NCBI GenBank assembly: GCA_021781425.1
Contig: JAJXWU010000123.1
Location: 1 to 32,405 of the forward strand
Origin: Pseudomonadota bacterium
Lineage (GTDB): Bacteria > Pseudomonadota > Gammaproteobacteria > Xanthomonadales > Rhodanobacteraceae
DNA: 32,405 nt
Reading direction: 5' to 3'
The position numbers and the translations under genes are program-made. The notes beneath the pieces were generated by a model. It saw only the letters and a program-made list of their open reading frames with translations. It was not told the origin of the DNA and ran no database searches. This document shows, one piece after another, positions 1 to 32,405 of this stretch (positions are counted from its first letter, which is position 1; every line of letters starts with the position of its first letter).

Positions 1-1
1 C

Positions 2-757
2 TACAAGGGCGATCCGTACGCTCCGCTGACCGAGGCCCAGGCCAAGACCGGCGGCCGCAACCACTATGGCCGCATCACCACGCGGCACAAGGGCGGCGGT
101 TCCAAGCAGAATTACCGCATCATCGACTTCAAGCGCGACAAGGAAGGCATCGCCTGCCGCGTCGAGCGCCTGGAATACGATCCGAACCGCACCGCGCACA
201 TCGCGCTGCTGTGCTACGTGGACGGCGAGCGTCGCTATATCATCGCGCCGAAGGGCGTGGCGATCGGCGATCAGCTCATGGCCGGCCGCGATGCGCCGAT
301 CAAGGCGGGCAACACGCTGCCGTTGCGCAACATCCCGATCGGCTCCACCGTGCATTGCATCGAGATGAAACCCGGCAAGGGCGCGCAGTTGGCGCGCAGC
401 GCCGGCGCCTCGGTGCAGCTGGTCGCGCGCGAAGGCGGTTACGCCACCCTGCGTTTGCGCTCGGGCGAGATGCGCAAGGTGCCGGCCGACTGCCGCGCCA
501 CCATCGGCGAAGTCGGCAACTCCGAACACAACCTGCGCAAACTCGGCAAGGCTGGCGCCAAGCGCTGGCGCGGCATCCGTCCGACCGTGCGCGGCGCGGC
601 AATGAATCCGGTGGATCATCCGCACGGCGGCGGCGAGGGCCGCGCCGGACAGGGCAACCCGCATCCGGTGTCGCCGTGGGGCCAGCCGGCCAAGGGTTAC
701 AAGACGCGCAAGAACAAGCGCACCAACCAGTTCATCGTGCGCGATCGTCGCGGCTAA
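2..757 (+). CDS. rplB: 50S ribosomal protein L2 (5' end missing)
   Basis: Large-subunit protein L2, which binds 23S rRNA near the peptidyl transferase centre. The window opens inside the gene; 251 residues to the stop are present of the usual roughly 275, so only a short N-terminal piece is missing. The family hallmark [13 protein letters not shown] is intact near the C-terminus, with the histidine that is conserved in L2, followed by the basic tail ending IVRDRRG. It is the first visible member of the S10 operon and lies 21 nt before rpsS, which matches the standard order. Codon use fits its neighbours. Identification is certain. Confidence 0.97.
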
Positions 758-778
758 GTCGAAGACAGGAATTTAGAC

Positions 779-1063
779 ATGGCACGTTCACTGAAAAAGG
801 GTCCGTTCGTCGATCTGCACCTGCTGAAAAAGGTCGAGGTCGCGGCGTCCAGCAACAGCAAGAAGCCGATCAAGACCTGGTCGCGGCGTTCGATGATCCT
901 GCCGGAAATGGTTGGTCTGACCATCGCCGTGCACAACGGCAAGGCCCATGTTCCGGTGCTGGTCAACGAGAACATGGTCGGACACAAGCTCGGCGAATTC
1001 GCCGCCACGCGCACCTTCAAGGGCCATTCGGCCGACAAGAAGGCCGCCGAGGAAAAGAAGTAA
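779..1063 (+). CDS. rpsS: 30S ribosomal protein S19
   Basis: Small-subunit head protein S19, which with S13 contacts the A-site finger and tRNA region. The 94-residue product has the family start [12 protein letters not shown] and the motifs [15 protein letters not shown] and GHKLGEFA. An AGGA at 767-770 lies 8 nt before the ATG. It sits between rplB and rplV as in the standard S10 operon and is co-transcribed with them. Confidence 0.98.
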
Positions 1064-1075
1064 GAGGGCATGAAT

Positions 1076-1432
1076 ATGCAAGCCAAAGCCACCGAAAGCG
1101 CGCAGCAGGCCAAAGCCATCCTGCGCGGCGTGCGCATCTCGCCGCAGAAGGCTCGCCTGGTTGCCGACCAGGTGCGCGGTCTGCCGGTCGGACGTGCTAC
1201 GGATCTGCTCAAGTTCAGCGACAAGAAGGCCGCGCATCTGGTCAAGAAGGTGCTGCTGTCCGCGGTCGCCAACGCCGAGAACAACCTCGGCGCCGACGTC
1301 GACGAACTCAAGGTCGCCACCATCATGGTCGACGAAGGTCCGCGCCTGAAGCGCATGCACGCACGCGCCAAGGGCCGCGGCTCGCAAATCATCAAGCGTA
1401 CCAGCCACATCACCGTGGTCGTTGGCAGCTGA
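1076..1432 (+). CDS. rplV: 50S ribosomal protein L22
   Basis: Large-subunit protein L22, whose beta-hairpin lines the nascent peptide exit tunnel. The core is clear: [16 protein letters not shown], then SAVANAENN, and the C-terminal hairpin region [12 protein letters not shown] with KRTSHITV. Two in-frame ATGs exist at 1070 and 1076. The GAGGG at 1064-1068 is one base from the first but seven from the second, so 1076 is preferred (118 residues). Compared with typical 110-residue homologues there is a short N-terminal extension, [11 protein letters not shown], before the conserved AKAILR. Confidence 0.95.
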
Positions 1433-1442
1433 GGAAAACACG

Positions 1443-2186
1443 ATGGGTCACAAAGTTCATCCAACCGGCATCCGCCTCGGCATTTCCAAGGACTGGAACT
1501 CGAAATGGTTCGCCACCAAGCGCGAGTACGCGCAGTACCTGTCGGCCGATCTGAAGGTGCGCGCGCTGCTGCACGAGAAGCTGGCCCAGGCCGGCGTGTC
1601 GCGCATCCAGATCGAGCGTCCGGCCAAGACCGCGCGCATCACCATTCACACGGCGCGTCCGGGCGTGGTGATCGGCAAGAAGGGCGAGGACATCGAGAAA
1701 CTGCGCAAGGAAGTGACCAAGATGATGGGTGTGCCCGCGCACATCAACGTCTCTGAGGTGCGCAAGCCCGAACTCGACGCGCAACTGGTGGCCGAATCGA
1801 TCGCCCAGCAGCTCGAGCGCCGCATCATGTTTCGTCGCGCGATGAAGCGCGCGGTCGGCAACGCCATGCGTCTGGGCGCGCTCGGCATCAAGGTCAACGT
1901 CGGCGGACGCCTCAACGGCGCCGAAATCGCGCGCTCGGAGTGGTACCGCGAAGGACGCGTGCCGCTGCACACCTTGCGTGCGGACATCGACTACGGATTC
2001 GCCCAGGCCAAGACGACCTACGGCATCATCGGCGTCAAGGTGTGGGTGTACAAGGGCGAGGTGTTCGACCTGCACGCCGCGGCCCAGGAAACCAAGGACG
2101 ACGCGCGCGAGTCCGCGCCGGCGCCGCGCCGCGAGCCGCGTGAGCATCGCGAACCGCGCGAGCATCGCGAAGCACGCGCGAAGTAA
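1443..2186 (+). CDS. rpsC: 30S ribosomal protein S3
   Basis: Small-subunit protein S3, part of the mRNA entry channel. The 247-residue product begins [14 protein letters not shown], has the KH-domain loop [14 protein letters not shown] and the C-terminal motif KVWVYKGEV. An in-frame ATG at 1422 exists, but it lies inside rplV and adds non-family residues; GAGG at 1431-1434, 8 nt before 1443, supports the later start. The last 30 or so residues form a charged tail with the repeated units EPREHR, a region that varies in length and sequence between species. The gene begins 10 nt after rplV. Confidence 0.97.
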
Positions 2187-2199
2187 GGGGACAAAAATC

Positions 2200-2613
2200 A
2201 TGTTGCAACCCAAACGCACCAAATACCGCAAAGTCCAGAAGCAGCGTAATCGCGGTCTGAGCTTCGTTGCGAACAAGGTCAGCTTCGGCGAATACGGCCT
2301 GAAGGCGACCACGCATGGTCACCTGACCGCGCGCCAGATCGAGGCCGCGCGCCGCTGCGTGACGCGCTTCGTCAAGCGCGGCGGCAAGCTCTGGATCCGC
2401 GTCTACCCGGACAAGCCGATCAGCAAGAAGCCGATCGAGGTCCGCATGGGCAACGGCAAGGGCAATGTCGAATTCTGGGTTGCCGTCGTGCAGCCGGGTC
2501 GCATGCTCTATGAAATCGAGGGCGTGCCCGAAGCCGAGGCGCGCGAAGCGTTCCGTCTGGCTGCGGCCAAGCTGTCGGTGCAGACCACTTTCGTGAATCG
2601 TACGGTGCTGTGA
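2200..2613 (+). CDS. rplP: 50S ribosomal protein L16
   Basis: Large-subunit protein L16, which helps shape the A-site tRNA binding region of the 50S particle. The 137-residue product starts [11 protein letters not shown] and carries [26 protein letters not shown] and [11 protein letters not shown], and its length equals the family norm. AAGGGG at 2185-2190 lies 9 nt ahead of the ATG; a longer open frame from 1978 runs inside rpsC and is not used. The C-terminal TGA shares one base with the ATG of rpmC, which implies translational coupling. Confidence 0.97.
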
Positions 2614-2807
2614 TGGAACTCAAGGAACTCCGCAAACAATCCGCGCAGGACCTCAACGAGCAGTTGCTCGAACTGCGCCGTGAGCAGTTCAACCTGCGCA
2701 TGCAAAGGGGCGCCGGTAACCAGGCGCAGACGCACCATTTCAAGCGCGTGCGCCGCGAGATCGCGCAGATCAAGACCCTGCTCGGCCAGCCGAAGAAGAC
2801 ATCATGA
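2613..2807 (+). CDS. rpmC: 50S ribosomal protein L29
   Basis: Large-subunit protein L29, a small helical-hairpin protein near the exit tunnel that forms part of the trigger factor and SRP docking site. The 64-residue product [14 protein letters not shown] has the family helix [14 protein letters not shown] and a basic end, close to the usual 63 residues. The ATG is formed in the TGATG junction with rplP; a GTG at 2610 is in frame but less likely. The stop overlaps the rpsQ start by 4 nt (ATGA). Confidence 0.96.
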
Positions 2808-3067
2808 GCGAACAAACCAAAACCCAGCGCACGATCGAAGGTCGCGTCGTCAGCAACAAGATGCACAAGACCGTCACCGTACTGCTCGAGCGTCAGGTGC
2901 AGCACCCGCTGTACGGCAAGATCGTGCGCCGTTCCACCAAGGTGCACGCGCACGACGAGAACGGCCAGTGCAAGGAAGGCGACACCGTGCGTATCGTCGA
3001 ATGCCGGCCGCTGTCCAAGACCAAGAACTGGCGCGTCGTGGAAGTCGTCGCGCACGCGGCGCCATAA
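2804..3067 (+). CDS. rpsQ: 30S ribosomal protein S17
   Basis: Small-subunit primary assembly protein S17, an OB-fold 16S rRNA binder. The 87-residue product includes [36 protein letters not shown] and [19 protein letters not shown], all typical. Its start overlaps the rpmC stop (ATGA), so the two are probably translationally coupled. It is the last gene of the S10 segment; only 21 nt separate it from rplN, with no visible promoter between them. Confidence 0.97.
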
Positions 3068-3088
3068 GGACGAGGCCAGGAGAATCCC

Positions 3089-3457
3089 ATGATCCAGATG
3101 CAGACCAAGTTGGCCGCGGCCGACAACAGCGGTGCCAGGGAACTGATGTGCATCAAGGTGCTCGGCGGTTCGAAGCGCCGATATGCCGGCATCGGTGACG
3201 TCATCAAAGTCTCGATCCGCGACGCGATCCCGCGCGGCAAGGTCAAGAAGGGCGAAGTCTACGACGCTGTGGTCGTGCGTACGCGCAAGGGTGTGCGCCG
3301 CGCCGACGGCTCGCTGATCCGCTTTGATGGCAACGCGGCGGTGTTGCTCAACAACAAGCTCGAGCCGATCGGCACCCGCATTTTCGGGCCGGTCACGCGC
3401 GAGCTGCGCAGCGAGCGCTTCATGAAGATCGTCTCGCTCGCTCCCGAGGTTTTATAA
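3089..3457 (+). CDS. rplN: 50S ribosomal protein L14
   Basis: Large-subunit protein L14, at the subunit interface (bridge B8). The 122-residue product begins [19 protein letters not shown] and contains [28 protein letters not shown] and [13 protein letters not shown], as in all bacterial L14; the length is exact for the family. A good AGGAG precedes the ATG. In E. coli a separate spc promoter lies before this gene; here the 21-nt gap holds none, so it is probably read from the S10 transcript. Confidence 0.98.
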
Positions 3458-3517
3458 AGTACGTGCGTCGGTCGAAGACAATTACGATCGGGCTTCATTG
3501 AAATAAAAGGCAACGTT

Positions 3518-3832
3518 ATGAATCGTATACGCAAAGGTGATCAAGTCATCGTGATCACCGGCAAATACAAGGGCCAGAAGGGCGAAGTGCTGCGCGTCGC
3601 GGCTGACCGCGTGTTCGTGCAGAACATCAACCTGGTCAAACGCCACACCAAGCCGAATCCGCAGGCCAACCAGCCCGGCGGCATCGTCGAGCGTGAGGCC
3701 TCGATTCACCTGTCAAACGTGATGCTGTTCAACCATGCCGCGGGCAAGGGCGAACGCGTCGGTTTCAAGACCCTGGACGACGGCCGCAAGGTGCGCGTGT
3801 ATCGCGCCAGCGGCGAAGTCGTGGACGCCTGA
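3518..3832 (+). CDS. rplX: 50S ribosomal protein L24
   Basis: Large-subunit assembly initiator protein L24. The 104-residue product [24 protein letters not shown] holds the KOW motif in its first third, followed by [11 protein letters not shown] and the block [19 protein letters not shown]. The 60-nt gap after rplN has no convincing promoter; AAAGG lies upstream of the ATG at a normal distance. Its stop is followed ten bases later by the preferred rplE start. Confidence 0.97.
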
Positions 3833-3842
3833 GGACATGGCC

Positions 3843-4382
3843 ATGGTACGCCTGGAAAAATTCTACAAAGACGAAGTGGTGCCGAAGCTGATGAAGCGTT
3901 TCGGCTACGCCAACGTGATGCAGGTGCCGCGTCTGTCCAAGGTCACGCTGAACATGGGCGTGGGCGAGGCGACGGCGAACAAGAAGATCCTCGAGAACGC
4001 GCTCGCCGACATGACCAAGATCGCCGGTCAGAAGCCGGTGGCGACGCTGGCGCGCAAGTCGATCGCGACGTTCAAGATCCGCGACGGCTGGCCGATCGGC
4101 TGTAAGGTCACCCTGCGCCGCGCCAAGATGTACGAGTTCCTCGACCGTCTGATCAACATCTCGCTGCCACGCGTGCGCGACTTTCGCGGCGTGTCGGGTC
4201 GCGCGTTCGACGGCCGCGGCAACTACAACATGGGCGTGAAGGAACAGATCATCTTCCCCGAGATCGATTTCGATCAGGTCGATGCGATGCGCGGCATGGA
4301 CATCGCGGTCACGACCACGGCGAAGAACGACGAAGAAGCCAAGGCGCTGCTCGAAGCGTTCGGCTTCCCCTTCCGTAACTAA
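3843..4382 (+). CDS. rplE: 50S ribosomal protein L5
   Basis: Large-subunit protein L5, which binds 5S rRNA and contacts the P-site tRNA. The 179-residue product starts [16 protein letters not shown] and carries [37 protein letters not shown] and [15 protein letters not shown]. Two in-frame ATGs lie at 3837 and 3843; the GAGG at 3831-3834 is 2 nt from the first but 8 nt from the second, and the second gives the usual 179 residues, so it is preferred. Confidence 0.97.
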
Positions 4383-4415
4383 TTCGCTGCAACTGATTTT
4401 CAAGAGAAGAGTGCA

Positions 4416-4721
4416 ATGGCCAAGACCTGCATGATCGAGCGCGAACTCAAACGCGCCAAACTGGTTAAGAAGCACGCCGCCAAGCGCAAGGAGCTCAAGG
4501 CGACCGTACTCAATCCGAAATCCTCGTACGAGGAGAAGATGGCCGCGCAGACCAAGCTGCAGAAGCTGCCGCGCGACGCGAGCCCCACGCGCCAGCGCAA
4601 CCGCTGCGAGCTGACCGGCCGTTCGCGCGGTGTCTACCGCAAGTTCGCGCTCGGCCGTCACAAACTGCGCGAAGCGACCATGCGCGGCGACGTGCCGGGT
4701 CTGCGCAAAGCCAGCTGGTAA
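4416..4721 (+). CDS. rpsN: 30S ribosomal protein S14, zinc-free type
   Basis: Small-subunit head protein S14. The 101-residue product has the C-terminal signature [25 protein letters not shown] and ends in KASW. The four-cysteine zinc site of the short 61-residue form is absent, so this is the long zinc-independent form, usual for gammaproteobacteria. It lies in the standard spc order between rplE and rpsH. Confidence 0.97.
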
Positions 4722-4768
4722 CAAACCACAACCAACCCATCGGATATCGATGCCGAGGAAACGAAACA

Positions 4769-5164
4769 ATGAGCATGACTGATCCCATCGCCGACATGTT
4801 TACACGTATCCGCAACGCCCAGGCCACGGCGCGGCCGACGGTGCGCATGCCGGCTTCCAACGTCAAGGTCGCCATCGTCAAGGTACTCAAGGACGAAGGC
4901 TATGTGCGCGACTTCCAGGTGAGCCGCGACGGCGCCAAGTCGGTGCTTGAAATCGCGCTGAAGTATTTCGAGGGCCGGCCGGCGATCGACAAGCTCGACC
5001 GCGTCAGCCGTTCCGGTCTGCGCGTGTACCGCGGCAAGGACAAGTTGCCCAAGGTCATGGGCGGTCTCGGCATTGCCATCATCTCCACGCCGAACGGCAT
5101 CATGAGCGACGTTCAGGCTCGCGCCAAGGGCGTCGGCGGCGAAGTCATCGGCACGGTCGCGTAA
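4769..5164 (+). CDS. rpsH: 30S ribosomal protein S8
   Basis: Small-subunit primary binding protein S8. In E. coli it also represses the spc operon by binding the rplE leader. The 131-residue product begins [18 protein letters not shown] and ends with [16 protein letters not shown] and GGEVIGTVA, as expected. GAGGAAA lies upstream of the ATG. I did not model an S8-binding hairpin near the rplE start, so feedback control here is only inferred from the family. Confidence 0.98.
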
Positions 5165-5174
5165 GGAGATACCT

Positions 5175-5699
5175 ATGTCTCGTGTAGCTAAAAAACCCAT
5201 CGCGCTGCCCAAAGGCGTCGAGTGCACCGTTGCCAAGGACGCCATCACCGTGAAGGGTCCGAAGGGCACGCTGCAGATGGCGGCGATCGCCGGCGTCCAG
5301 GTCGCGATCGACAAGGGCACCGTGCAATGTGCCGACGGCAGTGCCGAAACCAAGTTCGCTGGCACCACGCGTGCCCTGCTGGCCAATATGGTCAAGGGCG
5401 TGAGCGAGGGTTATCAGAAGAAGCTCGAGCTGGTCGGCGTCGGTTACCGCGCTGCGCTGCAGGGCAAGGATCTGAACCTGACCCTCGGCTTTTCGCATCC
5501 GATCGTGTTCAAGGCGCCGGAAGGCATCACGCTGACCGTGCCCAGCCAGACCGAAATCCTGATCGTCGGCGCCGACAAGCAACGCGTCGGTGAAGTCGCG
5601 GCGAAGATCCGTGCGTTCCGTCCGCCCGAGCCCTACAAGGGCAAGGGCGTGCGCTATGCCGGCGAGAAGATCACCCTCAAAGAAGCCAAGAAGGCCTAG
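5175..5699 (+). CDS. rplF: 50S ribosomal protein L6
   Basis: Large-subunit protein L6, close to the GTPase-associated centre. The 174-residue product [16 protein letters not shown] has two alpha/beta repeats; the second contains [20 protein letters not shown] and the C-terminal signature [21 protein letters not shown] directly precedes the ATG at good spacing. The 81-nt gap to rplR has short self-complementary pieces (GCAGC at 5721-5725 with GCTGC at 5734-5738) but no promoter that I can defend. Confidence 0.97.
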
Positions 5700-5780
5700 T
5701 GCGCATCCCTGCGCGAAGAGGCAGCCATCCGTAGCTGCACTTCTCGAAAGAGCCAGCCAATCCGCTTCAGGAGAAAGAAA

Positions 5781-6137
5781 ATGAGCGAAAAGAACATTGC
5801 CCGACTGCGCCGTGCCAAGACCACGCGCAGCCACATCCGCAAGCTCGGGGTGCCGCGTTTGACCGTGCATCGCACCGATCAGCACATCTATGCCCAGGTC
5901 ATCTCGGCCGATGGCGACAAGGTGCTGGCCGCGGCCTCGACCGTGCAGAAGGCCTTGATCAATGGCCTGAAAGGCACCAAGAACAAGACGGCTGCTGCCG
6001 CCGTCGGCAAGGCGATCGCGGAAAAAGCCAAGGCCGCCGGCGTGGAAAGCGTCGCGTTCGACCGCTCCGGTTTCCGCTATCACGGCCGCATCGCCGCGCT
6101 GGCCGACGCCGCGCGCGAAGCGGGCTTGAAATTCTGA
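5781..6137 (+). CDS. rplR: 50S ribosomal protein L18
   Basis: Large-subunit 5S rRNA-binding protein L18. The 118-residue product has [32 protein letters not shown] near the start and ends in [24 protein letters not shown], matching the family throughout. CAGGAG precedes the ATG. It works with L5 on 5S rRNA, and the gene order agrees with the spc operon. Confidence 0.98.
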
Positions 6138-6190
6138 TTCAACGCTGCACCCACAACTACAAGCGACCTCGGTCGTAAGCAAAGTCCACC

Positions 6191-6230
6191 GGGTAACCGA
6201 TGGCAAACTAGGTAAACGAAGATGGCAAAC
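6191..6230 (+). repeat. Duplicated ribosome-binding region and start codon of rpsE
   Basis: Two adjacent similar units, GGGTAACCGATGGCAAAC (6191-6208) and an AGGTAAACGAAGATGGCAAAC-like unit (6210-6230), each hold a weak ribosome-binding sequence, an ATG and the codons Ala-Asn. Only the second opens the real rpsE frame. The first is followed at once by TAG at 6209-6211. This is visible directly in the sequence; any effect on translation is inference. Confidence 0.6.
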
Positions 6231-6737
6231 AACGAACGTGAAAACAGCGACGGCATGCTGGAGAAGCTCATTGCCGTCAACCGCGTGGCCAAGACGGTCA
6301 AGGGCGGTCGGCAGATGAGCTTCACTGCATTGACCGTGGTCGGCGACGGCGACGGCCGTGTCGGCTTCGGCTACGGCAAGGCGCGAGAGGTGCCGGTCGC
6401 GATCTCCAAGGCGATGGAACGCGCGCGTCGCGGCATGGCCAGCATCAAGCTCAACAACGGCACGCTCTGGCATGCGGTCAAGGCCAACCATGGTGCTGCG
6501 CGCGTGTACATGCAGCCGGCTTCCGAGGGTACCGGCGTGATCGCCGGCGGCGCGATGCGCGCTGTGCTGGAAGTGGTTGGCGTCAAGAATGTGCTGGCCA
6601 AAGCAGTCGGTTCGCGCAATCCGATCAACTTGGTGCGCGCCACGATCAAGGGTCTGCAGCAGATGGCCACGCCGGAGCGCATTGCGGCCAAGCGCGGCAA
6701 GAAAGTGAGCGAGGTGGGTGGTTATGGCCAAGGCTAA
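6222..6737 (+). CDS. rpsE: 30S ribosomal protein S5
   Basis: Small-subunit protein S5, important for decoding accuracy and, with S3 and S4, for the mRNA entry pore. The 171-residue product has the double-stranded RNA-binding-like domain [19 protein letters not shown] with [16 protein letters not shown], then [13 protein letters not shown] and [12 protein letters not shown]. Its ribosome-binding region and first three codons appear twice (6191-6208 and 6210-6230); the first copy would encode only Met-Ala-Asn before a stop. The 3' end overlaps rpmD by 14 nt in another frame. Confidence 0.97.
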
Positions 6738-6930
6738 GACGAGCAAGACGGGCACGGTCCGTGTGCGCCTGTATAAGAGCATGAACAGTTGCCAGTACAA
6801 GCACCGGCTCAGCGTCAAGGCGCTCGGGCTGAACAAGCTCAACGACGTGCGCGAATTGAAGGATTCGCCGCAGGTGCGCGGTCTGGTCGACAAGATCGGC
6901 TACCTCGTGCGCATCGAAGAAAGCGCGTAA
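6724..6930 (+). CDS. rpmD: 50S ribosomal protein L30
   Basis: Large-subunit protein L30. The 68-residue product has an N-terminal basic extension ([10 protein letters not shown]), then [25 protein letters not shown] and [16 protein letters not shown], typical of L30. A GTG at 6718 is in frame, but the ATG at 6724 has the G-rich AGGTGGG (6712-6718) at a sensible distance. The gene overlaps the end of rpsE by 14 nt, suggesting translational coupling. Confidence 0.95.
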
Positions 6931-6958
6931 GCGCAAGAACATTTCTGGAGTTCGCATC

Positions 6959-7393
6959 ATGCGTCTGAATACTCTCAAACCGGCCAAGGGCTCCCGCAAG
7001 GTTCGCGTGCGCGTCGGCCGCGGCATCGGCTCGGGCCTGGGCAAGACCGCCGGGCGCGGCCACAAGGGCCAGTACGCGCGCACCGGCAAGGGCAAGGTCA
7101 AACCCGGATTCGAGGGCGGCCAGATGCCGATGCAGCGCCGTCTGCCGAAAGTCGGCTTTCGTTCCAAGCTGGCCCGCGATACGTCCGAGGTTTTGCTGTA
7201 CAAGCTCGATTCGCTCAAGGTTGACGCTGTCGACTTCGCCGCTCTCATGGCGGCCGGCCTCGTCGACACGCGCGCGGTCCGCGCCAAGGTTGTCAAGAAG
7301 GGCGAGATCAAACGTGTGGTCAAGCTCAAGGGCGTGGCCGTCACGGCCGGCGCCAAGGCCGCGATTCTCGCCGCCGGCGGCAGTGTGGAGTAA
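6959..7393 (+). CDS. rplO: 50S ribosomal protein L15
   Basis: Large-subunit late assembly protein L15. The 144-residue product starts [14 protein letters not shown] and shows the glycine-rich [35 protein letters not shown] and a C-terminal domain ending in AAGGSVE. TGGAG lies upstream of the ATG. It immediately precedes secY (3-nt gap), as in the standard spc operon. Confidence 0.98.
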
Positions 7394-7396
7394 CCG

Positions 7397-8731
7397 GTGG
7401 CCGCACCTCAAACCAACAGTCTGCTCGGCAATCTTGGCAAGCTGACCGAGCTCAAACAGCGCATCCTGTTCGTGATCGGCGCGCTGTTCGTGTTCCGCCT
7501 GGGCTCGTTCATTCCCGTGCCGGGCGTGAACTCGGACGCGATGACCAAGCTGATCCAGGGCCAGGGCGGCGGCCTTGTGGACATGTTCAACATGTTTTCC
7601 GGCGGTGCGCTGGCGCGCTTCTCGCTGTTCGCGCTCGGTGTGGTGCCGTACATTTCGGCGTCGATCATCGTGCAGATGTTCGGATCGGTGATTCCCAGCT
7701 GGGCGGCGATGCGCAAGGAAGGTGAATCCGGCCGGCGCAAGCTCACCCAGTACACGCGCTTCGGCACCATCGGCCTGGCCGCGTTCCAGGCCTTCGGCAT
7801 CGCCACCATGCTGCAGCATCAGCCCGGCGTCGTGTATGCGCCTGGGCCGAGTTTCATCTTCACCGCCATGGTTGGTCTCACCGCCGGCACCATGTTCCTG
7901 ATGTGGGTCGGCGAGCAGATCACCGAGCGCGGCATCGGCAACGGCATTTCGCTGCTGATCTTCGCCGGCATTGTCGCCGGCCTGCCGGGCGCGGTCACGC
8001 GCACGCTGGAGATGTCGCAGCAGGGCGAAATCAGTCCCATGCGGGTGCTCGTGATCCTCGTGCTGGTTCTCGTCGTCACCGCATTCGTGGTGTTCATGGA
8101 GCGGGGCCAGCGCCGCATCACCGTGAACTACGCGCGCCGCCAGGGCGGCTCGCGTGCCTACATGAACCAGAGTTCGCACCTGCCGCTGAAGATCAACATG
8201 GCTGGCGTGATCCCGCCGATCTTCGCCTCGTCGCTGATCCTGTTTCCGGCTACCGCGTCGTCGTGGTTCTCCAACGGTGCGGACATCCGCTGGTTGCAGC
8301 AGATCACCGCCGCGTTGAATCCCGGCGAGCCGCTGTACGAGATTCTGTACGGCGCGATGATCATCGTTTTCGCGTTCTTCTACACCGCGCTGGTGTTCAA
8401 CTCGAACGAGACCGCGGATAATCTGAAGAAGTCGGGCGCTTTGGTGCCTGGCATCCGTCCTGGTCGCGCGACCGCCGAGTACATCGACGGCGTGCTGACG
8501 CGCCTGACTGGCGCAGGTGCGATTTACCTCGTCGCGGTGTGCCTGGTTCCGACCTTTCTGCAGCAAAACTGGCACGTGCCGTTCTATTTCGGCGGCACGT
8601 CGCTGCTGATCGTGGTCGTGGTGGTCATGGATTTCACTGCGCAGGTGCAGGCGCATCTGGTATCGCACCAATACGAAAGCCTGCTCAAGAAGGCCAACCT
8701 CAAGGGATATGGCCGCGGCGGCATGCGCTGA
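7397..8731 (+). CDS. secY: Protein translocase channel subunit SecY
   Basis: Central channel of the SecYEG translocon in the inner membrane, which exports unfolded precursors with SecA and inserts membrane proteins. The 444-residue product has about ten membrane segments, including [22 protein letters not shown] (first), the plug-region [22 protein letters not shown], and the cytoplasmic loops with [13 protein letters not shown] and [11 protein letters not shown]. The start is GTG, with GGAG at 7387-7390 six bases upstream. It ends the spc operon. The usual following gene, rpmJ for L36, is missing: the next 100 nt hold a promoter and are too short for it. Confidence 0.98.
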
Positions 8732-8754
8732 TGCGGCGCGGTTTTTACAACGCT

Positions 8755-8782
8755 TTGATAACGATACAAATAAGGTTATAAT
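8755..8782 (+). promoter_or_regulatory. Strong sigma70-like promoter for the alpha operon
   Basis: TTGATA at 8755-8760 and TATAAT at 8777-8782 are separated by 16 bases, a five-of-six -35 and a perfect -10. The stretch is AT-rich in a very GC-rich neighbourhood. It lies just past the secY stop and about 50 nt before the rpsM start, so it would drive rpsM-rpsK-rpsD-rpoA independently of the spc transcript. A short hairpin, TGCGC (8794-8798) with GCGCA (8805-8809) around six Ts, follows in the leader. Confidence 0.8.
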
Positions 8783-8831
8783 TCACGGTTCACTGCGCTT
8801 TTTTGCGCAAAACCGCTTGCGGAGACGAGAG

Positions 8832-9194
8832 ATGGCGCGTATTGCGGGTGTCAATTTGCCGGTGCAGAAGCATGTCGTGATCGGCTTGCAGAGCATTTTC
8901 GGCATCGGCCGGGCACGGTCCAAGCAGGTGTGCACGGCGGCGGGAGTCGATCCCGCGACCAAAATCAAGGAACTGACCGAAGGTCAGATCGAGAAGCTGC
9001 GTGCGGAAGTAGGCAAGTTCACCATCGAAGGCGATCTGCGCCGCGAAAATGGCATCGCCATCAAGCGCTTGATCGACTTGGGCACTTATCGCGGTCTGCG
9101 TCATCGCCGCGGTTTGCCGGTGCGCGGTCAGCGCACGCGCACGAACGCACGCACGCGCAAAGGTCCGCGCCGCGCGATTAAGAAAACATCGTAA
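8832..9194 (+). CDS. rpsM: 30S ribosomal protein S13
   Basis: Small-subunit head protein S13, which contacts the P-site tRNA and 50S bridges. The 120-residue product starts [20 protein letters not shown] and has the helix-hairpin-helix region [13 protein letters not shown] and the basic tail [20 protein letters not shown] at 8821-8824, 7 nt before the ATG, selects this start over an in-frame extension from 8709. It is the first gene of the alpha operon, directly after the promoter at 8755-8782. Confidence 0.98.
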
Positions 9195-9212
9195 TCCAGG
9201 ATCAACGCACTC

Positions 9213-9608
9213 ATGAACAAACCGGCCGTTGCTGCCAAGCCCAAGAAGAAAGCCAAGCGTGTCGTCACCGACGGTGTCGTGCACGTGCAGGCTTCATTCA
9301 ACAATACCGTCGTGACGATCACCGATCGCCAGGGCAACGCGTTGTCGTGGGCGACTGCCGGCGGCGCCGGTTTCCGCGGTTCGCGCAAGTCGACCCCGTT
9401 CGCTGCCCAGGTCGCGGCGGAGAAAGCCGGCCGCGCGGCGGCCGAATACGGCGTCAAGACCGTGGAAGTGCGCATCAAGGGTCCGGGTCCGGGCCGCGAG
9501 TCGGCCGTGCGTTCGTTGAACGCGCTTGGCATCAAGGTCACCAATATCGTCGACGTCACGCCGATTCCGCACAACGGCTGCCGCCCACCGAAGCGTCGCC
9601 GGGTCTGA
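9213..9608 (+). CDS. rpsK: 30S ribosomal protein S11
   Basis: Small-subunit platform protein S11, at the mRNA exit site. The 131-residue product has a basic N-terminus ([11 protein letters not shown]), then [45 protein letters not shown] and the end [14 protein letters not shown], all conserved in the family. It lies 18 nt after rpsM and 11 nt before rpsD in the standard alpha operon order. Confidence 0.98.
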
Positions 9609-9619
9609 GGAGAATCACG

Positions 9620-10261
9620 ATGGCACGTTATATCGGTCCCAAACTCAAGCTGTCCTGCCGCGAAGGCGCCGACCTGAATCTCAAGAGTCCGGCGCGCGCG
9701 ATCGAATCCAAGTGCAAGAAGTTCGAAAAGCTGCAGAAGCCTGGCCAGCATGGCGCTGCCGCCGGCAAGAAAGGCCGGCTTTCGGATTATGCCGTGCAGT
9801 TGCGCGAGAAGCAGAAGGTCAAGCGTATCTATGGTCTGCTCGAGCGCCAGTTCGGCAACTACTACGTCAAGGCCTCGCGCCTGAAGGGCAACACCGGCGA
9901 GAATCTGTTGCGCATGCTCGAAGCGCGACTGGACAACATCGTCTATCGCATGGGCTTTGCGGTCACGCGCTCGCAGGCGCGCCAGCTGGTATCGCACAAG
10001 GCGATCGAGGTCAACGGCAAGAAGGTCAATCTGCCATCGTTCCAGGTCAAGGCCGGCGATCAGATCGCTGTCGTTGAAAAGTCGCGCAGCCAGTTGCGCA
10101 TCACTGAAGCGTTGAACCTGTCGCAGGAGATGGATCTGGCGCCGGTCTGGATCGAAGTCGATGCGAAGAAATTCGCCGGCAACGTTAAGGCGCTGCCGGA
10201 ACGCTCGGATCTGCCCAGCGACATCAACGAAAGCCTGATTGTCGAGCTCTATTCGAAGTAA
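9620..10261 (+). CDS. rpsD: 30S ribosomal protein S4
   Basis: Small-subunit primary assembly protein S4; in E. coli it is also the translational repressor of its own operon. The 213-residue product begins [16 protein letters not shown] and has [33 protein letters not shown]-like core sequence, the S4 RNA-binding fold [11 protein letters not shown] with [18 protein letters not shown], and the end [11 protein letters not shown]. It is slightly longer than the E. coli protein because of extra residues around position 35-50. It lacks the four-cysteine zinc site. GAGGAG precedes the ATG. Confidence 0.97.
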
Positions 10262-10313
10262 GCGTTTCATCGCCCGGCACAGGAAGTGCTGGTGCGGCAA
10301 ATGCGGCGCGGTA

Positions 10314-10344
10314 TGCCGCGACCGTTTGCGAACCGATCGCGGCA
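10314..10344 (+). other. Inverted repeat in the rpsD-rpoA spacer
   Basis: TGCCGCGA at 10314-10321 and TCGCGGCA at 10337-10344 form a perfect 8-bp stem with a 15-nt loop that can pair further (GTT/AAC). It sits in the 128-nt gap between rpsD and rpoA, about 45 nt before the rpoA start. There is no T run after it, so it is not a standard terminator; mRNA stabilisation, processing or control of rpoA translation are possible. Confidence 0.4.
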
Positions 10345-10389
10345 GGATGCCCGTATCGCCCTATTCCTATCATTTGGAGAGCGTAGTTC

Positions 10390-11388
10390 ATGGCACAATC
10401 GCCTACTACCATCCTGCGCCCGCGCGGCCTGCATGTCGAACGTACCGGCGCCAACCGCGCCCGCGTCGTCGTCGAGCCGCTGGAACGTGGTTTCGGTCAT
10501 ACCCTGGGCAACGCGCTGCGGCGCGTGCTGCTGTCCTCGATTCCCGGCGCAGCGGTGATCGAAGTCGAGATCGACGGCGTGCTGCACGAGTACACGACCC
10601 TCGAAGGCCTGCAGGAGGACGTGATCGAAGTCCTGCTCAACTTCAAGGACATTGCGATCCGTCTGCACAATCTCGACGAAACCACCGTCACCTTGTCGAA
10701 AAAGGGCAGGGGCGTGGTCACGGCCGGCGACATCAAGACCGACCACAACGTCGAGATCCTCAATCCCGAGCACGTGCTCTGCCACCTGACCAAGGAAATC
10801 GCGCTGAACATGCGCATCAAGATTGCGCGTGGCGTCGGCTACGTGCCGGCCACGGCGCGCCGCCGTCCGGACGAGGAATCGCGTCCGATCGGCCGCCTGC
10901 AGCTGGATGCCTCGTTCTGCCCGGTGCGCCGCGTCGCTTACGAAGTCGACAGCGCCCGCGTCGAACAGCGTACCGACCTGGACAAACTGGTGCTGGACAT
11001 CGAGACCAACGGCACGATCGACGCCGAGGAAGCGGTGCGCAAGTCGGCCGAGACCCTGATGGATCAGCTGACCGTGTTCGGCGATTTCAGTCGTCGTGAG
11101 AGCACCGACGCCAAGGCCGAGAAATCCGGCGTGGATCCGGTGCTGCTGCGCCCGATCGACGATCTGGAACTGACCGTGCGTTCGGCCAACTGCCTGAAGG
11201 CCGAGAGCATCTATTACATCGGCGATCTGGTACAGCGTACCGAAGTCGAATTGCTGAAGACGCCGAACCTCGGCAAGAAGTCGCTCACCGAAATCAAGGA
11301 CGTGCTCGGTGCCCGCGGCCTGTCGCTCGGCACCAAGCTGGAAAACTGGCCGCCGGCGGGTCTGTCTTCCGGCATGCAGATGAACTGA
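10390..11388 (+). CDS. rpoA: RNA polymerase alpha subunit
   Basis: Alpha subunit of DNA-dependent RNA polymerase, which dimerises to start core assembly and contacts UP elements and activators. The 332-residue product has the N-terminal assembly domain with [30 protein letters not shown]-type core, and the C-terminal helix-hairpin-helix domain around [21 protein letters not shown] and [16 protein letters not shown]. The ATG is preceded by TTGGAG. Length is normal (E. coli 329). It is separated from rplQ by an unusually long spacer. Confidence 0.98.
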
Positions 11389-11582
11389 ACCTCTGAATAG
11401 GCTGCTGCGCTCGGCGACTCGTGTGCCGGCGCTGCTCGGAATCCTCATGTACCAGCGTGTACACTCCGGTTCCTGCGCTGCGGCGGCGCGCCATTTTGCC
11501 TTCGCTCGCGACGCTTCTTCAGGAGTTCAAAACGTACTACCGAACTAAGAGTTCACGTTTTCCGGAATCGTCCGTAAAACGA
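11389..11582. other. Non-coding spacer between rpoA and rplQ with a possible dispersed repeat
   Basis: In most bacteria rplQ follows rpoA within a few dozen bases; here 226 nt intervene. No protein of any known family is encoded. The part around 11430-11525 contains the inverted repeat TGTAC (11448-11452) and GTACA (11459-11463), flanked by the complementary ends GGAA and TTCC. It has the look of the short intergenic elements scattered through high-GC proteobacterial genomes, but that is from memory and not verified here. The 3' part (11525-11614) turns AT-rich. Confidence 0.4.
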
Positions 11583-11588
11583 TATAAT
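11583..11588 (+). promoter_or_regulatory. Possible -10 element for rplQ
   Basis: A perfect TATAAT lies 26 nt before the rplQ ATG in an AT-rich island. No good -35 is visible at 16-18 nt (TTCCGG or TTTCCG at best), so this could be a promoter using other contacts or chance. The distance would give a leader of roughly 20 nt carrying the GAAGGA ribosome-binding site at 11602-11607. Confidence 0.4.
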
Positions 11589-11614
11589 TATAAAGTTATA
11601 CGAAGGAATTACTT

Positions 11615-11998
11615 ATGCGTCACATGAAATCCGGCCGCAAGTTCAGCCGCACGTCGAGTCATCGTCAAGCGATGTTCAAGAACATGGCGGCTTCGCTGAT
11701 CAAGCATGAGCTGATCCGCACCACCCTGCCCAAGGCCAAGGAACTGCGCCGCGTTGCCGAGCCGCTGATCACGCTGGCCAAGGCCGACAGCGTCGCCAAC
11801 CGTCGCCTCGCCTTCGCGCGCCTGCGCGACAAAGTCGCGGTCGGCAAACTGTTCGTCGAACTCGGACCCCGCTATCGAGAGCGCAAGGGTGGTTATCTGC
11901 GCATCCTCAAATGCGGCATGCGCAACGGCGACGCCGCGCCGATGGCCTATGTCGAGCTGGTCGACCGGCCGCGCGCCGAAACCGAAGCGGCGGAGTAA
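11615..11998 (+). CDS. rplQ: 50S ribosomal protein L17
   Basis: Large-subunit protein L17, near the exit tunnel. The 127-residue product begins [29 protein letters not shown] and contains [21 protein letters not shown], the family signature, and [27 protein letters not shown] at 11602-11607 precedes the ATG. It is the last ribosomal gene of the cluster, followed by a hairpin plus T run. Because of the long spacer it may be expressed partly from its own promoter. Confidence 0.98.
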
Positions 11999-12021
11999 GC
12001 CGTTTCATCCGATTCCGCGAT

Positions 12022-12050
12022 GGCCTCGGTGGGCAACTGCCGGGGCTTTT
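12022..12050 (+). terminator. Probable intrinsic terminator of the alpha operon
   Basis: GCCTCGG at 12023-12029 pairs with CCGGGGC at 12040-12046 (seven pairs, one G-T), with a 10-nt loop, and is followed by TTTT. It lies 25 nt after the rplQ stop, where the ribosomal operon should end. The T run is short, so termination may be partial. Confidence 0.6.
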
Positions 12051-12120
12051 GCGTTTCTGGCGCCGGAACATCGGCGCGTGCGTAGTGTCTGATTCGCATC
12101 GTCGCAGCCAGGATACCCGC

Positions 12121-12651
12121 ATGTTCAATCCTTTCCGCTGGCCGTTCCGCGCGCAGTGCTTCGCCGGGTTTGGCGCTTGTATCGCGTTGCTCGCCTACGC
12201 CTATTTCGTGCAGTTCCAGCTCGGCATCGAACCGTGTCCGCTGTGCATTTTCCAACGCCTGGCATTCATTGCGATCGGGCTGGTCTTCCTCGCCGGCGCC
12301 ATTCAGGCGCCGCGCGCGTTCGGTCGGCGCGTCTATGCCTTGCTCGTGCTGCTCGGCGCGGCGGTTGGCGTCGGCATCGCTGCCTATCACATGTGGGTAC
12401 AGCATCAAGGCCCCGATCCCATGGCCGGCTGTACGCCGGGCTGGAACTACATGGTCGAGAATTACTCGTTGCGTTACGCCTGGTCCAAAACCCTGGAACA
12501 CGCCTTCACCGGCCACGCCGATTGCGCCGAGATAAACTGGACGTTTCTCGGCTTGGCCATGCCGTTCTGGACGCTCGTTAGCTACGTGCTGATCGGCGCG
12601 GGCGCGGCGTGGGCGGGGTTTCGCCGCCGCGATCAGGACGCTTCGCGATAA
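12121..12651 (+). CDS. dsbB: Disulfide bond formation protein B
   Basis: Inner-membrane quinone reductase that reoxidises periplasmic DsbA and passes electrons to ubiquinone or menaquinone. The 176-residue product has four membrane segments (about 13-33, 44-62, 70-90, 142-166). The first periplasmic loop holds the redox pair C39-P-L-C42, and the second holds C104 and C135, so all four essential cysteines are present. The length equals E. coli DsbB. A longer frame opens at 11911 inside rplQ, but family homology begins at this ATG. The gene stands alone; the 122-nt upstream gap includes the ribosomal terminator. Confidence 0.95.
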   Translation: MFNPFRWPFRAQCFAGFGACIALLAYAYFVQFQLGIEPCPLCIFQRLAFIAIGLVFLAGAIQAPRAFGRRVYALLVLLGAAVGVGIAAYHMWVQHQGPDPMAGCTPGWNYMVENYSLRYAWSKTLEHAFTGHADCAEINWTFLGLAMPFWTLVSYVLIGAGAAWAGFRRRDQDASR

Positions 12652-12721
12652 CCGGCCGCGTTTGCATGCGGGTGGGACTGTGGCATGATGGAATGCCGCA
12701 GCGCAGCATGAGAGCATGCCG

Positions 12722-14116
12722 ATGCAAGCCGACTCGCGCAATCTGACTGCCGTCCGCGAACCGCACGACTGGACGCCGGATTCGTGGCAGCGCAAATCGG
12801 CCGTGCAGCAACCGTCGTATCCGGATGCGGGAGCTCTGGCCGCGGCGCTGGCAGACCTGCGCGCCTTGCCGCCACTGGTCACCTCATGGGAGGTCCTGGC
12901 GCTGCAGCGCAAGCTGGCCGATGCCGCCGAAGGCCGCTGCTTCCTGCTGCAGGGCGGCGATTGCGCCGAGAGTTTCGCCGATTGCACGTCGCCGCTGATT
13001 TCCAACCGGCTCAAGGTGCTTTTGCAGATGAGCCTGGTGCTGGTGCACGGACTCAAGCTTCCGGTGGTGCGCGTAGGCCGTTTCGCCGGACAGTACGCCA
13101 AGCCGCGCTCAACCGACACCGAAACCCGCGGCGCCGAAACCCTGCCCAGCTATCGCGGCGACATCGTCAACGCACCGGAATTCACCGCGGCGGCGCGGCA
13201 GCCGGACCCGCGGCGCCTGATCGAGGCGCATTCGAAGTCGGCGTTGACGATGAACTTCACTCGCGCCCTGATCGATGGCGGCTTCGCCGACTTGCACCAT
13301 CCCGAATATTGGGATCTGGCCTGGGTCGAGCATTCGCCGCTGCAGGACGAGTACCGGCGCATGGTCGATTCCATCGGCGATTCGGTGCGTTTCATGGAAA
13401 CCCTGGCCGGACCTATCGGCAGTTTCGGCAAAGTGGATTTCTATACTTCGCACGAGGCGCTGCTGCTGCACTACGAGCAGGCGGCCACGCGCCAGGTGCC
13501 GCGCCAATGGGGCTGGTTCAATCTGGCCACGCATTTTCCATGGATCGGCATGCGCACGGCACAGCTAGACGGCGCGCATGTCGAGTATTGTCGCGGGATT
13601 CGCAATCCCGTCGGGCTCAAGGTCGGCCCGGGCGTCAAACCCGACACGCTGCTGCGCACGATCGACGTGCTCGATCCGGACAACGAGCCGGGCCGCATGA
13701 CCCTGATCCACCGCATGGGTGCCGTGAAGATAGCCGCCGAGCTGCCGCCATTGCTGCAGGCGGTCAAGGCGCATGGTCGCAGCGTGTTGTGGTGCTGCGA
13801 TCCCATGCACGGCAACACCGAAGCGCTGGCGAATGGCGTCAAGACGCGACGTTTCGCGAACATCCGCGCCGAACTCGACGCGGCCTTCGACATCCATGCC
13901 GCGCACGGCACGCGTCTGGGCGGCGTACACCTGGAACTGACCGGTGAAAACGTAACCGAGTGTCTCGGCGGCGCGCGCGATCTTGCCGAAGGCGACCTTA
14001 CGCGCGCGTACAAATCCACGGTCGACCCGCGCCTGAACTACGAGCAGTCGCTGGAACTGGCGATGCTGATCGTGCGCAAGCGCGGCAATGTCCTGGCAAC
14101 ACGCGCCACCGACTAG
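12722..14116 (+). CDS. 3-deoxy-7-phosphoheptulonate synthase, class II
   Basis: First enzyme of the shikimate pathway: it joins phosphoenolpyruvate and erythrose 4-phosphate to give DAHP. The 464-residue product is of the plant-like class II (AroA-II), seen from FLLQGGDCAESFADC near residue 75, VRVGRFAGQYAKPRS, TLPSYRGDIVN, YTSHEALLLHYEQA, GLKVGPGVKPD, LWCCDPMHGNTE and GGVHLELTGENVTECLGG. These include the metal-binding cysteine, histidine and glutamate positions known for the class. In-frame ATGs lie at 12716 and 12722; GAGAG at 12710-12714 favours the second. It is unrelated to the E. coli class I enzymes. No leader peptide rich in aromatic codons was found. Confidence 0.95.
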   Translation: MQADSRNLTAVREPHDWTPDSWQRKSAVQQPSYPDAGALAAALADLRALPPLVTSWEVLALQRKLADAAEGRCFLLQGGDCAESFADCTSPLISNRLKVLLQMSLVLVHGLKLPVVRVGRFAGQYAKPRSTDTETRGAETLPSYRGDIVNAPEFTAAARQPDPRRLIEAHSKSALTMNFTRALIDGGFADLHHPEYWDLAWVEHSPLQDEYRRMVDSIGDSVRFMETLAGPIGSFGKVDFYTSHEALLLHYEQAATRQVPRQWGWFNLATHFPWIGMRTAQLDGAHVEYCRGIRNPVGLKVGPGVKPDTLLRTIDVLDPDNEPGRMTLIHRMGAVKIAAELPPLLQAVKAHGRSVLWCCDPMHGNTEALANGVKTRRFANIRAELDAAFDIHAAHGTRLGGVHLELTGENVTECLGGARDLAEGDLTRAYKSTVDPRLNYEQSLELAMLIVRKRGNVLATRATD

Positions 14117-14138
14117 GCGGTAGCGCGCAGGTTCGCTT

Positions 14139-14699
14139 TCAATGCGGCCAGAAGCAACCGAACGTGCCGGCCGTGAGCAGGGCGTAGATCAGGCCGTCGA
14201 TCATGTCCTTGGCCACTGCGCGCCACGGCTGCCCCCACCAGATGCCCATCGGCAGGGCGCCGAACGCGAAGCCCATGAACGCGGCGGTGCCGACGATGCG
14301 GAAAACGTGCGGATACGGCGCGCCGATCAGCAGCGCATGCTGGGCGATGTAGCCGGCGAACAGCGCGACGATCAGGCAGAACACGAACCACGACCCCAGC
14401 GACTTGCCCATGTTCGGCATGCCGCTGGCGCGCAGGATCAGGAATCCGACCGGCCCTTCCGTGAACTTCCCTTGCGCCGCCGGCTGCTTCATATCCTCCA
14501 TCTTGCACCAGGGAATCAGGTACATCCCCGGCGCAGGGTTGCCCTTGCGGATCGCTGCGCGTACCTCGTCCTCGTTGGCAAGGCCGTGATAATCCGGCGT
14601 GTGCCAGAACTTGAAGACCATGTGCAGGATGCTGCTGGCGATGAATACGAATACGCCGGACAGCAAAATCGGCAACCACAGTTGTGCGAGCGTTACCAT
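14139..14699 (-). CDS. Unrecognised four-span membrane protein
   Basis: I do not recognise a characterised family. The 186-residue product has a membrane segment at about 7-28, a soluble region at 30-100 with HTPDYHGLANEDEVRAAIRKG and GMYLIPWCKMEDM, and three more segments at about 103-122, 132-151 and 166-184. A strong GGGAGGAA ribosome-binding site lies upstream of the ATG. It is transcribed in the same direction as fusA2, 52 nt downstream of it, so they could share a transcript. It converges with the DAHP synthase gene 22 nt away; I see no terminator between them. The frame is reliably coding, judging by the codon-position pattern and hydrophobic layout. Confidence 0.8.
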   Translation of the reverse strand: MVTLAQLWLPILLSGVFVFIASSILHMVFKFWHTPDYHGLANEDEVRAAIRKGNPAPGMYLIPWCKMEDMKQPAAQGKFTEGPVGFLILRASGMPNMGKSLGSWFVFCLIVALFAGYIAQHALLIGAPYPHVFRIVGTAAFMGFAFGALPMGIWWGQPWRAVAKDMIDGLIYALLTAGTFGCFWPH

Positions 14700-14751
14700 G
14701 ATATTCCTCCCATTCGATTGGATAGCATTGCGTTGCTGAGGATCTTCGACA

Positions 14752-16809
14752 TCAATCCTCGTCCACCTTGGGTTTGTACCCTTCCGTCAATTGCTTTTGC
14801 ACCTGCGGCGGCACCGGATCGTAGTGGCTGAACTCGATCGCGTAGCGGCCCTGGCCGCCGGTCATGGCCTTCAGTTCGGTCTGGTAATCGGTCACTTCCG
14901 CGAGCGGCACCTGCGCTTTGATGACGATTTCGCCGCCGCGCAGCGAATCGGTGCCGCTGATGCGCGCGCGCTTGCCGGCGAGGCCTCCGGTGACATCGCC
15001 CATGTGCGCGTCGGGGACGAACACTTCCAGGTTCACGATCGGCTCGAGCACCTGTGGCCTGGCCTTGGCGATGGCCTCCAGGAACGCCTTCTTGCCGGCG
15101 CTGACGAAGGCGACCTCCTTGGAATCGACCGGATGGTACTTGCCGTCGTAGACGATCACGCGCACGTCCTGCATTTGGTAGCCGGCGACGGCGCCGTGTT
15201 CGAGTACCTGGCGCACGCCTTTTTCCACCGCCGGGATGAACTGGTTCGGGATCGTGCCGCCCTTGACCTCGTCGGCGAATTCGAAGCCCGCGCCGCGCGG
15301 CAGCGGCTCGATGCGCAGGTACACCTCGCCGAACTGACCGGCGCCGCCGGTCTGCTTCTTGTGGCGGTGATGGCCCTCGGCTTTCGTCGCCACGGTCTCG
15401 CGGTAGGCGATGCGTGGCGGGCGCGTCTTCACTTCCACGTCGTAGCGCTGCTTCATGCGTTCGAGCATCAGCTTCAAATGCAGATCCGACAGTCCGCGTA
15501 CCACCGACTCGTTCAGTTCCTTGTTGTGCTCGAAGCGGAAGCACGGGTCTTCCTCGCTGAGCTTGTGCAGCGAAGTGGCGAGCTTCTGTTCCTGGCCCTT
15601 GTGTGCGGGTTCGACCGCGAGGCCGAACATGGGATGCGGAAAATCCAGCGGCTTGAGGTGGATATGGTCCTCGTCGTGCGAATCATGCAGCACCGCGTCG
15701 AAATGGATTTCCTCGACCTTGGCCACGGCGGCGATGTCGCCGGGAATGGCGCTGTCGATCTCGATGTGCTCCTTGCCGCGCAGCTTGAACAGATGCCCGA
15801 CCTTGAAGGGTTTCTTGCCGTCGTCGACGAACAGTTGTGTATCCTTCTTCAGCGTGCCTTGATAGACGCGGAACACCGACAGCTTGCCGACGAAGGGGTC
15901 GTTGACGATCTTGAACACGTCGGCGATGACGTGCCGTTTCGGATCGGGCACCGCTTCGATCGGCGCCGCATTCGCGCCGGTGCCTTTGACGAATGGCGGC
16001 GGGTTGCCTTCCGCCGGATTCGGCAGCAAACGTTCGATCAGGTTCAACAGCTCCTTCACGCCGGCTCCGGTGCGCGCGGACACGAAGCAGATCGGCACGA
16101 GATGGCCTTCGCGCAGGCATTGCTCGAACGCGTCGTGCAGTTCCTGGCCGGAAAGGCCGGCTTCGCCGACATCGAGGAAATGATTCATCACGGTCTCGTT
16201 GATTTCGACGACCTGGTCGATGATGCGCTGGTGCGCTTCGGCGACCGAAGAAAAATCCGCGACGCCCCGATTCTGATCAAGATTGGGTTTGAAGAAGCAG
16301 TCGACCACGCTCTTGCCGTCCTGCGCCGGCAGGTCGATCGGCAGGCATTCGGGACCGAAGGTCTCGCGCAACTGGTCGACCAGGGCGCGACAGTTCCCGC
16401 CGTCCATCTTGTTCACGATCAACACGCGCGCCAATCCGCGCGCCTTGGCATGGTGCATCATGCGCTGGGTGCCGTATTCGATGCCATTGTGCGCGTTGAC
16501 GACGATGGCGCAGGTTTCCACGGCGGCGAGCGCCGACAGCGTCGGTCCGCGAAAATCCGCCGCTCCCGGCGTATCGATCAGGTTGATATGGCATTCGCCG
16601 TGGTCGATCGAGGCGATGGCCGTGCTCAGCGATTGCTTGCGCTCCCTTTCCATCGGGTCGTAGTCGGAAACGCTGGTACCGCGCTCGACCGATCCGGGAG
16701 CGCCGATCACGCCGCCCGCGTGCAACAGGGCTTCGAACAGCGTGGTCTTGCCCGCGGCGGAATGTCCGGCGAGCGCGATGTTTCGGATGCCTTGCGTGGT
16801 GTAGGCCAT
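14752..16809 (-). CDS. fusA2: Elongation factor G-like GTPase
   Basis: A translational GTPase related to EF-G but of the divergent FusA2 type; its role in translation is not settled in most bacteria. The 685-residue product has GHSAAGKT (15-22) as G1, DTPGAADF (79-86) as G3 and NKMD (133-136) as G4, then domain 2, and domain 4 with KKQTGGAGQFGEV near residue 480 and the C-terminal EFSHYDPVPPQVQ. Canonical EF-G has DTPGHVDF at G3, with the histidine that positions the attacking water; here it is alanine. The start at 16809 is preferred to 16842 because GGGAGA lies just upstream and homology starts there. The main fusA, which normally lies with tuf and rpsL, would be outside the window. Confidence 0.9.
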   Translation of the reverse strand: MAYTTQGIRNIALAGHSAAGKTTLFEALLHAGGVIGAPGSVERGTSVSDYDPMERERKQSLSTAIASIDHGECHINLIDTPGAADFRGPTLSALAAVETCAIVVNAHNGIEYGTQRMMHHAKARGLARVLIVNKMDGGNCRALVDQLRETFGPECLPIDLPAQDGKSVVDCFFKPNLDQNRGVADFSSVAEAHQRIIDQVVEINETVMNHFLDVGEAGLSGQELHDAFEQCLREGHLVPICFVSARTGAGVKELLNLIERLLPNPAEGNPPPFVKGTGANAAPIEAVPDPKRHVIADVFKIVNDPFVGKLSVFRVYQGTLKKDTQLFVDDGKKPFKVGHLFKLRGKEHIEIDSAIPGDIAAVAKVEEIHFDAVLHDSHDEDHIHLKPLDFPHPMFGLAVEPAHKGQEQKLATSLHKLSEEDPCFRFEHNKELNESVVRGLSDLHLKLMLERMKQRYDVEVKTRPPRIAYRETVATKAEGHHRHKKQTGGAGQFGEVYLRIEPLPRGAGFEFADEVKGGTIPNQFIPAVEKGVRQVLEHGAVAGYQMQDVRVIVYDGKYHPVDSKEVAFVSAGKKAFLEAIAKARPQVLEPIVNLEVFVPDAHMGDVTGGLAGKRARISGTDSLRGGEIVIKAQVPLAEVTDYQTELKAMTGGQGRYAIEFSHYDPVPPQVQKQLTEGYKPKVDED

Positions 16810-16888
16810 GAGCGTCTCCCGTATGCGTGCGTGGGCTTGCAAGCGTTCTCCTTTCGGCGTCGCGCGTCAAGGCGCGATGCGTCAGCAA

Positions 16889-16900
16889 GCGGTTAACCGC
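16889..16900. promoter_or_regulatory. Palindrome in the divergent fusA2 upstream region
   Basis: GCGGTTAACCGC is a perfect 12-bp palindrome in the 163-nt gap between the divergent fusA2 and the + strand gene at 16973. Its position about 80 nt from each start would suit a regulator site, but no promoter could be placed with confidence, and a palindrome of this length can occur by chance. Confidence 0.25.
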
Positions 16901-16972
16901 GGATTTACACGGACGTTGCTAGGCTTGCTACGCGTTTTTCCCGGACAAGGATCGCGGTGGCGCAGGAAAACG

Positions 16973-17656
16973 ATGACGGCAACGGCATGGCCGCGGCCGG
17001 GCAGTCGGAATGGGATGCCGAAACTTCGCCTGCGCGCGATCGCGCGCTTGGCGCCGCCGTCGCGGCCGCGTTCGTTGGGGTTGGTGGCCCTGATCGCATT
17101 GGCCGGCCTGCATGCGCTGGTTTTCTGGCGCTGGTATGACAACCGCTATCCATTGCCTGCGGCGGATACAAGCGTTCTGGAAGTGCGTTTGATCGGCGAA
17201 TCCGCACCGCGGCCGCCGATGTTGCCGCAACCGGCGCCCCCGCACCGGACGCCAATGACTGCGACGGTACTGCCAGCCACGCCCACACCGATCCCAGTGC
17301 AAACCGGAGCGCCCGCAGTGACGATTTCATCGCCGCTGCATTTCGAACGCGATGGAACAATGCGCCTGCCAGCGGAGGCCCGATTCACCACGCCGCTCGA
17401 CACGGGCATCGCGCGCGGGCGCGAATTGCTCGCGCGCGGCCACAACCTCATCCATTGCCGGCGCAGCCGGTTCGACAACTCGCCGACGCCCGCAGAAACG
17501 GCTGCCGCTGCGGCGCGAGGCGCGCATATGGCGCATTTGGTAATGGGAAATCCGCTCGACCCGCTGAACGATGTCGGCCAGCAGCAAGCAGATGACGCTG
17601 CCGGCGAGCACGCTGTGGAAAAACGCAGGATCGAAGAGCAAGCGTGCGATTACTGA
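16973..17656 (+). CDS. Unrecognised single-span envelope protein, proline-rich
   Basis: The 227-residue product has a basic N-terminus, one membrane segment (about 35-53, SLGLVALIALAGLHALVFW), then a periplasmic part with a proline-rich stretch (79-120) and a C-terminal domain ending EEQACDY. The layout (N-in anchor, proline-rich linker, small C-terminal domain) recalls TonB-like or pilus/secretion anchor proteins, but no TonB C-terminal motif is present. Two cysteines, C162 and C225, could form a disulfide. AGGA at 16964-16967 supports this start; the frame is open further upstream from 16808. It converges with the molybdenum hydroxylase gene, with only three bases between stops. Function unknown. 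Confidence 0.65.
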   Translation: MTATAWPRPGSRNGMPKLRLRAIARLAPPSRPRSLGLVALIALAGLHALVFWRWYDNRYPLPAADTSVLEVRLIGESAPRPPMLPQPAPPHRTPMTATVLPATPTPIPVQTGAPAVTISSPLHFERDGTMRLPAEARFTTPLDTGIARGRELLARGHNLIHCRRSRFDNSPTPAETAAAAARGAHMAHLVMGNPLDPLNDVGQQQADDAAGEHAVEKRRIEEQACDY

Positions 17657-17659
17657 TCC

Positions 17660-19885
17660 TCAGAGCAACCGCAGCAACTCCGGCACCAGCGGCAGCTTGC
17701 GCACGCGCACCGTGGTGGCGGCGAATACGGCGTTAGCTAGCGCTGGCGCCGCGCTGGAGGCTATGGCCGTGGCAAAATCCACCGATTCGGTGCCGCCATC
17801 CACGGTATGCACTTCCACCGTCTGCGGTGCCTGGCGCATGCGCATCAGCGGATAGTCGTCGAAATTGCTTTGCTCGACACGTCCGTTCTTGAGCGTGATC
17901 GCCTGGTGCAGGGTTGCCGACAACGCGTCCAGCGTCGCCATGGTCGCCAGTGCCTCCCGATTCAACGGATTGAGCGTGCGTCCGGCGTCGATCGCACAAA
18001 CGGCGCGATGCACGATGAGGTCGTTACCTTGTACCGACACTTCGAATGCGTGCGCTGCATAGGCGCCATGGGACGCATGGCAGGCAATGCCCAGGCCGTG
18101 GCCGTTGACCGGCTTGTGCTGCCAGTCGATCTTGCCGGCGGCAATGCGCAACACGCCGGCAAGACGTCCGGTGTCGAAACCCGGACGCAAGAGCCGCGGC
18201 GCGCCGAGCATATCCATGCGCAAGCGGACGGGGTCCTGATGCGTGGCGAGTGCGATTTCATCCAGAAAACATTGCGTGGCGAATGCTTGGGCAGCCTGTC
18301 CGCCGCCGCGACCGTCGCCGCGAGGCAGGTCGCAGGCCACGGTATAAAAAGCAAGCGACAGGTTGGAGATGAGGCCGGCCGGAAAGGCGTCTTCGTCGAG
18401 CGAGCCGGCGAATACCGGCCGGCCCGCAAGGCGGCTGTCGCGCCAATTGCGCGGCACGGCAGCGATCCGATGCGACCAGCCGGTGAGTTTTTTCTTGCGG
18501 TCGATCGTCGCCGTGAGTTCGTGCACGCCGAACGGACGGTAGAAATCGTGTTGCAGGTCGTCGTCGCGTGTCCAGATCAGCTTGAGCGGCCGGCCGGCAT
18601 CCTGGGCCAAAAGCGCGGCTTCGGCGACGTAATCGTTGTGCAGGCGCCGGCCCATGTCGCCGCCCGCGCGCGGCAAGCGAATATCGATGGCTTCGCGTGG
18701 CACGCCGGTGATGGCGTGCAGCAGTTGCGAAGCTCCCGCCGGATCATGCAGACCGGCGATCAAGACGACCTTGTCGGGAGTCACCTCGATCGTGGCGTTG
18801 GGCGGCTCGAGCGTGGCGTGGGCCAGAAACGGCAGGCGGTAACGCGCCGAGATGGCCGTAGTACGCGGCGTTTTCCGGGCTTTTGCGAAATCGCCGTTGT
18901 TGCGCACCACGATGCCGGCTGTATCGCCGTCGAGCAACGCGTTCGCGGCCGCTTCCAGCGCGGCGCTGGACTCGCCCTTGTCGCTCGGCTTCCAGGTTAT
19001 TTTCAATTTGCCGCGCCCGTGCAGCGCGGCCCAGGTGTCGTCCGCCAGCACCGCGATGCCTGCCGCCAGCATGCCGTCGAAAGGTGCGTCGGGCTTCGGC
19101 CCGGGCAATGCGATCACACGACGCACCCCCGGTACCTGTCGCGCTTGTGCGTCGTCGAGCGATTCCAGAGTGCCGTCCGGATACGGACAGCGTGCGATCA
19201 CGGCGACGAGCGCATTGCCGAGATAACTGTCGATGCCGTATTCGGTGCGCCCGAGCACGACCTCGCGCGCATCCACGGTACGCATCGGCTTGCCGATGAT
19301 GCGAAATTGCGACGGATCCTTGAGGGTCGGCGGATTCGCCGGCGCATCCAGCGTCGCCGCGCTGGCGGCGAGCGCGCCGTAGGCGAGTTTGCGGCCGTCG
19401 GCGGCGATCACGAAGCCGGCTTCGGTGCGCAGCGTGGCGGCATCGAGACCCCATTTTTGCGCAGCCGCCTGCACCAGCAGCCAGCGCGCGATCGCGCCGG
19501 CTTGGCGCAACAGCGTCCATGCCGCCGGTCCGGTATCTCCGCCGGCACCCTGATCGCCGTAGCGGTCGCCGGAGCCGCTGTCGGTTTCGATATAGTTGTA
19601 GGACAACTGCTCGACGTGCACGCGATTCCAGTCGGCGTCGAGTTCTTCGGCGATTAGCATCGGCAGTTCGGTTTTCACGCCTTGTCCGACTTCGCAGCCG
19701 CGTGCCCCGATCACGACCCTGCCGTCGGCTTCGATGCTGACGAAATCGGTAAGCTGCTGCGCCGCGAAACGCGCACCCAGATAGGGCAATTCGCCCTGAG
19801 CCTGGACGCGCCAGCCGACCAGCAAGGCGCCGGCGGCGCTGGCGCCGGTAACCAGAAAACGGCGCCGCGAGGGATCGAATATCAC
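17660..19885 (-). CDS. Molybdopterin-binding large subunit, isoquinoline 1-oxidoreductase beta type, with altered active-site motif
   Basis: Catalytic subunit of a xanthine dehydrogenase-family hydroxylase (aldehyde or N-heterocycle oxidation), exported folded. The 741-residue product starts at GTG 19885 and has a twin-arginine signal (SRRRFLVTGASAAGALLVG, residues 6-24). IorB-type blocks follow: GCEVGQGVKTELPMLIAEELDADW, LPFLAHATLEPPNATIEV, LPRAGGDMGRRLHNDYVAEA and ATQCFLDEIA. Near the C-terminus, where the family has a VGEPG motif carrying the catalytic glutamate before APAxANA, this protein reads ATAIASSAAPALANA, with Thr at about residue 706. It may therefore be inactive or use different chemistry. 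The GTG overlaps the small-subunit stop by four bases. Confidence 0.85.
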   Translation of the reverse strand: MIFDPSRRRFLVTGASAAGALLVGWRVQAQGELPYLGARFAAQQLTDFVSIEADGRVVIGARGCEVGQGVKTELPMLIAEELDADWNRVHVEQLSYNYIETDSGSGDRYGDQGAGGDTGPAAWTLLRQAGAIARWLLVQAAAQKWGLDAATLRTEAGFVIAADGRKLAYGALAASAATLDAPANPPTLKDPSQFRIIGKPMRTVDAREVVLGRTEYGIDSYLGNALVAVIARCPYPDGTLESLDDAQARQVPGVRRVIALPGPKPDAPFDGMLAAGIAVLADDTWAALHGRGKLKITWKPSDKGESSAALEAAANALLDGDTAGIVVRNNGDFAKARKTPRTTAISARYRLPFLAHATLEPPNATIEVTPDKVVLIAGLHDPAGASQLLHAITGVPREAIDIRLPRAGGDMGRRLHNDYVAEAALLAQDAGRPLKLIWTRDDDLQHDFYRPFGVHELTATIDRKKKLTGWSHRIAAVPRNWRDSRLAGRPVFAGSLDEDAFPAGLISNLSLAFYTVACDLPRGDGRGGGQAAQAFATQCFLDEIALATHQDPVRLRMDMLGAPRLLRPGFDTGRLAGVLRIAAGKIDWQHKPVNGHGLGIACHASHGAYAAHAFEVSVQGNDLIVHRAVCAIDAGRTLNPLNREALATMATLDALSATLHQAITLKNGRVEQSNFDDYPLMRMRQAPQTVEVHTVDGGTESVDFATAIASSAAPALANAVFAATTVRVRKLPLVPELLRLL

Positions 19886-20418
19886 TTGCCGCCCTCGTTC
19901 GGCGCGGTTGCCGCGCGCACGATGGCGGAGCGGATGCGCGGATACAAACCGCAGCGGCACAAATTTGGAATCGAATCGATATCCGCAGCGTCCGGATGCG
20001 GCTTGCGCTTGAGCAATGCGGCAGCGGCCATGATCAGTCCGGGTTGGCAGTAGCCGCAGCCGATCGCATCCTCGGCGATCCAGGATTCCTGCAAGGGATG
20101 CAACGCATCCTTGCCGGCCAGCCCTTCGATGGTGACGATATCGCGGTGCGTCAGCGACTTCACCGGCAGTATGCAAGCGTGCTGGGCTTTGCCGTCGACG
20201 AGCACGGTGCATGCACCGCATTCGCCGGTACCACAGCCGAACTTGGTGCCGGTCAGGCGCAGCACATCGCGCAGGTACCACAAGAGCGGCATGTCCGGAT
20301 CGCCGTTGTGGAAGAACTCCTTGCCGTTGATGCGCAGAGGCAGCGTCTTTTCGTGGGCGCTGGCGGCGACCGGCGGAACCGGTTCGGGTTTGGTGCGGCG
20401 GAAAGGATTGTCGGGCAT
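19882..20418 (-). CDS. Two-[2Fe-2S] ferredoxin-like small subunit of the molybdenum hydroxylase
   Basis: Electron-transfer subunit of the isoquinoline 1-oxidoreductase/CoxS type, partner of the following gene. The 178-residue product has the plant-type cluster ligands C62, C67, C70 and C82 (FGCGTGECGACTVL then HAC), and the second-domain ligands C121, C124, C154 and C156 (GCGYCQPG and CRCG). All eight cysteines are present. The preferred start is ATG 20418; the frame is open to 20487, but the extra residues do not resemble the family. There is no strong Shine-Dalgarno at either start. It carries no signal, consistent with co-export on the partner's Tat signal. Confidence 0.9.
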   Translation of the reverse strand: MPDNPFRRTKPEPVPPVAASAHEKTLPLRINGKEFFHNGDPDMPLLWYLRDVLRLTGTKFGCGTGECGACTVLVDGKAQHACILPVKSLTHRDIVTIEGLAGKDALHPLQESWIAEDAIGCGYCQPGLIMAAAALLKRKPHPDAADIDSIPNLCRCGLYPRIRSAIVRAATAPNEGGK

Positions 20419-20536
20419 GGTGGAATCGCGTGCGTGAGGCGCTATTTTGCACCAAGATGCCACGGAAATTTCCTGTGCCGCGTTCATGACACGCTATACG
20501 GCGTCGCTTTCGCTCGGTCGCCGCCGCCGAATTGTC

Positions 20537-20568
20537 ACAAGGATGCCAGCGCCTCTCCTTGTTTTTTT
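20537..20568 (+). terminator. Terminator-like hairpin in the lysAC leader
   Basis: ACAAGGA at 20537-20543 pairs with TCCTTGT at 20556-20562 (seven pairs, 12-nt loop), followed by a run of seven Ts (20562-20568). It lies before the lysAC start on the coding strand. A second ACAAGGA at 20576-20582 could pair with the same TCCTTGT, so two exclusive structures are possible. No lysine riboswitch core or lysine-rich leader peptide was recognised. Confidence 0.5.
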
Positions 20569-20614
20569 GCGCCGCACAAGGACAATGGCGGTTCCCTCGC
20601 CGCCCTGCCTTTCC

Positions 20615-23197
20615 ATGTCCGATCAACCCGCCGCTTCGTGGATCGCGCTCAAGTTTGGCGGCACCAGCGTGTCCACGCGCGCGCGCTGGGACAAGATCGC
20701 CGCGATCGCGCGCGCCTGGCGTGAGCGCGGCAAGCAGGTGCTGATCGTGGTATCGGCGCTGTCCGGCATCACCGACCAGCTCAAGGCCTTGACCGAGGCG
20801 CACGCCGATCCGCCGCGCCGCGCGATCCGCGACGCGATCATGGCGCGCCATGAGGCGATGTTCGCCGAGATGCAGCTTGCGGATCGCGCGCCCTTGCAAT
20901 ACTGGCTGGAACGTCTGGATGCGCTCGTCACGCACGCGCGCGCCGAAGCTGGCGGCTTGCCGTGGCAGGCCGAAGTGCTCGCGCTGGGCGAGCAATTGTC
21001 GAGCACGCTCGGCGTCGCCTACCTCAATCGCCTGAACCTTGCCGCGCAGTGGCTGGACGCACGCGAACATTTGCGTGCGCAGCCGCTCCCCAACCAGAAT
21101 GCATGGGGACGTTATCTTTCGGCGTCCGTGCCGGCTGCGCCCGATCCGGTTTTCGCACGGGCGCTGGCTGCGCGCGGCGGCCTGTTCGTCACGCAGGGTT
21201 TCATGGCCCGCAGCGAGCAGGGCGAGACCGTGATTCTCGGGCGTGGCGGCTCGGATACGTCAGCCAGTTATTTTGGTGCGTTGCTGAAAGCCGAAAAAGT
21301 GGAAATCTGGACGGACGTGGCGGGCATGTTCAGCGCCAATCCACGTCAGGTGCCGAACGCGCGTCTGTTGGCGCGGCTCGACTACGAAGAGGCGCAGGAA
21401 ATCGCCACCACCGGCGCCAAGGTATTGCATCCGCGTTGCATCAATCCCGTGCGCGAGGCGCGCGTGCCGCTCGCGATACGCGACACCAATTATCCCGACA
21501 TGCCCGGTACCGAGATTGGCGCGACCGTGGCCGATGCGGCACCGAGCGTCAAGGCGATCAGCTCGCGCGGCGGCATCACGCTGATCTCGATGGAATCGAT
21601 CGGCATGTGGCAGCAGGTCGGCTTTCTCGCCGACGTGTTCGAGCATTTCAAGCGCCACGGTCTGTCGATCGATCTGGTCGGCACCTCGGAGACGAACGTC
21701 ACCGTCTCGCTCGATCCAACCGAAAACCTGGTCAACTCCGATGTTCTGTCGGCGTTATGCGCAGACTTGGCCAAGGTCTGCCGCGTCAAGGTGATCGCGC
21801 CGTGCGCGGCGATCACGCTGGTCGGACGCGGCATGCGCTCGATGCTGCACAAGCTCTCCGGCGTGCTCGCCGAATTCGGCGCGTTGCGCGTGCACCTGAT
21901 CTCGCAGTCGTCGAACAATCTCTACCTCACATTCGTGGTGGACGAGGTGATCGCCGCGGATCTGGTGCCGAGCCTGCACGAAATGCTGATTCGCGCCGAA
22001 GCCATGCGCGTGGAAGACGTCGACGTATTCGGTCCGAGCTGGCGGGATTTGTATAAAAAGGAACAATCTGCGCGAGCTGAGCCATGGTGGATCGCACGCC
22101 GCGCCGAACTGCTCGCGCTGGCCGAGCGCCATACGCCGTGTTACGTCTACGACCTCGCCACGCTGCGTGCGCGGGTGCAAGCGTTGCGCGCAGTCAATCC
22201 GGTTGATCGCTGGTTTTACGCGATCAAGGCGAACGCGCATCCGACTCTGTTGAAGGAAATTGCCGCGCAGAATTTCGGTCTGGAATGCGTTTCGCCCGGC
22301 GAACTCGAACGCGCCGCGCAGGTCGCGCCGGACGCCACTCGGCTGTTCACGCCGAACTTCGCGCCGCGCGCCGAGTACGCCGCGGCGCTGACCAGCGGCG
22401 TACCAGTCACGCTCGACAATCTGCATCCGCTCGAATGCTGGGGCAAGGATTTTTCCGGCCACGAAATTTTCCTGCGCCTGGATCTTGGCGCGGGACGCGG
22501 CCATCACGACAAGGTCAAGACCGGCGGGGCGCAATCCAAGTTCGGCCTTGCGCTGGATGAGTTGGACGAATTCCGCGGTCTTGCGGAGCGCCACGGCGTG
22601 CGTATCGCCGGCCTGCACGCGCACCTGGGTTCCGGCATTCTGGATGCTGCGCACTGGCGCGATGTCTACGTGCAGCTCGCCAGCATCGCCGAGAAAATCG
22701 GCAGTGTGCGCGTGCTCAATATCGGCGGTGGACTCGGTGTGCCCGCGCGCGGCGACGAGATGCCACTGGATCTGGCCGCACTCGGCACAGCCCTGGCGGA
22801 AGTCAAGAGCGCATACCCGCAGTTCGAATTGTGGGCCGAGCCGGGACGCTACCTGGTCGCCGACGCGGGTGTGATCCTCGCGCACGTGACCCAGACCAAG
22901 CGCAAGGGCGAGGTGCGTTATGTCGGCTGCGATGCGGGCATGAACTCGCTGATCCGCCCGGCGTTGTACGAGGCGTATCACGAAATCGTCAACCTCACGC
23001 GCCTCGAGATTCCCGCGATGGAACTGGTCCAGGTGGTCGGCCCGATTTGCGAATCCGGCGATGTGCTCGGCAGCAATCGCCGCCTGCCGCAGACGCGCGA
23101 AGGCGACGTTCTGCTGATCGCGCAGGCCGGTGCTTACGGCGCGGTGATGGCATCGCATTACAACCTGCGTGAACCGGCGTGTGAGGTGATTTTGTGA
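20615..23197 (+). CDS. lysAC: Bifunctional aspartate kinase / diaminopimelate decarboxylase
   Basis: Fusion of the first and last steps of lysine synthesis: ATP-dependent phosphorylation of aspartate, and PLP-dependent decarboxylation of meso-DAP to L-lysine. The 860-residue product has the aspartokinase domain (ALKFGGTSVST, 11-21; LGRGGSDTSA near 210; ACT domains from about 310, with ISSRGGITLISMESIGM) and the LysA domain from about 490, with PLP lysine K538 in FYAIKANAH, GLHAHLGSG, NIGGGLGVP, EPGRYLVADAG and CESGDVLG. The fusion is known in Xanthomonas relatives. ATG 20615 fits homology but lacks a Shine-Dalgarno; an in-frame ATG at 20585 has AAGGA only two bases upstream. The frame stays open to 20447. 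The TGA overlaps the murL GTG. Confidence 0.95.
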   Translation: MSDQPAASWIALKFGGTSVSTRARWDKIAAIARAWRERGKQVLIVVSALSGITDQLKALTEAHADPPRRAIRDAIMARHEAMFAEMQLADRAPLQYWLERLDALVTHARAEAGGLPWQAEVLALGEQLSSTLGVAYLNRLNLAAQWLDAREHLRAQPLPNQNAWGRYLSASVPAAPDPVFARALAARGGLFVTQGFMARSEQGETVILGRGGSDTSASYFGALLKAEKVEIWTDVAGMFSANPRQVPNARLLARLDYEEAQEIATTGAKVLHPRCINPVREARVPLAIRDTNYPDMPGTEIGATVADAAPSVKAISSRGGITLISMESIGMWQQVGFLADVFEHFKRHGLSIDLVGTSETNVTVSLDPTENLVNSDVLSALCADLAKVCRVKVIAPCAAITLVGRGMRSMLHKLSGVLAEFGALRVHLISQSSNNLYLTFVVDEVIAADLVPSLHEMLIRAEAMRVEDVDVFGPSWRDLYKKEQSARAEPWWIARRAELLALAERHTPCYVYDLATLRARVQALRAVNPVDRWFYAIKANAHPTLLKEIAAQNFGLECVSPGELERAAQVAPDATRLFTPNFAPRAEYAAALTSGVPVTLDNLHPLECWGKDFSGHEIFLRLDLGAGRGHHDKVKTGGAQSKFGLALDELDEFRGLAERHGVRIAGLHAHLGSGILDAAHWRDVYVQLASIAEKIGSVRVLNIGGGLGVPARGDEMPLDLAALGTALAEVKSAYPQFELWAEPGRYLVADAGVILAHVTQTKRKGEVRYVGCDAGMNSLIRPALYEAYHEIVNLTRLEIPAMELVQVVGPICESGDVLGSNRRLPQTREGDVLLIAQAGAYGAVMASHYNLREPACEVIL

Positions 23198-24540
23198 GCG
23201 CCTTGCTTGATCCGCGTCAGGCCCAAGCGTTCCGTTTCGTGCGTTGCACGTATCGTGACGGCGAAGCACAACTCGCCTACGCCTTCAATGACGGCCCGGC
23301 GCTGATCGAGCGCATCGGTTTTCCGGATGCGCCGCCGCTGCCGCCCGAGCGGGAATCCGCATTCGCCGCCGCGTTGCGCTTGCTGCATCTGATTGCCGGG
23401 GTCAGTTACTACAAGGCCGGTGTGCCGAAGGCAATTGTGGTCGAAGGCGAGCCGTTGGATGCCGGCTTGGCGCAATTCATGGACACCGTGTACACGCATG
23501 GATTGGCGGAGTTCGCGTATCACAACAAGGTGGATTTGCGCGGGCGGATTCGCTTCCCGCGCCATGGCAAGGCAATGCGGCCGCCGGCGGCACATGCGAA
23601 CTTGCAGCGCCGCACCTTGGTCGCTCTCGGCGGCGGCAAGGACTCGCTGGTCAGTGTGGAGATGCTGAAAGGCGTCGACGAGCCGATGACCGCTGTGTGG
23701 GTCGGCGATTCGGCCTTGATCGCGGCGTGCGCGCAGCGCACGGGTCTGCCCACGCTGAATCTCAGCCGCCGTTTAGCGCCGGAGCTGTTCGAGTACAACC
23801 GGCTCGGCGCTTACAACGGTCACATACCGGTTACGGCGATCAACTCGGCGATCCTGATTTGCGCGGCGATCCTGTACGACTTCGATGCGATCGCATTTTC
23901 CAACGAGGCGTCGGCATCGGCCGCGACACTCGAATACGACGGCCAGCCGGTCAACCACCAGTGGAGCAAGAGCCTGGATTTCGAGCGCGACGTGCGCGAG
24001 TATACAAAATCGCATACGGCGGCGGATCTGGATTATTTCTCGCTGCTGCGGCCCTGGTCGGAACTGGCGGTCACGCGCGCGTTCGCGCGCAGCACACGCT
24101 ACGACGATGTCTTTTCGAGCTGCAACCGCAACTTCCGTATCCGTGGTGAGAGGCCCGCCGATCGCTGGTGCGGACAGTGCCCCAAGTGTCACTTCGTGTT
24201 TCTGGCCTTGGCACCGTTTGTGGCCAAGCCGCGCCTACTCGCGATTTTCGGCCGGAATCTGCTGGACGATGCAGCGCTCGCGTCCGGCTTTGACGCGCTG
24301 CTCGAATACCGCGAGCACAAACCGTTCGAATGTGTGGGCGAGGGCCGCGAATCGCGCGCGGCGATGCGCGCGTTGTCGCTTCGCCCGGAGTGGCGCGAGG
24401 ACGCGCTGGTCGCGCGTTTCGCCGAGGAAATCGCGCCGCAACTCGGTGCCGGCGAGTTCGCGCTGGCGCCGCTGTTGACGCCGTCGGCCACACATTTTTT
24501 GCCGTTCCGACTGCAAGGCTTGCTGCATGCGCATGCATGA
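23194..24540 (+). CDS. murL: UDP-MurNAc-L-Ala-L-Glu epimerase
   Basis: Peptidoglycan precursor enzyme that turns the terminal L-glutamate of UDP-MurNAc-L-Ala-L-Glu into D-glutamate, using ATP and Mg2+ in the Xanthomonas enzyme; it works with MurD2 and replaces glutamate racemase plus classical MurD. The 448-residue product has a PP-loop-like ATP motif ALGGGKDS (K149) followed by a VWVGDSALIAACA region. It also has C310 in SCNRNFR with the cluster C326-x2-C329-x2-C332 (WCGQCPKCHFVFLALAPF), which could bind metal. The start is GTG, overlapping the lysAC stop by four bases (GTGA). It overlaps murD2 by 14 nt. The assignment rests on recognising the family and on the adjacent MurD2. Confidence 0.88.
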   Translation: MSALLDPRQAQAFRFVRCTYRDGEAQLAYAFNDGPALIERIGFPDAPPLPPERESAFAAALRLLHLIAGVSYYKAGVPKAIVVEGEPLDAGLAQFMDTVYTHGLAEFAYHNKVDLRGRIRFPRHGKAMRPPAAHANLQRRTLVALGGGKDSLVSVEMLKGVDEPMTAVWVGDSALIAACAQRTGLPTLNLSRRLAPELFEYNRLGAYNGHIPVTAINSAILICAAILYDFDAIAFSNEASASAATLEYDGQPVNHQWSKSLDFERDVREYTKSHTAADLDYFSLLRPWSELAVTRAFARSTRYDDVFSSCNRNFRIRGERPADRWCGQCPKCHFVFLALAPFVAKPRLLAIFGRNLLDDAALASGFDALLEYREHKPFECVGEGRESRAAMRALSLRPEWREDALVARFAEEIAPQLGAGEFALAPLLTPSATHFLPFRLQGLLHAHA

Positions 24541-25897
24541 TCTTGGCGACGCGCGCGTCGCAGTCTGGGGTTATGGCCGCGAGGGCAGGGCGGCGCTGGC
24601 GGCGTTGCGGCGACGGTTTCCGCGCAAGGAATTGACGCTGCTGTGTCCGGCCGACGAGAGGGCGCATGTGGCCGATGACGCACACCTGAATGTCATCACC
24701 GAAACGGTCGCTGCACGGACGTTGAAAACCTTCGACGTCATCGTCAAATCTCCCGGCATCAGTGCGTACATGCCGCCGATTTCCGAAGCCGTCGCGGCGG
24801 GCGTGAAATTCACCTCGGGCACCGCACTGTGGTTCGCGGAAAATCCCGCCGCGCGTGCCAGGTATGGAATCGTTGGCGTGACCGGTACCAAGGGCAAGAG
24901 CACGACCAGCGCGATGATCGCGCATAGCGCGCGCGCGCTCGGGATTCGCACGGCGCTGGCCGGCAATATCGGCATGCCCTTGCTGGATCTGGATGGACAG
25001 CAGGCCGAGTTGTGGGTGGTCGAACTGTCGAGTTTCCAGACTGGCGAGGCCGGGCCGCTCGAGGTCGGCGTGATCACGAACCTGTACGAGGAACACCTCG
25101 ACTGGCACGGCACCCGCGAGCGTTACGCGGCCGACAAACTCAAGCTCACCGATGCCGCGCGCACGCTGATCGTGAACGCCGAACAGCCCGAATTGCTCGC
25201 ACGCACTGCGGCGCATGCGCGTCGGTTGTTGTTCGGCGATACCGCCGGCTGGCATGCCCGCGACGGCGCGATCGGGCGTGGCGACATGCGCTTGTTGCCG
25301 ATGACGGAGTTGTCTGTCCCCGGCGAGCACAATGCGCGAAATGTCTGCGCCGCGCTTGCCGCGCTGGAAGCGGTGGGCCTGGATGCCATCGCTGCCCTGC
25401 CACATCTGTCGAGCTTCAAGCCGCTTCCGCATAGATTGCAATTGCTCGGTATGCGCGCGCGCGTCGAATTCACCAACGACAGCATCGCCACTACGCCTTA
25501 CGCGACGGTGGAGGCGCTGCGCAGTCTCGACCATCGTGCCGTGACCGTCATCGTCGGTGGATTCGATCGCGGCGTGGATTGGAGCGGATTCGTCGCGCAC
25601 GTCGCTGAGCATCCGCCGCATACAATCGTCGCGACGGGTGCGAACGGTGGGCGCATCGCCGAAGCGCTTTGCGCTTTGGAATCCCCGCATTTCGATCTGA
25701 TGTCGGCGCCAACGCTGGAACGGGCAGTGAGCGTGGCGCAGGCCTGCACGCCTGCCGGCGGGGTCGTTTTGTTTTCGCCCGGTGCGCCCAGCTTCGATCA
25801 GTTCAGGGATTACGCCGAGCGCGGTCGCGAATTCGCGCGGTTGGCGGGTTTCGATCCCGCATCGATCACGAACATCGAAGGGCTCGGTATCGCATGA
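24527..25897 (+). CDS. murD2: UDP-MurNAc-L-Ala--L-glutamate ligase
   Basis: Mur ligase family enzyme that, in Xanthomonas, adds L-glutamate to UDP-MurNAc-L-Ala using ATP; MurL then epimerises the product. The 456-residue product has an N-terminal UDP-binding domain, the P-loop GVTGTKGKSTT (117-127), GNIGMPL, VVELSSFQT, ITNLYEEHLDWHGT, GEHNARNVCAALAAL and FTNDSIATTP, in the order of MurD proteins. Start candidates are 24527 and 24533; AAGG at 24515-24518 favours the first. It overlaps murL and the cytochrome b561 gene (ATGA). The L-Glu rather than D-Glu assignment depends on the neighbouring murL, since it cannot be read from motifs alone. Confidence 0.88.
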   Translation: MRMHDLGDARVAVWGYGREGRAALAALRRRFPRKELTLLCPADERAHVADDAHLNVITETVAARTLKTFDVIVKSPGISAYMPPISEAVAAGVKFTSGTALWFAENPAARARYGIVGVTGTKGKSTTSAMIAHSARALGIRTALAGNIGMPLLDLDGQQAELWVVELSSFQTGEAGPLEVGVITNLYEEHLDWHGTRERYAADKLKLTDAARTLIVNAEQPELLARTAAHARRLLFGDTAGWHARDGAIGRGDMRLLPMTELSVPGEHNARNVCAALAALEAVGLDAIAALPHLSSFKPLPHRLQLLGMRARVEFTNDSIATTPYATVEALRSLDHRAVTVIVGGFDRGVDWSGFVAHVAEHPPHTIVATGANGGRIAEALCALESPHFDLMSAPTLERAVSVAQACTPAGGVVLFSPGAPSFDQFRDYAERGREFARLAGFDPASITNIEGLGIA

Positions 25898-26562
25898 GTA
25901 CACCAATGCAAACGCAGCGAGTCTGGGACTTGCCCACGCGCGTGTTCCACGGGGCGCTGGCTCTGCTGATCGCGCTGCAATACGCGACCGGCGAATTCGG
26001 CCTGCTCGGCATGCGCTGGCACTTCCGGTTCGGCTACGCCACGCTCGCCCTTATCGGATTTCGCGTGTTGTGGGGATTTTTTGGCTCGCAGACCAGCCGC
26101 TTCCGCGACTTCGTGCGTGGCCCGCGCACGGTGCTCCGTTACCTGCGTGCGCAGATGTCCACAAATCCACAACGCAGCATCGGCCACAATCCGCTGGGTG
26201 GCTGGTCGGTGCTTGCGCTGCTGACCAGTGTCGCGGTGCAGGCGGTCAGCGGTCTGTTCGCCAGCGACGGGATTGATACGGATGGCCCATTCGCGGCGCA
26301 TGTTTCCGATTCCACCGTCAAGCTGATGACGCGCGTGCATCACTGGAACGAAAACCTGTTGTTGATCCTGATCGGCCTGCACATCGTCGCAGTGCTGCTG
26401 TACCTGCTGATCGAACACGACAATCTGATCGCTCCGATGATTACCGGCGTAAAGCGCGTGATGCCGACTCGAGAACTGCGCTTTGCAAACATCTGGCTGG
26501 CGATTGCGCTGTTCGTGCTGTGCGCGGCACTGGTGGCCACACTGGTCGGGCTTGCCGTCTAA
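25894..26562 (+). CDS. Cytochrome b561 family membrane protein
   Basis: Di-heme cytochrome b of the inner membrane, thought to pass electrons between quinol and periplasmic partners. The 222-residue product has about five membrane segments (14-33, 46-63, 103-122, 153-172, 199-220) and histidines suited to two b hemes: H19 in RVFHGALAL, H43 in RWHFRFGYA, H149/H150 in VHHWNEN and H163 in GLHIVAV. The ATG overlaps the murD2 stop (ATGA), so it rides on the lysAC-murL-murD2 transcript. Its stop overlaps the convergent cytochrome c' gene by four bases; cytochrome c' genes are often next to this type of cytochrome b. The frame is open upstream from 25669 inside murD2, but that part is a shadow. Confidence 0.9.
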   Translation: MSTPMQTQRVWDLPTRVFHGALALLIALQYATGEFGLLGMRWHFRFGYATLALIGFRVLWGFFGSQTSRFRDFVRGPRTVLRYLRAQMSTNPQRSIGHNPLGGWSVLALLTSVAVQAVSGLFASDGIDTDGPFAAHVSDSTVKLMTRVHHWNENLLLILIGLHIVAVLLYLLIEHDNLIAPMITGVKRVMPTRELRFANIWLAIALFVLCAALVATLVGLAV

Positions 26563-27008
26563 TCCGCTTTGTACTTTTCGTGGCAGGCCTTGCAGGCTTC
26601 GGCGGTTTTCTTGAATTGATCCCGCATGGCCGCTTCGTCGCTCGCATGAGCGACGTCGCTCAAGGCCTTGCTCTGCGTGACGAAGTCGTCGTACTTGGAT
26701 TTGAAATCATCGAAGTTCGTCCATATGCCGGGTTTGGCATCGGTTGTCGCGCCCTTGTCCGAGCCTTTGGCGAAGCCTTCCAGCACTTGCGGCACCAGGC
26801 CCGCGATGCGGTCGGCGCGCAGAGCGAACTGCTGCGCATCCCACGCCGTCTTGCCCTTGACCATCGCGCCGAGCGTGCCGAAGTTCCAGCCGATCATGGT
26901 CATCGCCGCCTGCCGGTAATGAATGACCTGCTCGGGCTTGTGCTGCGCCGCGGCGGGCAAGGCAATGCCGGCCGCAGCGATGGCAATGGCGATAATGGCT
27001 GGTTTCAT
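26559..27008 (-). CDS. Cytochrome c' (periplasmic)
   Basis: Periplasmic monoheme c-type cytochrome of the four-helix-bundle c' family, linked in other bacteria to nitric oxide binding and protection. The 149-residue product has a signal peptide (MKPAIIAIAIAAAGIALPAAAQ, cleavage after about 21), the mature chain with RQAAMTMIGWNFGTLGAM, and the C-terminal heme site C139-K-A-C142-H143. The open distal pocket typical of c' cannot be judged from motifs. GGAG lies 6 nt upstream of the ATG. Its 3' end overlaps the cytochrome b561 gene by 4 nt; the upstream region is shared with the divergent hydrolase gene. Confidence 0.93.
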   Translation of the reverse strand: MKPAIIAIAIAAAGIALPAAAQHKPEQVIHYRQAAMTMIGWNFGTLGAMVKGKTAWDAQQFALRADRIAGLVPQVLEGFAKGSDKGATTDAKPGIWTNFDDFKSKYDDFVTQSKALSDVAHASDEAAMRDQFKKTAEACKACHEKYKAD

Positions 27009-27122
27009 GGACAGCTCCGTAATGGTTTGCTCTGCAGTCTAGCATCAGCGCCGACTGGCCGATCACCCTCCGATGGCAGGTGCCGCAGTATGATGACGCT
27101 CCCACCTCGCGGAGACATGCTC

Positions 27123-27914
27123 ATGAAACGCTTGTTGACAACGTGTGCGGTTCTGGGGTTCGGTGTCGGCTCGACCCAAGCGGCGATGGTGACGCGCACG
27201 ATCGACTACAGCGTCGACGGCGCGAAGATGCAGAGCGTGCTCGTCTACGACGATGCGGTGAAGACGCCGCGGCCGGGATTGGTGATGGCACCGGACTGGA
27301 TGGGCATGAATCCCAACCAGGTCGCGCTGGCCGAACAGATCGCCGGCAGGGATTACGTGATCCTCGTCGCCGACGTTTACGGTATCGCCGTGCGTCCGAA
27401 GACGCCGGCGGCGGCGGCGGAGGCGTCCGGCAACATGTACAAGCAACGCAACGAACTGCGCGCGCGCATCAAGGCGGCGCTGGCGCAACTCGAGGCGCAA
27501 GTCGGCAAGGCGCCGCTCGACGGCAAGCATTGGGGAGCGATCGGGTTCTGCTTCGGCGGCGCGACTGCACTGGACCTCGCGCGCACCGGTGCGGATATCG
27601 CCGGCGTGGCCGCGTTTCATGGCAATCTTTCCACCGACGATCCGGCCATGGCGAAGAACATCAAGGGCATGGTGCTGGCGATGAACGGCGCCGACGACAG
27701 CTTCACTCCGGAATCGGCAATCCTCGGCTTCGAGAAGGAAATGCGCGATGCCGGTGTGGATTGGCAGTTCGTCAATTACGGCGGCGCGGTGCATTGCTTC
27801 GCCATCCCCACCGCCGACAATTCGGTCAAGGGCTGCCAGTACGACGCGAAAGTCGCACATCGCGCGTTTGCGCTGATGCACAGTTTCTTCGACGAGGCGT
27901 TTGCGAAGAATTAG
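27123..27914 (+). CDS. Secreted dienelactone hydrolase family protein
   Basis: Alpha/beta hydrolase exported to the periplasm. The 263-residue product has a signal peptide (about 1-20, MKRLLTTCAVLGFGVGSTQA) and the dienelactone hydrolase triad with a cysteine nucleophile: C143 in GFCFGG, D191/D192 in NGADDSFTPES and H224 in GGAVHCF. DWMGMN at 58-63 and ADVYG near 85 are typical of the family. Natural substrate unknown; most relatives are not true dienelactone hydrolases. The ATG at 27117 is also in frame, but GGAG at 27111-27114 is 8 nt from 27123 and only 2 from 27117. Expressed divergently from cytochrome c'. Confidence 0.9.
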   Translation: MKRLLTTCAVLGFGVGSTQAAMVTRTIDYSVDGAKMQSVLVYDDAVKTPRPGLVMAPDWMGMNPNQVALAEQIAGRDYVILVADVYGIAVRPKTPAAAAEASGNMYKQRNELRARIKAALAQLEAQVGKAPLDGKHWGAIGFCFGGATALDLARTGADIAGVAAFHGNLSTDDPAMAKNIKGMVLAMNGADDSFTPESAILGFEKEMRDAGVDWQFVNYGGAVHCFAIPTADNSVKGCQYDAKVAHRAFALMHSFFDEAFAKN

Positions 27915-27931
27915 CGTGGGACATATCGAAT

Positions 27932-28040
27932 CCGTTCGCCCTGAGCGTAGCGCCGAAGGCGCGAAGTCGAAGGCCTGGCGCAGATGCCTTCAGTGTTTCG
28001 ACTTCGCAGAGCGGCGCTCTGCTACGCTCAACACGAACGG
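27932..28040. repeat. Large imperfect inverted repeat, probably a dispersed intergenic element and bidirectional terminator
   Basis: The left end CCGTTCGCCCTGAGCGTAGC (27932-27951) matches, inverted, the right end GCTACGCTCAACACGAACGG (28021-28040) with three mismatches in 20. Inner arms continue with CGAAGTCGAA (27962-27971) against TTTCGACTTCG (27996-28006). It lies between two convergent genes, so a strong hairpin would form in both transcripts. Such TTCGCCCTGAGC and GTCGAAGG sequences recur in many high-GC proteobacterial genomes; that is recalled, not checked here. Confidence 0.75.
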
Positions 28041-28060
28041 CTGATTGATACAACGGAAGT

Positions 28061-28960
28061 TCAGCGCGGCTTGAACCGCACCTGCACGCGCTGGCCGACG
28101 CGCAAGTCGTTGCTCTCCAGTTTGAGTATGCAGATCACGTCGCGCGTGTCCGATGCCTCCTGCGGATCCTCGACCAGCGTGCTCGGTCCGAAGATATCGC
28201 CGATGCGCGCGACCGTGGCTGGATAGGACTTGCCGGCACCATCCTCGGTGACGACCTCGGCGCGCATGCCGACACTGACTTTGTCGGCGAAGGCCTCGTT
28301 CAGTTCCGCGCGCACGATGCGCGGTGCATCCGGCAGCAGGGTGAACAGCGCCGTACCGGACTGCGTGGACACGACATCCGCCAGATGCGCATTGCGCGAC
28401 ACAATGCGCCCGGCCACCGGCGCGCGAATGGCAAGCACGGCGACCTCGTGCCGGGCCTGCTTCAAGTGCCGGCGCGCGCCTTCCACTGCCGCATCGGCTT
28501 CGCCGAGTTGCGCATTCGTCTCGGCGAGGGCCTGTTGCGCGTCGTCGGCGGACTGCTGCGTCGCCGCGCCGGCCTTGGCCGCTTCGGCGGCGCGATCGGC
28601 GCGGGGCTTGAGTCCGGCCGCTTGCGTGCGCAACGCAGCCGCGCGCGCCGTGGCCTGATCGAGCTGGGCTTGCGCGATGCCGGCCGAGAGTTCGGCCTGC
28701 TTCGGATCGAGCTGGGCGAGCACGTCGCCTGCCTTGACTTCGCTGCCCGGTTCGCCATGCAGTTGCGCGATCGTGCCGTCGCGCGGCGCGGCGATTCGGA
28801 TCAGGCCGCCTTGCACGTCGACCTGTCCGCGCGCCATCGCCACGTAGGCCTGTGCCGTGGCCGGCGTGGCGGCGGTTTCGGCGCCATTGCGCGAACAGGC
28901 ACCGAGCACGCCGAGTACGGCGCAGACGACGACGGCGCGTTGGACGAGCGTGCGGGTCAT
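28061..28960 (-). CDS. Periplasmic adaptor lipoprotein (HlyD/MacA-type membrane fusion protein)
   Basis: Adaptor of a tripartite exporter that links the ABC pump to the outer-membrane channel. The 299-residue product has a lipoprotein signal with lipobox VLGAC (C22). It then has a lipoyl/barrel half with RIAAPRDGTIAQLHGEPGSEVKAGDVLAQLDP, an alanine-rich helical hairpin (about 85-170) that should be a coiled coil, the second barrel half AIRAPVAGRIVSRNAHLADVV, and a C-terminal beta domain ending VGQRVQVRFKPR. Its ATG overlaps the ATPase stop (ATGA), so it is the last gene of the efflux operon. Lipid anchoring, rather than a transmembrane helix, differs from MacA. Confidence 0.9.
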   Translation of the reverse strand: MTRTLVQRAVVVCAVLGVLGACSRNGAETAATPATAQAYVAMARGQVDVQGGLIRIAAPRDGTIAQLHGEPGSEVKAGDVLAQLDPKQAELSAGIAQAQLDQATARAAALRTQAAGLKPRADRAAEAAKAGAATQQSADDAQQALAETNAQLGEADAAVEGARRHLKQARHEVAVLAIRAPVAGRIVSRNAHLADVVSTQSGTALFTLLPDAPRIVRAELNEAFADKVSVGMRAEVVTEDGAGKSYPATVARIGDIFGPSTLVEDPQEASDTRDVICILKLESNDLRVGQRVQVRFKPR

Positions 28961-29724
28961 TGTGCGGGTTCCGGTTGCTGGACGTCCGCGGACGCGGCGC
29001 CGTTGCGTAGTCTATCCGATCGGGTGGTATCCGACTGGACGGTATCGGACTGGATCAGGCCGTCCTGGATTGTGATGATGCGGTCGGCACTGACGGCCAG
29101 GCGGTGATCGTGGCTGACGCAGACCACGGTCGCGCCGAAGTTGCGCGCGATGCGGTGCAGCGAATCGATCACGATCTTGCCGTTGACGCTGTCCAGGGCG
29201 CTGGTCGGTTCGTCGGCGAACAGCAACTGCGGTTTTTTGGCCAGCGCGCGCGCAATCGCCACCCGCTGCTTCTCGCCGCCCGACATTTCCAGCGGGCGCA
29301 GGTGCACGCGCGAGCCCAGCCCCACTTCCTCGAGCGCGGCCAGCGCGCGGTTCTGCGCGGTGCGGCTGTCGAGGCCCAGATAACCCAGCGGCAGCATCAC
29401 CTGTTCGACCGCGCTGAGCGCCGGAAACAGGTTGAAGCCCTGGAACACGAAACCGGTGTGATGCAGGCGGAAGCGTTCCAGTTCGGTACGCGACAATTTC
29501 CACAGTTCCTCACCGAGGGCGACGATGCGCCCGCGGTCCGGGCGCAACAGGCCGGACAGGATCGCGAGCAGGGTGCTCTTGCCCGATCCGGAAGGTCCGA
29601 GCACCAGCGCCAGCTCGCGCGATTCCAGCGCCAGCGAAAGGCCGTCGAGCACGGGCGTGGCGATCCTGCCCGTGGTGTAGGCCTTGGCGATGTCCTGCGC
29701 AATGAGGGCGTGAGCGACGGCCAT
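28957..29724 (-). CDS. ABC transporter ATPase, LolD/MacB/DevA type
   Basis: Nucleotide-binding subunit powering the adjacent FtsX-type permease. The 255-residue product has Walker A GPSGSGKST (43-51), a Q-loop in FVFQGFN (92-98), signature MSGGEKQ (147-153), Walker B LLFADEP (167-173) and the H-loop SHDH (204-207), so the ATP site is complete. The order and spacing match the MacB/LolD group. The C-terminus has an extra tail with a five-residue repeat, QSDTV-QSDTT-RSDR, made by three 15-nt DNA repeats at 29013-29057. It starts four bases after the permease stop and overlaps the adaptor gene. Confidence 0.93.
   Translation of the reverse strand: MAVAHALIAQDIAKAYTTGRIATPVLDGLSLALESRELALVLGPSGSGKSTLLAILSGLLRPDRGRIVALGEELWKLSRTELERFRLHHTGFVFQGFNLFPALSAVEQVMLPLGYLGLDSRTAQNRALAALEEVGLGSRVHLRPLEMSGGEKQRVAIARALAKKPQLLFADEPTSALDSVNGKIVIDSLHRIARNFGATVVCVSHDHRLAVSADRIITIQDGLIQSDTVQSDTTRSDRLRNGAASADVQQPEPAQ
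29013..29057. repeat. Three tandem 15-nt repeats in the ABC ATPase 3' end
   Basis: Units TATCCGATCGGGTGG (29013), TATCCGACTGGACGG (29028) and TATCGGACTGGATCA (29043) differ at a few bases. They keep the reading frame and encode the repeated Ser-Asp-Thr pentapeptide in the tail of the ATPase. The number of units may vary between strains. Confidence 0.65.
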
Positions 29725-29728
29725 CGGA

Positions 29729-30868
29729 TCAGCGCAACAGATTCGCCGGTTCCAGGTGCGCGATCGTGCGCACCGCCATCGCGCCGGAAACGAGCGCGAT
29801 CGCCAGAACCAGGGCGCCGCAACCGAGCGCGGCGCTGGCGTCGAAGGCGATCGGCACGTTCTGGCTGTGCGCCAGCGCGATGAGCGCGGCGCATACGGCC
29901 GCGCCGGCGACGATGCCGAAGCCGCCGACGATCAAGGCCTGTTCCAGCACCACGCGGCGCAGCGCGCCGTGGCCGGCGCCGAGCGCGTTGAGCATGGCAT
30001 ATTCACGCACGTGGCTGGCTACCGCCGCCATCAGGGTCTGACTGGTGATGACGGTGCCGACCAGGAAAACGATGAAGGTGAAGAACACGAAGCCCAGACC
30101 TGCACCGGTCTCGAACATCCAGTACGTCGCTGCGGTGTGCGCGAACTCGGCGCGGGTCCACACCGTGAAATGCCGTTGCGGCCATGCCGTCTCGATACGG
30201 TCGCGAACCACCTCAGGTTTGGCGCCGGGCCGCAGCTTGGCGACGTAGTAGGCGACCCGATCGGGATTGCCGGAGTCGGTGTTAAGGCGCCGTGCGGTGG
30301 CGATCGAGGAGACGATGTTGACGCCACCGAGTGCGCGCAGACCGTTGCAGGCGGCAACGATCCTGACCCGATGCCCGTTCAGCGTCGCGCTGCTGCCGAT
30401 CGGCAGGCCGAGCTTGGACAAGTCGGCGGCGTCGACGATCACGCTGTCCGGCTCGTAGAGCAGGGCGCGCATCGCTGCCGGAATGGCGTGCGCGAACATC
30501 AGCCCGTCGGGCGCCGGATCGATGCCGGAAATGAAAACCGATACGCTGCCGTGGCTGGCCGGCCCGCGCCAATCGCCGTCGATCCAGTCGAAGGGCTCCA
30601 CGCGCACCACATCCGGGTCCATGCGCAGCGCCATTTCCGTATCGCGCGGGATCGGTCGGCCAAGTTCGATCGTCTGCGTGCCCGGATAGCCGGCCCACAG
30701 ATCCGCGGCGGATTTGTTCACGTATACGCTGGCGCTGTCGAAGATGCCGAACATCAGCGCCGCCTGCATGAGCAACAGCAAACCGGAAAAGGCGACGGCG
30801 AGCGCAGCCGGCAGGAATTTGCGCCACTCGTAGAACAGGGTCTTGCTGGCCAGGGCGACGACGCTCAT
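29729..30868 (-). CDS. ABC transporter permease, FtsX/DevC-like
   Basis: Membrane subunit of the ABC exporter. The 379-residue product has one N-terminal membrane segment (about 18-41), a large periplasmic domain (about 45-250; PGTQTIELGRPIPRDTEMALRMDP, VRIVAACNGL) and three C-terminal segments beginning with AGLGFVFFTFIVFLVGTVITSQ. The FtsX signature EYAMLNALGAGHGALRRVVLEQALIVG lies between the second and third of the four segments. This topology is that of MacB, LolC and the DevC permeases. The start overlaps the outer-membrane factor stop (ATGA); the frame is open upstream to 31348, but that part is the shadow of the neighbouring gene. Confidence 0.9.
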   Translation of the reverse strand: MSVVALASKTLFYEWRKFLPAALAVAFSGLLLLMQAALMFGIFDSASVYVNKSAADLWAGYPGTQTIELGRPIPRDTEMALRMDPDVVRVEPFDWIDGDWRGPASHGSVSVFISGIDPAPDGLMFAHAIPAAMRALLYEPDSVIVDAADLSKLGLPIGSSATLNGHRVRIVAACNGLRALGGVNIVSSIATARRLNTDSGNPDRVAYYVAKLRPGAKPEVVRDRIETAWPQRHFTVWTRAEFAHTAATYWMFETGAGLGFVFFTFIVFLVGTVITSQTLMAAVASHVREYAMLNALGAGHGALRRVVLEQALIVGGFGIVAGAAVCAALIALAHSQNVPIAFDASAALGCGALVLAIALVSGAMAVRTIAHLEPANLLR

Positions 30869-32250
30869 TGCATGGCCAGTGGCGGCAACGTGCCGCCGAA
30901 GGATTTGTATACGGCGATGAAAGCGATCGCCGCATCGCGTTGTGCGAGCGCGGCCTGCAATTGCGCCTGCGCCTGTGCGATGCCCGCCTGTGCGCGGTCG
31001 GCGGCGTCGGCCAGACCGATGCGCTGAAGCTCTTGCGTCCGCGTCCGCGCGGTGTCGGCAAGTTCGAGCTGCGTACGCGCGCTGTCGGCGCGCGCACGCT
31101 CGCGCTGCCATTGCGCAAGCGCGCTTTCCGCCTCGGCGACGCCCTCGAGCACGGCCTGACGGTAGCCCAGCACGGCGGCCCGCAGGCCCGCATCGCGCGC
31201 TCCGGCCATGTCGCGCCTTGCGCCCCAATCGAACAGCGGGATATCGATCAGCGGACCGAAGGACGGAATGGCTTTGTTGACGTGGTCGAGATCGCCGACC
31301 ACACGTGTTGCCGAAATGAAGGTGCCACTCAGCGCCAGCCGTGGCCACAGATCAGCGCGCGCAATGCCCAGTTCGCCGGCGGCGCGCAGCACCTTCAGTT
31401 CGGCTGCGCGGATTTCCGGACGCGTGCGCAACAGATCCGCCGGAGTCTGCGCGAAACGCAGGTCGCCGAGCGTGGGTTGCGGTGCGCTTGCCGCGAGGCT
31501 GGAATCCGGCTGCGCTTCGGCCAGCAGCACATCCAGAGCTTGTTGCGCCTGGGCGATCGACGCGGCGGGCTCGGCGGCATCGGCACGCGCCTGCGCCAGT
31601 GCGCTTTTGGCCTTGTCGAGGTCGTCGCGTGCCGCCAATTTCAGGCGCAGCCGCACCTCGACCAGTGCGAGGTTCTGCTCGCGCAGACGCACGATGCGTT
31701 CGAGGAGTGCGGCGCGCGCCTGCGCGGCGCGAAGTTCCACGTAGTTGCGGGCGACCTCCGCGATCAGGCTCACGCGCGCGGCGGTCACATCGGCTTCCGC
31801 GGCTTGCAGGTCCGCGCTGGCCACGCGTGCGTTGCCGAGGCCGCGGCCGAAGAAGCCGAGTTCCCACTGCGCGTCGAAGCCCATTTCGTAATAGCTGTTG
31901 CGGGCGGCGGGATCGGGTTCGGAAAATGTGTGGAATGTCAGTTGCGGCTTGAACTGCGTACCGGATTGGTGCTGCAGCGCGCGCGCGCCGCGCAGGCGCA
32001 GCGTCGCCTGCTGCAAGGTCAGATTCTGTTGCAGCGCACGCCGGATCAGCGCGTCGAGCCGCGCATCGTTGAACGCATGCCACCACGAATCCAGGTTCGG
32101 CGCCGGGCCGAGTTTGTCCGACGGCAGCGGCGCATTGCGCCAGTGTGCGGGCAGATCAGCGTGCAGATCGGGCAGGGGCGTGCGCAACGCGCATGCCGCC
32201 AGCCCCATGCAAACCGCACCGGCGAGCGCGAGCCTGAAGCGCGCGTTCAT
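30865..32250 (-). CDS. Outer-membrane efflux factor lipoprotein (NodT/OprM type)
   Basis: TolC-like outer-membrane channel. The 461-residue product has a lipoprotein signal ending LAAC (C20), then the NodT/OprM layout: WWHAFNDARLDALIRRALQQN, two repeats rich in long helices with AEVARNYVELRAAQA, and LRFAQTPADLLRTRPEIRAAELKVLRAAGELGIARADLWPRLALSG-like sequence in the second half. It overlaps the upstream RND gene (ATGA) and the downstream ABC permease gene (ATGA). It may therefore serve as the common exit channel of both pumps. Confidence 0.93.
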   Translation of the reverse strand: MNARFRLALAGAVCMGLAACALRTPLPDLHADLPAHWRNAPLPSDKLGPAPNLDSWWHAFNDARLDALIRRALQQNLTLQQATLRLRGARALQHQSGTQFKPQLTFHTFSEPDPAARNSYYEMGFDAQWELGFFGRGLGNARVASADLQAAEADVTAARVSLIAEVARNYVELRAAQARAALLERIVRLREQNLALVEVRLRLKLAARDDLDKAKSALAQARADAAEPAASIAQAQQALDVLLAEAQPDSSLAASAPQPTLGDLRFAQTPADLLRTRPEIRAAELKVLRAAGELGIARADLWPRLALSGTFISATRVVGDLDHVNKAIPSFGPLIDIPLFDWGARRDMAGARDAGLRAAVLGYRQAVLEGVAEAESALAQWQRERARADSARTQLELADTARTRTQELQRIGLADAADRAQAGIAQAQAQLQAALAQRDAAIAFIAVYKSFGGTLPPLAMQ

Positions 32251-32405
32251 GCGCCGGCCTCGCGCGGTGCGCGCGTCAGCAGCAGATAGACGGCGGGCAT
32301 CAGGACCAACACGATCGGCACGGCGGCGATCAGTCCGCAGACGATCGCGATGGCCAGCGGCTGCTGCATCGCCGCGCCGGTGCCGATGCCGAGCGCCAGC
32401 GGTGC
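32247..32405 (-). CDS. RND efflux transporter, C-terminal end only
   Basis: The last 52 residues of a resistance-nodulation-division pump: APLALGIGTGAAMQQPLAIA, then IVCGLIAAVPIVLVLMPAVYLLL, matching the eleventh and twelfth membrane segments, where the family typically reads PLALGIGxGAEMQQPLAIA. It continues off the window edge, so completeness cannot be judged. The TGA overlaps the outer-membrane factor start, so it is the upstream gene of the same operon. The short end after the last segment resembles CusA/MdtB types more than AcrB. Confidence 0.85.
   Translation of the reverse strand, partial: APLALGIGTGAAMQQPLAIAIVCGLIAAVPIVLVLMPAVYLLLTRAPREAGA

Follow-up and report, generated by a model that had tools for sequence, protein, structure and literature searches.

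A lysAC-murL-murD2 locus of Rhodanobacteraceae as a probable pathway operon for two residues of the peptidoglycan stem

Why should the bifunctional enzyme LysAC be encoded directly ahead of murL and murD2, the genes of a peptidoglycan route that starts from L-Glu? We addressed this question for a stretch of 32,405 nucleotides (hereafter, the window) from a rhodanobacteraceal metagenome-assembled genome (MAG; 90.35% complete, 5.7% contaminated). The three genes most likely form one operon for the synthesis of the second and third residues of the peptidoglycan stem. We consider it likely, on balance of all the evidence, that this is a pathway operon in which MurL acts as a PP-loop ATPase and the aspartokinase (AK) half of LysAC opens the pathway to diaminopimelate (DAP).

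Gene layout and protein families

The open reading frames and overlap lengths given in a preliminary description of this DNA were confirmed (Table 1). By ORF coordinates, lysAC and murL share 4 nt (GTGA), murL and murD2 share 14 nt, and murD2 shares 4 nt with a downstream cytochrome b561-type gene. The overlaps of -4 and -14 are identical in both same-genus genomes that were read (G053 and G269; L013 and L014).

Table 1. Features of the lysAC-murL-murD2 locus, in window positions
Feature	Position	Strand	Description
lysAC	20615..23197	+	ATG 20615, TGA 23195-23197; bifunctional aspartokinase / diaminopimelate decarboxylase
lysAC domain halves			Aspartokinase, residues about 1-460; diaminopimelate decarboxylase, about 497-860
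GAGGTGAT	23183..23190	+	Shine-Dalgarno-like; within last lysAC codons, 5' of murL GTG; duplex energy -12.2
murL	23194..24540	+	GTG start; predicted QueC/QatC-like PP-loop ATPase; GGGKDS 146-151; C310, C326, C329, C332
murD2	24527..25897	+	ATG start; L-Glu-adding MurD-type ligase, as predicted from sequence; E189, R348 at published specificity positions
Cytochrome b561-type gene	25894..26562	+	ATG 25894; PF01292, 91.9 bits; outside conserved set

The lysAC product unites AK and DAP decarboxylase (DAPDC) domains in one chain, above the equivalog cut-off of the bifunctional AK/DAPDC model NF006515 (1237.6 bits over residues 5-860; cut-off 802), with a TIGR01048 match on residues 497-859 and the Pfam domains PF00696, PF22468 (ACT), PF02784, and PF00278. 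It is the same fused protein as the aspartokinase/DAP decarboxylase of Xanthomonadaceae, for which the ask-lysA fusion was described and faster feedback proposed (PMC1885841), and which is also present in Xylella (PMC555942); the available passages of these two papers draw no tie to murL or murD2. The murL product exceeded the curated equivalog cut-off of the MurL model NF041275 (744.6 bits; cut-off 700) and the murD2 product that of the MurD model TIGR01087 (324.8 bits; cut-off 211.95). We infer that lysAC, murL, and murD2 are co-transcribed. An Rfam scan of the entire window returned no lysine riboswitch or other leader at the gathering threshold, a sigma-70 scan of positions 20400-26700 returned 0 promoters (1.2 in shuffles), and a terminator scan of the same interval returned three terminator-like sites, fewer than in shuffles (6.6).

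Aspartokinase genes beside murL in related genomes

The lysAC-murL order recurs across the order to which the window belongs. Among 80 genomes, sampled at about one per genus, murL was preceded by a LysAC gene in 62, by a gene for an aspartokinase that lacks the decarboxylase in seven, and by neither in 11. This recurrence, together with the identical overlaps within the genus, indicates that the layout is more than chance. The linkage is nevertheless not required, as ten of the 11 genomes without an upstream partner have a complete fused LysAC at another locus, and the eleventh has a LysAC fragment. In family f8, the murL-linked enzyme has no decarboxylase half in seven of nine loci; these AK-only genes may derive from LysAC through loss of the decarboxylase or may be older than the fusion, as they sit inside the LysAC tree, but a tree uniting LysAC was not rejected (p-AU 0.182).

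Some relatives have fused the neighbouring genes. In-frame AK-MurL proteins are encoded by all four genomes of genus g66 (the fourth is cut by the contig end), and in-frame MurL-MurD2 proteins by 2/5 genomes of g53 and 6/9 of g30 (eight genomes, two families). A 1668-aa open frame in G126 was rejected as a LysAC-MurL fusion; the LysAC stop overlaps murL and the AK match lies in another frame. The fusions suggest that the AK/MurL/MurD2 link is meaningful, and they strengthen the association with the DAP/lysine pathway noted in the preliminary description, which proved real and deep. However, because they join AK and not the decarboxylase to MurL, and because the murL-linked gene of most f8 loci has no decarboxylase half, the evidence favours a link of MurL to aspartokinase, i.e., to DAP supply, over the DAP-draining role stressed earlier.

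One rival explanation is inertia: lysAC came to lie beside murL by accident in an ancestor, and the order persisted with no functional tie. Such a history would suit a near-universal MurL (288 of the 299 genomes of the window's order) and the loss of adjacency in 11 of the 80 genomes. It would also suit the confinement of LysAC to this order, from which all ten LysAC matches (E up to 1e-200) in a phylum sample of 398 genomes derived, so that LysAC-MurL co-occurrence is not independent of ancestry. Against inertia, relatives of other window neighbours are rarer in the same 80 stretches (cytochrome b561 in nine, the XDH-like small subunit in five, the hydrolase in 25), with the reservation that the length of the fetched stretch limits counts of distant genes; the overlap of murD2 with the cytochrome b561-type gene is a local feature. 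The in-frame AK-MurL fusions within one genus, and the persistence of a lone AK half next to murL in seven of nine f8 loci, argue in the same direction, and we regard inertia without function as unlikely.

A second rival, proposed in the preliminary description, holds that the overlaps translationally couple LysAC with MurL/MurD2 and thereby balance DAP between lysine, via the decarboxylase, and the cell wall. The 4-nt lysAC/murL overlap in the window and in both same-genus genomes agrees with this proposal, as do the murL starts, which in 44 of 70 LysAC/AK-murL pairs lie no more than 15 nt from the stop of the preceding gene (37/63 with LysAC and 7/7 with AK only, counting the window); in 26 of these pairs the spacing is exactly -4. 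However, the other 26 pairs are separated by 35-1180 nt (81 loci in total: 44 close, 26 gapped, 11 without partner), and the Shine-Dalgarno-like lysAC end was equally strong in these gapped pairs (mean -9.35, n=26) as the Shine-Dalgarno sequence of close pairs (mean -8.37, n=44). A signal specific to adjacent pairs was therefore not found (one-sided Mann-Whitney p 0.81), and we rejected Shine-Dalgarno strength as evidence of coupling, the signal being independent of murL as the next gene. As gapped pairs match close ones, conservation of the LysA C-terminus is the probable source of this signal. Translational coupling thus remains unproven. The balancing of DAP use through the decarboxylase, as it was worded, also gains no support from the f8 loci, from fusions that use AK, or from a second, stand-alone LysA in a genome of the same genus; we hold this rival to be improbable.

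The MurD2/MurL route in the window's genome and among relatives

The known MurD2 and MurL reactions, their ATP/AMP requirement, and the adenylate hypothesis of the original authors come from Xanthomonas. The window locus is an ordinary member of this published pathway, and the variants sit in relatives. In the available parts of the published account, Xanthomonas oryzae MurD2/MurL (XOO_1320/XOO_1319) resembles the window in having both families, no murI, and like specificity residues; Rhodanobacter, Dyella, Frateuria, and others were already listed as carriers (PMC8788868). Word searches of the available text of two reviews returned no aspartokinase terms (PMC8788868, PMC5808125) and neither 'operon' nor 'fusion' in PMC8788868; in the passages shown of PMC5808125, 'operon' appears only for another peptide system.

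The identity of both enzymes, assigned in the preliminary description, was upheld by the curated cut-offs and by both L-Glu-selecting residues. Aligned with E. coli MurD, the window MurD2 has E189 and R348 at positions occupied by E197 and R358 in X. oryzae MurD2 and by D182 and K348 in E. coli, and an E197D/R358K double mutant switched MurD2 to D-Glu (PMC8788868). Among the MurD2-type rows of our alignment, the arginine is present in 86/86 and the glutamate in 82/86. The window MurD2 also nests inside the MurL-linked MurD2 clade.

A murI gene and a classical murD in the dcw cluster, findings that the preliminary description had named as counter-evidence, did not appear in the window's own genome. 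This 90% complete MAG gave no TIGR00067 match (control positive in 10/14 genomes), had a single MurD above the cut-off, and has a dcw cluster in which ftsW directly follows mraY, leaving no murD between the two. The search for a D-Glu source was confined to glutamate racemase (murI). That the ligase is instead an ordinary D-Glu MurD encoded outside dcw, with another job for MurL, is scarcely credible: the TIGR01087 model cannot tell MurD from MurD2, but E189/R348, the undetected murI, the nesting in the MurL-linked clade, and a MurL above its equivalog cut-off all contradict it.

Across 398 genomes, MurI exceeded the cut-off in four. A set of 80 genomes contained 22 more with sub-threshold TIGR00067 matches (E up to 0.001); many of these 22 have MurL, and none was scored as having MurI. 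Two of the four MurI-bearing genomes, G019 and G119, have no MurL. One relative, which has lost MurL and has MurI, shows an R-to-K change at the specificity position of a ligase derived from MurD2, and so offers a natural experiment on the residue that decides between L- and D-Glu. At the third published MurD2 position, G119 has a P-to-A change that it shares with G020 and L091; this change was left out of the count. G403 has kept MurL alongside two MurDs, one of them in dcw order and of D/K type, so that the type of MurD and the presence of MurL do not strictly exclude each other. G126 and G782 have MurL and above-cut-off MurI together. Of the other nine MurL-less genomes (65-99% complete), seven were searched for MurI and gave none above cut-off, and eight were searched for MurD at 1e-40, likewise with no match; G132 has a MurD fragment of 137.8 bits. 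Assembly gaps are a likely cause in these nine.

A predicted PP-loop fold for MurL and the proposed pathway

MurL is without known conserved domains according to the available passages of PMC8788868 and PMC5808125. Its predicted model (pLDDT 95.8) nevertheless matched QatC with Z 18.8 and rmsd 3.8 over 317 residues (MurL residues 10-408), QueC with Z 13.5 over 201, and Cap9 with Z 13.2, and the MurL profile (A1) matched the PP-loop of TtuA (E 0.0034); in Foldseek, the TM-score of the model by query length was only about 0.3. GGGKD (146-150) and the four cysteines listed in Table 1 are invariant in 53 MurL sequences, and S151 is conserved in at least 90%. With the QueC/QatC/Cap9 PP-loop ATPases, MurL shares the match of its predicted model to QatC, the PP-loop position, and the four-cysteine order, QatC having SGGxDS and the zinc cysteines C334/C354/C357/C360 (PMC13279940, available passages).

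MurL also differs from these proteins. Its phosphate loop reads GGGKDS and not SGGxDS, the first serine being replaced by glycine in the 53 sequences. The zinc motif pattern C(x)nCxxCxxC, for which metal binding is putative, has n = 15, as compared to 8 in QueC and 19 in QatC by the cited positions. The QueC family PF06508 had no significant match, with one hit among the 53 members (E 0.19) and none to the window MurL. A PDB sequence search with the window MurL alone returned nothing up to E 1, and PADLOC models returned no match to it and one weak E2 match (E 0.013) in 1/53. Unlike QueC, QatC, and Cap9, MurL acts on a UDP-MurNAc dipeptide in a net epimerisation. On the strength of the predicted structure, MurL is most likely a QueC/QatC-type PP-loop ATPase, a resemblance that fits its ATP-to-AMP chemistry.

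In the proposed pathway, MurL would adenylate the alpha-carboxylate of the newly added Glu with ATP and release AMP, and the adenylate would form in its PP-loop site. The alpha-carbon would then invert on MurL and the D-Glu product be released; as MurL itself would yield D-Glu, no MurI would be needed. The AK half of LysAC would open the pathway to meso-DAP, which MurE would add next, and lysine would also derive from this pathway via the decarboxylase half. The association of AK with murL would serve to make the D-Glu-bearing nucleotide and DAP together. It is possible, but doubtful, that AK and MurL form a functional unit, by complex or shared control, that sets the D-Glu step and DAP entry together and exists in one genus as a single protein, that the L-Glu intermediate is channelled between MurD2 and MurL, which certain species make as one protein, and that MurL is a QueC-fold ATPase turned epimerase. 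The AK-MurL and MurL-MurD2 fusions would be ready-made proteins to test such coupling and channelling.

Incorporation of D-Glu is an essential step of cell-wall synthesis, and the MurD2/MurL route has been put forward as a target for narrow-spectrum drugs (PMC8788868). If true, the PP-loop fold would provide MurL, so far described as domainless, with an active site that can be tested and would account for its use of ATP to AMP.

The murL locus and the L-Glu route

The positions given in the preliminary description for lysAC, murL and murD2 were borne out on re-reading of the window, as were the overlaps of lysAC with murL (4 nt), murL with murD2 (14 nt) and murD2 with a cytochrome b561 gene (4 nt). 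LysAC (fused aspartokinase, AK, and diaminopimelate, DAP, decarboxylase), MurL and MurD2 all exceed curated family cut-offs (3/3). The source MAG comprises 2.65 Mb in 265 contigs (5.7% contaminated), of which the window is C44. The L-Glu route proposed there is also supported: in this 90.35% complete genome we found no glutamate racemase (MurI, TIGR00067) with a search whose control was positive for 10 of 14 known genomes, a single MurD above the cut-off, and a dcw cluster (contig C264, ORFs by reading) of the order mraZ rsmH ftsL ftsI murE murF mraY ftsW murG murC ddl ftsQ ftsA ftsZ, with no gene and hence no murD between mraY and ftsW.

According to the review PMC8788868, L-Glu use by Xanthomonas oryzae MurD2 is set by E197 and R358, and the E197D/R358K form accepts D-Glu as substrate. 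The window MurD2 has E189 and R348 at these positions in an alignment with E. coli MurD. Counted by the single best row per locus, R is present in 86/86 and E in 82/86 MurD2-type rows (window included), and the remaining 3 of 89 alignment rows have K at the R position; a separate scan, with organisms partly overlapping the first set, gave R in 79 of 80 named loci. Five Thiomargarita, Thiotrichales and Venteria records (L159, L179, L206, L208, L212) also showed an E/R-type MurD, with no MurL in the stretch that was fetched.

Within the order Xanthomonadales, MurL was detected in 288 of the 299 genomes scanned (167 above cut-off). A phylum-wide set of 398 genomes yielded MurL in 20, of which 10 lie outside the order, and fused LysAC (E up to 1e-200) in 10, all from within it. 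Among 80 hand-picked MurL loci, about one per genus, the partner upstream on the murL strand within 1.2 kb was LysAC in 62 (L063, at a contig end, from its decarboxylase part alone), AK without decarboxylase in seven and neither in 11. All seven AK-only loci belong to family f8, represented by nine loci. Full LysAC is encoded elsewhere in 10 of the 11 genomes lacking an upstream partner (a fragment in G163) and in the AK-only genomes G027, G056, G082 and G171; none was found elsewhere in the AK-only genomes G097, G137 and G142. MurD2 follows murL in 74/80 neighbourhoods, the other six reaching a contig end (L062, L079, L081) or having murD2 elsewhere (family f12: L064, L066, L067). Among these 74, 59 show an overlap of the two genes (of 20 nt in 25 and of 14 nt in 19), two have both in one frame, and in 13 a gap of 1-377 nt separates them.

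Other window neighbours have relatives in 3-25 of the 80 stretches, outside which distant genes may fall. For the EF-G-like gene, a relative occurs in 14/80 fetched stretches, among them those of 9/9 f8 loci, a hint of old synteny. MurL-MurD2 pairs also occur in MAGs recorded as Parcubacteria, Desulfobacterales, Acidobacteria, Sericytochromatia and Planctomycetota (L145, L146, L148, L153, L173, L185), as labelled a broader range than the review names for the pathway.

Coordinates and loci of features
Feature	Location	Strand	Remark
lysAC	window 20615-23197	+	
murL	window 23194-24540	+	
murD2	window 24527-25897	+	
EF-G-like gene	window 14752-16809	-	
Molybdoenzyme-type genes	window 17660-20487	-	divergent from lysAC; named by eye
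2Fe-2S small-subunit-like ORF	window 19882-20487	-	among molybdoenzyme-type genes; named by eye
mraY (own dcw cluster)	L007 10138-11253		
ftsW (own dcw cluster)	L007 11257-12456		
MurD gene of G119	L099 7039-8412		
MurL match split in two	G091:C8 32312-33958		one open frame, insert between
MurL match split in two	G055:C235 708-2135		one open frame, insert between
MurL-MurD2 single frame	L225, L228, L237, L239, L240, L242, L243, L244		two families
AK-MurL single frame	L230, L234, L238, L246, L247		four genomes, genus g66

Gene fusions, DAP supply and translational coupling

In 26 genomes chosen for long open frames (their own or those of congeners) or for other checks, mostly draft assemblies, a joint MurL-MurD2 frame is present in 2/5 genomes of genus g53 (f8) and 6/9 of g30 (f9), and a joint AK-MurL frame in 3/3 genomes of g66 (f8). 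A fourth g66 genome (G212) has the same AK-MurL frame interrupted by a contig end, and the second MurL copy of G152 is likewise fused. The AK-MurL proteins (n=3) retain KFGGTS and GRGGSD of AK and GGGKDS and WCxxCPKC of MurL, joined by a short linker; in L238 the MurL C-terminus is missing at a contig end. In the model of L230 (mean pLDDT 88.5, pTM 0.58) each half folds, and their mutual placement is not fixed by the model. The AK halves cluster with the f8 AK-only proteins (SH-aLRT 100). Since the fusions tie AK and not the decarboxylase to MurL, we rank DAP supply ahead of DAP drain as the link. Drain through the decarboxylase, by which DAP would be balanced between lysine and cell wall, had been the earlier proposal; a congener of the window genome (G053) also encodes an additional stand-alone LysA (472.8 bits). 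Single sequencing errors are an unlikely source, because each fusion was seen in several genomes.

The proposed translational coupling of lysAC and murL fared less well. GAGGTGAT lies within lysAC, ahead of the murL start. In 44 of 70 lysAC- or AK-murL pairs (window included) murL starts at most 15 nt from the stop, in 26 at exactly -4, and the other 26/70 are 35-1180 nt apart; single offsets are uncertain because starts were script-chosen. Mean anti-SD pairing was -8.37 in the close pairs (n=44) versus -9.35 at the lysAC end where murL is distant (n=26; one-sided p 0.81), and weaker at random sites within murL (-4.25, n=350). This equally strong lysAC end argues against an SD-like signal selected for murL; the signal is probably a consequence of the conserved C-terminus. 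Given the negative control and the gapped pairs, we regard coupling in the window only as possible.

A QueC-like reading of MurL

According to the reviews consulted (PMC8788868 among them), MurL requires ATP, produces AMP and is without known domain. GGGKD (146-150) and C310, C326, C329 and C332 are invariant in an alignment of 53 sequences. The predicted structure of the window MurL (pLDDT 95.8) is closest to QatC (Z 18.8, 317 residues, 11% identity), followed by QueC (Z 13.5), Cap9 (13.2) and other PP-loop enzymes (about 8-10). Foldseek placed QueC 2pg3 at the top (E 7.6e-5, TM 0.32 by query length), and the alignment profile matches the PP-loop of TtuA (E 0.0034). Adenylation as such is part of the QueC reaction. 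QueC converts a carboxylate through an amide to a nitrile in two ATP-dependent steps (PMC13329287, in excerpt), and QatC combines SGGxDS with a zinc site of C334, C354, C357 and C360 (PMC13279940, in excerpt). The MurL cysteines have the same order and the same C-x2-C-x2-C end. Formal membership of the QueC family was rejected, as MurL does not match the Pfam model. MurL has a QueC-type fold in the predicted model and may work like QueC; from the fold resemblance and the ATP-to-AMP chemistry, it would most likely adenylate the Glu carboxylate within a QueC-like site.

Relatives lacking MurL, and novelty

Genome G119 is without MurL and encodes a glutamate racemase (219.8 bits, cut-off 146.65). 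Its MurD gene is still downstream of lysAC, with a gap of 51-87 nt depending on the start codon and no murL remnant detected in this locus (best tblastn E 0.22). The protein, identical to that of isolate OFTM154 (L140) in the named scan, falls within the MurD2 clade as sister to MurD2 of the same-genus G020 (SH-aLRT 98), yet carries K in place of the R of G020, with E retained. As a single event, this R-to-K change with MurL gone and MurI present is only suggestive of a natural reversal of specificity. G019, the other well-assembled genome lacking MurL, encodes MurI, and its MurD is of the D/K type and sits in a classical dcw order; nine more genomes in the 299-genome scan gave no MurL match. 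MurI exceeded the cut-off in 4/398 genomes of the order, alongside MurL in G126 and G782, and TIGR00067 gave some match in 25/80 genomes (above cut-off in 3/80). Five f8 genomes, four of them without detectable MurL, have open frames of 301-365 aa that weakly resemble MurI (L104, L105, L106, L108, L112).

The AK-LysA fusion is already in print. The open-literature reviews consulted on the MurL/MurD2 enzymes contain no term for aspartokinase. Searches of the open literature on AK with peptidoglycan, DAP and Xanthomonas, on lysAC, and on AK/DAPDC in Xanthomonas or Xylella gave no AK-MurL link, and those on QatC/QueC with epimerase or MurL no such connection. The window locus is a typical example of a pathway already described. 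The AK-MurL and MurL-MurD2 fusions, the interpretation of MurL as QueC-like and the suggested specificity reversal are new as far as our searches of the open literature reach.
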